A stretch of DNA of 64,000 nucleotides, from contig NZ_JASTLB010000001.1 of NCBI RefSeq assembly GCF_030499535.1, positions 744,001 to 808,000 of the forward strand. Reading direction: 5' to 3'. The position numbers and the translations under genes are program-made. The notes under the pieces were generated by a model. That model was not told the origin of the DNA and made no database searches. It saw only the letters and a program-made list of their open reading frames with translations. The DNA comes from Streptomyces sp. TG1A-8 (GTDB taxonomy: Bacteria > Actinomycetota > Actinomycetes > Streptomycetales > Streptomycetaceae). Positions 1-64,000 of the stretch are shown here, in pieces (the stretch's first letter is position 1; each line of letters starts with the position of its first letter).

Positions 1-2
1 CG

Positions 3-719
3 GAGACGGAGGCCTTCACCGAGGAGTCCGGCGCGGACGGGCCCGCGGACGGCGCGCGCGGCACGCTCGGGGCCCTGTGGGAGCACCGCCGCGAGGCCGC
101 TCTGGTCATGGCGCTGACCCTGGGGGGCACGGTGGCCTACTACACGTACACCACCTACCTCACCAAGTACCTGGTCGGCAGTGCCGGGATGGCCAGGTCC
201 ACCGCCACACTGGTGAGTTTCACCGCGCTCACGGTCTTCGCGCTGCTCCAGCCCCTCGCCGGGCTGCTCTCCGACCGGATCGGACGCCGTCCGCTGCTGA
301 TCACCTTCGCGGTCGGCTGCACGGTGGGGACCTATCCGATCATGACCGCTCTCGGCTCGGCGTCCTCCTACTGGCCGGCGTTGGGCCTGTCCCTGCTCGC
401 CCTGGTCGTCGTCACCGGGTACACCTCGATCAACGCGGCGGTGAAGGCCGAACTGTTCCCCACCCGGGTCCGTGCCCTCGGCGTGGCGCTGCCGTACGCG
501 ATCGCCAACGCGCTGTTCGGCGGGACGGCGGAGTACATCGCCCTGTGGTTCAAGGACATCGGCCACGAGAAGGCGTTCTTCTGGTACGTGTCGGGGTGCG
601 CGCTGGTCTCGCTGGTCGTCTACGTCCTGATGCCGGACACCCGTGGCGCCGCGCTCAGCCGCGCCGAGGCCGGCGCGGACGCGGGTCCCGGCCACGGCGC
701 GGCGAAGGCCGCCCGTTGA
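3..719 (+). CDS. MFS transporter, C-terminal part (MHS family-like)
   Basis: The gene enters the window already open, so only the last 238 residues are seen. They hold several hydrophobic membrane segments and the conserved cytoplasmic loop LLSDRIGRRPLL near residue 85, the A-type signature of major facilitator transporters. The repeat-like hydrophobic pattern and the EHRREAALVMAL segment resemble the metabolite:H+ symporter group (KgtP/ProP/ShiA type), which imports organic acids or osmolytes with protons. The substrate cannot be read from this part. A hydrophilic Ala/Asp-rich tail ends at TGA. The start codon, the N-terminal half and any promoter lie outside the window. Confidence 0.85.
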   Translation, partial: ETEAFTEESGADGPADGARGTLGALWEHRREAALVMALTLGGTVAYYTYTTYLTKYLVGSAGMARSTATLVSFTALTVFALLQPLAGLLSDRIGRRPLLITFAVGCTVGTYPIMTALGSASSYWPALGLSLLALVVVTGYTSINAAVKAELFPTRVRALGVALPYAIANALFGGTAEYIALWFKDIGHEKAFFWYVSGCALVSLVVYVLMPDTRGAALSRAEAGADAGPGHGAAKAAR

Positions 720-834
720 TCCGGGGGCGGCGACCGGGCGGACGGCCGGGGCCGAACGGACGCGCCTGGCCCGGGCGGACGGCGTGGCACTATCGTTGCG
801 CCTTCGATCACGGGTGCGGAGAAGGGACACAGGC

Positions 835-1611
835 GTGGCATGGAAAGCCTTGCGGTCGGCGTTGGAAGCGGTTTACGTACGGCGCCTGAACCGCAAGCTG
901 GAGGGGCTGCCCCGGCCGCGGCATGTGGCGATCATGCTGGACGGCAACCGGCGCTGGGCGCGGGGCGCGGGACACAGGGACGTCCGTGAGGGCTACCGCG
1001 TGGGGGGCGCGAAGGTCACGGACTTCCTGCACTGGTGCACGGACGCCGGGATCAAGCACGTCACGCTGTGGATGCTGTCCGACGACAACCTGCACCGGCC
1101 GGCCCACGAACTCGAGCCCCTGCTCGACATAATCGAGGAGACCGTGCAGCGTGTCTGCGTCCCCGGGGAGCCCTGGGAGATCGAGATCATCGGCGCGCTG
1201 GACCTGCTGCCCGGCAACACCGCGCGGGTGCTGAAGGAGGCCGCCGCGCCGACGAAGGGCCGCGGCGGCCTCAAGGTCGACGTCGCCGTCGGCTACGGCG
1301 GCCGCCGCGAGATCGTGGACGCGGTCAGGGCGGCCTTCGACAGGCACATCGGCGCGGGCGGCGACCCCCGGGACCTGGCGGCGGAGTTCGACCTGGAGCA
1401 CATCACGGACAACCTGTACTCACCGGCCGGGCACGACACCGACTTCATCATCCGCACCTCCGGCGAACAGCGGCTGTCCGGGTTCCTGCTGTGGCAGTCC
1501 GCCTACGCCGAGGTGCACTTCGTGGACGTGCTGTGGCCGGCGTTCCGTCAGATCGACCTCCTGCGCGCGCTGCGCTCGTACGCCGACCGCGACCGCCGCT
1601 ACGGCCGCTGA
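835..1611 (+). CDS. isoprenyl transferase (cis-prenyl diphosphate synthase, UppS family)
   Basis: The 258-residue product carries the family's N-terminal signature HVAIMLDGNRRWA near residues 24-36, in which the Asp binds the Mg-diphosphate of the allylic substrate. It continues with LWMLSDDNLHRP and the C-terminal IIRTSGEQRLSGFLLWQS block that binds isopentenyl diphosphate. Such enzymes condense isopentenyl units into Z-polyprenyl diphosphates for cell-wall lipid carriers. Streptomyces usually has several paralogues, so a role as the essential undecaprenyl synthase is not certain. GTG at 835 is chosen because GGAGAAGGG (818-826) sits 8 bases upstream. Reading upstream in frame gives only Arg/Pro-rich low-complexity sequence. 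Confidence 0.93.
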   Translation: MAWKALRSALEAVYVRRLNRKLEGLPRPRHVAIMLDGNRRWARGAGHRDVREGYRVGGAKVTDFLHWCTDAGIKHVTLWMLSDDNLHRPAHELEPLLDIIEETVQRVCVPGEPWEIEIIGALDLLPGNTARVLKEAAAPTKGRGGLKVDVAVGYGGRREIVDAVRAAFDRHIGAGGDPRDLAAEFDLEHITDNLYSPAGHDTDFIIRTSGEQRLSGFLLWQSAYAEVHFVDVLWPAFRQIDLLRALRSYADRDRRYGR

Positions 1612-1635
1612 CCGCGCGCGTCCGCCGCGCGCGGT
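1611..1635 (+). terminator. hairpin directly after the isoprenyl transferase
   Basis: A perfect 10-bp GC-only inverted repeat (ACCGCGCGCG at 1611-1620, CGCGCGCGGT at 1626-1635) with a 5-base loop starts on the last base of the stop codon. No T tract follows, as is usual for Streptomyces terminators. Confidence 0.5.
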
Positions 1636-1909
1636 CCCGCGGGTCGTGCGGCGGGGCGGCCCCGGCCCCGTGGTGCGGGGGTCCTGCCCGGTGGGACGCG
1701 GTGCGGGGGCATCGCCCGGCGGGCCCGCCACGGCCCGCCCCGGTGCCGCGCCCCGCGTCCCGCACGGTCGGGGCCGCGGCCCGCGGGATGCCGCCGCGTC
1801 GCGGAAGCACCCCGGAATCGTCCGTGATCGGTAACAGGCGGATCCTCCCGCGGGTCCCGCCCGTCCTGACAGGTGCACGGGAAACGGCACCACGAGGAAC
1901 GGGGCGGAC

Positions 1910-2668
1910 ATGGCACGGCACGGTGGGCGGGGATGGTACGGCCGGGTGGCAGCGGCGGCGCTCGGGGTGACGGCGCTGGCCGCCGCCACCTCGGTGTGGA
2001 CCGCGCAGGCGGGCCCGGCTGGCGGTCACCCGGCGGCGCGTCCCGCCGCGCCCCGGGCGGCGCACGTGTCCGCCGCCATCGCCCACGCCTCCGACCGCGG
2101 CGCCCACGCGGTCAACATCACCGTCGACGACGGCCCGGACCCGGTCTGGACGCCGCAGGTGCTGCAACTCCTGCGTGACAACGGGGTGAAGGCGACCTTC
2201 TGCATGGTGGGCACCCAGGCCGAGGCCCATCCCGACCTGGTGAGACGGGTGGTGGCGGCCGGACACCGGCTGTGCGACCACACGGTGTCGCACGACACCA
2301 CCATGGACACCAAGTCCCGGGCGTACCAGTCGCAGCAGATCCTGGACGCCGAGCGCCGGATCACGAAGGCCTCCGGAGGCGTGCGGCCGGTGTACTACCG
2401 GGCACCGGGCGGTGCCTTCACCCCCTACAGCCGCCACCTCGCGGCCTCCCACGGCATGCGCCCGCTGGGCTGGAACGTCGACTCCATGGACTTCGAGCGG
2501 CCCGGCGCGGACGCCATCGTCGCCACCGTGCGGAGCGAGCTGGGCAACGGCCCGACGCTGCTCTTCCACGACGCCGGCGGTGACCGCTCCCAGACCGTGG
2601 CCGCCCTGCGCACCCTGCTGCCCTGGCTGAAGCGGCAGGGCTACTCCTTCGGCTTCCCGGTGCGCTGA
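1910..2668 (+). CDS. secreted polysaccharide deacetylase (NodB homology, CE4)
   Basis: The product has 252 residues and begins with a Sec-type signal peptide (Arg-rich start, hydrophobic stretch about residues 11-27). The NodB domain follows. Motif 1 is TVDDGPDPVWTPQ, giving the catalytic base and metal Asp pair. Motif 2 is HTVSHDTTM, giving the two metal-binding His. Motif 3 is YYRAPGGAF, with the Arg and substrate-groove residues. Motif 4 lies around GWNVDSMDFE and motif 5 at LLFHDAGG. Family members remove N- or O-acetyl groups from chitin oligomers, peptidoglycan or xylan outside the cell; the substrate is not evident here. GAGGA at 1893-1897 precedes ATG 1910. The gene stands alone between the isoprenyl transferase and the tRNA-like element. 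Confidence 0.9.
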   Translation: MARHGGRGWYGRVAAAALGVTALAAATSVWTAQAGPAGGHPAARPAAPRAAHVSAAIAHASDRGAHAVNITVDDGPDPVWTPQVLQLLRDNGVKATFCMVGTQAEAHPDLVRRVVAAGHRLCDHTVSHDTTMDTKSRAYQSQQILDAERRITKASGGVRPVYYRAPGGAFTPYSRHLAASHGMRPLGWNVDSMDFERPGADAIVATVRSELGNGPTLLFHDAGGDRSQTVAALRTLLPWLKRQGYSFGFPVR

Positions 2669-2723
2669 ACGGCGCGCGCGTGAGCGACCCGGTCCACCGG
2701 CCGGGCCGCTCGCGCGTCAGCCC

Positions 2724-2888
<165 letters not shown>

Positions 2889-2942
2889 AGCGCGGTCGCC
2901 GGCGCGTGGCGTGATCCCGCCGGTTCAGGGGACAAGGGCGAC

Positions 2943-4322
2943 ATGTCGACGCTCAAGCCACAGCCGCACGCGGCCGCCGCGGGCCCGTCCCTCGAACGGA
3001 CCCTCACCACCCCCCTGCTCTACTTCTTCATCCTGGGCGACGTCCTCGGTGCCGGGGTGTACGTCCTGGTGGGCCAGGTCGCCGCCAAGGCGGGCGGAGC
3101 GGTGTGGGTGCCGCTGGTCGCCGCGCTGCTGCTGGCCCTGCTGACCGCCTCCTCGTACGCCGAACTGGCGACGAAGTACCCGAAGGCCGGCGGAGCGTCC
3201 CACTACGCCACCCTGGCGTTCGGCCCCTTCGTCGGGTTCGTGGCGGGCTTCTGCATGCTCGCGGCGGGCATCGTCTCCGTGGCCGCGCTCGCCCGGGGGT
3301 TCGGGGGCGACTACCTGTCGGCGTTCGTCACCCTGCCCGTGGGGGCCGTCGCCGTGGCGTTCCTCCTGCTGCTCGCGCTGGTCAACGCCCGGGGCATCAG
3401 GGAGTCGACCCGCGCCAACGTGGTCGCCACCCTGATCGAGGTCGGCGGTCTGGTCACCATCGTCGCGCTCGGCGCGTGGCTGCTGCTCCGCGGCGACGGC
3501 GACCTGGGCCGTCTCACCCGGCTCGGCACCCCGGACAGGGGCGCCGCCGCCGCCGTGCTGGGCGGGTCGGTGCTGGCGTACTACTCCTTCGTGGGCTTCG
3601 AGACGTCGGTGAACGTCGCCGAGGAGACCCGCGACCCACGGCGCTCCTACCCCCGCGCGCTGTTCGGGGCGCTCGCCACGGCGGGGGCCGTGTACGTGCT
3701 GGTGGGCGTCGCCGCGTCCGCGGCCGTCCCGACCGGCCGCCTGGTGGCGTCCAGCGGGCCCCTGCTGGAGGTCGTCAAGGCCGCCGGTGGCGTCCCGCCC
3801 CGTCTCTTCAGCGCCGTCGCGCTCGTCGCCGTCGCCAACGGCGCCCTGCTCACCGGCATCATGTCCTCACGCCTGGCCTTCGGCATGGCCCGCGACGGGC
3901 TGCTGCCCTCCGCGCTGACCAAGGTGCTGCCCGGCCGCCGCACGCCCTGGGTCGCCATCGCGGCCACCACCGCGCTGTCGATGCTGCTGGCGCTCACCGG
4001 CAGCGTCGCCACGCTGGCCTCCACCCTGGTCCTGCTGCTGCTCGTGGTCTTCCTGATCGTCAACGTCGCGGTGCTGGTCCTGCGCCGTGATCCGGGATCC
4101 GCCGAGCACTTCCGCACCCCGACCGCGCTGCCCGTCCTGGGGGCCGCCTCCTGCGTGCTGCTCGCCACGCAGGTCGAGGCCGCCGTGTGGTGGCGCGGGC
4201 TGGTGGTGCTCGGTGCCGGGACCGTGCTGGCCGCGGTCGCCGCCGTGCGGCGGGGCAGGGCCGCGGGGGCGGCCGGGGACGAGCCCGGGACGGACACCGC
4301 CGGGCCGCGGACGCCGGCGTGA
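2943..4322 (+). CDS. APC superfamily amino acid permease
   Basis: The 459-residue protein has about twelve hydrophobic segments. It opens with TPLLYFFILGDVLGAGVYVLVGQVA (start about residue 22), the APC first-helix pattern with the unwound G-x-G substrate-binding region. The YYSFVGFETSVNVAEETRDP block (about residue 210) is typical of the family's sixth helix and following loop. Such carriers import amino acids or polyamines in exchange for, or together with, protons or substrate. The exact solute is unknown. ATG 2943 follows AAGGGCG, a modest ribosome site. The gene lies 55 bases after the first tRNA-like element and might share its transcript. It ends with an Ala/Gly-rich tail. Confidence 0.88.
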   Translation: MSTLKPQPHAAAAGPSLERTLTTPLLYFFILGDVLGAGVYVLVGQVAAKAGGAVWVPLVAALLLALLTASSYAELATKYPKAGGASHYATLAFGPFVGFVAGFCMLAAGIVSVAALARGFGGDYLSAFVTLPVGAVAVAFLLLLALVNARGIRESTRANVVATLIEVGGLVTIVALGAWLLLRGDGDLGRLTRLGTPDRGAAAAVLGGSVLAYYSFVGFETSVNVAEETRDPRRSYPRALFGALATAGAVYVLVGVAASAAVPTGRLVASSGPLLEVVKAAGGVPPRLFSAVALVAVANGALLTGIMSSRLAFGMARDGLLPSALTKVLPGRRTPWVAIAATTALSMLLALTGSVATLASTLVLLLLVVFLIVNVAVLVLRRDPGSAEHFRTPTALPVLGAASCVLLATQVEAAVWWRGLVVLGAGTVLAAVAAVRRGRAAGAAGDEPGTDTAGPRTPA

Positions 4323-4568
4323 CGGAAGGGGACGGGGGGCAGGCCCGTCCCCGGGGGGCGCGCACCGCCGGGGCGGCGTGCCCGTACGACGACGGACCGG
4401 CCGGGCGGCCGGACGTCGGGTCCGGCTCGGGACGGCGGACACGGCCCGGCCGGGTGGTGCGGCCGGGCCGCCCGTCCGGCCCCCGGCACGTCCGCTGCGG
4501 CCGGGCGCACGGAAGAGGCCGGCACCGCGCCCGACGGCGGTGCCGGCCCGGGACGGCGGGCGCCGCGA

Positions 4569-5459
4569 TCAGGGCAGCGGGGTGCCGCCGGTCGCGTTCA
4601 GGATCTCGCCGGTGATGAAGCTCGCCTGGTCGGAGGCGAGATAGACGTAGCCCGGAGCCATCTCCGCGGGCTGCGCCGGCCGGCCGAGCGGGGACTGCTT
4701 GCCGAACTCGGATGTGTCGGGCATCGTCGCGGGGATCAGGGGGGTCCACACCGGCCCCGGCGCGACCGCGTTGACGCGGATGCCGCGCTCGGCGACCATC
4801 TGGGCCATGCCCTGGGTGAAGGTGACGATCGCGCCCTTCGTCATCGCGTAGTCGAGCAGGTGCGGACTGGGCTTGTAGGCCTGGACCGACGTGGTGTTGA
4901 TGACCGAGCCCCCGGCCGGGATGTGCGGCAGGGCGAACTTGGTCAGCCAGAACATGCCGTACAGGTTGGTCCGCAGCACCCGGTCGAACTGCTCGGTGCT
5001 GATCGCCTCGATCCCGTCCGGCTGGGACATCTGGTAGGCCGCGTTGTTCACCAGGACGTCGATGCGGCCGAACTCGTCGACGGCCCGTCCGATCAGCGCC
5101 CGGCAGTTGTCCTCCTCCCGGATGTCGCAGGACACGGCGACCGCCTTGCGGCCGGCGTCCTCCACCAGGCGGGAGGTCTCGCGTGCGTCGTCCTCCTCCT
5201 CGGGGAGGTGGGTGAACAGCACGTCGGCGCCCTCGCGGGCGAAGGCGAGCGCCACCGCACGGCCGATGCCGGAGTCCCCTCCCGTGATCACGGCCTTGCG
5301 GTTCTCCAGTCGGCCGGAGCCCCGGTAGGACTCCTCGCCGTGGTCGGGCGGCGGGTCCATCGGCCCGGTCCAGCCCGGATGCGGCTGGTCCTGCGAGGGG
5401 AAGTCGGGGCGGTCGTGCTGTGTGACCGGGTTCGGCCGGTCGCCCTGCTGGTCCGTCAC
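4569..5459 (-). CDS. SDR family oxidoreductase (general-stress Gsp39/YdaD type)
   Basis: The 296-residue protein has a 45-residue polar leader rich in Gln, Pro and Asp, ending in the PHPGWTGPMDPPPDHGEESY region that typifies the stress-linked GSP39-like SDR group. The Rossmann fold follows: nucleotide motif TGGDSGIG (about residue 59), NNAAYQ, and catalytic Ser/Tyr/Lys in the INTTSVQAYKPSPHLLDYAMTK region. The final VAPGPVWTPLIP is the PG motif. These enzymes reduce or oxidise small carbonyls or alcohols with NAD(P)H, often under osmotic or general stress control. GTG 5459 has AGGAGG 5-6 bases upstream. It converges with the permease gene; the 246 bases between them hold only GC-rich sequence. 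Confidence 0.92.
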   Translation of the reverse strand: MTDQQGDRPNPVTQHDRPDFPSQDQPHPGWTGPMDPPPDHGEESYRGSGRLENRKAVITGGDSGIGRAVALAFAREGADVLFTHLPEEEDDARETSRLVEDAGRKAVAVSCDIREEDNCRALIGRAVDEFGRIDVLVNNAAYQMSQPDGIEAISTEQFDRVLRTNLYGMFWLTKFALPHIPAGGSVINTTSVQAYKPSPHLLDYAMTKGAIVTFTQGMAQMVAERGIRVNAVAPGPVWTPLIPATMPDTSEFGKQSPLGRPAQPAEMAPGYVYLASDQASFITGEILNATGGTPLP

Positions 5460-5704
5460 GGGGCCTCCTGGGTGTCGAAGGAACGGAACGGCGACCGGGT
5501 TCCCGGATCACGGCGGCCGAAAAGCACTTCCGGTGCACGGAAACCCGCAGGTCCACTACGACCCGTCACAGGCGGCGGGTGCCCGCCGGGGGCGCCGGGC
5601 CGGCCCCCGGCGGACGGGGGAGGACGTGCCTGGACCGCGCGCCGTCCAGGGCGCCACCGCCGAAGGCGGGCATCAGGGGGAACCCGTCAGCACCACGTCA
5701 GCCG

Positions 5705-5869
5705 GCCGTCAGCGGCCCCTGCCACTGTTGTTCCTGTGAACGGCGGACGGGACACCGGAAGCCGGACGCGGGGAGAGGTGCCCGGAGTGGCTGATCGGGG
5801 ACCAGCGAGCCCAGCTCACGGTCGGGCCCCCCAGGGGGCCCGCGCAGGTTCGAATCCTGCCCTCTCCGC
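5705..5869 (+). repeat. 165-bp direct repeat, copy B (contains tRNA-like sequence)
   Basis: This is the second copy of the element at 2724-2888, matching base for base except for about five substitutions. It stands alone between the SDR promoter region and the convergent end of the beta-lactamase gene. The bases 5460-5704 before it contain the SDR promoter region and no recognisable gene. Confidence 0.85.
5772..5868 (+). tRNA. tRNA-like gene, class II (Ser-type) with abnormal anticodon arm, copy 2
   Basis: It is identical to the copy at 2791-2887 except for A to G at the junction between the variable arm and the T-stem. The same acceptor, D, variable and T arms form, and the same non-canonical anticodon region is present. 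The changed base is unpaired in the model, so the fold is unaffected. Just downstream is a triple GCACGGCCC repeat of no known role. Confidence 0.5.
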
Positions 5870-5922
5870 TCGTGCACGGCCCGCACGGCCCGCACGGCCC
5901 CGGGGCCCCGGTCCGGCGGCTA

Positions 5923-6831
5923 CTACTCGCCGGGGGCGAGGGCGCGTGCCAGGACGCGGGCCGTTTCGGCGAGCAGGGCCTCGTCCACGGGTGCGTCCTC
6001 GGCGGACTTGGCGGACAGCACCGTCAGCAGGACGGGTGTCCCCCGGGTCGTCCAGGCGACACCGATGTCGTGGGCGCTCGCGTAGGAACCGGTGCCCGTC
6101 TTGTCGGCGAGGACCCAGTCCCGGGGCAGTCCGGCGCCGAACCGCCGGGTGCTGGTGGTGTTGCCCTTCAGCCAGGTGACGAGCTGCTCGCGGCCGAACT
6201 CGTCCAGGCCCCGGCCCAGTGTCAGCCGTTCGAGGACGGTGCCGAGGGCCTCGGGGGTCGTGGTGTCGCGCGGGTCGCCGGGGACGGCGGTGTTGAGGTC
6301 GGTCTCCCAGCGGTCGAGCCGGCTCACCGGGTCGCCGAGCGACCGGAAGAACGCGGTGAGGCCGGCCGGCCCGCCGATCCGGCGCAGCAGGAGGTTGCCG
6401 GCCGTGTTGTCGCTGTAGCGGATCGCGGCCGCGCACAGGTCGCCCACCGCCATGCCGGTGCCGACGTGCTCCTCGGTCCTCGGCGAGTTCGGCAGGATGT
6501 CGTGCGGCGGGTAGTGGACGACCTCGTCCAGCGGTGCGCAGTCGCCGCCGTCGCGCAGGACGGCCGCGGCGGCGAACACCTTGAACGTGGAGCACATCGC
6601 GAACCGCTCCCCCGCCCGGTGGGCCACGGTCCGCCCGGTGCGGACGTTGCGGGCGTACACGCCGAGGCGCGCGCCGTAGCGCTGCTCCAGCCCGGTCAGC
6701 TCGGCCCGGGCGCCGCCCGGGCCGGTGGCGGAGCTCGCGGAGGCGGCCGGCGCCGCGGCGGGGGCGGCGGCGGTGAGGGCGAGGCCGGCCTTGATCAGGC
6801 CGCGGCGCGGCACAGGGGTGGCACTGGTCAT
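5923..6831 (-). CDS. class A beta-lactamase (secreted)
   Basis: The 302-residue product starts with a twin-arginine-like signal (PRRGLIKAGLALTAAA) followed by an Ala-rich export region. All class A catalytic motifs are present in order: STFK (acylating Ser and Lys) after MC, SDN in RYSDNTAGN, the omega-loop E in RWETDLN, and KTG in LADKTGTGSYAS. It should hydrolyse penicillins outside the cell. ATG 6831 is preferred over an upstream in-frame start because GGGAGAG lies 10-12 bases before it and the Tat signal then sits at the N-terminus. It is divergent from the LysR/BlaB-like genes, the arrangement known for Streptomyces cacaoi blaL, where LysR-type BlaA and BlaB activate the lactamase. Confidence 0.95.
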   Translation of the reverse strand: MTSATPVPRRGLIKAGLALTAAAPAAAPAASASSATGPGGARAELTGLEQRYGARLGVYARNVRTGRTVAHRAGERFAMCSTFKVFAAAAVLRDGGDCAPLDEVVHYPPHDILPNSPRTEEHVGTGMAVGDLCAAAIRYSDNTAGNLLLRRIGGPAGLTAFFRSLGDPVSRLDRWETDLNTAVPGDPRDTTTPEALGTVLERLTLGRGLDEFGREQLVTWLKGNTTSTRRFGAGLPRDWVLADKTGTGSYASAHDIGVAWTTRGTPVLLTVLSAKSAEDAPVDEALLAETARVLARALAPGE

Positions 6832-6936
6832 GTGCGGAGCTCTCCCGGGGGTTCGTCGTCGGCTGGGCGGATCTTCGGCGGGGACAGCAAAACAGCGGGA
6901 CACCCCTCATGTCCAAGAGTGAGCTTTGAAGCTGCC

Positions 6937-6951
6937 ATAACGTATGGGTAT
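6937..6951 (+). promoter_or_regulatory. LysR-type operator (ATA-N9-TAT) in the bla intergenic region
   Basis: ATAACGTATGGGTAT fits the LysR box T-N11-A/ATA-N9-TAT exactly and overlaps a second imperfect dyad, CATAACGTATG. It sits 9 bases before the lysR-remnant start and 106 bases before the beta-lactamase start, the usual place for a shared autorepression/activation site. The upstream part of this region is the least GC-rich stretch in the neighbourhood. Confidence 0.6.
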
Positions 6952-6960
6952 GACTGCTGG

Positions 6961-7362
6961 ATGGACCTCCTCGCACACCTAGAGGCGTACGTCGCGACCG
7001 CCGACGAGGCGGGCTTCTCCCGGGCGGCGGACCGGCTCGGGATCGCCCAGCCGCTGCTGAGCCGTCGCATCAAGGTGCTGGAGGACCACTTCGGGGGCCG
7101 GCTGTCCGACCGCTCCCGGCGCCAGGTCCCGACCACGGAGTTCGGCCTGTTCCTGCTGCCGTACGCCCAGGACGTGCTGGACCGGGCCCAGCGGCTGCGC
7201 CGGGCCGCCCGCTCGGCCCGACAGGCGCGGCCCCGCGCCACCGGGGCGCGGGGGACGTGCCGGGCTGGCTGGTCGCGCTGCTGGCGGCGGGACCGCCGCG
7301 CCCGGCGCGGGGCGGTCCGGTGCGGCGGCCGGGGACGCGGCAGCGCGGCTGGCGGCACGCGG
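6961..7362 (+). pseudogene. truncated LysR-type regulator (BlaA/AmpR-like), DNA-binding domain only
   Basis: From ATG 6961, residues 1-60 are a clear LysR winged helix-turn-helix (FSRAADRLGIAQPLLSRRIKVLEDHFG) followed by the start of the linker helix (about residues 66-90). The sequence then turns into Arg/Gly-rich coding without domain character. The roughly 200-residue effector-binding domain of LysR proteins is absent. The frame stays open straight into the next gene, so a 445-residue fusion protein could be made. A large in-frame deletion is the simplest explanation. Whether the DNA-binding part still works is unknown. No good ribosome site precedes the ATG, which is only 9 bases after the LysR box. 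Confidence 0.65.
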
Positions 7363-8298
7363 ATGAACGCGGAGGCGGTGCACCGGCCGGCCTGTGTCGG
7401 CGGCGACGGCGGTCTCCTCGCCCTGGCCGAGGAGACCGCCCGGGACTGGGCGGACCTCGGTGTGCGCGGGGCGTTCCTCGCCCGCAACCCCGACTCGGGC
7501 GAGGAGCTCGGCTTCGACGTGGACGAGGCGGTGCCGCTGGCCTCGGTGGTGAAGGTCCCGCTCGTCCTGGCCGTGCTGGACCGGATCGCGACCGGGGAGC
7601 TGGATCCGGCCCGCCCGGTGACGGTCGACCCGGCCACCAGCGGCGTCGGCCCCACCGGGCTGGCGGCGTTCCGGCACCCGGCCACCGTCGCGGTCGGCGA
7701 CCTGCTGTTCCTGATGCTCTCGGTGAGCGACAACGCCGCCGCCGACGCGCTGTTCGACCTGGTGCCGGTGGCCGACGTCGACGCGCGGCTGCGCGCCTGG
7801 GGCTGCGCGGGCATCAGGGTGCGGCACCGGATGAACCACATGTACGAGTGCGCCGCCGGTGCCGCCGGCGACGACTTCTCCCTCGCCCTGGAGCTGGCCG
7901 TCCGGGACGAGGGGTCGGGCCGGCACGCCATCGGGACGCTCGACCCGGTGTACGCCAACCTCGGCACCGCTTCCGCACTCGTCGGCCTCCTGCAGCGCGT
8001 GTGGCGCGACGAGGTCTCCCACCCCCGCGCGACCGCCGAGCTGCGCCGGCTGATGGGGCTTCAGGTCTTCGTCCAGCGGCTGACGGGTGAGCTGCGCGCC
8101 GACAGCCTGCGGCTGAGCGGCAAGGCGGGCACCTTCCTGCACCTGCGGCACGAGATCGGCGTGGTGGAGGCCGACTCCGGGGACCGGGTGGCGCTGGCCG
8201 CGCTCACCCGCGCCGACCGCCGGGCCGGGCCGGGCCCGGACATCGACCTCGCGATCGGCACCGCCGCACGGCAGGCGTTCGAGGCCCTGCGCGGCTGA
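7363..8298 (+). CDS. BlaB-like serine beta-lactamase-fold protein
   Basis: The 311-residue product has the penicillin-recognising fold but no signal peptide. Motifs are SVVK (about residue 65, active-site Ser and Lys), SDN (VSDNAAADALF) and KAG in SGKAGTF where true lactamases have KTG/KSG. No omega-loop E-x-x-L-N is obvious; MNHMYECAAG occupies that place. In S. cacaoi, the cytoplasmic BlaB with similar motifs is needed for lactamase expression, so a sensing role is more likely than drug destruction. ATG 7363 is an internal start without a strong ribosome site; the frame is continuous with the LysR remnant upstream. It may be made as a fusion. Confidence 0.75.
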   Translation: MNAEAVHRPACVGGDGGLLALAEETARDWADLGVRGAFLARNPDSGEELGFDVDEAVPLASVVKVPLVLAVLDRIATGELDPARPVTVDPATSGVGPTGLAAFRHPATVAVGDLLFLMLSVSDNAAADALFDLVPVADVDARLRAWGCAGIRVRHRMNHMYECAAGAAGDDFSLALELAVRDEGSGRHAIGTLDPVYANLGTASALVGLLQRVWRDEVSHPRATAELRRLMGLQVFVQRLTGELRADSLRLSGKAGTFLHLRHEIGVVEADSGDRVALAALTRADRRAGPGPDIDLAIGTAARQAFEALRG

Positions 8299-8313
8299 GC
8301 CGGCGCCCGGGGT

Positions 8314-8916
8314 TCAGCCCCGGCCGCCGCTCAGGTCGCGCCACTCGGGACCGATCCGCTTCCACTCCTCGTCCCACTCGGCCAGCCGCCGGCGCACGAG
8401 CCGGGTGCGCACCAGCCACCCGGCGCCCCAGACCGCCGTACCGGTGACCTGGGCGGCGAGGGCGCCGCCGAGCACCATCTGCGCGCCCGCCTCGGACGCC
8501 GAGGCGGGCGGCGGCACCACCCGGTCCGCGCGGTCCGCCCACATCGTGACCGTGGCGCCCGCCGCGGTGCCCGGGAGGACCTTCACCCGGTCCGTGCGCA
8601 CGGAGCCGTCCCGCGCCGTCCAGCGGACGGTGGCCCACACCCGGGCGTCGTCGTACCCGCCGCCGGCGGCCGGGGTCTTCGCCGCGTCGTCGGTGAGGAC
8701 TGCGGAGACGGGGTGCGCCTGGGCCCGTCGTGCGGAGAGCGCCGTGTCGGTGCAGTACGCCACCGCCGCGCCCGCGGCGGTGCCGGCCAGCAGGGCGAGG
8801 ATCCAGGTGGCGAGGACGATCCAGGCCTCCACGATGTCGCTGTGCCGTCTGAGCGGATTGCGCCGCCAGCGCCACAGCCGTACCCGTGGGACCGCCGTGG
8901 GAGGTGTCCGTGTCAT
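8314..8916 (-). CDS. Rv1733c-family membrane protein
   Basis: The 200-residue protein has a basic N-terminus ([15 protein letters not shown]), a first membrane helix about residues 31-52, a roughly 85-residue exported domain ([13 protein letters not shown] to [12 protein letters not shown]), and a second helix about residues 140-165. It ends in a charged cytoplasmic tail with [13 protein letters not shown]. This architecture is the Streptomyces group related to Mycobacterium tuberculosis Rv1733c, whose function is unknown. ATG 8916 has a strong GGAAGGAGG site 7 bases upstream. It converges with the BlaB-like gene 15 bases away. The 332 bases upstream to katG hold its promoter region and the katG terminator, with no other gene seen. 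Confidence 0.8.
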
Positions 8917-9191
8917 CAGCCGCCTCCTTCCGCGTGCCGGCCGCCGCGCGCGGGGGTGTGCGGTCCCGCTCGGCACCGGGACGATCCGGACCGGGGTCCG
9001 GGTGACGGGCGGGCCGGACGGCGCGCGCTCGCGGGCCGCCCCCGCCGCCAGGCCGGGAGGGGACGGGCGGCGGACGGTGCGGAGCGGTCGCGCGCATCCG
9101 GCGCGTGGCGCCACCAGACCATCGTGCGCCTTGTTCCGGCCCGGTGCAGACCGGGATCCGCGGATCCCGCGGGCGGGAGGGCGCCCGGGTG

Positions 9192-9241
9192 CGCCGAAGG
9201 CGCCCATCCCGGCCGCGGAGGCCGGGACGGGCGCCTTCGGC
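9192..9241 (-). terminator. strong hairpin after katG
   Basis: A long stem (CCGAAGGCGCCC...TCCCGGCC pairing with GGCCGGGA...GGGCGCCTTCGG, one A-C mismatch, 4-5 base loop) lies 8 bases beyond the katG stop codon. It is the obvious end of the furA-katG transcript. Confidence 0.75.
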
Positions 9242-9248
9242 AGGACCG

Positions 9249-11504
<2,256 letters not shown>

Positions 11505-11512
11505 CTAGGGGC

Positions 11513-11950
11513 TCAGGAACTACGAACGGTGGAACAGCCGGGACACAGGCCCCAGTAGACGACCTCGGCCTCGTCGATCGAGAAGCCGTGGTCGTTCGAC
11601 GCGGTGAGGCAGGGAGCGTCACCGACCGCGCAGTCGACATCGGCGACGGCACCGCACGAACGGCACACGACGTGGTGGTGGTTGTCGCCGACGCGCCCTT
11701 CGAACCGCGCGGGGCTGCCGGCCGGTTCGATGCGGCGGACGAGTCCCGCGGCGGTGAGCGCGTGCAGCGCCTCGTAGACGGCTTGCAGGGAGACGTGGCC
11801 CACGCGGTCGCGGACGCCGGCGGCGATCGCCTCGACACCGAGATGGTCACCGCCCCGGACGGTCTCCAGCAGCGCGACGCGCGCCGCCGTCACGCGCAGG
11901 CCGGCACCGCGCAGTTCCTCGGCCGTGGCCGGAGTCCGGGAAGCGGTCAT
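11513..11950 (-). CDS. furA: Fur-family redox repressor of katG (FurA/CatR type)
   Basis: The 145-residue protein has an N-terminal winged helix (about residues 10-85) and a dimerisation/metal domain with GDNHHHVVCRSCG and GLCPGC. These are the two CxxC pairs expected for a structural metal site, and the His cluster is the regulatory site. In Streptomyces, FurA/FurS binds DNA in the reduced metal-bound state and represses its own operon with katG; oxidation of thiols releases it. The adjacent katG supports this over iron-uptake control. ATG 11950 is preceded by few bases before the predicted promoter, so the transcript may have a very short leader. Confidence 0.93.
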   Translation of the reverse strand: MTASRTPATAEELRGAGLRVTAARVALLETVRGGDHLGVEAIAAGVRDRVGHVSLQAVYEALHALTAAGLVRRIEPAGSPARFEGRVGDNHHHVVCRSCGAVADVDCAVGDAPCLTASNDHGFSIDEAEVVYWGLCPGCSTVRSS

Positions 11951-11980
11951 GTGGGCGAACCTATCCTCAAAAACACGAGG

Positions 11981-11998
11981 GGTTCAATAAAACGAACC
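11981..11998 (-). promoter_or_regulatory. probable FurA operator/promoter upstream of furA-katG
   Basis: An AT-rich pocket holds the dyad GGTTC-AATAAAAC-GAACC. On the minus strand the same bases provide a -35-like TTGAAC, and about 16-17 bases later a -10-like GATAGG/TAGGTT close to the furA ATG. The overlap of the dyad with the -35 suits repression by FurA. The assignment is by position and symmetry; binding is inferred. Confidence 0.55.
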
Positions 11999-12234
11999 GT
12001 GCAATTTCGGTGCCGGGTCCCCGACCCGCCGTCGGCCTGCGTTCACCCCGGCGCGGTCCGGCCCGCCGGCGCCCCGCCGTAAGTCCGCGCGGGGGGGGCG
12101 CGGGAGGCCGAACGGGAGCCGGGAGGGGTGGGCGGGGGCGGGGAACGGAAGGGGCCGGACACCGGTCCCGGGCCGCCGCCGAACGAGGCGGACGCCCGGC
12201 CGCCGGCGCGTCGTGGCTGCGGGCGGGGCCCGCG

Positions 12235-12969
12235 CTACCCCTTCACCTCGTCCGTCCTCTTCCCGGCCGAAGCCAGGGTTCCGCCCAGGAGGGCGGCTCC
12301 CAGTGGCCACGAACGCATGTGCACGGGGAGGGTCACGCACTGGTCCCCGACGCGCAGGAGCAGGCCCGCGTCCACCAGGTCCCGCGCGGCGGCGGCGTGC
12401 CGCGGGGTCCGGGCCGCCTCGGCCCACGCGCAGCCCTCCAGGGCCTGGAGGAAGACGTCCGTCATGGCGGGATCGTCCACGACGACCTGTCCGCGGGAGT
12501 CGGGCCGCTGGTCGACGACGGACAGGAACGCCGGTCCCTTGCGGAAGTACAACAGGCCGAAGGTGCCGGCGGACCGCCACTCGCCGACGGGTGCACCGCC
12601 CTCCCCCCGCACCGTGAGGGCGCCGGGGGCGGGAAGGTGGTCGAGCCGCGGGACCAGGTCCAGCTGGTCCGCGCCCAGGATCAGGGACCAGGTGACCCGG
12701 GCGCCGATCGAGGAGCACTCGCGGATCAGCGCGATGAGGCGCACGAGCATGTGGTCGGGGAGAGCCGGGAAGTCGGCGGGCTCCGCCAGCCGCACCCCCG
12801 CGACCGGCACCCGGGACAGGAGCGCCGTCAGCTCGGCGGCCGTGGGGAGCCCGGCCCCGTCGGCCCCCAGGGTCAGCGTCGCGGCCCCGGGCCGGCCGCC
12901 GGCCGGCGCGCGGCCCCGGGCCGCGGCCCGGGTGCGCAGTTCCCCGATGTCCATCAGCGCGTTCGTCAT
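12235..12969 (-). CDS. DUF5825 family protein, RiPP radical-SAM partner
   Basis: The 244-residue soluble protein has no recognisable catalytic motif. An N-terminal segment (LTAAELTALLSRVPVAGVRL region) resembles a small alpha/beta unit. The C-terminal half includes WRSAGTFGLLYFRKGPAFL and AARDLVDAGLLLRVGD, the latter like a winged-helix recognition segment. Its ATG overlaps the radical SAM stop codon as ATGA, so the two are translationally coupled. DUF5825 proteins are recurrent neighbours of this radical SAM family in Streptomyces. A role in substrate recognition or delivery, like RiPP recognition elements, is an inference. From 12001 to 12234 downstream there is no gene. Confidence 0.75.
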   Translation of the reverse strand: MTNALMDIGELRTRAAARGRAPAGGRPGAATLTLGADGAGLPTAAELTALLSRVPVAGVRLAEPADFPALPDHMLVRLIALIRECSSIGARVTWSLILGADQLDLVPRLDHLPAPGALTVRGEGGAPVGEWRSAGTFGLLYFRKGPAFLSVVDQRPDSRGQVVVDDPAMTDVFLQALEGCAWAEAARTPRHAAAARDLVDAGLLLRVGDQCVTLPVHMRSWPLGAALLGGTLASAGKRTDEVKG

Positions 12970-14831
12970 GACGCGGCGACCTCCTTGCCGTTGACCAGTT
13001 TCCGGCGGTACGGGTCGACCCCCAGGGCGACGCTCACGTACCGCCCCTCGTCCTCGAAGGCCAGGCCGCGATCGACGAAGTAGCGCAGCGTCTGCTCCAG
13101 TTCCGCCTCGCCGACGACGTGCCCGCTCTCGGCGAGCCGCCGGCGGATGCCCTCGCGCGCGGCGCACTGGAACATGCCGAGGTACACGTTGCTCCGGACG
13201 TCGTCCAGTTCGATGACCTCCTGCGGCCAGCTGGCGCGGCGGTCCTCGACGACCACCCGGCCCCGGTCGTCGGTCCAGTAGGTGAGGGTGCTGTGCCGGT
13301 AGGCCCTGGCCCACTCCTCGACCCCCTGCTTCAGCTCGTCCTCCAGGGGGCCCGCGATCCCCTGGATGCTGGTGTCGAAGAGGTAGACGAGGTCGTACAG
13401 TTCGTCGCGCGGGACCTTGTAGATGAAGTCGTATATCTCGGCCGGTCGCCGGAACATGAACCCCTGGCCGGGGTCCTCGAAGTAGGGGCTGAACCGCTCC
13501 AGCGCTATGCGCCACGCTCCCGTCGGCGGCTGCAGGTGCTCCAGGGTGGCGAACTTCCCGAGCAGCGGGCGGTAGTCGTCCTCGGTCTCGCCGGGGAAGC
13601 CGTAGAGGATGTTCCACGTCACGTTGAGGCCGAGGTCCTCCCCGTCGCGCAGCATCCGCACGTTGTGCGCGCCGCTGACGCCCTTGTCCATGAGGCGCAG
13701 CACGTGGCTGCTCAGGCTTTCGATGCCGGGCTGGACGTAGAGGACGTTCGCCTCCTTCAGGGTGCTCAGCTGCTCCCGCGTCATGTTGGACTTGATCTCG
13801 TAGTGGATCCTCAGGTCGCAGCCGAGGGCGGCCATCGCCGGCATGGCCGTGTTGAGGTACTTCATGTCGAGGATGTTGTCCACCATGATCAGGTCGAGGA
13901 CCCGGTACCGCTCGGCGAGGTCCCTGACTTCTTCGGCGATGCGTTCGGGGGCCTTGCTCCGGAAGTCGATGTTCGACCCGTTCAGGCCGCAGAACGTGCA
14001 CTGGTGGACCTCCCCCCACCAGCAGCCGCGGGAGGTCTCCAGCACCATCATCGGGCGGATGTGCTGCCGGAAGACCGACTTCTCGAGCGCCTCGAAGTAG
14101 CTGTCGTAATCGGGCGGGGGGACCGCGGCGAACGGCAGCGCCCCCTGGGCGGGCGGATTCACCACCGTCCGCCCCTCGTCCCGCCAGCTGAGGCCCGGGA
14201 TGCCGGCGAAGTCCCGGCCTTCGGCGATGCGCCTCAGCAGCGCGGGCAGTGACCGCTCGCCCTCACCGCTCACCACGAGGTCGACCTGCTCGAAGTTGCG
14301 GTGCAGGGCGGGACCCTGCGCTCCGTCGCAGTTGCTGCCGCCGAGCACCGTGACGATGCCCGGCACGAGGCGCTTCAGTTCCCCGGCCAGCGCGAGGCAC
14401 GGCACGTTCTGCATGAAGGTGCTCGTGAACCCGACGACGTCGGGCGGGTCGAGGGCGATCTCGGCCGCCAGGGCCCGGATGAACTGCCGGGCGTGCTTCT
14501 GCATCGCGACGGGCACGAGCGGGTCCACGTCCCGCTGCCGCAGGAACTCGGAGAACTCGTCGGCCCGGTAGGTGTCCAGGTCGTACAGCGCCGGGGTGAA
14601 CACCCAGTCGCCCACGCCGTGGAACACCTGGACCGCGACGTGCTGGTAATCCGCCGACGTGATGGCGCCGTCGCTCTCGCGCACCAGGTGCTCGGCCCAG
14701 CGGATGTTGGCGTACAGCTCCTCGACGGCCCAGCCGGTGGCGTTCCTGCGAACGCACTGCCCGAGTATGCCCAGTGCGCTGGACGGTGTGTCGAGCCCTT
14801 GCCACGGCATGCTGATCAACAGGATTCTCAT
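12966..14831 (-). CDS. B12-binding radical SAM enzyme, RiPP-maturation family (C-methyltransferase type)
   Basis: The 621-residue enzyme starts with MRILLISMPWQ, the beta-strand opening a cobalamin-binding Rossmann domain (residues about 1-220). The radical SAM core carries the cluster motif in SRGCWWGEVHQCTFCGLNG, spaced C-x7-C-x2-C (about residues 268-279), a spacing characteristic of the bacteriocin/RiPP-maturation radical SAM group. Further core segments are LIMVDNILDMKYL and YVQPGIESLS. Relatives transfer methyl groups to unactivated carbons of peptides. The C-terminal 200 residues are helical and may bind substrate. ATG 14831 overlaps the end of a short upstream frame as ATGA. The gene heads the rSAM-DUF5825 pair and lies on the same strand as the P450 and JAB genes. 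Confidence 0.88.
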   Translation of the reverse strand: MRILLISMPWQGLDTPSSALGILGQCVRRNATGWAVEELYANIRWAEHLVRESDGAITSADYQHVAVQVFHGVGDWVFTPALYDLDTYRADEFSEFLRQRDVDPLVPVAMQKHARQFIRALAAEIALDPPDVVGFTSTFMQNVPCLALAGELKRLVPGIVTVLGGSNCDGAQGPALHRNFEQVDLVVSGEGERSLPALLRRIAEGRDFAGIPGLSWRDEGRTVVNPPAQGALPFAAVPPPDYDSYFEALEKSVFRQHIRPMMVLETSRGCWWGEVHQCTFCGLNGSNIDFRSKAPERIAEEVRDLAERYRVLDLIMVDNILDMKYLNTAMPAMAALGCDLRIHYEIKSNMTREQLSTLKEANVLYVQPGIESLSSHVLRLMDKGVSGAHNVRMLRDGEDLGLNVTWNILYGFPGETEDDYRPLLGKFATLEHLQPPTGAWRIALERFSPYFEDPGQGFMFRRPAEIYDFIYKVPRDELYDLVYLFDTSIQGIAGPLEDELKQGVEEWARAYRHSTLTYWTDDRGRVVVEDRRASWPQEVIELDDVRSNVYLGMFQCAAREGIRRRLAESGHVVGEAELEQTLRYFVDRGLAFEDEGRYVSVALGVDPYRRKLVNGKEVAAS

Positions 14832-14962
14832 ACGGTGCCTGCCCTAGGACGTCGGTGCGCGAGCGCGGAAGGGGTTCCGCCGGCACGGATCGGAAGGTGC
14901 GGGTGCGAAGGACATCGGGGAAGCCCGGGTCGGCGGGTTCCGTTGCTGACGGGGGCCCTCAC
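14828..14962 (-). CDS. possible small peptide upstream of the radical SAM (candidate precursor)
   Basis: A 44-codon frame starting at GTG 14962 ends exactly in an ATGA overlap with the radical SAM start, the coupling expected for a RiPP precursor. The peptide is Pro/Arg/His-rich with one Cys (RRPGLPRCPSHPHLP). The ribosome site (GGAACAC) is weak, and nothing resembles a known leader. Overlapping it in another frame is a 23-codon ATG frame (14844-14915; MSFAPAPSDPC start, TAG stop). Neither is convincing. The remaining bases 14963-15309 are GC-rich, have no start with a ribosome site and show no gene-like composition. Confidence 0.2.
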   Translation of the reverse strand: MRAPVSNGTRRPGLPRCPSHPHLPIRAGGTPSALAHRRPRAGTV

Positions 14963-15309
14963 GTGTTCCGGGCCGGCCGGCGGCGGCCGGCCCGGGGCGC
15001 CGCGCCGGTGGCGCCGCGCGTCCGGTGCCGGTGCCCGCGGCCCGTCGCCGCCTGCCGTGACCGGCGCCCGCGGCCCGCCGGGCCGGGGCGGGCCGGAGGC
15101 GGACGAAGCCGGCCCGGGAGGGCGGGACGGGCGGGCCGCAGACCTTGGCGAAGGGACCGCGGGGCCACGGTGCCGCGGACCTCCCCGCGCCGGTGGGGAC
15201 GCGTGGTCCGGTGCCGGTGATCCGCCGCCGTGGGGGGCGCCGGGCCCGCCCGCGGGCCTCCGGGCGAGCCCGGCGGTGGCGGTCCGGCGCGGGCCCCGGT
15301 CCCCGGGCT

Positions 15310-16263
15310 TCACCCGTGCGTCGCCGGCCGCGCCGCGCGCGTGGCGAGCAATTCGTACAGCATCTCGTGGACCGGCGCGGTCAGGCCCGCCCGGCCGGCG
15401 AGGCGGACCACGGCCCCCGTCCACGCGTCGAGTTCGGACGGCCTCCCCTCCAGGATGTCCCGCTGCAGCGAGGTGGTCACGTCCGGGTGCTGCCGGTCCA
15501 TCAGTCCGGTCGCCGTGTCCACGGCGTCCTCGGGCAGCGCGATCCCGAGCGCGGTGCCGGTCTCGTGGATTTCCCGCATGCCGGCGAGCAGCATCCGCCG
15601 GGTGCCGGGGCGCGACCGCAGTTCGCCGACGGTCGCCCCGGCGGTGGCGGCCCCCAGGCTGCCGATCGGCACCAGCAGCAGGAACTTCGCCCACAGCGCG
15701 GCCCAGATGTCGCTCGGCTCCGCCGCTGTCAGCGAGGCGTCGCGACACACCTCGCGCAGCCGCTTCACCCGGTCGGACACACCGCCGTCCCACTCGGCGA
15801 AGCCCAGCACCGCGGGGTCGCCCACGTGCCTCACCTCGCCGGGACCGGCCAGCGTGGCGACGATCCTGACCGTGCCGGGGAGCACCCGGCCGCGGCCGAC
15901 GCGGGCCGCGACCTGCCCGGGGGCCTCCACGCCGTTCTGCACGGTGAGCACGGCGGTGTTCCCGCCGACCATCGGGCCCAGCGCGTCGACGGCCGCGGGC
16001 AGCTGCCACGTCTTGACGCAGAGCAGTACGTAGTCGACCTCGCCGATGTCCCGCGGGTCGTCCGACACCCGCGGGCTGCGCACGGACCAGTCCCCCGCCG
16101 CGTGCCTGACGCGCAGTCCGGTCCGTCCGAGCGCGGCGAGGTTCTCCCCGCGGGCCAGGAACCGCACGTCGTGCCCGGCGGCGGCGAGCCGGCCGCCGAG
16201 GTAGCCGCCGACTCCGCCGGCCCCCACCACGGCGATGCTCGGGCCGCCCGTTTCCCCCGTCAT
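15310..16263 (-). CDS. ketopantoate reductase-like oxidoreductase (ApbA/PanE family)
   Basis: The 317-residue protein opens with IAVVGAGGVGGYLGGRLA, the NADP-binding glycine motif. It keeps the family's LLCVKTWQ strand and TVQNGVEAP, where Asn binds substrate. The central lysine appears in LWAKFLLLVPIG, and the C-terminal helical domain (SLQRDILEGRPSELD) matches PanE. PanE reduces ketopantoate with NADPH in coenzyme A synthesis, but paralogues in biosynthetic clusters reduce other 2-oxo acids or imines. Its place between the radical SAM and the sulfur-carrier/P450 gene suggests a tailoring role. GAGGAG lies 9 bases before ATG 16263. A housekeeping panE elsewhere would be expected. Confidence 0.85.
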   Translation of the reverse strand: MTGETGGPSIAVVGAGGVGGYLGGRLAAAGHDVRFLARGENLAALGRTGLRVRHAAGDWSVRSPRVSDDPRDIGEVDYVLLCVKTWQLPAAVDALGPMVGGNTAVLTVQNGVEAPGQVAARVGRGRVLPGTVRIVATLAGPGEVRHVGDPAVLGFAEWDGGVSDRVKRLREVCRDASLTAAEPSDIWAALWAKFLLLVPIGSLGAATAGATVGELRSRPGTRRMLLAGMREIHETGTALGIALPEDAVDTATGLMDRQHPDVTTSLQRDILEGRPSELDAWTGAVVRLAGRAGLTAPVHEMLYELLATRAARPATHG

Positions 16264-16330
16264 CCCTCCGCACTCCTCACCGGCTCCGGCTCGCGCCGCG
16301 CGTCCCGCACTACGCCCTTCCGCGCACCCG

Positions 16331-17899
16331 TCATCGCGGCAACCGCCCCCGCAGCCGCAGGGGGAGGGCCTCCAGGCCCCGGCTGAGCGAGCTGTCGGCG
16401 ATCCAGGAGACCTCCTCGGGAGCCACCGCGAGCTCGAAGTGCGGCAGCCGGCGCAGCAACGTGCCGAACGCGATCTCGCCCTGCAGCCGCGCCAGCGGAG
16501 CGCCGATGCAGAAGTGGGCGCCGTGGCCGAAGGACAGGTGGCGGTTCGGCGACCGCGTGATGTCGAAGCGCTCCGGGTCGTCGTACACCTCGGGGTCGTG
16601 CCCCGCGGCGGACAGCGACAGGTGGACGAAGCTGCCCTTGGGTATGTCCACCCCGCCGAGCCGCATGTCCTGCGCCGCGATCCGCAGCGAGGCCCAGGCC
16701 GCCGACCCCTCGTAGCGCAGGATCTCCTCGATCGCCGAGGGAATCAGTTCGGGCTCGTCGCGCAGCAGGGCGAGTTGCCCGGGGTGGCGCAGCAGCAGCT
16801 CCGTCCCGTTGCCCACCATGTTGGCGACCGTCTTGTGCCCGGCGATGATCAGCAGGAGGATCGTGGAGAGCAGCTCGTCCTCGCTGAGGTCGTCCGCGTC
16901 CCTGGCTCTGATGAGTTCGCTCAGCAGGTCGTTGCGCAGTGCGTCGCGGCGCCGGGCGACCAGGGCGGTGAAGTAGTCCCGGAACTCCCCGCTCGCCCTC
17001 TTCAGGTCCGCCTCGGGGTGCTGCAGCGGATCCTGGCTGAGGACGTAGCTCCACTCCTGGAACAGCGGCCGGTCCTCGACCGGTATCCCCAGGTACTCGC
17101 AGATGGTGATGAGCGGCAGCGGCAGGGCGAAGGCGCTCAGCAGGTCGATCTCGCCCGACTCCGGGAAGGCGTCGATGAGGTCGTCGACGATGTCCTGGAT
17201 GCGCGGGCGGAGCCGGGCGACGGTCGCGGGCAGGAAGGCCCGGCTGATGGGCTTCTTCAGCCGGGTGTGCTTGGGCGGGTCGGCGAAGCCCAGGTTGCCG
17301 ATCACGAGGAGGCTGTTCTGCGCGGCCTTGTCCCGGTAGGGGTCGGGCAGGTTCTCGACCTGCTTGGTCAGCCGCGAGTCGCCGAACGCCTGCTCGACCA
17401 CCTTGTTCCCGAGGACCGCGTACGCCCGGGCGCCGGGGGGGATGTCGATCCGGTGGACCGGGCACCGTGACCTGAGTTCCGTGGTCGCCGCGTGCGGAGA
17501 CGGCCCGGGGTGGGTGAAGAATTCCGAGGGGAGAATGTCCGGCATCGTGACTCCTGGGCCCGCGTCATTCCACTGCCGCCCGCTGCCGCCCGCTACCGCC
17601 GGCACTATCCACACGACGTCTTCGTTCGCCACTTTCGTTTCGAGGCCGTCGAGGTCCCTGATGTCGTTGTCGTTCCGGTAGACGTTGACGTAGCGCTTCA
17701 CGGACCCTTCCGGGTCCATGAGCCGTTCGAGTATGCCGGGACAACATCGGTCGAGGGCGTCGAGCGCCTCCCGAATGGTGTATCCTTCAACGGAAACTTG
17801 CCGCTGACCGCCGGTCAGCATGTGGAAGGCTGCGGGGAGTTTGATGGTCACCGAGGACATCGGAAGACTTCTACTGACATCCTGCGAGACGTCGGGCAT
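16331..17899 (-). CDS. sulfur-carrier (CysO/MoaD-like) protein fused in frame to cytochrome P450
   Basis: One 522-codon frame encodes two proteins' worth of sequence. Residues about 14-105 are a beta-grasp sulfur carrier of CysO/MoaD type (VNVYRNDNDIRDLDGLE, then WIVPAVAGG, the di-glycine end where the thiocarboxylate forms). Thirteen residues later MPDILPSEFF starts a complete P450. It has I-helix LLLIIAGHKTVANMV (AGxxT-like), K-helix EEILR (E-x-x-R) and haem loop FGHGAHFCIG with the Cys ligand. AGGAG lies 6-7 bases before the internal ATG (17545), so the P450 may also start by itself. ATG 17899 has AAGGAG 7 bases upstream. A JAB-domain gene lies 53 bases upstream. Fusion, cleavage after GG, or both are possible. 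Confidence 0.85.
   Translation of the reverse strand: MPDVSQDVSRSLPMSSVTIKLPAAFHMLTGGQRQVSVEGYTIREALDALDRCCPGILERLMDPEGSVKRYVNVYRNDNDIRDLDGLETKVANEDVVWIVPAVAGGSGRQWNDAGPGVTMPDILPSEFFTHPGPSPHAATTELRSRCPVHRIDIPPGARAYAVLGNKVVEQAFGDSRLTKQVENLPDPYRDKAAQNSLLVIGNLGFADPPKHTRLKKPISRAFLPATVARLRPRIQDIVDDLIDAFPESGEIDLLSAFALPLPLITICEYLGIPVEDRPLFQEWSYVLSQDPLQHPEADLKRASGEFRDYFTALVARRRDALRNDLLSELIRARDADDLSEDELLSTILLLIIAGHKTVANMVGNGTELLLRHPGQLALLRDEPELIPSAIEEILRYEGSAAWASLRIAAQDMRLGGVDIPKGSFVHLSLSAAGHDPEVYDDPERFDITRSPNRHLSFGHGAHFCIGAPLARLQGEIAFGTLLRRLPHFELAVAPEEVSWIADSSLSRGLEALPLRLRGRLPR
17574..17593 (+). repeat. tandem 10-bp repeat at the sulfur-carrier/P450 junction
   Basis: TGCCGCCCGC occurs twice in tandem (17574-17583, 17584-17593), followed by a third copy with two mismatches. 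On the coding strand it lies directly after the GG codons. Because 10 is not a multiple of 3, adding one unit would end the carrier at a TGA 12 residues past GG. Removing one would shift out of the P450 frame. The present count gives the fusion. Confidence 0.8.
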
Positions 17900-17952
17900 G
17901 TCTCATCTCCTTGGATAGTCCCTCTTGTTTCGCCCTGCGGGAGCCGCACTCG

Positions 17953-18660
17953 TCAGTGGGGCGGGAATTCGACGTCGAACTCGTCGCGGATCGCCGGCGG
18001 AATGCGTATGTCGAGGCTTTCGCACCGCTCCGCGCCGGGCCGCCAGCCCGCCACCCGGTGCGCCGTGCCGCCGCGTCCCCCACGGATGTACCAGATCACG
18101 TTGACCGGCCAGCACGACTGGCGGAAGAGGTACTCGTCCATCCTGGTCGGGTTCTCGCTGAGCTCCTGGTAGCGCTCGTGCGGCGGGCCGATCTCGTGCC
18201 AGTTCGGATGCGAGTGCACGGATCCCATCAGCTCCCGGCCCCGGACGGACTGCTTCTTGATCGCCTGGAGCACACCCTTCCCGTCGCACCAGAACCCCCG
18301 TCCCGAGTTCCTGTACACATCGCCGAACCGGGGGGCGATCGTCCCTTCGAACTCGGCCATGACGCTCTCGTCACTGTCGCGCACGTTCGTCACGAATTCG
18401 ATGCCGCTGATCGTTATCTCGACGCCGTCCGACTCTCCGAACAGAAGGGCCGAGGCGCGCGGCAGGTGGGTGGGGACTCCGTCGCCGTTACGGCTGTCCA
18501 GGCATTTCTGGTACTCCTGGACCGCATGGTCGATGAAACGCCTGGCGGGTTCCGGCTCCCATCGGGCGATTGCCGGAAGGCCGCCGAACGGCGAAGCGCG
18601 GTCCGCCTCGCCGGCCGCACCGCGGTCCGCAGCAGGAGTCACACGTTGAGCATTCCTCAT
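17953..18660 (-). CDS. JAB/MPN-domain (JAMM-like) protein
   Basis: The 235-residue protein has an N-terminal helical part (to about residue 55), then the JAB fold: ASALLFGES strand, ISGIEFVTNV, and MGSVHSHPNWHE with the HxH zinc ligands (about residue 150). A later D follows an insertion (SENPTRMDEY) instead of the usual S-x2-D seven residues on. The first-helix Glu of classic JAMM peptidases aligns with Ala. Mec+ of Mycobacterium cleaves CysO-cysteine and QbsD trims the quinolobactin carrier, so the adjacent carrier fusion is the likely partner. ATG 18660 is chosen because GGGGGAGG lies 11 bases upstream; ATG 18681 is an in-frame alternative. Confidence 0.75.
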   Translation of the reverse strand: MRNAQRVTPAADRGAAGEADRASPFGGLPAIARWEPEPARRFIDHAVQEYQKCLDSRNGDGVPTHLPRASALLFGESDGVEITISGIEFVTNVRDSDESVMAEFEGTIAPRFGDVYRNSGRGFWCDGKGVLQAIKKQSVRGRELMGSVHSHPNWHEIGPPHERYQELSENPTRMDEYLFRQSCWPVNVIWYIRGGRGGTAHRVAGWRPGAERCESLDIRIPPAIRDEFDVEFPPH

Positions 18661-18800
18661 GCCTGCCTGTACCTCCCCCATTGATTTCCTGTTGAAACCT
18701 TGCGTGGAACAGACGGGCGGGACTTCTCCGCACTTCGCGGAACACGGCTCCCTCTTGGCCGTTCATTTGGCCGGATGCCGCAGCAGTCTCCGCTTCGCAT
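18657..18800 (-). CDS. possible 47-residue peptide before the JAB gene
   Basis: From ATG 18800 a 47-codon frame ends as ATGA over the JAB start at 18660. The peptide starts MRSGDCCGIRPNE and ends NQWGRYRQA, so it carries two Cys and a C-terminal W-x-x-Y. Against it: no ribosome site, and many codons rare in Streptomyces (AGA, AAT, CAA, TCA). The lower GC of 18650-18900 fits a promoter region equally well. It is listed only because the cluster needs a substrate peptide. Confidence 0.15.
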   Translation of the reverse strand: MRSGDCCGIRPNERPRGSRVPRSAEKSRPSVPRKVSTGNQWGRYRQA

Positions 18801-19275
18801 CACGTCGGCGAGGAGGGCCGATCAAGCCAACCTGCAAGAAGGGGGTACTCGGAAACCCTGGAGCGTTTCGGCTTTGTCGAAATACCAGTGACTTAGGCCC
18901 CTGTTGTCCGCGGCCGGCGCGGCGGGCGCCGGCCGCGGTGGCCGGCCGGGGGCGTGCCGGGGCCGCGACGCGGTGGTCCGCGTGGCCGGGGGCCGGCCGG
19001 CGGTCTCGCGTCCGGCGGCGCCCGGGGCCGGCCCGCGCCGGCCGGCGTACCGGCTGCCGGGCCGTGGCCGCCGGTGCGCCGCGGCGCTGTGGACGGCGGC
19101 CGAAAAGTCCCGGGTGGGCGGGACGGCGGCAGCGGGAGCAGGGGACCGCGGCGCGCCCCCGCGCGCCGCGTGCGGATTCCGGCCCGTCCGCGTGCACGCC
19201 CGTGCACGCCCCTGCGGGACGGGGGTGGGGCACCGTCACGCCACGCGGGGGCGGCGCCCCATCGGGCCGGGACCG
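18801..19275. other. intergenic region, no gene seen
   Basis: From 18801 to about 18900 the sequence is less GC-rich and probably holds the promoter of the JAB-P450 cluster, reading leftward. From 18900 to 19275 it is very GC-rich and low in complexity. No frame on either strand has a ribosome site or family resemblance. Confidence 0.5.
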
Positions 19276-20388
19276 TCAGTACCGGCTGTTCATCGCGGCA
19301 CGCACCTCGGCGAGCGTGGCGTCGGCCACCGCCCGTGCGCGCTCGTTGCCCTCGCGCAGCGTCCGGCGGAGGAAGGCGCGGTCCTGCGCGTACTCGGTGC
19401 GGCGCGTCCGGATCGGTGCCAGGTACTCGTTGACCGACTCGGTCACGGTCTTCTTCAGCGCGGCGGCTCCCGCGGCGCCGATGTCCTCGGCCACCTGCTG
19501 CGGGGTCCGGCCCTGGCAGAGGGCTGCCAGCAGCAGGAGGGAGGAGACCTCGGGACGAGTGGCCGGATCGTAGGTGATGTGCCGCTCGGAGTCGGTCTTG
19601 GCGCCCTTGAGCAGCCGGGCGGTCTCGTCGGCGCCGGCCGCCAGGGCGATGGCGTTGCCCCGGCTCTTGCTCATCTTCGTGCCGTCCGTGCCGAGCAGGA
19701 GCGGTGCGCTCGACAGCAGGGCGTCGGGCTGGGGGAAGACGGCAGTGCCGTTCCCGTAGCGGTCGTTGAAGCGGCGGGCGACGGTCCGGGTGACTTCCAG
19801 GTGGGGAAGCTGGTCCTGGCCGACCGGGACGAGGTTGGCCTTGCAGAAGAGGATGTCGGCGGCCTGGTGAACGGGATAGGTGAACATCAGGCCGCTGACG
19901 GCGGACTGGCGGGAGTGGGCGATCTCGTCCTTGACCGTGGGGTTGCGGTTGAGTTCGGCGACGGAGACGAGGCTGAGGAAGGGCAGCATCAGCTGGTTGA
20001 GCGCGGGGACGGCGCTGTGCGTGAAGACCGTGCTGCGCGCCGGGTCCACGCCGATGGCGAGGTAGTCAAGCACCAGTTCCTCGACGTGCCCGGTCAGGTT
20101 GTCCGCCACGTCCCGGTCGGTCAGGACCTGGTAGTCGGCGATGACCACGAACGTCTCCACCCCGAGGTCCTGCAGGCGTACCCGGTTGTGCAGGGTCCCG
20201 AAGTAGTGCCCCAGGTGCAGGCGGCCGGTGGGGCGGTCGCCCGTCAGGATGCGGAACCGTCCGGGATCCTCGAGGATCTGCTCCTCCAGCACCGCGCTGC
20301 GGGCCTGTGCGGTGGACGTCCCGAGCGTGTCGGCGGAAGGACCTGGGGCGGAGGCGTCGGGGTCCACGGTCTGGGGGGTGGTGTTCAC
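19276..20388 (-). CDS. trpS: tryptophanyl-tRNA synthetase, auxiliary type
   Basis: The 370-residue class I synthetase has the HIGH-like GRLHLGHYFG (about residue 57), the substrate pocket VADYQ/SAVSGLMFTYPVHQAADIL, QDQLPHLE and the KMSKS loop (GTKMSKSRGN). It charges tRNA-Trp. The sequence is of the type represented by the second, indolmycin-resistant synthetase of Streptomyces (TrpS1, SCO3334 in S. coelicolor). The upstream attenuator supports the auxiliary role. GTG 20388 follows GGAG by 6 bases; upstream in-frame codons overlap the attenuator and are not coding. The gene ends at a Tyr codon and TGA near 19276. Confidence 0.93.
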   Translation of the reverse strand: MNTTPQTVDPDASAPGPSADTLGTSTAQARSAVLEEQILEDPGRFRILTGDRPTGRLHLGHYFGTLHNRVRLQDLGVETFVVIADYQVLTDRDVADNLTGHVEELVLDYLAIGVDPARSTVFTHSAVPALNQLMLPFLSLVSVAELNRNPTVKDEIAHSRQSAVSGLMFTYPVHQAADILFCKANLVPVGQDQLPHLEVTRTVARRFNDRYGNGTAVFPQPDALLSSAPLLLGTDGTKMSKSRGNAIALAAGADETARLLKGAKTDSERHITYDPATRPEVSSLLLLAALCQGRTPQQVAEDIGAAGAAALKKTVTESVNEYLAPIRTRRTEYAQDRAFLRRTLREGNERARAVADATLAEVRAAMNSRY

Positions 20389-20452
20389 AGGGTCTCCTGG
20401 TGCGTCGGTCTCGCCGCCAGGATGGCAGAGCCCCGGTCCAGGGGGACGCGAA

Positions 20453-20476
20453 CGGGCCGTCCATCCGAACGGCCCG
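20453..20476 (-). terminator. attenuator terminator (3:4 hairpin) of trpS
   Basis: CGGGCCGT and ACGGCCCG form a perfect 8-bp stem with an 8-base loop, between the leader peptide and trpS. It is followed on the minus strand by TTCG. Its upstream arm (CGGGCCGTTC, in RNA sense) can instead pair with GAGCGGCC of the preceding hairpin, eight pairs with one G-U, giving mutually exclusive structures. Confidence 0.75.
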
Positions 20477-20489
20477 GTCATGCGTGAGA

Positions 20490-20517
20490 GGTGGCCGCTC
20501 CTACGAGGAGCGCCACC
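20490..20517 (-). promoter_or_regulatory. attenuator 1:2 hairpin containing the Trp codons
   Basis: In RNA sense GGTGGCGCTCC pairs with GGAGCGGCCACC (11 pairs, one bulged G, loop TCGTA). The ascending arm contains the two leader Trp codons. A ribosome stalled there would break this hairpin and free the descending arm to pair with the first arm of the terminator. Confidence 0.75.
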
Positions 20518-20542
20518 AGCTCAGGCGGGGGGAAAGCTGCAT
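20501..20542 (-). CDS. trpS leader peptide with tandem Trp codons
   Basis: A 13-residue peptide, MQLSPRLSWWRSS, is encoded just upstream of trpS and ends at TAG within the loop of the attenuator hairpin. Adjacent TGG TGG codons make it a sensor of charged tRNA-Trp. When tryptophanyl-tRNA falls, for example through inhibition of the main synthetase, the stalled ribosome favours read-through into trpS. Ribosome-mediated attenuation was described for the S. coelicolor auxiliary trpS. A -10-like TACGAT (20549-20554) lies only 6 bases before the ATG, so the leader may be translated from a leaderless or near-leaderless RNA. Confidence 0.75.
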   Translation of the reverse strand: MQLSPRLSWWRSS

Positions 20543-20829
20543 GCGCCCATCGTAGCGTCCGCCGCCGTGCCCCCACAGGCATTGCCCGGCCATCCGCCGG
20601 AAGTACCGGGGGCCGGGAGGGCCGGAGGGACCGCCGAGGAGGAGCGGGCGGGTGCGGGCCTGCGGGCGGGTTCACCCGTCCAGGTGCACCGGAGCGGCCG
20701 TCCGTGGCGTGCCGGGGGCTCCGTCGTCCGGCAACGGTGTGAAGTTCGCGGCCGGACGCGAGAGCACGCCGGCGACGGGGCAGGGAACCCCTCCATGCCC
20801 CACGCGAACCCTCTGCGGCAGGTGATCCG

Positions 20830-22041
20830 ATGACCACGGCGACGACCCGGACGCCCCGGACGCCGCCCGCACGCACCGGCGCGGACACGGCCGCGGCGCG
20901 CCCCGTCCCGCCCGCGGCCAGGCCCTCCCTGCCCTCCCTCACCGGCCTGCGCTGGGTGGCGGCGCTGCTGGTGTTCGGCCTGCACGTGAGCAACTTCGGT
21001 TACTTCAAAGGCGGTGCCGGCCGTCTCGTGTCCTGGGGGTTCGGGGCCGGTGCGACGGGCGTCTCGTTCTTCTTCGTGCTGTCCGGCTTCGTACTGACCT
21101 GGTCCGCGCGCCGCCACGACCGCGCACGCGACTTCTGGCGGCGGCGCGTCGCGCGGATCTACCCGGTGCACCTGGTCACCCTGGCCGCGGCGCTCGTCCT
21201 GGCGTACGCGCCGGCCCACCAGGCCAGGCCCGGCCGCTCCCAGGCGCTCGCCAACGTGCTGCTGGTGCACTCCTGGTGGCGGCCCTGGTGGCAGACGCTG
21301 AACCCGGTCAGCTGGTCGCTGGCCTGCGAGGCCTTCTTCTACGCCGCGTTCCCGGCGCTCATCGTGCTGCTGCGGCGGCTCGGTGCCCGCGGCTCCGCGG
21401 CGCTGGGCGGCGTGTCGGTCACGGCGGTGCTGGGCCTCGCCTGGGCGGACGCGCACCACTGGATCGGCCAGTCGCCCTATTCCCTGCCCGCCGCCCGCCT
21501 GCCCGAGTTCGTGCTCGGCGCGGTCGCGGCCCGGCTGGTGCTGCTCGGCCGCTGGCGCGGGCCCGGGCCGGAGGCGTCGCTGGCGGTGGCGGTCATCGGT
21601 TACTTCCTGGTCCCTCAGGTCACGCCCGGGTACCCCGCCACCGTCTGCACCCTGGCCGGGTTCGCCCTGCTCATCCCCGCGGCCGCCCTCGCGGACCTGC
21701 GCGGGCTGCCCTCGCCGTGGCGGGGCCGGCGGCTGGTGCGCCTGGGGGAACTGTCGTTCGCCTTCTACATGGTCCACCTGCTGGTCCTGCGCGCGGCCAC
21801 CGGCCTGCTGGGCACGAAGCCGCACTTCGGCGTCCTGGCCGGACTGGCCGTCACCAGCGCCGTGTTCACCGTGTCCCTCGCCCTGTCCTGGGTGCTGTAC
21901 GAGGCGGTGGAAGTCCCCGCCCGGCGCCTGCTGCTGCGCGGCCGCCGTTCCGACGCGCCCCGGCCGGTCCTGCCGGCTCCGGTCCGGGCGCGACGCGGCG
22001 AGCCCCCGCCCCCGGTGGCGGCACCGGACCGGAGCCGGTGA
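20830..22041 (+). CDS. OafA/YrhL-type membrane acyltransferase
   Basis: The 403-residue protein has about ten membrane helices after a 40-residue Thr/Pro/Ala-rich tail. SLTGLRWVAALLVFGLHVSNFG gives the catalytic His of acyltransferase family 3. Then come SFFFVLSGFVLTWSARR (R-x-x-R nearby in RDFWRRRVARIYPVH) and LNPVSWSLACEAFFYAAFP. Such enzymes move acyl groups across or at the membrane onto sugars, cell-wall polymers or natural products. The acceptor is not evident. ATG 20830 is preceded by GGCAGGTGATC. It is divergent from the trpS leader. Confidence 0.88.
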   Translation: MTTATTRTPRTPPARTGADTAAARPVPPAARPSLPSLTGLRWVAALLVFGLHVSNFGYFKGGAGRLVSWGFGAGATGVSFFFVLSGFVLTWSARRHDRARDFWRRRVARIYPVHLVTLAAALVLAYAPAHQARPGRSQALANVLLVHSWWRPWWQTLNPVSWSLACEAFFYAAFPALIVLLRRLGARGSAALGGVSVTAVLGLAWADAHHWIGQSPYSLPAARLPEFVLGAVAARLVLLGRWRGPGPEASLAVAVIGYFLVPQVTPGYPATVCTLAGFALLIPAAALADLRGLPSPWRGRRLVRLGELSFAFYMVHLLVLRAATGLLGTKPHFGVLAGLAVTSAVFTVSLALSWVLYEAVEVPARRLLLRGRRSDAPRPVLPAPVRARRGEPPPPVAAPDRSR

Positions 22042-22217
22042 CCGCCCCGGCCCCTACCGGGTACCGGGCGCGGGGAGTCGGGGGGCGCACCGGCCGCGGG
22101 CGGTGCCGTGCCGGCCGGCCGGCCGGTGCGGTGCGGTGCGGTGTTCGCAGGAATACCCTGCGCGCGAGCAGGAACCCGTACTCCAGACACAGTCGACAGC
22201 AACGAGAGGTGCAACTC

Positions 22218-22697
22218 ATGTCGCAGGTCGAGGAGTCCGTGCGGGTCGACGTCCCCGTCCGTACCGCCTACAACCAGTGGACGCAGTTCGAGACCTTCCC
22301 GAAGTTCATGGAAGGCGTGGAGCGCATCGAGCAGCGCACCGACACCCTCACGCACTGGGTGACGAACGTGGGCGGAGTACGGCGGGAGTTCGACGCCGCG
22401 ATCACCGAACAGCGCCCCGACGAGCGGGTCGCCTGGACCACCGTCGACGGCGAGGCGAAGCAGGCCGGTGTGGTGACCTTCCACCGCATCGACGACTCCA
22501 CGACGAAGGTCATGCTGCAGCTGGAGTTCGAGCCCGAGGGCGTGGCCGAGACGGTCGGCGACAAGCTGGGCCTCGTCAAGCGGCGGGTCTCCGGCGACCT
22601 CAAGAGGTTCAAGGAGTTCATCGAGCAGCGCGGTGGCCTGGAGACCGGTGCCTGGCGGGGCGAGGTCGGCGGATCGCAGGGCGGTGGGGCGTTCTGA
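22218..22697 (+). CDS. SRPBCC-family protein (polyketide cyclase/lipid-transport-like fold)
   Basis: The 159-residue protein matches the START-like helix-grip fold: SVRVDVPVRTAYNQWTQFETFPKFMEGVERIE, then WVTNVGGVRREFDAAITE and ERVAWTTVDGE, ending with the long C-terminal helix VKRRVSGDLKRFKEFIEQRG. The hydrophobic cavity binds lipid-like or aromatic ligands. This subgroup is common in Streptomyces and has no proven function. A Gly-rich tail (GGSQGGGAF) follows. GAGAGGTG precedes ATG 22218. It is probably monocistronic, ended by the hairpin at 22771. Confidence 0.85.
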   Translation: MSQVEESVRVDVPVRTAYNQWTQFETFPKFMEGVERIEQRTDTLTHWVTNVGGVRREFDAAITEQRPDERVAWTTVDGEAKQAGVVTFHRIDDSTTKVMLQLEFEPEGVAETVGDKLGLVKRRVSGDLKRFKEFIEQRGGLETGAWRGEVGGSQGGGAF

Positions 22698-22770
22698 TCG
22701 GTTCGTACGCGCGGGTGATGGGGAGGACGGCCAGGAGAGGTCGCGCGCATTCGGGGTAGACGCGGGCGAG

Positions 22771-22803
22771 AGCGGCCCGGCGGCAGGCTGCCGCCGGGCC
22801 GCT
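22771..22803 (+). terminator. long perfect hairpin terminator after the SRPBCC gene
   Basis: AGCGGCCCGGCGGCAG and its exact reverse complement flank a single base; allowing a 3-5 base loop, the stem is 14-15 bp. It lies 73 bases after the SRPBCC stop codon and could work in both directions. Confidence 0.75.
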
Positions 22804-23354
22804 GCCGCATGAGGGTACGAAGGAGCTGTGTCGGACGTGCGCGGGGAAGCGGCCGGTGGGCCACCGGCGGGGACGAGGCGTGCCGTGGGCGCCGCGCGCC
22901 GGCCTCCGTCCCCCGGCCGGCCGGCCCGCCTGCGCTCCTCGCCCGCCCCGGCCGACCCGGAGCTGCTGCGGACGACTGGTGCGCGTGACCTCGTGAACGG
23001 CCTCGCGGCCGCCTGGCGCCCCCCGCACCCGGCGGTGCCCCGCGGCCTTCCGGACGCCGTGCGCCGTGCTCCGGTGGAGCGCGGCGCCGGGCCGTGCCCG
23101 GCCGGCCGCGGCCCGACCGCGCCGGCCCCGCCTTTCCCACCCGCCCCGTCCGTTCCGCGTGCCCGGTCCGGCGGCGGTGCGGCACCGGTCCCGCCGGGCC
23201 CGCTCGGGTCCCCTTCGAAGACCCCGCGGTCGGGTGCCGGGACGACCGGAGGGGTTTGTCCGGGCAGGAGCCCGACGACTACTGTTGCCACACGGCAATG
23301 ATCGGCGGAGGACCGGTCGGCTGGCCGCGGCGCCAGGCAGCTGGAAGGGAGAGG
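22804..23354. other. intergenic region before the stressosome module, no convincing gene
   Basis: A plus-strand frame from GTG 22828 (AAGGAG only 2 bases away; GTG 22837 has better spacing) runs to 23301. It encodes only Pro/Arg/Ala/Gly-rich sequence without domain character, so it is not called. The 3' end near 23270-23350 must hold the promoter for the rsb genes; TTGTCC at about 23255 is a weak -35-like element. Confidence 0.4.
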
Positions 23355-24248
23355 ATGCAGGTGTCAGAGCAGGACGCGGCCGAGTCGGCGCCGCAGCTCG
23401 TGGGCGCCTTCCTGAAGCACCGACGGGAGCAGATCGTCCAGCGCTGGGCGGACGCACCGCTGTTCCGAACGGTCTTCACCGTCTCCCGCGACGAAGCGGT
23501 GGAGGCGTGCGGGGCGGTCGTGGACGCCCTCTGCGAAGTGGCGTCCAGCGGGCGCCTGGAGGACATCGGGGCCCCCGGTTTCGAAGCCGTGCGCGACCAG
23601 TTGGGGCGCATGACCGCGGCCCGGGCGCGCACCGGATCGGGCCCGGCCCAGGTCACCGAGGAGGTCGCCGCGCTGCGCGCCCCGGTGCTGGAACTGCTGC
23701 GCGAGGAGTTCCCCGACCCCGCTTCCCCGCGCGCCCGGGAGGGCGTGCTGGCCCTGACGCTGCTCATCGCGACACTGCGCCTGGTGGTGATGGAGACCGC
23801 GCTGCACGCCGGCGAGGACCTGATCGAGCGGCAGCGGCAGCAGCTGCTCGAAGTGGCCACGCCGGTCGTCAAGCTGTGGGAGGGGACCGTGGCCGTCCCG
23901 CTGATCGGCACCCTGGACAGCGTGCGCAGTCAAGTGGTCATGGAGTCCCTGCTGGAGGCGGTCGTCGACCAGCGGGCCCGGTACGCGATCCTGGACATCA
24001 CCGGCGTGCCCACCGTGGACTCGCTCGTCGCCCAGCACCTGATGAAGACCGTGGCCGCCGCCCGGCTGATGGGCGCCGAATGCATCGTCTCCGGTATCCG
24101 CCCGGCGATCGCGCAGACGATCGTGCAGCTCGGCATCGACCTGGGACCGGTGCTCACCCGTGCCTCGCTCGCCGACGCGCTGGCCTACGCGCTCGGCCGG
24201 CAGGGCATCGAGGTCTCCCGCGCGGACGCCGGTGCGGGCGCCCGGTGA
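23355..24248 (+). CDS. RsbR-like stressosome scaffold (STAS domain)
   Basis: The 297-residue protein has a non-haem globin-like sensory half (residues about 10-155, helical) joined by the linker helix LIERQRQQLLEVATPVVKLWEG to a C-terminal STAS domain. WEGTVAVPLIGTLDSVR and LDITGVPTVDSLVAQHLMK are classic RsbR segments carrying the Thr/Ser that the kinase RsbT phosphorylates. RsbR and RsbS assemble the stressosome, which holds RsbT until stress. ATG 23355 has GGAAGGG 6 bases upstream. The gene starts a run of five overlapping genes. Confidence 0.92.
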   Translation: MQVSEQDAAESAPQLVGAFLKHRREQIVQRWADAPLFRTVFTVSRDEAVEACGAVVDALCEVASSGRLEDIGAPGFEAVRDQLGRMTAARARTGSGPAQVTEEVAALRAPVLELLREEFPDPASPRAREGVLALTLLIATLRLVVMETALHAGEDLIERQRQQLLEVATPVVKLWEGTVAVPLIGTLDSVRSQVVMESLLEAVVDQRARYAILDITGVPTVDSLVAQHLMKTVAAARLMGAECIVSGIRPAIAQTIVQLGIDLGPVLTRASLADALAYALGRQGIEVSRADAGAGAR

Positions 24249-24622
24249 ACGGGCCCCTTCCCGGCCGGGCCCAGGTACCGGTGCTCGCCCTGGGCGACGT
24301 CCTGCTCGTCACGCTGCAGGGCGAGCTGCACGACGGCACGGCCGAGCAGCTCCAGCAGGACATCACCAGCCGCATCGCCGCCAGTGGGGCGGCCGGCGTG
24401 GTGATCGACGTCTCCGGCGTGGACGTCGTGGACTCCTTCCTGGGCCGGGTGCTCGCGGAGATCGCCGCCACGGCCGGGCTACTGGCGGCCCGCACGGTGC
24501 TCGCCGGCATGCGGCCGGCCGTGGCCATCACCCTGGTCGAACTGGGGCTCACCCTGCCCGGCCTGGTCACCGCCCTGGACGTGGACCGCGCCATGGAACT
24601 GCTGTCGCGAAGGGGGACGTGA
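24245..24622 (+). CDS. RsbS-like STAS antagonist
   Basis: The 125-residue product is a single STAS domain: VPVLALGDVLLVTLQGELHD, then VVIDVSGVDVVDSFLGRVL, in which the Ser of VDS is the conserved phosphorylation site, and a final helix. It forms the stressosome core with RsbR and binds RsbT when unphosphorylated. Its GTG start overlaps the rsbR stop (GTGA), so it is translationally coupled. Confidence 0.93.
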   Translation: MNGPLPGRAQVPVLALGDVLLVTLQGELHDGTAEQLQQDITSRIAASGAAGVVIDVSGVDVVDSFLGRVLAEIAATAGLLAARTVLAGMRPAVAITLVELGLTLPGLVTALDVDRAMELLSRRGT

Positions 24623-25068
24623 TGCCGGCGTCCGGCCGGATCCCCACGACCAGCCTGCCCATCGGGTCGGACGCGGATCTGGCCTGGGTCCGGCAGCAGG
24701 TGCGGCAGTGCGCCGCCCAGCTCGGGTTCGGCCTGGTGCAACTGACCAAACTGGTCACCGCGGCCAGTGAGCTGGCCCGCAACACCCTGGTGCACGGCGG
24801 CGGCGGCCGGGCGGAGCTCACTCCGCTGAACGACGGCCGCACCCCGGGGCTGAGGATGGCCTTCGTCGACAGCGGCCCGGGCATCCGCGACCTCGACCTG
24901 GCCATGACCGACGGCTACACCACCGGCGGCGGCCTGGGGCTGGGACTGAGCGGGGCGAAGCGGCTCGTGAACGAGTTCTCCGTCGAGACCGAACCCGGCC
25001 GGGGCACCACCGTCACGGCCGTCGCCTGGGTGGCGCACGTGCCCTCCGCCCGTCCGGGGGTGCGATGA
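24622..25068 (+). CDS. RsbT-like serine/threonine kinase (anti-sigma type)
   Basis: The 148-residue GHKL ATPase has the N-box TAASELARNTLVHGGGG, the G1 box VDSGPGI, and the glycine-rich GGGLGLGLSGAKRLV lid. RsbT phosphorylates RsbS and RsbR on stress, leaves the stressosome and activates the phosphatase RsbU. Its ATG overlaps the rsbS stop by one base (TGATG). Length and motif order match RsbT closely. Confidence 0.93.
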   Translation: MPASGRIPTTSLPIGSDADLAWVRQQVRQCAAQLGFGLVQLTKLVTAASELARNTLVHGGGGRAELTPLNDGRTPGLRMAFVDSGPGIRDLDLAMTDGYTTGGGLGLGLSGAKRLVNEFSVETEPGRGTTVTAVAWVAHVPSARPGVR

Positions 25069-26135
25069 GCCGGGTCTGGGAGGTCCCCGTGCACGACTCC
25101 ACGCGGGTGCGGGGCGTCCGCGTGGCGGTCCACGAGGCGAGCGCCCACGCGGGCCTCGGCCGGGAACGCACGGCGGCCGCCGAACTGGTCGCCACCGAGC
25201 TGGCGGCCAATCTGCTCGGGCACGCGGGCGGCGGGCAGCTGGTCGTGAACCTGGTGGGCGCGCCGGACGCCTCCGGCGGGTCCGGCGCGTCGGTGCAGCT
25301 GTACGCGCTCGACCACGGGCCGGGCATCGCCGACGTCGCGGCGGCGATGCGGGACGGCCGGACCACCACCGAGGGGTCCCTGGGCGCGGGTCTGGGCGGT
25401 TGCCGGCGCATCGCCGACGCCTTCGACCTCTTCAGCGCCCCCGGCCGGGGCACGGCGGCGGCGGCCCGGATCGACCCCGCGCCGCCCGCCTCCGGACGGG
25501 GCGCCCCGCCGGCCCCGCCCGTCGGCGGCATCACCCTCGCCCTGGCGCGGGCCGAGCACTGCGGGGACGGCTGGGGCTGGGCACGCTCCGGTGACCTGCT
25601 GACGCTGGTGCTCGCCGACGGCCTCGGCCACGGCCCGAAGGCCGCGCACGCCTCCGCCGTGGCCGTCGCGGAACTGCAGCGGGCCGCCCACCTGCCGCCC
25701 GACGAGGTGCTGCGCGTCCTGCACACCGCGCTGCGGCCCACGCGGGGCGCGGCCGTGGCCGTGGCCCAGGTCGACGGCCGGCGGGAGGAACTGCACTTCG
25801 CCGGTGTCGGCAACATCGGTGCCCGGCTGCGCGCCGGGGACCGCTGGACGGCCCTGATCTCCCACCCGGGCGTCGTCGGGGCCCACTTCCCGGCGCGCGT
25901 CCCGGTTCGACGGGTGCCGTGGGACCGGGACAGCCTGCTCGTCGCGCACAGCGACGGGCTGCCCTCCCGGTGGGAGCCGCCCGGCGACCCCCGACTGCTC
26001 ACCCGCGACCCGGCGGTGGTGGCCGCGGCGGTCCTGCGCGACGCCGGCAGTCCCGCCCGCCCCCTGCGCGACGACACCAGCGTGGCCGTACTGGCCCCCG
26101 ACCGCCGGACCGGCTCCCATGACGACCGCCTCTGA
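25065..26135 (+). CDS. fused anti-sigma ATPase plus RsbX-type PP2C phosphatase
   Basis: The 356-residue protein joins two functions. Residues about 1-140 form a second GHKL ATPase (ELVATELAANLLGHAG N-box, DHGPGIADV G1). Residues about 160-345 form a small PP2C phosphatase like RsbX, with LVLADGLGHGPKAAHAS, AVAVAQVDGR, LVAHSDGLPSRW and DDTSVAVL as metal-Asp motifs. RsbX resets the stressosome by dephosphorylating RsbS and RsbR. Having it fused to an RsbT-like kinase would couple setting and resetting. The ATG overlaps the rsbT stop as ATGA. This fusion occurs in other Streptomyces modules of this type; its biochemistry is inferred. Confidence 0.88.
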   Translation: MSRVWEVPVHDSTRVRGVRVAVHEASAHAGLGRERTAAAELVATELAANLLGHAGGGQLVVNLVGAPDASGGSGASVQLYALDHGPGIADVAAAMRDGRTTTEGSLGAGLGGCRRIADAFDLFSAPGRGTAAAARIDPAPPASGRGAPPAPPVGGITLALARAEHCGDGWGWARSGDLLTLVLADGLGHGPKAAHASAVAVAELQRAAHLPPDEVLRVLHTALRPTRGAAVAVAQVDGRREELHFAGVGNIGARLRAGDRWTALISHPGVVGAHFPARVPVRRVPWDRDSLLVAHSDGLPSRWEPPGDPRLLTRDPAVVAAAVLRDAGSPARPLRDDTSVAVLAPDRRTGSHDDRL

Positions 26136-27840
26136 CATCTGGACCATCGCCTCGGCCGCCGACGCGGCCCGTGCCCGCGCCCGCCTGGCCTGCCTCGCGG
26201 CCGGCAGCGCGGCGGGCGCGGTCGAGCGCGCCCGTTTCCTGACCGAGGTCGGCGCCCGGCTGCGGGAGGGCGTGGAGCGGGGCGGCGCGGACCTCGCCGT
26301 CTCCACCGGTGCGCAGGAGGAACTGCGGGTCACGGTGCGGCAGCCGGGCCGGCCGGGCGCGTGGGAGCGCACGCTGCCCGGCCCCGCGCCCGCCGCGGCG
26401 CCGGACGGCGGGGGCGGCAGGGAAGGCGGGGAGGACGGGGAGGACGGGGAAGGGGCCGCCGCGGAACTCGCCGAGGCGCTGCTGTGCGCCGACGAGGACA
26501 CCGCCGCCGTACTGGCGACCCTCGCCGAGAGGGAGGAACTGGTCCGGTTCCACCGGGAGGAGCTGCACCAGACCAACCAGGGCGTCCTGGCGCTGCACGC
26601 GGAGCTGGAGGCCGCCGCGCTGGCCCAGCGCGAGCTGCTGGAGGCCGAGCGCGCGGCCCGCGCGGAGGCGGAGAACGCCCGCCGCCTGCTGACCTTCCTG
26701 ACGGACGCGAGCGCCACGCTGAACGCCTCCCTCGACCACGAGGACATCCTGCGCAGGCTGCCCGGTCTGCTCGTCCCGGAGTACGCGCACCACGTGGACG
26801 TCTGGCTCGCCGACGACGACCGGACGCCTCCGGGCGACCGGGCGGCCGCCACGGTGACCGCGGTGCGCACCGGGCGCCCGCAGCACGCGGCCGCGCACCC
26901 CGCCGGCCTGCCCGGCGTGGACGACCTGCCGGCCTCCGCCCTGTCCCCCGACCGGCCGCTGCTGTGCGTTCCGCTGGGCGCGCGCACGGTGCAGGGCGTG
27001 CTGACGCTGACCGCACCCGGCGACCGCTTCGACCCGGACACCGCCGTCATGCTGCTGGAACTGGCCCGGCGCGCGGGCATCGCCCTGGACAACGCCCGCC
27101 AGTACGAGCGGCACCGGGACGTCGCCGAGGCCCTGCAGCGCGCACAGCTCACCGACCTGCCCGTCATTCCGGAACTGGCCCTGGCCGCCCGCTACCTGCC
27201 GGCCACGCACGGCCTGAACATCGGCGGCGACTGGTACGACGCCTTCCCGCAGCCCGACGGGAGCGTGCTGACCGTGATAGGGGACGTCACGGGGCACGGG
27301 CTGCGCGCCGCGGTCATCATGGGGCAGCTGCGCACCGCCCTGCGCGCCTACGCCGTCGAGGGCAACGGGCCGGCCGGCATCCTCACCCTGCTGCACCGCA
27401 TGCTCCGGCACCAGCAGCCGGAGCTGTACGCGACGTGCGCCATCGCCCGGTTCACACCCGGTGACCCCACCGTCGTCTGGGCCGCCGCCGGCCATCCGCC
27501 CGCCCTCACCCGCGGCCCCGGGGGCGAGGTGCGGGTGCTGGACGCCAAGCCGGGGATCATGCTGGGCGTTCCGGTGCCCTTCGAGTACGAGGAGCACACC
27601 GTCCGGCTGCCGGCCGGTTCGACGCTCGCGCTGTACACGGACGGGCTGGTGGAGCGCCGGGCCGCGGGGATCGACACGGGCATCGCCCGGCTGGCGCAGG
27701 CACTGGCGGCCCTGAGCGCGGCGGACATGGAGGACCTGGACGCGGCGGCCGAGTCGCTGCTGAAGCCGATGCTGCACGATTCCGAGCACGACGACGACGT
27801 GTGCCTGCTGCTGTGCCGCACGGCACCGGAGGGGGCCTGA
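26119..27840 (+). CDS. RsbU-like SpoIIE/PP2C phosphatase with GAF domain
   Basis: The 573-residue protein starts 17 bases inside the previous gene. An Ala/Arg-rich N-terminal region (1-110) may be a degenerate ATPase or RsbT-binding part. A Glu-rich coiled coil (about 130-190; EELHQTNQGVLALHAELEAA) and a GAF-like domain (about 190-325) lead to the catalytic domain with IGGDWYDAF, IGDVTGHGLRAAV, ALYTDGLVERR and DDDVCLLLC metal-binding acidic motifs. It should dephosphorylate an anti-anti-sigma factor and so free a sigma factor. That partner is not encoded in the window. Confidence 0.9.
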   Translation: MTTASDIWTIASAADAARARARLACLAAGSAAGAVERARFLTEVGARLREGVERGGADLAVSTGAQEELRVTVRQPGRPGAWERTLPGPAPAAAPDGGGGREGGEDGEDGEGAAAELAEALLCADEDTAAVLATLAEREELVRFHREELHQTNQGVLALHAELEAAALAQRELLEAERAARAEAENARRLLTFLTDASATLNASLDHEDILRRLPGLLVPEYAHHVDVWLADDDRTPPGDRAAATVTAVRTGRPQHAAAHPAGLPGVDDLPASALSPDRPLLCVPLGARTVQGVLTLTAPGDRFDPDTAVMLLELARRAGIALDNARQYERHRDVAEALQRAQLTDLPVIPELALAARYLPATHGLNIGGDWYDAFPQPDGSVLTVIGDVTGHGLRAAVIMGQLRTALRAYAVEGNGPAGILTLLHRMLRHQQPELYATCAIARFTPGDPTVVWAAAGHPPALTRGPGGEVRVLDAKPGIMLGVPVPFEYEEHTVRLPAGSTLALYTDGLVERRAAGIDTGIARLAQALAALSAADMEDLDAAAESLLKPMLHDSEHDDDVCLLLCRTAPEGA

Positions 27841-27992
27841 GCCGCACGGCACCCGAAGGGGTCCGGCGGGCCGGCGCGCGCCCACCCGGCGGGCGCCGGC
27901 CCGTCCGCCCGCGGTGCCGTGCGGTCTGCTCGTGGTGCCGCCCGGTCCGCGGACCGCACCGGCCGCGGACCGCACGGGCCGGGGACCGCCGG

Positions 27993-29456
27993 TCAGCGGC
28001 GTGCCACGACCCTCAGCGTCTCCAGGGCGGGATCCGCGGCGTCCGAGATCAGGAAGCCGTGCTCGATCCCGCTGCGCAGGTAGTCCAGCACGTCGGCGGT
28101 GATCACCTCGCCCGGGGCCACGACCGGTACGCCGGGCGGGTACGGGCTGATCATCTCGGCGCAGACGCGGCCCACGGCCCGGTCGGCGGGGATCTGTTCG
28201 GTGGGGCCGAAGAAGGCGTCGCGCGGCAGGACGGCCTGTTCGAGTTCGAGGACGTGGGGCTCGGGCAGGTGGACCGGGGGCTGCCGTTCGATGGAGTCGG
28301 CACGCTCGACCAGGCGGCGCAGGGCGTCGTGGAGGACCTTCTCGCTCTCGTCGTCGTCGGCGTGCGTGAGGGAGGCGCTGATCCGGCAGCTGTCGGAACC
28401 GCCCACGTCCACGTGGAGGTTGGCGCGCAGCCACTCGGCGGCCTGCATGCCGCTGATGCCGAGGTCCCGCACGTCGATGACGATCTTCAGGGGGTCGAAC
28501 TCGGCGGCCAGGCCCTCCTCGATGATCTCGCCGCCCATCACCCGCAGTCCGGGCAGCTCCCGCAGTCCGGCCCGCAGCCGTTCGGCGCGGTGCAGGGCGG
28601 CGTCCAGCAGGGCGTGCCCGTGCTCCACCATCTGCCGCCGCCAGCCGTCCAGGGCGCCGTGCACCAGGGAGGAGGCGCTGGTGGTGCCGAGCAGGTCCTC
28701 GCGCTGCTTGAGCACTTCGGGGGCCACGCGGTCGTGCTGGAGGTGGAAGACCGAGCTCTGCTCGATCGCGCCGCCCATCTTGTGGACGCTGGTGACGACC
28801 AGGTCCGCGTCCGCGTTCATGCCCCAGACCGGCAGGCCCGGGTGGAAGGGCAGGTGGGCGCCCCACGCCTCGTCCACGATGAGCGGCACGTCGAACGAGT
28901 GGCAGGCGTCGGCGACGCCCCGGACGTCCGCGCAGGTGCCCCAGTCGGTGGGCGTGATCAGCAGCATGCCCTTGGCGTCGGGGTGTTCGCGCAGCCGGTT
29001 GCGCACGTCGTCGGGCTCCGGCGGGTGGGCGAGGTGCCGCTCGCGGTCGAACTTGGGGTGGACCCAGATCGGTTCCACCCCGTTGATGATGACCGCGGCC
29101 ATGACGGCCTTGTGCGCGTTGCGGGACAGCAGGAGCTTCTCCCCCGGGCCCGCGACCGAGAGCATCGCGGTCTTGACCGACAGGGAGCTGCCGCACGTCG
29201 AGAAGAACGCGTGTTCGGCGCCGACGGCGTCCGCCATCAGCTCCTGGGCCTGTTCCAGGACGCCCTGGGACTGGCGGCGGTCGTCCAGGCCGTTGAGGCC
29301 GAGCACGTCCGAACGGAACACGTCCATGCCGAGGACCTCCGCGACCCGGGGATCGGTACCGCGCCCCTGCCGGTGGCCCGGTGGCCCGAACACCACGTCC
29401 CCCCTGCGCCGGAACTCCTGCAGGGCGTCCAGTACGGGTGCGCGTGAGTGGTCCAC
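27993..29456 (-). CDS. Orn/Lys/Arg decarboxylase family PLP enzyme
   Basis: The 487-residue enzyme is a fold-type I PLP protein. It has FFSTCGSSLSVKTAML (phosphate binding), TPTDWGTCADV, IVDEAWGAHLPFHP (Asp to the pyridine N) and TSVHKMGGA, the Schiff-base Lys. The C-terminal domain ends with MISPYPPGVPVVAPGE, the signature of the major Orn/Lys/Arg decarboxylase group. Length fits the shorter, SpeA/Cad-like actinobacterial form lacking the N-terminal wing domain. The expected product is a diamine or agmatine; the substrate cannot be chosen here. GTG 29456 has GGGAGGAGG upstream. It is divergent from the M20 gene. Confidence 0.9.
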   Translation of the reverse strand: MDHSRAPVLDALQEFRRRGDVVFGPPGHRQGRGTDPRVAEVLGMDVFRSDVLGLNGLDDRRQSQGVLEQAQELMADAVGAEHAFFSTCGSSLSVKTAMLSVAGPGEKLLLSRNAHKAVMAAVIINGVEPIWVHPKFDRERHLAHPPEPDDVRNRLREHPDAKGMLLITPTDWGTCADVRGVADACHSFDVPLIVDEAWGAHLPFHPGLPVWGMNADADLVVTSVHKMGGAIEQSSVFHLQHDRVAPEVLKQREDLLGTTSASSLVHGALDGWRRQMVEHGHALLDAALHRAERLRAGLRELPGLRVMGGEIIEEGLAAEFDPLKIVIDVRDLGISGMQAAEWLRANLHVDVGGSDSCRISASLTHADDDESEKVLHDALRRLVERADSIERQPPVHLPEPHVLELEQAVLPRDAFFGPTEQIPADRAVGRVCAEMISPYPPGVPVVAPGEVITADVLDYLRSGIEHGFLISDAADPALETLRVVARR

Positions 29457-29641
29457 GGTCGTCCTCCTCCCGGGACCGGGTCCGGGCGTACGGCACCGTT
29501 TCGCCGTACGCGTCACCGCCCGGTGCCGCACCGATCGTGTTGCACCCGCCGGGCGCTCCAAACCCCCGGCCCGGTGTGGGTGCCCCGATCGGTGGAACCC
29601 GGCATGACGGGAAGTCGGCCGACCGTGCGAGGAGGTCCGCG

Positions 29642-30826
29642 TTGTCCAGCCCGCAACTGCCGTACGAGCGCGTCCGGGACGAGGTGGCGAGGCGTGCCGG
29701 CCTCTTGTGGGAGGTGGCGTCGGCCCTGCACGCGGACCCGGAGCCGGCCTTCGGCGAGCACCGGGCGGCGGCCCTGCTGACCGATGAGCTGGAACGCGCG
29801 GGCTTCGCCGTGGAACGGGGGGTGGCGGGCCTGCCGACGGCGTTCGCGGCGCGTTCGGGCCAAGGACGGCCCGCGGTGGCGCTGTTGATGGAGTACGACG
29901 CCCTGCCCGGCCTGGGGCATGCCTGCGGGCACAACCTGATCGCGGCCGCCGGCCTCGGTGCCGCCCTCGTCGCCGACGCCGTGCTGGCGGGGACCGGGGG
30001 GTCGGTGCTGGCGGTGGGCACGCCGGCCGAGGAGGGGGGCGGCGGCAAGGCCCTGGAGGTGGCGGCGGGGGTCTTCGACGACGTCGACGCCGCCTTGATG
30101 TTCCACCCGGGGGTGTACGACTGGGTGCGGGCGCCCCTGACCGCGCAGGAGCAGTACCGGGTGGGCTTCCGGGGCCGGGCGGCGCATCCGACGGGCAGTC
30201 CGACGGAGGGCGTCGACGCGCTCGCGGCGCTGATCGAGCTGTTCAACGTGCTGTCCTCCCTCGGCCGGCGGCTGCCGCAGGGTTCGCACGTGCAGGGCAT
30301 CATCACCCACGGGGGCACGGCCACGAACATCGTGCCGGAGTACGCGGAGGGACGGTTCGGGCTGCGGGCGCTCACCACCGGCGCGCTGGACGACCTGGCG
30401 GCGCGGCTGCGCACCGCGGCCGAGGGTGTCGCGTCGGCGACCGGTACGGCCGTCGAGGTCGAGCGGGCGACCGTGCGCTACGAGCACTTCCGCGACAGCG
30501 GGGTGCTGTCCGGGCGCTTCGCCGGCCACCTGGACCGGGCCGGGATCACCCTCACCCCGCCCGTTCCCGGTGTCTACCTGGGCTCTTCGGACATCGGCAA
30601 CGTCAGCGGCCGGGTGCCCGCCATCCATCCGTTCGTCGCGATCATGGACGACAGCGGCTCCGACCACACCCCCGAGTTCGCCGCCGCGGCGGCCTCGGAG
30701 CGCGGCCGCCGGGTATTGACGGCCGTGGTGGAGGCGTTGGCCTGCACGGCCGTCGACGTGCTGCGGGACGCGGACCTGCGGACCCGGGCCTGGGAGGGGC
30801 ACCGGGCCGGGGCCGGCGCGCCCTGA
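29642..30826 (+). CDS. M20-family amidohydrolase
   Basis: The 394-residue metallopeptidase-fold enzyme shows the di-metal site in EYDALPGLGHACGHNL, the bridging EE in GTPAEEGGGG, and MFHPG. The dimerisation-domain motif THGGTATNIVPEYAEG and the late DDSGSDHTPEF follow. It resembles AbgB/aminobenzoyl-glutamate or N-acyl amino acid hydrolases of subfamily M20D and probably cleaves an amide bond in the cytoplasm. TTG 29642 is chosen because GAGGAGG lies 6 bases upstream; earlier in-frame sequence is non-coding in character. Its neighbourhood with a basic amino-acid decarboxylase suggests amine or amino-acid salvage, by inference only. Confidence 0.9.
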   Translation: MSSPQLPYERVRDEVARRAGLLWEVASALHADPEPAFGEHRAAALLTDELERAGFAVERGVAGLPTAFAARSGQGRPAVALLMEYDALPGLGHACGHNLIAAAGLGAALVADAVLAGTGGSVLAVGTPAEEGGGGKALEVAAGVFDDVDAALMFHPGVYDWVRAPLTAQEQYRVGFRGRAAHPTGSPTEGVDALAALIELFNVLSSLGRRLPQGSHVQGIITHGGTATNIVPEYAEGRFGLRALTTGALDDLAARLRTAAEGVASATGTAVEVERATVRYEHFRDSGVLSGRFAGHLDRAGITLTPPVPGVYLGSSDIGNVSGRVPAIHPFVAIMDDSGSDHTPEFAAAAASERGRRVLTAVVEALACTAVDVLRDADLRTRAWEGHRAGAGAP

Positions 30827-30834
30827 GCACGGCG

Positions 30835-30881
30835 GGGCCCCTCCGCGCCACCGGGGCGGGCCGGCGGACGCGGAGGGGCCC
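30835..30881. terminator. bidirectional terminator between convergent genes
   Basis: GGGCCCCTCCGCG (30835-30847) and CGCGGAGGGGCCC (30869-30881) form a perfect 13-bp stem with a 21-base loop, 8 bases after the M20 stop and 8 bases before the end of the opposing gene. Confidence 0.75.
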
Positions 30882-30889
30882 GGTGGTGC

Positions 30890-33436
<2,547 letters not shown>

Positions 33437-33480
33437 ACGGCGGCTCCATGCGGCTGCGGGATCCAAGAGGTGGAACCCCT

Positions 33481-33513
33481 CACTTAGTTCATGTTTTGAT
33501 TTAAGTGATGAAC
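33481..33513. promoter_or_regulatory. interleaved inverted repeats upstream of the beta-helix gene
   Basis: In an AT-rich island, CACTTA-GTTCAT and TAAGTG-ATGAAC flank a 9-base centre. CACTTA pairs with TAAGTG and GTTCAT with ATGAAC, so two dyads are nested in crossing order. The position 45-77 bases before the beta-helix gene start suits an operator for a sugar-responsive repressor. Confidence 0.5.
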
Positions 33514-33618
33514 CAAACGGTCGGCAAGCCTTCGGAAGTCAAATCCTCAAAACCCGGCGCCCCGCCGGGCGCCGCACCGCCCCGGCGCCCGCACGTGGCT
33601 GCCCGCCGGGCCCGCCTC

Positions 33619-33927
33619 TTAGGGCCGCGTGGGGGCGCGCCGCTGGTCCTGGTCGCCGACGGGGTCGGACAGGGGCGTGTCCCAGGCCAGTTGGTGGTGC
33701 GGCGCCTCGTCCTGCCGCTGGACGGGGGAAGCCGCGGCCCCGGCGCGCGGGGCACCGGGCTGGGCCGGGGCGCGCATGCCGTTGCCGGCGGGGGTGAGGA
33801 AGGCGCCGAGGTCCTCGGCCGTGCCGGAGTGCGCCTCGTGCACGGTGACCTCGTGTCCCGCCTTGTGCAGGGCCAGGGCCGCCGCCGTGCCCGCGATGCC
33901 GCCGCCGATCACCAGTACTCGTGTCAC
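33619..33927 (-). pseudogene. remnant of an FAD-dependent monooxygenase/oxidoreductase
   Basis: From GTG 33927 the sequence begins as a normal flavoprotein: TRVLVIGGGIAGTAAALALHKAGHEVTVHE is the FAD-binding Rossmann motif, followed by FLTPAGNGMRA. About residue 52 it changes to unrelated Pro/Gln/Asp-rich residues and stops at 102. The C-terminal HHQLAWDTPLSDP may be the tail of the same protein in frame. About 300 residues are therefore missing, consistent with an internal deletion. Confidence 0.75.
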
Positions 33928-34453
33928 GCTCCGCTCCCACCGGCCGTATGCGTTGGCACCGTCCAAGGGCAGTGACGGGCGCGGGGGCCGTCCGGGGGCC
34001 GCGATCCGGACACGTCCGGCCCGCCCGGGGCAGGGCCGGCGACCGGCCGGGGCAGGGGCCGCGATCCGGGCAGGCCCTCCCCGGCGGGGTGGCGGGTCCG
34101 GCTCCGGCCGGCCCCGGGGGACGGCTCGCGGCCCGCCGCCCCGTCACGGCGGGGGGCGGCGGGGGCTCGGGGTGTGCTCGCCGTGCACACGGCCGTGCTG
34201 CGCACGGGCGGCCCGTGCGGAGTCCGCGCGGGCGCACGGGCGGCGCGGACGCGGGTCCCCGCGAGGCCGCCCGCGGTGACCCGGGGCGTTTCCGGTGGCC
34301 CGGGAGCCGTGCCCGGCCGGCCGCGGGCCGGACGCTCCCCGCCCGGCGCGCCGACGGCAGGGCGCACGGCGAGCAGGGCCTTTGCGACCGTGCGCGGGGT
34401 GTCCGGCGGCCTGTCGAAGGGGTTTTCGCCCGCGGAACGGGTACGTGCGGGCC
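33928..34453. other. intergenic region, no gene seen
   Basis: The 526 bases are very GC-rich with many CCGGG/GGCCG short repeats. Both strands are open for long stretches, but no frame has a ribosome site, balanced composition or known motif. The promoters of the flavoprotein remnant and of the phosphatase must lie at its two ends. Confidence 0.45.
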
Positions 34454-35491
34454 ATGCGGGTGAGCGTGGTGGATGCGGGTTCGAAGACGGTCCGGTTGGC
34501 GGTCGCCGATGCGCAGGGGGGTCTTCCGCTGCCGGTGCACACGGTCAAGTGGAAGCTGCGCCTGTCCGACCACGTGGCGCCGGACGGCACCATCGGCGAG
34601 GCGGCCGTGGACGAGCTGGTCAAGGCCGTGGCCGCCGCCGGCAGTGCGGCCCGGCGCTGGAAGGCGGCGGGGCCGCTGGCCTTCGCGACCACCGTCGTGC
34701 GCAACGCCCCCAACCGGGAGGAGGTGCTGGAGCGGGTCTCCTCGGAGACCGGCGTCCGCATGTGCACCCTGCCCGGCGAGACCGAGGCCGAGCTGACGTT
34801 CCTGGCGGCGCGCCGCTGGCTGGGCTGGCGCGCCGGTCCGCTGGCACTGCTCGACGTCGGCGGCGGCTCGCTGGAGGTGGCCTTCGGCCGCGGACGGCTG
34901 CCCGACTTCGCCGCCTCGCTCCCGCTCGGCGCGCACCGGCTCACGCAGGAGCTCCTCGGCCCGCAGGACCCGCCCGCCCCGGGGGACGTCAAGTCGCTGC
35001 GGCGCCGGGTGCGCCACGAACTGCGGGACGTGGCGGCGCGGATCCGCTGGGAGGGGCCGCGCACCGCGGCGGTGACGTCCCGCACCTTCCAGCAGCTGGC
35101 CAGGCTGTGCGGGGCGGCGGCGGGGCGGCACGGGCCCTTCGTGGGACGCGAGATGCTCCGCCGGGACCTCCGCGAGGTCATCGACACCCTCTCCTCGCTG
35201 CCCGCCGCCGAGCGGGCCCGGCTGCCCGGCATCTCCGCCCCGCGGGCCGAGCAGAGCCTCGCGGGCGCCGTCGTCGGACACACCGCCCTGAAACTCATGG
35301 GACTGCGCCGGGTCGTCGTGTGCCCGTGGGCGGTCCGGGAGGGCGTACTGCTCCGCTACCTGGAGGACGGCGCCGACTGGTGGGCGGAGGCTTCCGCGGC
35401 CGTCACCGCGCCCGCCGGCACCGCCGCCCTCACGCCTCCCACGGTCCTCACGAGACCGCCCCGGCTCCCGCACGCCCGGGTCGGCGGGTGA
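34454..35491 (+). CDS. Ppx/GppA-family phosphatase
   Basis: The 345-residue protein has the actin-like ATPase fold of exopolyphosphatases. VSVVDAGSKTVRLAV is the first phosphate loop, FATTVVRNAPNR and PGETEAELTFLAARR follow, and LLDVGGGSLEVAFG is the second phosphate loop with the catalytic acidic residues. Family members release phosphate from polyphosphate or hydrolyse pppGpp to ppGpp. Streptomyces has two or three paralogues. ATG 34454 is the first start in this frame near the conserved N-terminus; its ribosome site is weak. The 3' end overlaps the opposing oxidoreductase gene by 44 bases. Confidence 0.88.
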   Translation: MRVSVVDAGSKTVRLAVADAQGGLPLPVHTVKWKLRLSDHVAPDGTIGEAAVDELVKAVAAAGSAARRWKAAGPLAFATTVVRNAPNREEVLERVSSETGVRMCTLPGETEAELTFLAARRWLGWRAGPLALLDVGGGSLEVAFGRGRLPDFAASLPLGAHRLTQELLGPQDPPAPGDVKSLRRRVRHELRDVAARIRWEGPRTAAVTSRTFQQLARLCGAAAGRHGPFVGREMLRRDLREVIDTLSSLPAAERARLPGISAPRAEQSLAGAVVGHTALKLMGLRRVVVCPWAVREGVLLRYLEDGADWWAEASAAVTAPAGTAALTPPTVLTRPPRLPHARVGG

Positions 35492-36470
35492 GCCGGAGGA
35501 CCCCCGGCGGCCCGGGGCGCGGCGCCCTCGGCCGGGCCGGTGCCGCCTGCCCGGGCGGCAGGACCCGGCCGGTGCTCCCGGTGTGCCCGGCGCGGGGGGA
35601 GCGGGCCTGCGCCGGCCGCCCGTCGTCGTCGCCCGCGAGCAGGGCGACGAGTCGGGCGCCGGTCACCGTCCCGTCGTCCTTGTGCGCGGCCCAGCGGGCG
35701 AAGGTCTCCGCCGCCGCGTCGGCGAAGGTGCCCGGGAGTCCGGTGTCGTGCCGGGCCGTGCGGATCTCCCGCATCCCCGGTTCCCGGCGCCAGGCCCGCG
35801 GACCTGCGCCCGCCGGCTGACCGGACTGTGCCAGCGGGGTGCCGGGCAGCGACCGTCCGGCCAGTTCCGGCAGTTCCCCGCCCACCTCATGCCCCTCGGC
35901 GAGGGCGAGGGCCTGGGCGGCCAGGGCGTGGGAGACCTCGGTGCAGGCGGCGAAGGCCAGCTTGAGCGCCGAGGCCCGCCCGACCGGCCCGGGCAGGGGG
36001 CGCGGGGCCAGGAGGGCGCCGGTGAACAGCGCCCAGACCCGTGCGACGGCCTCCGCCGGGCCCGACAGGTACAGCCGGGTGGTCCCGGCCGTGCGGGGCG
36101 GCGGGCCGGTGATCCCGCCGTCCACCACGGTCGTGCCGGCGGCGCCGAACACCTCGCTGATTTCGGCCATTCGCCGCGGGCTGACCGCGTTGGCCCCGGC
36201 GTAGACGCCGCGGAAGCCGGTGGCCGCGACCTGCCGGGCGACGTCGAGCGCGGCGGCCGGCGGGCATCCGCTCAGCACGACGTCGCAGGCCGCCGTCAGT
36301 TCCGCGGGGTCCCCGGCGGGGCACAGCCCGGCCTCGGCGGCCCGTTCCCGCGAGGCGTCCGAGCGGCCCTCGGGCACCCGCCGCACCGTCGCTCCCGCGG
36401 CCACGGCCTGCGCGGCCACCCGCGCCCCCATGGCGCCGGGGTGCACGATCCCCACCTGCCGCCCAGTCAT
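35448..36470 (-). CDS. NAD(P)-dependent oxidoreductase (3-hydroxyisobutyrate/6-phosphogluconate dehydrogenase-like)
   Basis: The 340-residue protein starts QVGIVHPGAMGARVA, the dinucleotide motif (G-x-x-x-M-G) of the beta-hydroxyacid dehydrogenase family. CDVVLSGCPP, VDGGITGPPP (substrate-binding DxxxSG-like strand) and LKLAFAACTEVSHALAA follow; the latter contains the catalytic Lys as in G-x-x-x-K helices. The substrate is unknown. The last 60 residues are Arg/Pro/Gly-rich and overlap the phosphatase gene on the other strand, so they may be a degenerate extension. ATG 36470 has only GGGG as ribosome site. Confidence 0.75.
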   Translation of the reverse strand: MTGRQVGIVHPGAMGARVAAQAVAAGATVRRVPEGRSDASRERAAEAGLCPAGDPAELTAACDVVLSGCPPAAALDVARQVAATGFRGVYAGANAVSPRRMAEISEVFGAAGTTVVDGGITGPPPRTAGTTRLYLSGPAEAVARVWALFTGALLAPRPLPGPVGRASALKLAFAACTEVSHALAAQALALAEGHEVGGELPELAGRSLPGTPLAQSGQPAGAGPRAWRREPGMREIRTARHDTGLPGTFADAAAETFARWAAHKDDGTVTGARLVALLAGDDDGRPAQARSPRAGHTGSTGRVLPPGQAAPARPRAPRPGPPGVLRLTRRPGRAGAGAVS

Positions 36471-36774
36471 GCGGGGACCCCGACCCCACGCCCCGCGCAG
36501 GGGCGGCGGGGCTGCCGGGGAGGCCTGCCCCGGGGCGCCGGGGCCCGGCAGCCGGACAGCCGGTCGGGCCAGGTGACCCGGCCGGCGCCGAAGGGGCCCC
36601 GCTCGCACCGGAAGGAGCCGACCGCCTCGCCGTCCCCGCGCGCCACCGCGGCCCGTGCCGCGGCCGCGGTGGCGGCCGGCCCCCGGCGCGTTCGCGCCGG
36701 CCGGTCCCGGGCGTGCTGGCACACTGCCTGGTCGGCCCGCGGAGCCCCGCGGCCCCGACGAAAGGCGGTACGCC
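36471..36774. other. intergenic region between divergent genes, no gene seen
   Basis: The 304 bases are GC-rich with an imperfect hairpin around GCGCGTTCGCGCCGG near 36690. They should hold the divergent promoters of the oxidoreductase and the thioesterase; no clear consensus is visible. Confidence 0.4.
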
Positions 36775-37191
36775 ATGTCCTCCCTCCCGAAGCCCGCCGA
36801 GTTACTGGCCGCCATGCCGTTCGCGGCCGGGCTCGGCATCGAACTGCTGGCGGCCACGGCCGAGCGCACGGTCGGCAGCCTGGCCTGGTCCCCACGGGTC
36901 TGTACGGCGGGCGGCGCGCTGCACGGCGGGGCGCTGATGGCGCTGGCGGACAGCGTCGGTGCCGTGTGCGCCCACCTGAACCTGCCCGAGGGGGCCTCGG
37001 GCACCTCGACGGTGGAGTCCAAGACCAACTTCCTGCGGGCGGTGACGGGCGGGCACGTCCGCGCCACGGCCCGCCCGCTGCACCTGGGCGGCACCCTCCT
37101 GGTGGTGCAGACCGACCTGCGTGACGACCGCGACCGGCTGGTCGGCCAGACGACGCAGACCCAGATCGTGCTGCGGAGGGGCACCGGCTGA
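36775..37191 (+). CDS. PaaI-type hotdog-fold thioesterase
   Basis: The 138-residue protein matches the PaaI thioesterase fold. GIELLAATAERTVGSL is the first beta-strand, and GGALHGGALMALADSVGAVCA is the hotdog helix with the conserved HGG catalytic region. SKTNFLRAVTGGHVRATARPLH and VVQTDLRDDRDRLVGQTTQTQ complete it. It hydrolyses acyl-CoA thioesters, often aromatic ones. GAAAGGCGG lies 6 bases before ATG 36775. It is likely monocistronic; the chitinase promoter region begins directly after. Confidence 0.92.
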   Translation: MSSLPKPAELLAAMPFAAGLGIELLAATAERTVGSLAWSPRVCTAGGALHGGALMALADSVGAVCAHLNLPEGASGTSTVESKTNFLRAVTGGHVRATARPLHLGGTLLVVQTDLRDDRDRLVGQTTQTQIVLRRGTG

Positions 37192-37253
37192 CGACGTGCC
37201 GGGACCCGCGGGCCACCGGAGCCGCAGCCTCCACCACAGGTAAAGAGATCGCA

Positions 37254-37288
37254 TGGTCTAGTCCAAAGAGCAGCTTTGGACTAGACCA
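37254..37288 (+). promoter_or_regulatory. DasR-type operator pair upstream of the chitinase
   Basis: TGGTCTAGTCCAAAG and its exact reverse complement CTTTGGACTAGACCA flank AGCAG, a perfect 15-bp inverted repeat. Each arm contains TGGTCTAG-TCCA, close to the DasR-responsive element core TGGTCTAGACCA, and similar paired sequences precede many Streptomyces chitinase genes. It lies 73-107 bases before the start codon, so it should link expression to N-acetylglucosamine through DasR. Confidence 0.8.
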
Positions 37289-37360
37289 ACCCATTGACGT
37301 GAGCGCAACAGCTCCCGGAGGCTGGGGCCCCTCCCCCATCCCATCCCCTGGAGGCACGCA

Positions 37361-38581
37361 GTGAGACGTCTTCGCGCATGGCTGGGCGCCGCGGCCGCCG
37401 TCGGACTGGCCGCCGCGGGCACGACCGCGTTCGTCGCCGGCAACGCCCAGGGCGCGACCAGCGCGCTCAGCAACCGCTGGTACGCCGCCGCGCCGTACCT
37501 GATGCCGCTGGACAACGACCCGCCGAACCCGGCCGCCATCATGGACGCCACCGGCCTGAAGGCCTTCCAGCTCGCCTTCGTCCTGGCCCCCAACGGCGGC
37601 GGCTGCTCGCCGACCTGGGGCGGCACGGCGGCCGTCTCCTCGGACACGGCGGTCCAGTCGGTCATCAACACCGTCCGCGGCAAGGGCGGCGACGTCTCCG
37701 TCTCCATCGGCGGCTACGGCGGCACCAAGCTCGGCCAGGCCTGCCCGGACGCGGCGTCCACGGCGGCGGCCTACCAGCAGGTCATCAGCAAGTACGGGCT
37801 GCACGCCATCGACTTCGACCTGGAGGAGCCGGAGTACGAGAACGCGGCGGCCATCAGGAACGAGATCGGCGCCGCGAAGATCCTCCAGCAGAACAACCCG
37901 GGCCTGTACGTCTCGGTGACCACGGCCGGCACCGCGGACGGCACCGGCTGGTTCGGCAAGCAGATGCTGCTGGAGGCGAAGTCGCAGGGGTTCACCCCGA
38001 ACAACTTCTCCATCATGCCGTTCGACGGCGGCTTCAACGGCGCGGCGAGCCAGACCAGCGCGCTGACCAACTTCAACGCGATCCTGCAGTCCACCTTCGG
38101 CTGGGACCAGGCGACCGCCTACGCCCACGAGGGCTTCTCGGGCATGAACGGCCGCAGCGACACCGGGGAGTACTTCTCGCAGGCCGACTTCCAGACCGTG
38201 CTGGACTACGCGACCAGCCACAACATGGACCGGTTCACGTTCTGGTCGCTGAACCGCGACCGGCAGTGCACCCCGGCCGACAACGGCGGCCGCACGTCGG
38301 GCACGTGCTCCAGCGTGGCCCAGAACTCCTGGGACTTCGCGAAGTACTCGGTGAAGTTCGCCGGGGCCACCCCGCCCACCACGCCCCCCACCTCCACGCC
38401 CACGCCGACCCCGACCCCCACCCCGACGTCCTGCAAGACGGCGTGGAGCCCGGCGGCCGTGTACACGGCGGGCAACGAGGTCTCGTACAACAAGCACAAC
38501 TGGAAGGCCAAGTGGTGGACCCAGAACGAGGTACCCGGCACCTCGGAGTGGGGCGCCTGGCAGGACGAGGGCTCCTGCTGA
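37361..38581 (+). CDS. secreted chitinase, GH18 with C-terminal chitin-binding domain
   Basis: The 406-residue enzyme has a Sec signal peptide (to about residue 31). A compact GH18 barrel follows (about 35-335), whose catalytic strand is LHAIDFDLEE, carrying the D-x-D-x-E of the family. A (Thr-Pro)-rich linker (about 340-360) precedes a CBM5/12-type domain: WSPAAVYTAGNEVSYNKHNWKAKWWTQNEVP, ending WQDEGSC. It degrades chitin outside the cell. GTG 37361 follows GGAGGCACGCA. It resembles the short actinobacterial ChiC/ChiD-like GH18 group with domain order reversed from most Streptomyces forms. DasR control is expected from the upstream operator. Confidence 0.95.
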   Translation: MRRLRAWLGAAAAVGLAAAGTTAFVAGNAQGATSALSNRWYAAAPYLMPLDNDPPNPAAIMDATGLKAFQLAFVLAPNGGGCSPTWGGTAAVSSDTAVQSVINTVRGKGGDVSVSIGGYGGTKLGQACPDAASTAAAYQQVISKYGLHAIDFDLEEPEYENAAAIRNEIGAAKILQQNNPGLYVSVTTAGTADGTGWFGKQMLLEAKSQGFTPNNFSIMPFDGGFNGAASQTSALTNFNAILQSTFGWDQATAYAHEGFSGMNGRSDTGEYFSQADFQTVLDYATSHNMDRFTFWSLNRDRQCTPADNGGRTSGTCSSVAQNSWDFAKYSVKFAGATPPTTPPTSTPTPTPTPTPTSCKTAWSPAAVYTAGNEVSYNKHNWKAKWWTQNEVPGTSEWGAWQDEGSC

Positions 38582-38585
38582 CCCC

Positions 38586-38614
38586 TTGACTCCCCTGGTT
38601 CGGACCTCTAGCTT
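38586..38614 (+). promoter_or_regulatory. sigma70-type promoter for the alginate lyase
   Basis: TTGACT (38586-38591) and TAGCTT (38609-38614) are separated by exactly 17 bases, placing transcription start near 38621, just before the 12-bp inverted repeat. It begins only 5 bases after the chitinase stop codon. Confidence 0.65.
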
Positions 38615-38632
38615 CGCGGGTCACCAGCAACC

Positions 38633-38671
38633 AAGGATGCGTTCGGCGTTCATCATGCTGAACGCATCCTT
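38633..38671 (+). promoter_or_regulatory. 12-bp perfect inverted repeat in the alginate-lyase leader
   Basis: AAGGATGCGTTC and GAACGCATCCTT flank a 15-base centre containing a smaller dyad (TTCA-TCATGC-TGAA). It sits immediately downstream of the predicted transcription start and 20 bases before the ATG, a position typical of a roadblock operator for a sugar-acid-responsive repressor. As an RNA hairpin it could alternatively end chitinase transcripts. Confidence 0.6.
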
Positions 38672-38690
38672 GCGGCGAAGGGACCCCCAC

Positions 38691-39467
38691 ATGATCCGTT
38701 CCAGGCTCCTCGCGGCCGTCACCACCGCGGCCTTCGCGCTCGGCCTCACCGCCCTCGGCGGCGGCAGCGCCGACGCGGCCGACCCGCACGTCGCGCCCGG
38801 CGGCAACTTCGACCTGTCCGTCTGGCAGCTCCAGGAGCCGGTGGGCTCACCCGGCTCCCCGACCACCGTCCCCTCCTCCCGGCTCCAGGGCGCGGACGGC
38901 TACCAGGACGCGTACTTCCACACCGACACCCGCGACGGCGCGATGACCTTCTGGGCACCGGAGAAGGGCGTGACCACGCCCAACTCGAACTACGCGCGCT
39001 CCGAACTGCGCGAGATGAACCGCGACGGCAGCGCCGCCGACTGGCCGCTGAGCGGTTCCCACCGGATGAGCGCGACCCTGCGTGTGGTCTCCGTGACGAA
39101 GAACGTCTGCGTCGGGCAGATCCACCTGGGCTCGGGCGGCTCCTCGACCAAGCCGCTGCTGGAGCTGTACTACCACTCGGACGGCGACATCGTCCTCGGC
39201 ACCGAGAACTCGCCGGCCGGGGGCCAGACCGCGCACACCGTGGGCCACGTCCCCGTCGGCAAGACCTGGACCTACACCATCGCCGTCTCGGGCGGGAACA
39301 CCGTCGGCCTGACCGTCAACGGCACCACCACCCACTACGCCGTCCCGTCCTCGTTCCAGCCGTACAAGCAGTACTTCAAGGCGGGCTCCTACAACCAGTC
39401 CTCCTCCGACAGCACCACCCAGGGCGCCCGGGTCGCGTTCTACGGGCTGACCGTGAAGCACGGCTGA
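38691..39467 (+). CDS. secreted alginate lyase, polysaccharide lyase family 7
   Basis: The 258-residue enzyme has a signal peptide cleaved about residue 30 (GGGSADAADP). A single PL7 jelly-roll follows with all three signatures: SNYARSELREM (Arg/Glu of the -1 site), VGQIHLG (Gln and catalytic His) and YFKAGSYNQ (catalytic Tyr, Lys). It cleaves alginate by beta-elimination outside the cell; the I in QIH suggests preference for poly-guluronate or mixed blocks, by family rule. GAAGGGA precedes ATG 38691. It lies behind the chitinase but has its own promoter and operator. Confidence 0.94.
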   Translation: MIRSRLLAAVTTAAFALGLTALGGGSADAADPHVAPGGNFDLSVWQLQEPVGSPGSPTTVPSSRLQGADGYQDAYFHTDTRDGAMTFWAPEKGVTTPNSNYARSELREMNRDGSAADWPLSGSHRMSATLRVVSVTKNVCVGQIHLGSGGSSTKPLLELYYHSDGDIVLGTENSPAGGQTAHTVGHVPVGKTWTYTIAVSGGNTVGLTVNGTTTHYAVPSSFQPYKQYFKAGSYNQSSSDSTTQGARVAFYGLTVKHG

Positions 39468-39561
39468 CACGCGGTCCGACCTGCGCGACTGGTGCAACCG
39501 GCCGAACGGCCGTAGCGTCGGTGTGCACCGGTCGGACACGGCACGACGAGTGGGAGCGGCC

Positions 39562-40023
39562 ATGCGCGGATCACTGGTGGGAACGGCGGTCACCCTCGCG
39601 GCGGGGACCATGCTCACCGCGGCCATGACCACGGCCTCGGCCAGTCCGCCGGAGACGGCGGCCCAAGCCGCTCCCGCGCAGCTCACGCAGCCCGTGCTGG
39701 TCGACTGCCTGTGGCACCGCGACGTCCGCCCGGCCGACTTCGTCCTGGCCTGCGGCGACGGCAACAGCCGCCTCACCGGACTGCGCTGGACGAGGTGGAG
39801 CCCGCAGGCGGCGGACGCCGAGGGCGTCAACGTGGTCAACGACTGCAAGCCGTACTGCGCGGCGGGCACCTTCCGCTCGTACCGGGTGACCGTGCGGCTG
39901 GACCGGCCCGAGCCGTGGAAGAAGCACCCCGGCACCCAGCACTACACCCGGATGAGCCTGACCTACACCGGCGCCCGGCCGGAGGGCTTCCAGCAGGTCA
40001 TGACCTACCCGTTGTGGGACTGA
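39562..40023 (+). CDS. small secreted protein of unknown function
   Basis: The 153-residue product has a signal peptide (SLVGTAVTLAAGTMLTAAM, cut near ASA-SP). The mature part of about 120 residues carries four Cys (VDCLW, LACGD, NDCKPYC), suggesting two disulfides, plus an RLTGLRWTRWSP segment. Similar short secreted proteins occur in many Streptomyces without function. GGGAG lies 8 bases before ATG 39562. A possible promoter (TTGCACC-like/TAGCGT at about 39512) precedes it. Confidence 0.75.
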   Translation: MRGSLVGTAVTLAAGTMLTAAMTTASASPPETAAQAAPAQLTQPVLVDCLWHRDVRPADFVLACGDGNSRLTGLRWTRWSPQAADAEGVNVVNDCKPYCAAGTFRSYRVTVRLDRPEPWKKHPGTQHYTRMSLTYTGARPEGFQQVMTYPLWD

Positions 40024-40046
40024 CCGCCCGCCCGGCGGGTCCGCCG

Positions 40047-40096
40047 GGACGCCGCTCGCCGCGACCGGTCCTCCCGGGTCGCGGCAAGCGGCGTCC
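40047..40096. terminator. bidirectional terminator between convergent genes
   Basis: GGACGCCGCT-C-GCCGCGACC pairs with GGTCGCGGC-A-AGCGGCGTCC (19 pairs, one mismatch, 10-base loop) between the small secreted protein and pyruvate carboxylase stops. Confidence 0.75.
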
Positions 40097-40115
40097 TGGC
40101 GGGTGACCCGGCCGG

Positions 40116-43100
40116 TCAGGCGATCTCGACCAGCAGGTCGCCGCCCTCCACCTGCTGGATCCGGTTGATGGCGAGCCGGGAGACGCGTCCCGCCCTCGGC
40201 GCGGTGATCGTGGCCTCCATCTTCATCGCCTCGATGGTCGCCACCGTGGCCCCCGCCGCCACCTCGTCGCCCTCGGCCACCGAAAGCGTCACGACCCCGG
40301 CGAACGGCGCCGCCACGTGACGGGGATCGGCCCGGTCGGCCTTCTGCGTCGCCGGCACGTCCGAGGCCGCCGCCCGGTCGCGCACCCGGATGGGCCGCAG
40401 CTGTCCGTTGAGCGAGGACATCACGGTGCGCATACCGCGCTCGTCGGCCTCGCCGACCGCCTGCAGCTCGATGAGCAGCCGCACCCCCGGCTCCAGGTCG
40501 ACGGCGTACTCCTGGCCCGGGCGCAGGCCGTAGAAGAAGGCCTTGCTGTCCAGGACGCTGGTGTCGCCGTAGGACTGCCGGTGCGTGTCGAACTCACGGG
40601 TCGGACCGGGGAACAGCAGCCGGTTCAGGGTCGCCCGGCGATCCCCGGCCAGTCCGTCGCGGTCCTCGGCGGACAGCCCGGGGACCGGCCTGGGCGCGCC
40701 GCGGCCCTGGAGGGCCTTGGTCCGGAACGGCTCGGGCCAGCCGCCGGGCGGGGTGCCCAGCTCGCCGCGCAGGAAGCCGATGACCGAGTCCGGGATGTCG
40801 AACCTGTCGGGGGTCGCCTCGAAGTCCTCCGGGCAGACCCCGGCGCCGACCAGGTGCAGGGCCAGGTCGCCGACCACCTTGGACGAGGGGGTGACCTTGA
40901 CCAGGCGGCCCAGGATGCGGTCGGCGGCCGCGTACATCGCCTCGATGTCCTCGAAGCGGTCGCCGAGGCCGAGGGCGACGGCCTGGGTGCGCAGGTTGGA
41001 CAGCTGCCCGCCGGGGATCTCGTGGTGGTAGACGCGGCCGGTCGGGGAGGCCAGGCCCGCCTCGAACGGGGCGTAGATCCGCCGGACGCCCTCCCAGTAC
41101 GGCTCCAGGTCGCCGACGGCCTGCAGGTCGAGGCCGGTGGGCCGGTCGGAGTGGTCGGTGGCGGCGACGAGCGCCGACAGCGAGGGCTGCGAGGTCGTAC
41201 CGGCCATGGAGGCCACCGCGCCGTCCACCGCGTCGGCGCCCGCCTGGATCGCGGCGAGATAGGTGGCGAGCTGGCCGCCCGCGGTGTCGTGGGTGTGCAG
41301 GTGCACCGGCAGGCCGAACTCGCGGCGCAGCGCGGAGACGAGCCTGGCGGCGGCCGGGGCGCGCAGCAGTCCGGCCATGTCCTTGACTGCGAGGACGTGG
41401 GCGCCGGCCTCGACGATCCGCTCGGCCAGGCGCAGGTAGTAGTCGAGGGTGTAGAGGCGCTCGGCGGGGTCGCTGAGGTCGGCGGTGTAGCAGAGGGCGA
41501 CCTCGGCGACCGCCGTACCGGTCTCGCGCACGGCGTCGATGGCGGGCCGCATCTGGCCGACGTCGTTGAGCGCGTCGAAGATGCGGAAGACGTCGATGCC
41601 GGTGGCCGCCGCCTCCTGGACGAAGGCGTCGGTCACCTCGGTCGGGTACGGGGTGTAGCCGACGGTGTTGCGGCCGCGCAGCAGCATCTGCAGGCAGATG
41701 TTGGGCACGGCCTCGCGCAGGGCGGCCAGCCGCTCCCACGGGTCCTCGGCGAGGAAGCGCAGGGCCACGTCGTACGTCGCCCCGCCCCAGCACTCCAGCG
41801 ACAGCAGCTGCGGCAGGGTGCAGGCGACCACGGGGGCGACGGCGAGGAGGTCCTTGGTGCGCACGCGGGTGGCGAGCAGCGACTGGTGGGCGTCGCGGAA
41901 GGTGGTGTCGGTGACGCCGATGGTCGACGATTCGCGCAGGTGGCGGGCGAAACCCTCGGGGCCGAGGTCGACCAGTCGCTGCCGGGAGCCGGCCGGTGGC
42001 TCGCCGGCCGGGAGCGGCGGCAGCTTGGTGACCGGGTCGAGCAGGCGGGGACGCTCGCCGTGCGGCTTGTTGACGGTGACGTCGGCGAGGTAGGTGAGCA
42101 GCTTGGTGCCGCGGTCGGCGGAGTGCCGGGCGGTGAGCAGGTGCGGACGCTGCTCGATGAACGACGTGGTGACCCGGCCCGCCCGGAAGTCGGGGTCGTC
42201 CAGGACGGCCTGCAGGAACGGGATGTTGGTGGCCACGCCCCGGATGCGGAACTCGGCCACCGCCCGCCGGGCCCGGCCGACCGCCGCCGTGAAGTCCCGT
42301 CCCCGGCAGGTCAGCTTGACCAGCATCGAGTCGAAGTGGGCGCTGATCTCCGTGCCCGCGTGGGTGGTGCCGCCGTCCAGGCGGATGCCGGAGCCGCCCG
42401 GTGAGCGGTAGGCGCTGATCCGGCCGGTGTCGGGGCGGAAGCCGTTGGCGGGGTCCTCGGTGGTGATGCGGCACTGGAGGGCGGCGCCGCGCAGGGTGAC
42501 CGTGTCCTGGGACAGGCCGAGGTCGGCGAGGGTCTCGCCGGCGGCGATGCGCAGCTGGGCCTGGACCAGGTCGACGTCGGTGACCTCCTCGGTCACCGTG
42601 TGCTCTACCTGGATGCGCGGGTTCATCTCGATGAAGACGTGGTTGCCGTCGGGGTCGAGGAGGAACTCCACCGTGCCGGCGTTGCGGTAGCCGATCTCGC
42701 GGGCGAAGCGCACGGCGTCGCCGCAGATCCGCTCCCGCAGCCCCGGGTCGAGGTTGGGTGCGGGCGCCAGCTCGATGACCTTCTGGTGACGGCGCTGCAG
42801 CGAGCAGTCGCGCTCGAAGAGGTGGATGACGCCGCCCTCGCCGTCGGCGAGGATCTGCACCTCGATGTGGCGCGGGTCCACGACGGCCTTCTCCAGGAAG
42901 ACGGTCGGGTCGCCGAAGGCGGACGCGGCCTCGCGGGAGGCGGCCTCGATGGACTCGCGCAGCTGCGCGGGGTCCGCCACGCGGCGCATGCCGCGCCCGC
43001 CACCGCCGGCGACGGCCTTGACGAAGACCGGGAAGCCGATGTCCTCGGCGGCGCGGACCAGCTCGTCCACGTCGTTGGAGGGGGCCGAGGAGCCCAGCAC

Positions 43101-43493
43101 GGGTACCCCGGCCGCCCGGGCGGCGGCGACCGCGCGGGCCTTGTTGCCGGTCAGCTCCAGGGTCCGTGCGTCCGGCCCGACGAAGGTGATGCCCGCCTGC
43201 TCGCAGGCACGGGCCAGTTCGGGGTTCTCGGACAGGAATCCGTAGCCCGGGTAGACCGCGTCCGCTCCGGCCCGGCGGGCGGCGCCCACGATCTCCTCGA
43301 CCGAGAGGTAGGCCCGCACCGGGTGTCCCGGACGGCCGATCTCGTAGGCCTCGTCGGCCTTCAGCCGGTGCAGCGAGTTGCGGTCCTCGTGCGGGAACAC
43401 GGCGACCGTGCGCGCGCCGAGTTCGTAGCCCGCCCGGAACGCGCGGATCGCGATCTCTCCACGGTTGGCGACCAGCACCTTGCGGAACATCAT
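40116..43493 (-). CDS. pyc: pyruvate carboxylase
   Basis: The 1125-residue single-chain enzyme has the full order of domains. The biotin carboxylase half (about 1-460) shows MFRKVLVANRGEIAIRAFRA, the ATP-grasp loop KAVAGGGGRGMR and EMNPRIQVEHTVTEE. The carboxyltransferase domain (about 530-830) starts GVTDTTFRDAHQSLLATR, has the metal residues, and continues to HLHTHDTAGGQLATY. An allosteric/PC domain follows, and the biotinyl domain at the C-terminus has EAMKMEA. It makes oxaloacetate from pyruvate, bicarbonate and ATP, replenishing the TCA cycle. GAAGGGAATTC precedes ATG 43493. The gene is monocistronic. Confidence 0.97.
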   Translation of the reverse strand: MMFRKVLVANRGEIAIRAFRAGYELGARTVAVFPHEDRNSLHRLKADEAYEIGRPGHPVRAYLSVEEIVGAARRAGADAVYPGYGFLSENPELARACEQAGITFVGPDARTLELTGNKARAVAAARAAGVPVLGSSAPSNDVDELVRAAEDIGFPVFVKAVAGGGGRGMRRVADPAQLRESIEAASREAASAFGDPTVFLEKAVVDPRHIEVQILADGEGGVIHLFERDCSLQRRHQKVIELAPAPNLDPGLRERICGDAVRFAREIGYRNAGTVEFLLDPDGNHVFIEMNPRIQVEHTVTEEVTDVDLVQAQLRIAAGETLADLGLSQDTVTLRGAALQCRITTEDPANGFRPDTGRISAYRSPGGSGIRLDGGTTHAGTEISAHFDSMLVKLTCRGRDFTAAVGRARRAVAEFRIRGVATNIPFLQAVLDDPDFRAGRVTTSFIEQRPHLLTARHSADRGTKLLTYLADVTVNKPHGERPRLLDPVTKLPPLPAGEPPAGSRQRLVDLGPEGFARHLRESSTIGVTDTTFRDAHQSLLATRVRTKDLLAVAPVVACTLPQLLSLECWGGATYDVALRFLAEDPWERLAALREAVPNICLQMLLRGRNTVGYTPYPTEVTDAFVQEAAATGIDVFRIFDALNDVGQMRPAIDAVRETGTAVAEVALCYTADLSDPAERLYTLDYYLRLAERIVEAGAHVLAVKDMAGLLRAPAAARLVSALRREFGLPVHLHTHDTAGGQLATYLAAIQAGADAVDGAVASMAGTTSQPSLSALVAATDHSDRPTGLDLQAVGDLEPYWEGVRRIYAPFEAGLASPTGRVYHHEIPGGQLSNLRTQAVALGLGDRFEDIEAMYAAADRILGRLVKVTPSSKVVGDLALHLVGAGVCPEDFEATPDRFDIPDSVIGFLRGELGTPPGGWPEPFRTKALQGRGAPRPVPGLSAEDRDGLAGDRRATLNRLLFPGPTREFDTHRQSYGDTSVLDSKAFFYGLRPGQEYAVDLEPGVRLLIELQAVGEADERGMRTVMSSLNGQLRPIRVRDRAAASDVPATQKADRADPRHVAAPFAGVVTLSVAEGDEVAAGATVATIEAMKMEATITAPRAGRVSRLAINRIQQVEGGDLLVEIA

Positions 43494-43951
43494 GAATTCC
43501 CTTCAGCTGCCTGTCGGCGACGACCACCATGGTCTCAGCCACGCCCTGCCGTACCTCGCGGCAACATTAGGTGCTGCCCGTACGTGTCGAAGTGCGAAAA
43601 CCATCACATCGACGTGGTGCGGACGCGCCGGGAGCGGGGATCCCGCGCCCGGCGCGTCCGGCCCCGGGACCCGGCGGTGCGGCGGCCACCGCCCGCCGGG
43701 CGCGGTCGTCCGGGCGCCGGCACGGCCGCCGGGGTCCGGGCCGCTCGTGCCGGCGGGACGGGACCCGGTGTTCCCCGCTCGGAGTCAATGCGCGTACATG
43801 ACCGACGAATTTGTGGAATGCCGTCGGAATCTTTCGAATCCGAACAGCAACTCTCGTATAGTGACCGCCGGTTCGCCCCCTCCCGGAGCGACTGCGCTGT
43901 ACCCGACCGCCCCTGTTCGTCCCCTTCTGCCGCGAGGACCAGACCGGACCG
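43494..43951. other. intergenic region with pyc and conservon promoters
   Basis: This is the divergent region between pyc and the conservon. A lower-GC stretch at 43790-43870 ends with the -10-like TATAGT at 43856-43861 (TTCGAA or CGAATC about 17-18 bases before), placing conservon transcription start near 43868. No gene is seen. Confidence 0.5.
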
Positions 43952-45696
43952 ATGACCGCGCCCACGCCTCCCGGCGACCGTCCCCCCTCCGCACCCTCGT
44001 CGTCACCCTCGTCGTCACCGGCGCCCTGTCGGCACTCGCGGTCGGCGCGGCCGTGGCCGCCGCACCGGACGCCGTGCGCACGCCCCTCGCCCAGGGCGCG
44101 GGCGCCGCCGCGGTCGCGTTCTGCGCGGCCGTGACCACGGCCGTGTACGCGCTGCGCAGCGCCCGCGGCACCCGGCGCAGGCTGCGGAGCGCGGTCCAGG
44201 AGGTCGCCCGGCTGCGGCAGGAGCAGGCCGGGGCGGCCGAGGAGGCACGCCGGGAGCGGCAGCGGCTCGTCGACGAACTGGCGCGGCAGCGCGAGGGGTT
44301 CACCGAGTCGCTGGCGGCCGGGCGCGCCCGGCTGGAGGAGGAGGCCGGGCGGGAGGGGGACCGGCTGCGCCGGGAGAACGCCCGCCTGGCCCGGGAGGCG
44401 GAGCGGGCCCGGCGGGAGCGTGCCGCGGCGATCTCGGCGACCTCCGGCGTCGCCGGGCGGATGCAGGCCCTCGCCACCGCGACCCTCGCCGACCTGCGTG
44501 CGATGGAGGAACGGCACTCCGACGAGGACGTGCTCGCCGACCTCCTGCACCTGGACCACCGTACGGCCCAGGCCGGACGGCTCGCCGACTCCATCGCCGT
44601 GCTGACCGGGGCCCGCTCGGGACGCCGGTGGGCGCGGCCGATCGGGATGGAGTCCATCCTGCGCGGCGCGATGGGCCGGATCGCGGGGTACCGGCGGGTG
44701 CGCGTCCATTCGGTCAGCGAGGTCGCGGTCGCCGGGCACGCGGCCGAGGGCGTGATGCACGCGCTCGCCGAACTCCTCGACAACGCCGCGAACTTCTCGC
44801 CCCCGACCGCCGAGGTCCACGTCTACGTGGAGGAGGTGCCGGCCGGTGTCATCGTGTCCGTGGAGGACAGCGGTCTGGTGATGGGGGACGTCCAGCTGCG
44901 CCGCGCCGAGCGGGCGGTCTCCGGCGACGCCTCCGAGCTGGGCGGTCTGACCGGTACCCGGCTGGGCCTCACCGTGGTCGGCCGGCTGGCCCGCAAGTAC
45001 GGCCTGAAGGTGTCCTTCCGGCCGTCCGCGCGCGGAGGCACCGGTGTGCTGATGCTCGTCCCGCAGGAGATCCTCACCGGCCCGGCCGCGCCCGGACCGG
45101 CGGCCGTGACCGTCCCTCCCGGCGCCGGGAAGCGGGCCGAACCGTCCGCCGTCCCCGGAGCGGCGGACACCGCCCCGGCCTCCCGGGCCCCTCGGCCCGC
45201 CACCGGCGCGGAGGACGCGGAGGACGCGGGACTGCCCCGGCGCCGCCGGGGCCGTACCCTCGCCGAGGCCGAACGCTCCCGGTCGGCCTCCCGGACCGAC
45301 GCCCCGCGGCCCGCGCCCGGCACCGACGACGCGAAGGCCCGGGCGGCCCGTTTCGGCAGCTTCCGCCAGGCCGTCCGCCCCCCGGCGCCGGAGATCCGGC
45401 AGCCCGCGCCCGGCTCCGCGTCCGCGCCCGGCCCGGCCTCCGCCACGGACAGCGCCCCTCGCCACGCCCACGCCGCCGGCACCGCCCCGCAGGACCGCCC
45501 GGCCACCGCACCGCAGGCCGCGACGCGGGACGGCCACCGCCCCGGCGCCCCGCACGACGCGGCACCGGAACACCGCACGCCCGACTCACCCCACGCCGCC
45601 CGCACCCCCTCCGACGGGGCCGGGCACACCTCCCCCGCACCCCCGTCCTCATCATCCCGCCCGCACGCGTTCCCGGAAGGCGACACCACTTCATGA
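43952..45696 (+). CDS. cvnA: conservon sensor-kinase-like protein CvnA (apparent frameshift near the start)
   Basis: Most of the protein lies in one frame: two membrane segments (LRTLVVTLVVTGALSALAVGA and AVAFCAAVTTAVYAL), then a long coiled coil rich in Arg/Glu, then a GHKL ATPase (ELLDNAANFSPP N-box, VEDSGLVMGD, GTRLGLTVVGRLA), then a Pro/Ala-rich tail. The likely ATG 43952 (MTAPTPPGDRPP) is in another frame. One extra C in the run 43982-43987 would join them as GDRPPLRTLVV. No start codon in the main frame follows the promoter before the membrane segment. CvnA proteins act with CvnB-D as a G-protein-coupled-like membrane complex. Either a true mutation or a read error is possible. Confidence 0.8.
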
Positions 45697-46100
45697 CCGG
45701 CAGGACCACCGCCGACGACACGCTCACCTGGCTCCTGGAGGGCCTGCTGGAAAGGACCCCCGGGGCCCGGCACGCGCTCGTGCTGTCCCGGGACGGACTC
45801 AAACTGTGCCGTTCCCCGGAGCTGACCGTCGACCAGGCCGACCAGCTCGCCGCGATCGCCGCCGGCATCCAGTCGCTGTCGCACGGCGCGTCCGTCGAGT
45901 TCGGCGACGGCAGTGGCGGCGTACGCTCGGCCATGACCGAGTTCTACGGGGGCGTGCTGTTCATCGTCGAGGCCGGCGAGGGCGCCCACCTGGCGGTCGT
46001 CACCGCCGAGGACGCGGACCCCGGGGTCGTCGGGCACCACATGAGCGAACTGGTGGAACAGCTCGGCGAGCACCTGACCGCACCGCCCCGGACGTCATGA
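45693..46100 (+). CDS. cvnB: roadblock/LC7-domain protein CvnB
   Basis: The 135-residue protein is a single roadblock/LC7 domain: LLEGLLERTPGARHALVLSRDGLKL, then QADQLAAIAAGIQSLSHGA and GVLFIVEAGEGAHLAVV. In conservons it binds the CvnD GTPase and acts like a GTPase-regulating subunit. Its ATG overlaps the cvnA stop as ATGA. Confidence 0.93.
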   Translation: MTGRTTADDTLTWLLEGLLERTPGARHALVLSRDGLKLCRSPELTVDQADQLAAIAAGIQSLSHGASVEFGDGSGGVRSAMTEFYGGVLFIVEAGEGAHLAVVTAEDADPGVVGHHMSELVEQLGEHLTAPPRTS

Positions 46101-46444
46101 GCCGTCCGGGCAGGGACGACGCGCCCGACCGCCTCTACACGATCACCCAGGGACGCAGCCGGACCGGCCCCGACAACCCCTTCGACCTCGTCACACTGGT
46201 CGTCGCCGAGTCGGAGCCGGTGGCCGGCATGCAGTCGGAGCACACGGCGATCCTCAGGACGGCCGAGTTCCCCACTTCCGTGGCCGAGATCGCCGCCGAA
46301 CTGCGGCTGCCCGTGAGCATCGCCAAGGTGCTGCTGTGCGACCTGCTCGCGGCGGGCCGGATCAGCGCCCGTCATCCGCACCGGCCGGCCATCACCGACC
46401 CCGACATCCTGGAGCAGGTGCTCGTTGGACTCCGCAACCTCTGA
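46097..46444 (+). CDS. cvnC: DUF742 protein CvnC
   Basis: The 115-residue protein has the DUF742 pattern: DRLYTITQGRSR, FDLVTLVVA, EHTAILRTAEFPTSVAEIAAELRLPVSIAKVLLCDLLAAGRI, the last part a winged-helix. It is always third in conservons, and its ATG overlaps cvnB as ATGA. Confidence 0.93.
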   Translation: MSRPGRDDAPDRLYTITQGRSRTGPDNPFDLVTLVVAESEPVAGMQSEHTAILRTAEFPTSVAEIAAELRLPVSIAKVLLCDLLAAGRISARHPHRPAITDPDILEQVLVGLRNL

Positions 46445-47051
46445 GGCGCGCGCCCCGCTGAGTGCCTCCGCCGCCAACGGTCTGAAGATCGTCGTCGTGG
46501 GCGGCTTCGGCGTCGGCAAGACCACCCTGGTCCGCTCGGTCAGTGAGATCCGCCCTCTCAGCACCGAGGAGACGATGACCCGGGCCGGCGAGACGGTGGA
46601 CGACACCGGCCGGGTGCGCGGCAAGGCCACCACCACCGTGGCCTTCGACTTCGGCCGGATCACACTGGACGCGCGCAATGTGCTCTACCTGTTCGGCGCA
46701 CCCGGCCAGGAGCGGTTCTGGTTCCTGTGGGACCGGCTGTTCTCCGGCACGCTCGGCGCCGTCGTGCTCCTCGACACCCGGCGGATCGACGACTCCTGGT
46801 ACGCCATCGACCGGCTGGAGCAGCACGGCACGCCGTTCATCGTGGCCTGCAACGACTTCGGCGGCCCGGTGCGCGCCTCGGAGAAGGTCCGCACGGCCCT
46901 GGACCTGGATCCGCAGGTGCCGCTGGTCGACTGCGACGCCCGCTCCCGCCGGTCCGCCAAGGAGGTCCTGATCACATTGGTGCAGCACGTGAAGAACCGG
47001 TACGCCGGCCCGGCGGTACCGGCCGGCCCGCCCCGACAGGAGTTGGTGTGA
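46425..47051 (+). CDS. cvnD: small GTPase CvnD
   Basis: The 208-residue Ras-like GTPase has the P-loop GGFGVGKTT (about residue 26), switch II LFGAPGQERFWF, where the Asp of DxxG is replaced as in other CvnD proteins, and CNDFGGP in place of NKxD. It starts at TTG 46425 inside cvnC. Conservon GTPases relay signals at the membrane and influence development and antibiotic production in S. coelicolor. Confidence 0.93.
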   Translation: MDSATSEARAPLSASAANGLKIVVVGGFGVGKTTLVRSVSEIRPLSTEETMTRAGETVDDTGRVRGKATTTVAFDFGRITLDARNVLYLFGAPGQERFWFLWDRLFSGTLGAVVLLDTRRIDDSWYAIDRLEQHGTPFIVACNDFGGPVRASEKVRTALDLDPQVPLVDCDARSRRSAKEVLITLVQHVKNRYAGPAVPAGPPRQELV

Positions 47052-48271
47052 TGTCCGACGCCGTCCCGCTCGGCGGGTCCCGGTTCCGGACCGGACCCGA
47101 CCGCCTGTACCGGGAGATGCGGCGCGACCACGGTGCCGTGGTGCCGGTACTGCTCGACGGGGACCTCCCGGCCTGGCTGGTCCTGGGTTACCGGGAACTG
47201 CACCAGGTGACCGGCGACCCGGTGCTGTTCAGCCGCGACTCCGAGCTGTGGAACCAGTGGGAGAACGTTCCGGAGGGCTGGCCGCTGCTGCCGATGATCG
47301 GCCGCCGGCAGCCGTCGATCCTCTACACCGTCGGCGAGCGGCACCGGCAGCGCGCGGCGATGGTCAGCGACGCGCTGGAGGCGGTGGACCCCGTCGAACT
47401 GCGGGGCCACGCCGAGCGGTTCGCGGACGAGCTGATCGACGCGGTGTGCTCCGAGGGCGAGGCCGACCTGATCGCGCAGTACGCGATGCTGCTGCCGGTA
47501 CGGGTGCTGGCCCGCCTCTACGGCTTCCCGGACGAGGACGGCCCGGGTCTGGTCACCGCCCTGAACGACATGATCGACGGCCGGGAGCGCGCCCTTGCCG
47601 GACAGGCCCACCTGGGCCTGTCCATGGGGCAGTTGCTCGCCGCCCGGAAGAAGGAGCCGGCCGACGACGTGGCCTCGCGGATGCTCGCCGACGGCAGCGG
47701 GTTCACCGACGAGGAGATCGCGCAGGACCTGATGGTGATGATGGCGGCCGGGCACCAGCCGACCGCCGACTGGATCGGCAACTCGCTGCGGCTGATGCTC
47801 ACCGACGACCGGTTCGCCGCCTCCCTGTTCGGCGGCCGCAACAGCGTCGCCGAGGCGATGAACGAGGTGCTGTGGGAGGACACGCCCACCCAGAACGTGG
47901 CGGGCCGCTGGGCCGCCCGCGACACCCGCCTCGGCGGCCGTCGCATCCGGGCCGGTGATCTGCTGCTGCTCGGCCTGCAGGGCGCCAACTCCGACCCCCA
48001 GGTGCGCACCGACGCCTCCGCGCTGACCGGCGGCAACAACGCGCACTTCTCCTTCGGCCACGGCGAGCACCGCTGTCCCTTCCCCGCACAGGAGATCGCC
48101 GAGGTGATCGCGCGCACCGGCATCGAGGTCGTCCTGGACCGGCTGCCGGACATCGACCTGGCGGTGCCCGCCGGATCCCTCACGCGTCGGCCCTCGCCCT
48201 GGCTGCACGGCCTGACCGAGCTGCCCGTGCGGTTCACCCCGTCCCCTGCTCCGGGAGGCGCGCCACGATGA
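47051..48271 (+). CDS. cvnE: cytochrome P450 CvnE, CYP157-like, with EVLW instead of ExxR
   Basis: The 406-residue P450 has the haem loop FSFGHGEHRCPFPAQE and I-helix MVMMAAGHQPTADWIGNSL, in which the acid/Thr pair is replaced. The K-helix reads AMNEVLWEDTP, so the otherwise near-universal E-x-x-R is E-x-x-W. CYP157 enzymes are the known natural violators of this motif and always sit in conservons before CYP154, which fits here. Substrate is unknown. ATG 47051 overlaps the cvnD stop by one base. Confidence 0.92.
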   Translation: MSDAVPLGGSRFRTGPDRLYREMRRDHGAVVPVLLDGDLPAWLVLGYRELHQVTGDPVLFSRDSELWNQWENVPEGWPLLPMIGRRQPSILYTVGERHRQRAAMVSDALEAVDPVELRGHAERFADELIDAVCSEGEADLIAQYAMLLPVRVLARLYGFPDEDGPGLVTALNDMIDGRERALAGQAHLGLSMGQLLAARKKEPADDVASRMLADGSGFTDEEIAQDLMVMMAAGHQPTADWIGNSLRLMLTDDRFAASLFGGRNSVAEAMNEVLWEDTPTQNVAGRWAARDTRLGGRRIRAGDLLLLGLQGANSDPQVRTDASALTGGNNAHFSFGHGEHRCPFPAQEIAEVIARTGIEVVLDRLPDIDLAVPAGSLTRRPSPWLHGLTELPVRFTPSPAPGGAPR

Positions 48272-49491
48272 CCGGTACCGAGACCGCCAGGATCGTCCTC
48301 GACCCCTTCGTCACCGACCTGGACGGTGAGAGCGCGGCGCTGCACGCGGCCGGCCCGCTGGCCGCCGTGGAGCTGCCGGGCGGCGTCCCGGTGTGGGCGG
48401 TCACCCACCACGCCGAGGCCAAGTCGCTGCTCACGGATCCGCGGCTGGTGAAGGACATCAACGTGTGGGGCGCCTGGCGGCGCGGTGAGATCCCGCCGGA
48501 CTGGCCGCTGATCGGCCTCGCCAACCCGGGCCGCTCCATGCTCACCGTGGACGGCGCCGACCACCGCCGGCTGCGCGCCCTGGTCGCGCAGGCGCTCACC
48601 CCGCGCCGGGTGGAGCTGATGCGCGGACGGATCGAGGGGCTGACCCGGGACCTGCTGGACGCGCTGCCCGCCGGCGAGGACGTCGTGGACCTGAAGGCGG
48701 CGTTCGCCCACCCGCTGCCCATGTACGTCGTCGCCGACCTCATGGGCATCGAGGAGGCGCGGCTGCCCCGGCTGAAGGTGCTGTTCGAGAAGTTCTTCTC
48801 GACGCAGACCCCGCCGCAGGAGGTCCTCGCGACCCTGACCGAGCTGGCCGGGATCATGGCCGCGACCGTGGCGGCCAAGCGGGCCGAGCCGGGCGAGGAC
48901 CTGACCAGCGCGCTGATCCTGGCCTCCGAGGACGGGGACCGGCTCACGGACGAGGAGATCGTCTCCACGCTCCAGCTCATGGTCGCGGCCGGTCACGAGA
49001 CGACGATCTCACTGATCGTCAACGCCGTCGTCAACCTCTCCACCCACCCCGGACAGCGGGCCCTGGTACTGAGCGGGGAGGCGGACTGGTCGGCGGTCGT
49101 GGAGGAGACCCTGCGCCGCTCCACCCCGACCACGCACGTCCTGATCCGCTTCGCGACCGAGGACGTGCCGGTCGGCGACCGGGTGATCCCGGCCGGGGAC
49201 GCGCTGATCGTGTCGTACGGGGCGATCGGCCGCGACGGGAGGGTGCACGGGCCGAGCGCCGGTGGGTTCGACATCACGCGCGGGACGCGCCACCGGCACA
49301 TCTCCTTCGGGCACGGGCCGCACGTCTGCCCCGGTGCCGCGCTCTCCCGTCTGGAGGCGGGCGTCGCCCTGCCCGCCCTGTACGCCCGCTTCCCGCGCCT
49401 GGAGCTCGCGGTGCCGGCCGGGGAACTGCGCAACAGGCCGGTGGTCACCCAGAACGACCTGTTCGAACTGCCGGTGCGGCTGAACCCCTAG
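48268..49491 (+). CDS. cvnF: cytochrome P450 CvnF, CYP154-like
   Basis: The 407-residue P450 is complete: I-helix LMVAAGHETTISLI (AGxET), K-helix EETLRRS with intact E-x-x-R, and haem loop ISFGHGPHVCPGAALSRLEA with Cys ligand. It matches CYP154, the usual partner of CYP157 in conservons. ATGA overlap couples it to cvnE. It ends the operon; the next promoter begins 16 bases later. Confidence 0.93.
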   Translation: MTGTETARIVLDPFVTDLDGESAALHAAGPLAAVELPGGVPVWAVTHHAEAKSLLTDPRLVKDINVWGAWRRGEIPPDWPLIGLANPGRSMLTVDGADHRRLRALVAQALTPRRVELMRGRIEGLTRDLLDALPAGEDVVDLKAAFAHPLPMYVVADLMGIEEARLPRLKVLFEKFFSTQTPPQEVLATLTELAGIMAATVAAKRAEPGEDLTSALILASEDGDRLTDEEIVSTLQLMVAAGHETTISLIVNAVVNLSTHPGQRALVLSGEADWSAVVEETLRRSTPTTHVLIRFATEDVPVGDRVIPAGDALIVSYGAIGRDGRVHGPSAGGFDITRGTRHRHISFGHGPHVCPGAALSRLEAGVALPALYARFPRLELAVPAGELRNRPVVTQNDLFELPVRLNP

Positions 49492-49507
49492 CGCCCGCCG
49501 GCCGGCC

Positions 49508-49538
49508 TTGACTTGGAGCGCGCTCCAGGCCGTAGCGT
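49508..49538 (+). promoter_or_regulatory. MerR-type promoter with 19-bp spacer and central palindrome
   Basis: TTGACT and TAGCGT are separated by 19 bases, the over-long spacing bound and untwisted by MerR-family activators. The spacer holds the perfect palindrome TGGAGCGCGCTCCA. The TTGACTTGGAGCGCGCTCCA layout is typical of MerR targets in actinobacteria. It drives the aldo/keto reductase gene; the regulator is not in this window. Confidence 0.8.
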
Positions 49539-49674
49539 CGCAGTCACCCACGCGGACGAAGGCGCCGTCGCGGCCGCCCGGGATGCCGGGCGGCGCGATC
49601 CGCCCCTCAATGGAGGAAGGCCCTCGTACCGCGGGGAACGACGTTCGAGTGTGCAGGAAAGGCTGGGACACCAC

Positions 49675-50664
<990 letters not shown>

Positions 50665-50798
50665 GCAACCGTCCCCGGCCCGGACCCGCCGTGCCGGCCG
50701 CACCGGCCCGGCGGGCGCGACGGCGGGTGCGGCCGGGGGCGGGTGTCCGGTTCCGGGCGGGGCGGGCCGGTGCCGGCCGCCCGGCCCGCCCGCACCTC

Positions 50799-51542
50799 TC
50801 ACCCGGCGGGCGCCGGTCGCCGGCCCGGCAGGTGGTACACGTGGAACGCCTGGCCGATCACCGGCTGGGCCACGTTGCGCACCCGCACGCCCCCGCTCGT
50901 CATCCCGTGCTCGGTGCCCGCGTGGGCGTGGCCGTGCACCGCCAGGTCCGCTCCCCCGGTGTCGATCGCCTCCGCGAGCAGGTAACTGCCGAGGAACGGG
51001 TAGATCTCCGGTGGCTCCCCCGCCAGCGTGTCCGGCACGGGCGAGAAGTGCGTCAGGGCGATCCGGACGTCGCAGCCCCGTTCGTCCAGCTCCTTCAGCG
51101 CGCCGAGCAGCCCGTCCGCGCACTGCCGGCTGTAGCGCACGAACTCCTTCATGACCGGCTCGCCGAACTCCCCGGCGCAGCGCCCGACGAACCCGCCGCC
51201 GAAGCCCTTCGTCCCGGCCACGCCGATCCGCGCGCCGTCGGCGGTGACGACGGCCGCCTGTCCCTCCAGGACCTGCGCGCCGGCGTCCCGGAGGATCGCG
51301 CAGACCTCCTCGGGCCGGTCGTCGTGGTGGTCGTGGTTGCCGAGCACGGCGACGACCGGCACCGCGAGGTCCTTGATCTCCCGGGCGACCACCCGGGCCT
51401 CCTCGGGGGTGCCGTGCCGGGTGAGGTCACCGGCGAGCAGCAGCACGTCGGCGCACTCGGGCAGCGTCTCGAACGACGGACGGAGGGTGCCCTGGCTCTC
51501 CGCCGCCATGTGGATGTCCCCCACGGCCGCGATCCGGATCAT
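50799..51542 (-). CDS. calcineurin-like metallophosphoesterase
   Basis: The 247-residue enzyme has all five di-metal motifs in order: AAVGDIHMA, LLAGDLTRHG, VLGNHDHHDD, ALTHFSP and VHGHAHAG. It should hydrolyse phosphoesters in the cytoplasm; the substrate is unknown. Its ATG overlaps the BON gene stop as ATGA, so the three genes of this run are coupled. Confidence 0.92.
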   Translation of the reverse strand: MIRIAAVGDIHMAAESQGTLRPSFETLPECADVLLLAGDLTRHGTPEEARVVAREIKDLAVPVVAVLGNHDHHDDRPEEVCAILRDAGAQVLEGQAAVVTADGARIGVAGTKGFGGGFVGRCAGEFGEPVMKEFVRYSRQCADGLLGALKELDERGCDVRIALTHFSPVPDTLAGEPPEIYPFLGSYLLAEAIDTGGADLAVHGHAHAGTEHGMTSGGVRVRNVAQPVIGQAFHVYHLPGRRPAPAG

Positions 51543-51826
51543 GACAGGTCCTCCCCGTGGTCGGGCGAGGCGGTCCCGGCGACGAGGAGGTCGCAGTGGA
51601 CCGGGTGCCCCGCCAGTTCCTCGCGGGCCGTGCGCAGGATCTCGTCCCGGCACTGGGTGGACGGCACGGTGCCGGTCAGCAGCACGGAGTCGCCGTGCAC
51701 GGACACCCGTACGCCGAGTTCGCCGAGGGTTCCCGAGGCGAGGTGCTCGGCGAGATGGGCGACGCGGTACTCCAGGTTGAGGCCCGCCGCGTCCGCCGGC
51801 GGACGGCTCACGTCGTGGTCGGTCAT
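51539..51826 (-). CDS. small BON-domain protein
   Basis: The 95-residue protein has one BON-like unit: VRVSVHGDSVLLTGTVPSTQCRDEILRTAREELAGHPVHCDL, after a short helical start (YRVAHLAEHLASG). BON domains bind membranes or lipids or act as small ligand modules. No signal peptide is present. It overlaps genes on both sides (ATGA each). Confidence 0.8.
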   Translation of the reverse strand: MTDHDVSRPPADAAGLNLEYRVAHLAEHLASGTLGELGVRVSVHGDSVLLTGTVPSTQCRDEILRTAREELAGHPVHCDLLVAGTASPDHGEDLS

Positions 51827-52503
51827 GAGAACCCTTCCCGGGGGTCGATCACGTTCATGCGTTCGAGCAGGAAGAGGAAGGCGGCGGGCATCGGCTCGTC
51901 GCCGCAGGCGTCCCGCACCTCGTCCCAGTCGACCTTCTCGCGCACGGCGCGCGCCACCGGCAGCACCGAGCCGAAGTCGCAGTAGTGCTCCGAGAAGGCG
52001 CTGATCAGACTGCGGATCAGGTCGGTCGGGGACAGCACGGGCATGATGACGGAGTCGACCGGGAGGCGCTGCGCCCGGTCGAGCATGTCCTTGGTGACCG
52101 GCCGGTGGGCCAGCGCGAAGATGATGTCGACGTCCTGCCCGTGGCAGGTCGTCTTCAGCAACCAGTCCTCCGGCGGCTGCCGCACTTCGAGACCGGCCTC
52201 CCGCAGGCTGGCGGCCACCGCTTCGGCGTCCCCGGGCAGCACGCAGAAGTCCGCGTCGTGCTGGAGGTGCCGGCTTCCGCCGTGGGCGTAGACGGCCACG
52301 CTGCCGGCCAGCGCGAAGGGGTGCCCCCTCTTCTTCAGGAGGGCGCCGATCTGCTTGGCCGCCTCCAGGATCGCCTGGCTGCGGTCGTGCGGCAGGTTCT
52401 CCGCCTCCGGTGCGGGCGACACCGTCCGCCCGTCCGGCGCGAGGCGGAGTCCGGTGACCTCCGGTCGCCGCGCGGATGCGGTTTCCTCCCCGTTCTGCGT
52501 CAT
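51823..52503 (-). CDS. nucleotidyltransferase-fold protein
   Basis: The 226-residue protein has a minimal nucleotidyltransferase core: FALAGSVAVYAHGGSRHLQHDADFCV, with the G-S and D-x-D metal-binding pattern, and the third acid in HGQDVDIIFALAH. The sequence TDLIRSLISAFSEHYCDFG follows. It resembles the DUF6036/AbiEii-like actinobacterial group without its usual toxin partner. ATG 52503 has GGAG 5 bases before; GTG 52518 is an alternative. It leads the NTase-BON-phosphoesterase operon. The joint job is unknown; a nucleotide-based modification and its removal is conceivable. Confidence 0.78.
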   Translation of the reverse strand: MTQNGEETASARRPEVTGLRLAPDGRTVSPAPEAENLPHDRSQAILEAAKQIGALLKKRGHPFALAGSVAVYAHGGSRHLQHDADFCVLPGDAEAVAASLREAGLEVRQPPEDWLLKTTCHGQDVDIIFALAHRPVTKDMLDRAQRLPVDSVIMPVLSPTDLIRSLISAFSEHYCDFGSVLPVARAVREKVDWDEVRDACGDEPMPAAFLFLLERMNVIDPREGFS

Positions 52504-52672
52504 GGCCTCTCCATTCACGGCACCCAGCGCCCCGGGCGGTCCCGGGGGACGTCCGGGTACCCGGCGTGCCCGCACCGACACCGCCCGACCGGGTGCGCAC
52601 GTGACGGCGCGCCGGGTCCGCGGACACGCCGCGTGGGCACCGGTCCCGGGGCCGGCGGCGGGTCCGCGGCGG

Positions 52673-53488
52673 TCAGGGCTTGCGGGCCACCGCGCCGTAC
52701 ATGGCGATGTCCTCGTCGCGGATGCCCTGGTCGCCGGTGCCGTCGGGGCGCCACTTGTGCACCTGGACGATGCCCGGCTCGACCAGTTCCAGGCCCTCGA
52801 AGAACTCGCGGGCCTCGTCGGGGGTGCGCAGCCGCATCGGCATGTTGCGCGCCGCGTACTCGCGGGCGACCCGGCCCACCTCCTCGGGCGCGAACTCGGC
52901 GGTGCCGATGGACATCGCCAGGTGGCTGCCGGAGGGCAGCGGCTCCAGCAGCCGCCGTACGACACCGACCGCGTCGTCCGCGTCGAGCATGAAGTGGACG
53001 ATGGCGATGACGGTGAGCGCGACGGGCTCGCCCAGGTCGAGGGTGTCGCGCAGTTCGGGGGCGCCCAGGATGGCCGCCGGGTCGCGGAAGTCGGCCTCGA
53101 CGTACGACGTCCGGCCCTCGGGCGAGCTGGCCAGCAGACCCTGGGAGAGGGTGAGGACGATCGGGTCGTTGTCGACGTAGACGACCCGGGACTCGGGCGC
53201 CACCGCCTGGGCGATCTCGTGGAGGTTGGGCGAGGTGGGGATGCCGGTGCCGATGTCCAGGAACTGGCGTATGCCGGCCTCCTGAGCGAGCCAGCGCACG
53301 GCGCGGTTCATCCAGTCGCGGTTGGCGCGCATGTGGACCGGGAGGGCGGGCCACTCCCGGACCATGGCGTCGCCCGCCTCCTGGTCGGCGGGGTAGTAGT
53401 CCTTCCCGCCGAGGATGTAGTCGTAGATGCGGGCGGAATGGGCGTTCTCGGTGTCGATGCGGTCGGCCGGCCATCCGTTGTCGGGCAA
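52673..53488 (-). CDS. SAM-dependent methyltransferase, SAV2177/DUF574 family
   Basis: The 271-residue protein shows the family markers ARIYDYILGGKDYYPADQE near the start, RANRDWMNRAVRWLA, then FLDIGTGIPTSPNLHE as the SAM motif, VVYVDNDPIVL and AIVHFMLDADD. This large Streptomyces family (for example SAV2177) has no proven substrate. TTG 53488 is chosen with AGGGAGA 8 bases upstream. It lies downstream of the XRE/DUF397 pair on the same strand, a frequent arrangement. Confidence 0.92.
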   Translation of the reverse strand: MPDNGWPADRIDTENAHSARIYDYILGGKDYYPADQEAGDAMVREWPALPVHMRANRDWMNRAVRWLAQEAGIRQFLDIGTGIPTSPNLHEIAQAVAPESRVVYVDNDPIVLTLSQGLLASSPEGRTSYVEADFRDPAAILGAPELRDTLDLGEPVALTVIAIVHFMLDADDAVGVVRRLLEPLPSGSHLAMSIGTAEFAPEEVGRVAREYAARNMPMRLRTPDEAREFFEGLELVEPGIVQVHKWRPDGTGDQGIRDEDIAMYGAVARKP

Positions 53489-53581
53489 CGCCGTGTCTCC
53501 CTTTCGGGTCGGGGGGTGGGGCGTGCGCCAATGTACGTGCGTCGAGGGCCGATCGGGAGTGCGCCGGTGGTGCCGGGGCGG

Positions 53582-53818
53582 TCAGAGCAGGAAGTCGGCG
53601 TCGCCCTCCTTGACCCCGGTCAGGAAGTCCGCCATCTCGCGGGGCGTGAACACCAGCGCCGGCCCGTCGGGGTCGATGGACTGGCGCACGGCGACCCGGC
53701 CGTCGGCGAGCTTCTTCACCTCCACGCAGGCCCCGCCGGCGTCGTCGCTCCACGGCTTGGTCCAGCCGCGGGCGCCCAGGTGCCGGGCCGGCATGCCGTT
53801 GCGTGGGGGAGGGTGCAC
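53582..53818 (-). CDS. DUF397 protein
   Basis: The 78-residue protein has the DUF397 pattern: WTKPWSDDAGGACVEVKKL, VAVRQSIDPDGPALVFTPREMADFLTGVKEG. These proteins are encoded beside XRE/DUF5753 regulators and are thought to work as an antagonist or partner of them, as in the BldB/WhiJ-related systems. GTG 53818 follows GGAG by 7 bases at the end of the regulator gene. Confidence 0.92.
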   Translation of the reverse strand: MHPPPRNGMPARHLGARGWTKPWSDDAGGACVEVKKLADGRVAVRQSIDPDGPALVFTPREMADFLTGVKEGDADFLL

Positions 53819-53819
53819 C

Positions 53820-54686
53820 TCACAGCTCCTTCCGGATCGCGCCGAGCAGCGCCTCGGTCTTCTTGGCGGATGCCGCCTGGGCGCCCAGGCGGTCCATGGC
53901 CTCCCGGTACCTCACGACGTCGTCGGCCTTGTCCAGGTAGACGGCGCCGACCAGGCTGTTCAGGTAGACGATGTCCGGCAGCTCGCGGGCCCGGAACCGG
54001 AAGAGGTGGAAGGCGCCCGCCCGCATCGCGGGGTGCGGGCCGTTGGCGAACGGCATGAGCTGCACGGTCACGTGCGGCAGCCGGTTCAGCTCGACGAGGC
54101 GGTCGATCTGCGCGCGCATCACGCCGGGTCCCCCGACCGGCCAGCGCAGGACGGTCTCGTCCATGACGACCCACAGGCGCGGCGGGCCCTGGCGGACCAG
54201 CAGCTCCTGGCGGCGCATGCGCAGGGCGACCCGGCGCTCCGCCGCCTCGGCCGGGGCGCCGGTGCCCAGCAGGGCGCGCGCGTAGTCCTCCGTCTGCAGC
54301 AGGCCGTGCACGAACTGGTTCTCGTAGGCGCGGATCTGCAGCGCCGCCTGCTCCAGGCTGAGGTAGGCGTCGAACCAGTCCGGCACGACGTCGCGGTAGG
54401 CGTGCCACCAGCCGCGCTTGTTGGCCTCGCGCACCGAGTGCAGGAAGGTGTCGATCTCCCCCCGGTCGGTGACGCCGTAGACCTGGAGCAGTTTCTCGGC
54501 GTCCGTGAGGCGGAGCCGGGCGACCTTGGCGGCCTCCATGCGGCGGATGGTGGAGTGGCTGACGCCGATGGCCGCGCCCGCCTGTTCGAAGGTCAGGCCG
54601 GCCCGGGTGCGCAGTGCCTCCAGTCGCCGGCCGAGGATCATGCGCAGGACGGACGGGGCTCCGCCCCAGTCACTCTCCGCGGTCAA
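53820..54686 (-). CDS. XRE-family regulator with DUF5753 domain
   Basis: The 288-residue protein has an N-terminal helix-turn-helix (LEALRTRAGLTFEQAGAAIGVSHSTIRRMEA, about residues 21-52). The DUF5753 domain follows: VPDWFDAYLSLEQAALQIRAYENQFVHGLLQTEDYARALL, and VTVQLMPFANGPHPAM. WhiJ-like proteins of this type control development in Streptomyces together with small DUF397 partners. TTG 54686 follows GGGGAGTGGGGC. The promoter region upstream contains an AT-rich spot (GAAATTTTCAAC at about 54792). Confidence 0.92.
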   Translation of the reverse strand: MTAESDWGGAPSVLRMILGRRLEALRTRAGLTFEQAGAAIGVSHSTIRRMEAAKVARLRLTDAEKLLQVYGVTDRGEIDTFLHSVREANKRGWWHAYRDVVPDWFDAYLSLEQAALQIRAYENQFVHGLLQTEDYARALLGTGAPAEAAERRVALRMRRQELLVRQGPPRLWVVMDETVLRWPVGGPGVMRAQIDRLVELNRLPHVTVQLMPFANGPHPAMRAGAFHLFRFRARELPDIVYLNSLVGAVYLDKADDVVRYREAMDRLGAQAASAKKTEALLGAIRKEL

Positions 54687-55350
54687 GCCCCACTCCCCTC
54701 ACGCCGGTCCCGGAACCACCGTCTCACGTGGCCGGAGCCGTGCACCCCTGCGATCGCGCCTCGCCCGCAGCAGCATGCACGGGACCGCCTGAAATTTTCA
54801 ACTTGCCGGTTGCGGGCCGTTGTTGGCTGATGCCACAGTGGACCCACTGCTCCGGCCGACCGACGGAGCGGGCGGCGCGGCCCGGTCGGGAGAGGGTGGG
54901 CCGCACCACGGCCCCGCACGGGGGCGGTGTGTCGTCTGCTGCGTGAGCGGCCGGCCCAGGCCCCACCGCCCCCCCCACGACGCGCGGCCGGACGAAAGGC
55001 GTACGGCGATGGCTCCGCCCCTCCTTCCCCCAACCGCCGCACCCCCGGCCGGACACCGACGACCGCCCGCTCCGGCCGGTGCCCCCGGCCGGCCTCCCCC
55101 GGCCCGTCTGGAGGCGGGCGTCCGCGTCGACTCCCCGGGTCCGACGGCCCCGACCGGCTCGCTTCCGGGGCCGCTCCCCCGGCCCGCCGCCCGCGGTGCG
55201 CGGGGCCGCCCCGCCGCCACCCGGCCGGACCGCACGCGCCGCCGTCGCGGAACCGCCGCCGGCGCCCCGCGCCCGGGAGGCGGCCGGCCCCACGCCGGAC
55301 GCCGCCCTCCCCCGGACCATCCCCCACTCGTCCGAAGGACCCACAAGCCC
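54687..55350. other. intergenic region, no convincing gene
   Basis: The first 170 bases hold the XRE gene promoter. The rest is Pro/Arg-coding low-complexity GC-rich sequence in every frame. A start at ATG 55003 with GAAAGG 9 bases before would run in frame into the small peptide at 55351, but residues 1-116 look non-coding. Confidence 0.4.
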
Positions 55351-55449
55351 ATGACCCAGTACGCACCCGGTTCCGACCCGTCCGCCGACCCGTCCTGGAC
55401 CCGCACCCGCCCGAAGCCGGGCACCGACCCCGACACCGGCCGCATCTGA
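55351..55449 (+). CDS. possible 32-residue peptide
   Basis: A short frame begins MTQYAPGSDPSADPSWTRT and ends GTDPDTGRI. Codon use is strongly Streptomyces-like (GC-ending third positions throughout), and GAAGGACCC precedes the ATG at a long distance. The peptide is Asp/Pro/Thr-rich with one Trp and no Cys. Its function is unknown. It precedes a methyltransferase gene by 257 bases on the same strand. Confidence 0.4.
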   Translation: MTQYAPGSDPSADPSWTRTRPKPGTDPDTGRI

Positions 55450-55706
55450 CCGGCTCCGGTCACCGGAGGGCGCGCCGGCCGGGCCGGCGGGGCTGCCGGA
55501 CCCGCTGCCGGTCAGCCGCGGGTCCGGCCGCGGCGGTTCCGGCCGCCCCCTCGCCCGCTGCCGTGCGGGGCGCCGGACCGTTCACGCGCCGCGCGCCCCG
55601 CCGCACGCGTACCACCTCCGCGAGCGGTGCCGGCGCGCCGTTGTGGACGCCCGGAGCGGGGTGCGACGATGCCCCGGCAGTCGACAGGACGACAGGGGGA
55701 GCCGTC

Positions 55707-56348
55707 GTGGCCGAGGACGAGGACCGGGCACCGGCCGCCGTGGTGTTCGACGCGCTGGGACTCGACTACGAGAAGGCGTTCGCCTCCTGCGAGGCGCACC
55801 GGGCGTCGCTGCGGTGGCTGCTGGACGGACTGGCGCCGGGCAGCCGGGTGCTGGACGTGGGCAGCGGAACCGGCAGGCCGACCGCGTGGACCCTGAGCGG
55901 GGCGGGACACCGGGTGCTGGGCGTCGACGTCTCCCCGGTGATGGTCGCCCTCGCCTCCCGGCAGGTGCCGCAGGCCGTCTTCCGGCTCGCCGACATCCGC
56001 CGGCTCCCGCTCGCCGAGGGCTCCTTCGACGCGGTGTGCGTGTACTTCTCACTGCTGCAGATGTCCCGCGCCGAGCAGGCGTCCGTGGTGGCCTCCCTGG
56101 CCCGGGCGCTGCGGCCCGGCGGCCTCGCCGTGCTGGCCACCGTGCCCCTCGACGCGGACGCCGCCGAGGGGCGGTTCATGGGACAACCGGTGCGGGTGAC
56201 GAGCTTCGCCGCCGCGGCCTTCACCGAACTGGTGGCCGGGGCGGGCCTGACGGTGCTGTCCGAGCACCACGCCCTGTTCACCCCGGCCCATCCCGACGCC
56301 GTGCCCGAGCCGCACCTCTTCCTGTACTGCCGGCGGGACGGGGACTGA
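55707..56348 (+). CDS. class I SAM-dependent methyltransferase
   Basis: The 213-residue enzyme has motif I VLDVGSGTGRPT (about residue 52), motif post-I VLGVDVSP, FRLADIRRLPLAEGSFDAVCVYFSLLQM and LRPGGLAVLATVP. The last part (VRVTSFAAAAFTELVAGAGLTVLSE) matches the UbiE/type-11 group. The methyl acceptor is unknown. GTG 55707 follows GGGGGAG by 4-5 bases. The 257 bases before it hold no gene. Confidence 0.9.
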   Translation: MAEDEDRAPAAVVFDALGLDYEKAFASCEAHRASLRWLLDGLAPGSRVLDVGSGTGRPTAWTLSGAGHRVLGVDVSPVMVALASRQVPQAVFRLADIRRLPLAEGSFDAVCVYFSLLQMSRAEQASVVASLARALRPGGLAVLATVPLDADAAEGRFMGQPVRVTSFAAAAFTELVAGAGLTVLSEHHALFTPAHPDAVPEPHLFLYCRRDGD

Positions 56349-56528
56349 GCCCGTCAGGGCGTCAGGGGCAGGTACCGGCAGGTGGCGGAGGCGGGCCTGC
56401 CGGAGAGGCGGTCGGTCAGCCAGCCGAGTTGAGTAAGTTACCGGTGGTGGCCCGTGGAGGGTCACGGTTGGGCAACGTGATCTCCCGTCAGCCGCGGTCG
56501 CCGGCCGGCATGCCCACGGCGGTGGTGT

Positions 56529-56871
56529 TCAGTCCGTGATCGTTCGGTCCGTGGCCGTGGCCCGCCCCAGGTAGGTGAGCGGACCGGCGTCCGCGACCGG
56601 GATCTCGTGGAAGCCCAGCCGGTCGTAGAAGGCCCGGGCGGCCGTGTTGGCGGTGACCGTGCCGAGGTGGACGGCCGGGACGCCCCGCCCGTGCAGGGCG
56701 TCCAGCAGCGTGCGCATCAACCGCCGGCCGTGTCCGCGCCGCTGCCAGGCCGGCAGCAGGTCGATGTGCAGGTGGGCGGGGTACGCGGCGAGTTCGGGCA
56801 CGAGCATGCGCTCGGGGTGGTGCAGGAGGCCGGTCATCTCCTCGGTGGGCGTGCGCGGCGCCCCGGCGGGG
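56529..56871 (-). pseudogene. C-terminal fragment of a GNAT acetyltransferase
   Basis: About 112 residues of an acetyltransferase remain: [32 protein letters not shown] with the acetyl-CoA loop QRRGHGR, then [25 protein letters not shown]. The N-terminal third of the domain (first strands and helices) is missing; upstream the frame continues only through DUF1996-related DNA in the wrong frame. It is an inactive remnant unless an unusual start is used. Confidence 0.75.
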
Positions 56872-57282
56872 GGCGTCGTTGGACTGGTTGCCGACGTAGT
56901 CGTGGACGTGGTGGGCGCCGTTGGGGACCCCGGGGGCGACGATGACGTTGTCGGAGTTGAACAGGCCGCCCGCGTTGACGCCGCAGTCGGAGGTGAAGGT
57001 GCCGCGCGAGGCACCGGCCCGGCGGGGCGGCTCCGGCACGTTGGGCCGTACGGCGGTGATGTCGGCGTAGTCGGAGGTGAAGGGGCCGGTGCCGCCCTGG
57101 CCGGCACCGTTGCCGCCCTGGCCGCCGGCCTGCCGGGCGGACCCGGCACCGCTCCCGCCGCCTCCGGCGGCCGGGGCGTGGACGTTCGCGGCGACGAGCC
57201 CGCTTCCGCCGAGCACCAGGGCCACCGCGGTGAGGGTCGCGCGCCGGGCGCCGGCCGGGCGTCTGCGCGTGGTGCGTACCAA
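56872..57282 (-). pseudogene. N-terminal fragment of a secreted DUF1996 protein
   Basis: From TTG 57282 the sequence has a signal peptide ([20 protein letters not shown]), a Gly-rich linker and the start of the DUF1996 domain: [42 protein letters not shown]. It breaks off about residue 137 of an expected 400 or more, exactly where GNAT-derived DNA begins. The frame then runs on as nonsense to 56488. Confidence 0.75.
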
Positions 57283-57681
57283 GGTCTTCCCCCCTGCGGG
57301 TCGCGGCGGTGGACGCGGGGTCCCCGGCCCCGTACGGACGGCGGCGCCGCCGCGTCCGACCGGACCGGCGGTTCACGGCGAACCCGCGGGAGAACCCTGC
57401 CACACCGGACCGCGGCCGGGCGCGGCTCCCCGCCCCGCGGCCGGGCGGGCGGGAACGGCGGGACCGGCCCGACCGGTTGGACCGGTTGGACCAGCACCCG
57501 GTCCGTCCGCCGGACGACGCGGTGAACGCCGCGCACGCGTATCGGACATCGCGCTCCCCGACCTTCACACGGGGCACACGAGTTGGCTAGGTTGACGCCG
57601 GGCCGCCCGGCTCACCTCCCCCACCGACCCCGGGCACACCGGCCCGGCCGCCCCGTGGGGCGAGGAAGGAGCACGTCCTCC
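57283..57681. other. intergenic region, no gene seen
   Basis: The 399 bases between the DUF1996 fragment and the NlpC/P60 gene contain a tandem ACCGGTTGG repeat (about 57474-57491) and a possible promoter near 57585 (TTGGCTAGGTTGAC). No frame looks coding. Confidence 0.45.
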
Positions 57682-59028
57682 ATGGCGCCGGAGAGCCGCG
57701 ACGAGGTTCGGCAGCGGATCGACTCCCTGTACGAGCGGGCCGAGAACGCGACCGGGAACTTCAACGCGACCCGGGCCATGGCCGCGGCGGCCCGCAGGAG
57801 GGGCGTGCCGCCGGCCGAGCGGCCGGACCGGCGGCCGGACCCGGCTCCGGCTCCGGACGCGGTGGCGCAGCAGTGGTTCGACGTGGCGCGGACGCGATTC
57901 GGCCCGACCGTGCCCGCCGTCCTCCCCGCCGACCGGCTGCCCGGCCGCACCCCGCCGGCCCGCTCCCGGGACCGCGCGGCCGGCGGCCCGCCCGGCGGCG
58001 GCCGGGCGGACCTGGCGGCCCGATTGCCCGAACTCGCCCCCGGGTCCGCGGGACGGCCCGCCGGGCGTGCGCTGCCGGGGCCGGCCGGCGGCCCGCCGGC
58101 CCACCCGGCCGGGCGGCCCCGGCCCGCCCTGGAGCCCGGCCCCACGGCGCGACCCGGCGGACGGCCCGTTCCGCTCCCCGCCGGAACGCCGGAGCCGCCC
58201 GCTCCGGGCGCACCCGCGCCCACCGGACGGCGGGCGGCGGGGACGGCCGTCCTGCCCGCCGCCTTCCCGGCCCCCCTGCCGGACGCCCCTCCTGCCGCAG
58301 CTCCGGGCCCCCGCCACGCGGCACGTCCGGACGCCTTCCCGGTCCCGTACCCGGGGGCACCGCCCGCCGCGCACCCGGCCGCCCCGTGGGACGTCCTCCC
58401 CGCCGCGCGCCCGGCCGCCGAGCCGCCCACCGTGCCGCGCACCGCCCCGGAGGGGACCGCCCCGCAGGCGCCCGGAGCGCTGTCCGGCGCCCCCGCCGCC
58501 CCCCTGCGCCCCTCCCCCGCCGACCGCAGGGCGGGGACCCGGCGCAGGCTCGCCGCCGCCGCGGACCTGCTGTCCCGGCGCACCGGCCCCCCTTCCCGTC
58601 CCGCCCCCGCCGCTCCCCCCGCCGGTGCCGGCTCGCCCGGCCCCTCCACGGACCCGGGGGCGGCCCGCGCCGCGCGCATCGCGCAGGTCATCGGCTTCGC
58701 GCGGGCACAGATCGGCAAGCCGTGCGTGTGGGGTGCGACGGGACCGGACTCCTTCGACTGCTCCAGCCTGACCCGGAGCGCGTGGCGGGCGGCCGGGGTC
58801 ACCCTGCCGCGTGCCGCACACCAGCAGGCGCTCGCCGGCACCCCGGTCGCGTTCACCGGCATCCAGCCCGGTGACCTGGTCCTCTTCTTCGACGACGACC
58901 GGCACGTGGGTCTCTACGCCGGGGATGGCATGATCATCCACGCGCCGGGCCCGGGGGCGTTCATCCGCGAGGAGTCGGTGTACGGCGCCGGGGAGGCAGC
59001 GGTCCACCGGGTGGTGCGACCCGCCTGA
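57682..59028 (+). CDS. NlpC/P60 (C40) peptidase with long Pro/Ala-rich region
   Basis: The 448-residue protein has three parts. A short conserved start (RDEVRQRIDSLYERAENATGNFNATRAMA, about residues 4-34) resembles that of other Streptomyces P60 hydrolases. A roughly 290-residue Pro/Ala/Gly/Arg-rich stretch of low complexity follows. The catalytic domain (about 330-448) has FDCSSLTRSAW (Cys), RHVGLYAGDGMIIHAP (His) and the third polar residue. Such enzymes cut peptidoglycan stem peptides. No N-terminal signal peptide is obvious, so export may need another route. GAGGAAGGAG precedes ATG 57682. Confidence 0.88.
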   Translation: MAPESRDEVRQRIDSLYERAENATGNFNATRAMAAAARRRGVPPAERPDRRPDPAPAPDAVAQQWFDVARTRFGPTVPAVLPADRLPGRTPPARSRDRAAGGPPGGGRADLAARLPELAPGSAGRPAGRALPGPAGGPPAHPAGRPRPALEPGPTARPGGRPVPLPAGTPEPPAPGAPAPTGRRAAGTAVLPAAFPAPLPDAPPAAAPGPRHAARPDAFPVPYPGAPPAAHPAAPWDVLPAARPAAEPPTVPRTAPEGTAPQAPGALSGAPAAPLRPSPADRRAGTRRRLAAAADLLSRRTGPPSRPAPAAPPAGAGSPGPSTDPGAARAARIAQVIGFARAQIGKPCVWGATGPDSFDCSSLTRSAWRAAGVTLPRAAHQQALAGTPVAFTGIQPGDLVLFFDDDRHVGLYAGDGMIIHAPGPGAFIREESVYGAGEAAVHRVVRPA

Positions 59029-59115
59029 CGGGGCGGGTGGTGCGGCCCCGCGCGACGGGCGGTCCCGCACGGCGCACGGACCGTCGGGAGCGGCCCACGA
59101 GCAGCCACCGGACCG

Positions 59116-59136
59116 CTCATAAGCTCAGCTTATGAG
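59116..59136 (+). promoter_or_regulatory. AT-rich palindrome upstream of the ferredoxin reductase gene
   Basis: CTCATAAGC-TCA-GCTTATGAG is a perfect 9-bp dyad, outstanding in this GC-rich setting. Forty-odd bases downstream, TTAGGGCTGCCTCAGTTTA (59163-59181) matches the actinobacterial iron-box consensus (DmdR1/IdeR) at about 12 of 19 positions. Both lie 106 or fewer bases before the gene. Confidence 0.6.
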
Positions 59137-59241
59137 GTCATAGACCGGACCCGCGTACCAACTTAGGGCTGCCTCAGTTTAGGCTTCCTGATCGAGTCGT
59201 CGTTCACGCTCGCACCGTTCACGCTCGAAGGGAACCTGATC

Positions 59242-60606
59242 ATGCCGCGCCCCCTGCGGGTAGCCATCGTCGGAGCCGGTCCCGCCGGGATCTACGCCGC
59301 CGACGCCCTGCTGAAGTCCGAGGTGGCCGCCGAGCCCGGTGTGTCCATCGACCTCTTCGAGCGGATGCCCGCACCGTTCGGCCTGATCCGGTACGGCGTC
59401 GCGCCCGACCACCCGCGCATCAAGGGCATCGTCACCGCCCTGCACCAGGTCCTCGACAAGCCGCAGGTCCGCCTGTTCGGCAACGTCGACTACCCGGGCG
59501 ACATCAGCCTGGACGACCTGCGCGCCTTCTACGACGCGGTGATCTTCTCCACCGGCGCGATGGCCGACCGCGAGCTGTCCATACCCGGCATCGACCTGGA
59601 CGGCTCGTACGGCGCCGCCGACTTCGTCTCCTGGTACGACGGCCACCCGGACGTCGCGCGCACCTGGCCGCTGCACGCGGAGAAGGTCGCGGTGCTGGGT
59701 GTCGGCAACGTCGCGCTAGACGTCGCCCGGATCCTGGCCAAGACGGCGGACGAGCTGCTGCCCACCGAGATCCCGCCGAACGTCTACGACGGCCTGAAGG
59801 CGAACAGGGCGGTGGAGGTCCACGTCTTCGGCCGCCGGGGCCCCGCGCAGGCCAAGTTCAGCCCGATGGAGCTGCGCGAGCTGGACCACTCGCCGAACAT
59901 CGAGGTCATCGTCGACCCCGAGGACATCGACTACGACGCGGGTTCGATCGAGACCCGGCGCGGCAACAAGCAGGCCGACATGGTCGCCAAGACCCTGGAG
60001 AACTGGGCGATCCGGGACGTCGGCAACCGGCCGCACAAGCTGTTCCTGCACTTCTTCGAGTCCCCCTCGGAGATCCTCGGCGAGGACGGGAGGGTCGTCG
60101 GCCTGCGCACCGAGCGCACCGCCCTCGACGGCACCGGCAACGTCAAGGGCACCGGCGAGTTCAAGGACTGGGACGTCACCGCGGTCTACCGCGCGGTCGG
60201 CTACCTCTCCGAGAAGCTGCCGAAGCTGCCCTGGGACATCGGCTCGGGCACGGTCCCGGACGAGGGCGGCCGGGTGATCGAGGAGTCCGGCGCGCACCTG
60301 CAGTCGACGTACGTCACCGGCTGGATCCGGCGCGGTCCGGTCGGCCTGATCGGGCACACCAAGGGCGATGCCAACGAGACGGTGTCCAACCTGCTGGACG
60401 ACTTCGCCAACGGCCGTCTGCACACCCCGGCCTCGCCCGAACCCGAGGCCGTGGACTCCTTCCTCGCCGAGCGCAACGTCCGCTGCACCACCTGGGAGGG
60501 CTGGTACCGGCTGGACGCCGCCGAGCGCGCCCTGGGCGAGCCGCAGGGCCGCGAGCGCGTGAAGATCGTCGAGCGGGAGGACATGCTGCGGGAGAGCGGG
60601 GCGTAA
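59242..60606 (+). CDS. fprA: ferredoxin-NADP+ reductase (FprA, adrenodoxin-reductase type)
   Basis: The 454-residue flavoenzyme opens RVAIVGAGPAGIYAADALL (FAD motif), then FERMPAPFGLIRYGVAPDHP. It has the NADP motif VAVLGVGNVALDVARIL (about residue 149), RRGPAQAKFSPMELREL, and C-terminal TGWIRRGPVGLIGHTKGDANET. It moves electrons from NADPH to ferredoxins that feed P450s and other iron-sulfur enzymes. The window's P450s need such a chain, though no link is shown. ATG 59242 is preceded by GAAGGGAACC. Confidence 0.95.
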   Translation: MPRPLRVAIVGAGPAGIYAADALLKSEVAAEPGVSIDLFERMPAPFGLIRYGVAPDHPRIKGIVTALHQVLDKPQVRLFGNVDYPGDISLDDLRAFYDAVIFSTGAMADRELSIPGIDLDGSYGAADFVSWYDGHPDVARTWPLHAEKVAVLGVGNVALDVARILAKTADELLPTEIPPNVYDGLKANRAVEVHVFGRRGPAQAKFSPMELRELDHSPNIEVIVDPEDIDYDAGSIETRRGNKQADMVAKTLENWAIRDVGNRPHKLFLHFFESPSEILGEDGRVVGLRTERTALDGTGNVKGTGEFKDWDVTAVYRAVGYLSEKLPKLPWDIGSGTVPDEGGRVIEESGAHLQSTYVTGWIRRGPVGLIGHTKGDANETVSNLLDDFANGRLHTPASPEPEAVDSFLAERNVRCTTWEGWYRLDAAERALGEPQGRERVKIVEREDMLRESGA

Positions 60607-60871
60607 GGCCTGCGACCGCGGCGGCGAAGACGCCGGGGCGGACGGGCGGGCCGGCTCCGTCCGCCGGACCGTTCTGGACGCGGCGGCAGGTCACGGGGGC
60701 GCGTGAACCCCGGTCACCCGGCGTGTGCGGTGCGCATCCCGAGCGCGTGGCGCGCGTCCCGCGCGCGGGGCGTACCCCGGACCGGCGCGCCGTGCGCGGG
60801 CCCCACCGACGGATCACGCCGCCGGACGGTGATACTGGTAGGCGCACCCGCCCCCATCAGCAGATTGGCTC

Positions 60872-61996
60872 ATGTCGAACTCCTCCGGCGACCGCGCCAC
60901 CATCCCGCACACCCTCTGGGCCGCCCGGGGCCGTCACACCGGCTCCGCCCCCGAGGACGTCGTCCGTCGCACACTGCGCCGGCGCAAGGAGAGCGGGGAC
61001 ATCGACGACTTCGCCGAGCCCCCCGCGCCCGACGGCTCACCGGAACGGGTCTTCGAGGCGCGCTGGCGGGCCGGCGGCTCGGTGACCGTGCGGGCCCGCC
61101 TCGTCCTCGCGCCCCGGCAGGACCGGCCGACCGGGCAGCCGTGGACGCTCGTCGCGGAGGCCGAGCGCCCCTGGGACGAGACCTGGCCCTCGCCCGCGAC
61201 CCTGTTCTGGCCCGAGGCCGCGGCGGAGGGCGACGACGGCGCCTGGGACCACCACCCCACCGTCGGCGGCCTGCGCCTCCGGCAGGTCAACGCGCTGCCG
61301 GAGGACGACAAGGAGATGCGGCGGCGGCTGCGGGACGCGGCCCGCGAGTCCTGGTGCGTCAACATGGTGGTGCACGAGGCGATGACCCCGGACGAGCGCG
61401 GCCGGCTGCCGCTCGCCCGCCTGCTGCCGCCGGGCCTGCGGCACCGGGTGGTGGAACACCGGGCCGCGCCGCAGCAGTTCCGCGCCGTCAACTGGGCGCT
61501 GAAGGACCTCGGGGTCGAGGTGCCGCGCGGCGGGGCCGTCCTGCTGCCGCCCGACCCGGCGCCGGACGGCTACGACCACCGGGAGCACAGCGTGCGCAAC
61601 GTCTTCCTGGACGGCTCCGAACCGGTCGAACTCGTCACCGCCCTGCGGCACTTCGTGGCGCTGCCCCGGCCCCTCCCGCAGGGCGCCGGACAGGCGCTGA
61701 GGGACCTGCGCGAGAAGTGGACCTTGATGACGCTTCAGGAGGAGCTGGAGCGCCAGCGGCAGCTGGTCGCCATGTACGCCGAGGCGCTGGAGGCCATGAC
61801 GGAGTCCCGCGACCTGTACCGGGAGGCGGCCGAACAGGCCCACCAGGCACTGGCCGCCTACCGCGACGCCCCCGTCCCCGCCATGCCCCCGCAGCGGCCC
61901 GCCGCCCGGGCGCCCTTCGCGCTGCAGCAGCTCACCCGCACCCTGGAACGGCTGCGGTTCGCCGGCAAGGACGACGGACCGGACCGCCCCTCGTAG
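60872..61996 (+). CDS. uncharacterised cytoplasmic protein
   Basis: The 374-residue protein has no recognised motif. It is rich in Arg, Glu and Pro, with a middle part (DKEMRRRLRDAARESWCVNMVVHEAMTPDERG) and a Gln/Glu-rich coiled coil (about 285-330: LQEELERQRQLVAMYAEALEAM). Composition and codon bias are normal coding. It may be conserved in Streptomyces. ATG 60872 lacks a strong ribosome site. The 265 bases before it contain short GCGTGGCGCGCGTCCCGCGCGC hairpins only. Confidence 0.7.
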   Translation: MSNSSGDRATIPHTLWAARGRHTGSAPEDVVRRTLRRRKESGDIDDFAEPPAPDGSPERVFEARWRAGGSVTVRARLVLAPRQDRPTGQPWTLVAEAERPWDETWPSPATLFWPEAAAEGDDGAWDHHPTVGGLRLRQVNALPEDDKEMRRRLRDAARESWCVNMVVHEAMTPDERGRLPLARLLPPGLRHRVVEHRAAPQQFRAVNWALKDLGVEVPRGGAVLLPPDPAPDGYDHREHSVRNVFLDGSEPVELVTALRHFVALPRPLPQGAGQALRDLREKWTLMTLQEELERQRQLVAMYAEALEAMTESRDLYREAAEQAHQALAAYRDAPVPAMPPQRPAARAPFALQQLTRTLERLRFAGKDDGPDRPS

Positions 61997-62127
61997 CCCG
62001 GGAGCGAGGCGGAACGGGCCACGGCGGGCCACGGCGGGCTACGACGGGCCGGACCGGGAAGAGGAAGGGGCAGCGGCGGGACGCCGATCCCGCGCGCCCC
62101 GCACATCTCCCAGGGACAGGAGGCCGT

Positions 62128-62418
62128 ATGGATTCCAGCGCGACCCCGCTGTGGATCGCCGCCGTCGCCGCGGCGCTGCTGCTCGCCGTCGCCGTCGGCC
62201 TGCTGGTGAGACTGGTGCGCACCCGGCGCACCCTGCGGCGGGCCGGCCTGCCCACGGGCCCGCGCTGGGTGTTCTGGGGCGCGGTCCTGTACCTGGTCCT
62301 GCCCACCGACCTGCTGCCCGACCCGGTCTACCTGGACGACATCGGCGTCCTGCTGCTCGCCCTGCGCAGCCTGCGCACCGGCGGCCACACCCTGCCGCCC
62401 GGCACCACCGGGCCCTGA
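62128..62418 (+). CDS. small membrane protein, YkvA/DUF1232 family
   Basis: The 96-residue protein has an N-terminal membrane helix (PLWIAAVAAALLLAVAVGLLV) and the DUF1232 core, WVFWGAVLYLVLPTDLLPDP followed by YLDDIGVLLLAL, with the PxDLxPD motif. Function unknown. GGACAGGAGG precedes ATG 62128. Confidence 0.85.
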   Translation: MDSSATPLWIAAVAAALLLAVAVGLLVRLVRTRRTLRRAGLPTGPRWVFWGAVLYLVLPTDLLPDPVYLDDIGVLLLALRSLRTGGHTLPPGTTGP

Positions 62419-62488
62419 ACCGGGCGGGTCCGCCGCCGGCGTGCCGCCGCCTTCCCGTCCGGCGGGCGGGGCGCCGACCGGCGCCGGC

Positions 62489-64000
62489 TCAATCGGCGGT
62501 GGCGCGGCGGGTGTTCACCAGGAGCAGGGCGGTGAGGAGCACCGGCAGGACCGCGAGCGCGGCCACCGCGGCGGCCGCTCCCGAGAGCCACGGCGGGGCC
62601 AGCATGGCGGCCTGCAGCCGGGACGGGTCCGGCAGCCCGAACCGGCCGCCGAGCATCTGCCCGACGGTGAGCGCCGCCGTGACGGCCAGTGCGGCCGTCG
62701 CCACGACCAGCCGGACCGCCGCGGCCCGCGCCGGCAGGGCCAGGGCCAGCAGCACGCAGGGGCCCGATGCGAGGAGCGTGGCCGCGAGGACGTTCGAAGA
62801 CAGGCCGGTCCAGTGGCGCGGGGAGTGCGCCACCCCGCACAGCAGGACCGTCAGCGCGGCGACCCGCGCGAACCGCAGGGAAGCCGGAAGTTTCCCGCGG
62901 GGCTCGGCCGGCACCGCCGCGACGGCCGCCTGCGCGGACCGGACCGGGGCACCGACCGGCACGGACCCGGCCCGGTCACCGGGCGGCGTGGACCGGACGG
63001 GGCCGCCGGACGGGACGGGCCGGAACGGGTCACCGGCCGGAACGGACCGGGAGGAGGTGCCGAACGGCGCGGACCCGGCCGGGTCACCGGGTGGCGCGGA
63101 CCCGGCCGGGTCACCGGGTGGCGCGGACCCGGCCGGGTCACCGGGTGGCGCGGACCCGGCCGGGTCACCGGGCGGCGCGGGCCAGGACAGGTCGTCGAAC
63201 CGGGCGGATCCGGCCGGCTCACCGCCCGGCGCCGACCCGGCCGTGCCGGCGAACGCCACGTCGTCCGCCGGCACGGGCCACGCCCGGTCACCGGACGGCA
63301 GGGAGCGGACCGGACCGCCGAACGCGGCGGACCCGCCCGGCTCACCATCCGGCACGGACCCGGCCGGGGCGTCCGGTGACGCCTCGTGCGACGGCGGGGC
63401 CCAGGCCCGGTCACCGGACAGCGCCGCACCGGCCAGCTCACCGGACAGCACGGACCGGACCGGACCGCCGAACGCGGCGGACCCGCCCGGCTCACCACCC
63501 GGCTCACCATCCGGCACGGACCCGGCCGGGGCGTCCGACGGCACGTGCCCGACCGCGTCGCCCGGCAGCGTGCGGCCGGCCCGGTCGCCGGACAGCGCCG
63601 CACCGGCCGGATCATCGGGCGGCGCGGGCGGACCGGCCGGGCCGGAGACCTCCTGCGGCGGTGCCGAGAGGGCGCGGTCGGCTCGTGCGGCGGACAGCCG
63701 GGCGATCAGTTCGGCGAGTTCCTCGACGGGCCGGTTCACCGCCGCCGCCTCGACGGCCGTACGCCCGCAGTGGGGTTCCACGGGCGCGCGGTGCAGCAGT
63801 TCCATCAGTCGGGAGACCTCCGCCACGGGGCGGTGCTCGACGGCGGCGCGGATCGTGTCGTCGGCACCGTCGGCCGGTCTGGGCGGCCTGGTGAGGAGGG
63901 CGACCAGGCGGGTGACGTCCTCGACGGACCGGCCGACACCGGCCGCGCGCAGGGCGTCGGCCGTGGCACGGGCGTGCTCCGGTGAGCACTCCAGCAGCGT
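62489..64000 (-). CDS. membrane protein with HEAT-like N-terminus and Gly/Pro repeats, truncated by the window end
   Basis: The frame enters from beyond position 64000. The visible 503 residues start with helical repeats of about 35-45 residues (VGRSVEDVTRLVALL; HRPVAEVSRLMELL; NRPVEELAELIARL). A roughly 260-residue Pro/Gly/Ser/Asp/Ala-rich stretch with sequence repeats follows, then four membrane helices at the C-terminus (for example VAALTVLLCGVAHS; LVVATAALAVTAALTVG; AAVAALAVLPVLLTALLLV). The helical-repeat plus TM design occurs in Streptomyces proteins of unknown function. The true start is outside. Confidence 0.75.
   Translation of the reverse strand, partial: TLLECSPEHARATADALRAAGVGRSVEDVTRLVALLTRPPRPADGADDTIRAAVEHRPVAEVSRLMELLHRAPVEPHCGRTAVEAAAVNRPVEELAELIARLSAARADRALSAPPQEVSGPAGPPAPPDDPAGAALSGDRAGRTLPGDAVGHVPSDAPAGSVPDGEPGGEPGGSAAFGGPVRSVLSGELAGAALSGDRAWAPPSHEASPDAPAGSVPDGEPGGSAAFGGPVRSLPSGDRAWPVPADDVAFAGTAGSAPGGEPAGSARFDDLSWPAPPGDPAGSAPPGDPAGSAPPGDPAGSAPPGDPAGSAPFGTSSRSVPAGDPFRPVPSGGPVRSTPPGDRAGSVPVGAPVRSAQAAVAAVPAEPRGKLPASLRFARVAALTVLLCGVAHSPRHWTGLSSNVLAATLLASGPCVLLALALPARAAAVRLVVATAALAVTAALTVGQMLGGRFGLPDPSRLQAAMLAPPWLSGAAAAVAALAVLPVLLTALLLVNTRRATAD
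63067..63174. repeat. four tandem 27-bp repeats in the membrane-protein gene
   Basis: A 27-bp unit (GCGCGGACCCGGCCGGGTCA...) is repeated four times with almost no change, encoding (PPGDPAGSA)4. Around it are longer, looser duplications (63300-63375 against 63455-63540). The number of units is likely to vary among strains. Confidence 0.85.

What the first reader, a model, noticed from the sequence alone, without database searches (positions are those of the whole stretch)
16331..18660. Sulfur-carrier protein fused to a P450 and paired with a JAB-domain gene in a radical-SAM cluster
A CysO/MoaD-like carrier ending in AVAGG continues in frame, through 13 residues, into a complete P450; a JAB/MPN gene lies 53 bp upstream. 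In known systems (CysO-Mec+, QbsE-QbsD) a JAMM protease cuts at the GG of the carrier to expose or recycle it. Here cleavage would release both an active carrier and the P450, as in ubiquitin-fusion genes. Together with a B12 radical SAM, DUF5825 and a ketopantoate-reductase homologue, this looks like an undescribed pathway that adds sulfur (or uses a thiocarboxylate) during peptide modification. The fusion and gene order are seen; the chemistry is inferred.
Basis: partly seen in the sequence, partly recalled or inferred. Interest (0 to 1): 0.92.

Follow-up and report, generated by a model that had tools for sequence, protein, structure and literature searches.

The report
Chuangxinmycin cluster with carrier-P450 fusion
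This is a gene cluster of the known type that makes the sulfur antibiotic chuangxinmycin, and the new detail is that the small sulfur-carrier protein and the ring-closing P450 enzyme, usually separate, are joined in one reading frame here, so a protease probably has to cut them apart.

Summary
In detail: a ThiS/MoaD-like carrier ending AVAGG runs in frame, through 13 residues, into a complete P450 (16331-17899, minus strand), 53 bp after a JAMM gene. The pathway is not undescribed and nothing found points to peptide modification. The genes belong to a chuangxinmycin-type (cxn) cluster: best PDB hit is CxnD (6kfw, 728 bits); carrier and JAMM are 77% and 69% identical to the Actinoplanes tsinanensis proteins; a second TrpRS fits self-resistance. 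What differs is the fusion. Of 60 separate clade carriers 55 bear residues after GG, against 11 of the next 60, so trimming behind GG looks general and the fusion is its extreme. On a tree of 73 P450s fusion changed at least four times. In Labedaea the P450 has lost its own start; in the window AGGAG-ATG survives inside the fusion. Most likely the chain is cut after GG by the JAMM protein; that step is inferred. The aminotransferase CxnB is absent from 5 of 10 loci, this one included. New variant of a known kind, moderate interest.

The parts
16331..17899 (-). Carrier-P450 fusion ORF, 522 aa (CxnE + CxnD in one frame)
17585..17899 (-). Ubiquitin-like sulfur carrier part (CxnE orthologue) with N-terminal leader
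   Evidence: ThiS 40.5 bits; 77% identical over 88 residues to A. tsinanensis carrier P0244
17585..17590 (-). Gly-Gly codons; proposed cut lies just after them
   Evidence: cut is inferred
17546..17584 (-). 13-residue linker SGRQWNDAGPGVT; 39 nt from GG to ATG against 29 nt in 5 of 7 unfused loci (20 in L007, 31 in L037)
17551..17555 (-). AGGAG, probable ribosome-binding site of the P450, kept inside the fusion
   Evidence: SD-like site within 2 nt of the same place in 6 of 7 unfused loci, not in L008
16331..17545 (-). P450 part (CxnD orthologue), 404 aa from internal ATG 17545
   Evidence: PDB 6kfw CxnD 727.9 bits, residues 120-522
17953..18681 (-). JAMM/MPN protein (CxnF orthologue, deubiquitinase-like sulfurtransferase); start may lie at 18660 or 18642
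   Evidence: 69% identical over 232 residues to A. tsinanensis JAMM metalloprotease P0148; JAMM fold
15310..16263 (-). Ketopantoate-reductase-like protein (taken as CxnC by family and place; thione reduction)
   Evidence: PF02558/PF08546; present in 10 of 10 loci
14832..15309 (-). Gap where five related loci carry the aminotransferase CxnB; too short for it here
12966..14831 (-). B12 radical SAM C-methyltransferase (taken as CxnA)
   Evidence: TIGR03975 574.7 bits; present in 10 of 10 loci, split or frame-shifted in L038 and L009
12235..12969 (-). DUF5825 protein (taken as CxnA1, partner of CxnA, by place)
   Evidence: PF19142 79.6 bits; its ATG overlaps the stop of the radical SAM gene
19276..20481 (-). 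Second tryptophanyl-tRNA synthetase, probable self-resistance gene
   Evidence: TIGR00233 236.6 bits; the genome's other copy is at C1:2833224 and 36% identical to it

Best explanation
The region is a chuangxinmycin-type (or norchuangxinmycin-type) cluster. Tryptophan is transaminated, probably by an aminotransferase encoded elsewhere; an E1 encoded elsewhere activates the carrier's GG end to a thiocarboxylate; the JAMM protein, with the carrier, transfers sulfur to the keto acid; the ketopantoate-reductase-like enzyme reduces the thione; the P450 closes the C-S ring; the B12 radical SAM with its DUF5825 partner adds the methyl; the second TrpRS protects the producer. In this strain carrier and P450 lie in one open frame, so a ribosome that starts at the carrier makes a carrier-P450 chain. 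The P450 may also be started on its own from its retained AGGAG-ATG. Shown: genes, frame, conserved caps, recurrence of fusion. Inferred: cleavage, the enzyme that does it, product. The confidence below is for the cluster identity and the need of a cut; for the JAMM as the cutter it is about 0.65.
For: CxnD is the top PDB hit by far, 727.9 bits against 304.1 for the next. JAMM 69% and carrier 77% identical to the A. tsinanensis proteins. The published plasmid insert is named CxnA1ABCDEF (PMC12087186 passages); if the letters follow the map, that is the window's order minus B. TrpRS, JAMM, carrier, P450, reductase, radical SAM and DUF5825 are together in 10 of 10 distinct loci, the window included (the loci were found by their JAMM; L036 repeats L005; L011, 41% JAMM on a 7.7-kb contig, was left out). 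Caps: 55 of 60 separate carriers of the clade have residues after GG, 51 of them Ser first, 5 end at GG; of the next 60 carriers listed 49 end at that GG; the A. tsinanensis carrier's tail is SEAARAEESR. Fusions: 5 fused rows of 73 need 4 gains or losses, and starred branches force 4. Labedaea L010 reads GGSDVLP with no start codon in the five codons before the conserved motif and no SD-like site in 40 nt, so its P450 is most likely made only as the fusion. A paper on thioplatensimycin states that capped carriers typically need a protease such as QbsD (PMC6006322, passages). The model of the fusion gives residues 101-140 pLDDT under 50, in keeping with a loose linker, but the whole model is poor (66.1).
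Against: No cleavage data. The residue that lines up with the catalytic Glu (a recalled motif) of Mec+-type JAMM proteins is Arg, Ser or Asn in this family (weak alignment, Probab 1.4), so peptide cleavage by this JAMM is not assured. Five of 60 clade carriers end at GG and need no trimming. CxnB is absent; the best genome relatives are 42 and 44% identical and far away. Gene order differs in 4 of 10 loci (L004, L008, L009, L010: radical SAM and DUF5825 lie before the JAMM). The A. tsinanensis sequences of CxnC, CxnA and CxnA1 were not compared. The product was not seen.
Confidence: 0.85

Rival explanations
1. The fusion is a recent neutral slip (it can hold together with the main reading): an insertion of about 10 nt moved the carrier frame into the P450 frame; the P450 is still made mainly from its own AGGAG-ATG, and the fused chain is tolerated because caps are trimmed anyway.
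For: The window is the only fused row in a starred clade of 7; three of its six sisters (P0007, P0008, P0018) share a contig length with a separate carrier (circumstantial); own start retained; an open 13-codon junction is not improbable.
Against: Fusion changed at least four times on the tree, and in Labedaea the separate start is gone; P0004 reads GGSEVLP and is probably alike, but its DNA was not seen.
Confidence: 0.45
2. The fusion works uncut: the carrier domain acts as a tether or docking domain on the P450 and a second, free carrier of the genome supplies sulfur.
For: Four more ThiS-family carriers are encoded in the genome.
Against: The fused carriers keep the conserved carrier sequence up to PA(V/I)AGG; JAMM and its clade carrier go together in 10 of 10 loci.
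Confidence: 0.1
3. An undescribed sulfur pathway acting on a peptide.
For: The radical SAM matches the RiPP C-methyltransferase model TIGR03975 (574.7 bits); small ORFs were not screened for a precursor peptide.
Against: P450, carrier and JAMM are close to the A. tsinanensis or CxnD sequences, the other genes fit the cxn roles by family, and TrpRS fits an indole product.
Confidence: 0.03
4. Assembly error: the missing stop is an artefact.
For: The seven unfused loci read here have a stop between the two genes.
Against: The window junction differs by about 10 nt, not by one base of a run; the assembly has 4 contigs and 100% completeness; fused junctions occur in other genomes too.
Confidence: 0.02

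Closest known systems
Chuangxinmycin cluster cxn/cxm of Actinoplanes tsinanensis
   Same: JAMM, capped carrier and CxnD-type P450 by sequence; reductase, B12 radical SAM plus partner and TrpRS by family and place
   Different: Carrier and P450 fused in one frame; no CxnB aminotransferase in the cluster
Capped carriers trimmed by a JAMM protease: QbsE-QbsD (recalled) and PtmS2 with PtmS1 (PMC6006322 passages)
   Same: Residues after GG and a JAMM gene beside the carrier gene
CysO-Mec+ pair of actinobacteria (recalled); the genome has such a pair at C1:4486276-4487225, carrier ending GGMA
   Same: JAMM plus carrier
   Different: Sulfur goes to cysteine (recalled); that JAMM is Prok-JAB proper (105.9 bits) and keeps the Glu
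Ubiquitin-ribosomal protein fusions of eukaryotes (recalled)
   Same: Ubiquitin-like domain made as N-terminal fusion that must be cut after GG
   Different: Partner is a ribosomal protein; cut there by cysteine deubiquitinases (recalled)

Membership tests
Chuangxinmycin-type cluster | CxnD-type P450 | tested here: met
   6kfw CxnD 727.9 bits, 403 residues
Chuangxinmycin-type cluster | CxnF JAMM and CxnE carrier | tested here: met
   69% and 77% identity to A. tsinanensis proteins
Chuangxinmycin-type cluster | CxnC reductase, CxnA radical SAM, CxnA1 partner | tested here: inconclusive
   right families and places and kept in 10 of 10 loci, but the A. tsinanensis sequences were not at hand to compare
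Chuangxinmycin-type cluster | TrpRS gene in the cluster | tested here: met
   second TrpRS, in 10 of 10 loci; resistance itself not tested
Chuangxinmycin-type cluster | CxnB aminotransferase in the cluster | tested here: not met
   no hit in the 64 kb window at 1e-4; found in 5 of 10 loci; best in genome 42-44%. Since half of the otherwise complete loci lack it, it is not taken as excluding
Chuangxinmycin-type cluster | Makes chuangxinmycin | not testable with these tools
   needs metabolite analysis
JAMM/MPN+ metalloprotease | JAMM fold | tested here: met
JAMM/MPN+ metalloprotease | HxH ... D metal ligands | tested here: met
   H143, H145 and D169 of P0121 invariant in 20 of 20; motif recalled, metal not tested
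JAMM/MPN+ metalloprotease | Catalytic Glu | tested here: inconclusive
   aligned position reads Arg/Ser/Asn, low-confidence alignment; E97 and E99 are invariant in 20 of 20
RiPP (modified peptide) cluster | Precursor peptide gene | not tested
   only ORFs of 90 aa and more were listed

The most novel reading that the evidence does not exclude
A bacterial counterpart of ubiquitin-fusion genes: the carrier and a later enzyme of an antibiotic pathway are made as one chain and parted by a dedicated JAMM protein that is also the pathway's sulfurtransferase and that lacks the usual catalytic Glu; the arrangement came up repeatedly (four changes on the tree, most simply four gains) and is obligatory in Labedaea.
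Probability: 0.45. Interest if true: 0.5.

Novelty: new variant of a known kind. Interest (0 to 1): 0.38.

Why it matters
The fusion turns a question that is hard to see in the usual cluster into a plain one: whether the chuangxinmycin JAMM protein, described as a sulfurtransferase, also has to cut a peptide bond behind GG. A fused strain either cuts or makes no active carrier from this gene, and cut and uncut forms differ by a whole P450. It also shows a natural route by which capped carriers become fusions.

Tried and rejected
An undescribed peptide-modifying pathway was dropped once the P450 matched CxnD and the TrpRS was found. A Pfam label for the JAMM failed at 1e-3, so the fold was tested instead. 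Comparison of the JAMM profile with 25 Mec+-type proteins by hhalign gave no confident alignment (a first try, caught one sequence only because my pattern was too strict), so the missing Glu is a lead, not a result. The PDB profile search for the JAMM found one weak hit (E 0.59), the single-sequence search none. The fusion model is poor and was not searched for folds. Paper searches whose listings I read for a carrier-P450 fusion showed none by title or term in the held library; of the key papers, doi 10.1002/anie.202107745 and PMC5925218 are not held and 10.1002/anie.202015814 was not asked for, so a fusion may be in print there. That Zhang 2021 used a GG-ended carrier form is recalled, not read.

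Rows dropped before counts: the tree used the window and 72 of P0001-P0075 (three under 395 aa left out; P0082, partial, lay outside the range). Labels 'unfused' there rest on gene calls in the source; changes may be gains or losses; 46 of 500 shuffles were as low. The protein list shows the best 120 of 3681. Of 174 carrier hits 120 were listed; the split into 60 clade and 60 other carriers follows the E-value gap between 1.2e-29 and 3.2e-18. Three of the 11 'other' carriers with a tail read AGG after the first GG, so they too end in GG.

Full report
What is there. On the minus strand of 12235-20481 lie, in order of transcription, a tryptophanyl-tRNA synthetase (19276-20481), a JAMM-fold protein (17953-18681), a 522-aa ORF made of a ThiS/MoaD-like carrier and a P450 (16331-17899), a ketopantoate-reductase-like protein (15310-16263), a B12 radical SAM protein (12966-14831) and a DUF5825 protein (12235-12969). 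The carrier ends PAVAGG; after 13 residues Met119 opens the P450; there is no stop between them.

What it is. The P450 part hits PDB 6kfw, CxnD, with 727.9 bits over 403 residues; the next solved relative has 304.1. The JAMM is 69% identical over 232 residues to the JAMM metalloprotease of Actinoplanes tsinanensis, and the carrier 77% over 88 residues to that strain's carrier. A. tsinanensis makes chuangxinmycin. PMC12087186 (passages read) gives the pathway: CxnB transaminates tryptophan, the deubiquitinase-like sulfurtransferase CxnF and carrier CxnE make the thione, CxnC reduces it, CxnD closes the ring, CxnA with CxnA1 methylates, and a trpRS gene served to find the cluster; its plasmid insert is named CxnA1ABCDEF. 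If the letters follow the map, that is the window's order without B. I did not have the A. tsinanensis sequences of CxnC, CxnA or CxnA1, so these are assigned by family and place.

Related loci. The genome scan with the JAMM alignment returned 8 loci; L011 (41% JAMM, 7.7-kb contig) was left out. All seven genes lie together in 10 of 10, JAMM by selection. In L004, L008, L009 and L010 the radical SAM and DUF5825 genes lie before the JAMM, and these four, with the window, are the five of ten without CxnB in the held stretch. The window's genome has CxnB relatives of 42 and 44% elsewhere. The second TrpRS is unlike the genome's other one (36%). The cluster is rare: with the JAMM profile 14 of 394 genomes of the family match at 1e-20, 2 of them above 400 bits; 5 of 394 in the class sample, 2 of them above 350 bits; 2 of 392 in the genus sample at 1e-70; 2 of 35 in the family of G477, one above 350 bits. 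The samples overlap, and those include the window's own genome.

The junction. In L005, L006 and L008 the stop TGA overlaps the P450's ATG by the ATGA rule. From GG to ATG there are 29 nt in 5 of the 7 (20 in L007, 31 in L037) and 39 in the window, which puts both in one frame; AGGAGTCACGATG reads as in L004 and L005. In Frankia (L038) the frame is also one, with AGGAG and a GTG kept. In Labedaea (L010) the sequence runs GGSDVLP with no start codon in the five codons before the conserved motif and no SD-like site: a fusion that is hard to bypass.

Caps and fusions across the family. A protein search with the carrier gave 60 separate clade members; 55 have residues after GG (1 to 19), 51 beginning with Ser, and 5 stop at GG. 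Among the next 60 carriers 49 stop at that GG and 11 do not, three of which end in a second GG. Fused proteins seen are P0002-P0005 and P0082 (partial) plus the window; two others join the JAMM to the carrier, P0167 (ends at GG) and P0198 (capped). On a maximum-likelihood tree of 73 P450s the five fused rows need four changes, gains or losses, and starred branches force four; with most rows unfused, four gains is the simplest reading, subject to the gene calls. Given the GC-rich DNA, 13 codons stay open with about 82% chance in a given frame, so such fusions are easy to make; that they last suggests that the cell can cut them or does not mind.

Verdict. The gene fusion is real and recurs, the pathway is known, and the proposed peptide modification is not supported. 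The point of interest is that fused strains make JAMM cleavage behind GG directly testable.

Noticed in passing
L040:9071-10340, L041:8675-10340, L042:9630-11206, L044, L051: Distant JAMM relatives (39-41% identical) sit in a tight pair with an aldo/keto reductase (Pfam tested in L041 only) in Streptomycetaceae, with no carrier hit in the fetched stretch: a possible unexplored JAMM pathway.
   Followed up: partly
L039:8182-13082, L050:6083-10937: Another JAMM setting (38 and 46% identical): P450, DUF6875, short-chain dehydrogenase, JAMM and berberine-type FAD oxidase (DUF6875 and dehydrogenase Pfam tested in L039 only), with an aminotransferase 51% identical to CxnB nearby; in L039 a carrier hit lies about 5 kb away.
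   Followed up: partly
P0167 and P0198 (unnamed sources): JAMM and carrier fused in one protein, one ending exactly at GG, one capped.
   Followed up: no
L038:14228-17997: In the Frankia locus the radical SAM match is split by about 1.9 kb, so that strain may make only norchuangxinmycin.
   Followed up: no
L009:7347-9208: The radical SAM match in this metagenome-assembled genome changes frame at 8798; frameshift or assembly error.
   Followed up: no
L033 (G477) and L035 (G931): The JAMM match is reported with one TGA inside; whether it lies in the gene or beyond its end was not looked into.
   Followed up: no
G000:C1:4486276-4487225 (L014, L060): The genome's CysO-type carrier next to a Mec+-type JAMM ends GGMA, so it too is capped.
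   Followed up: no
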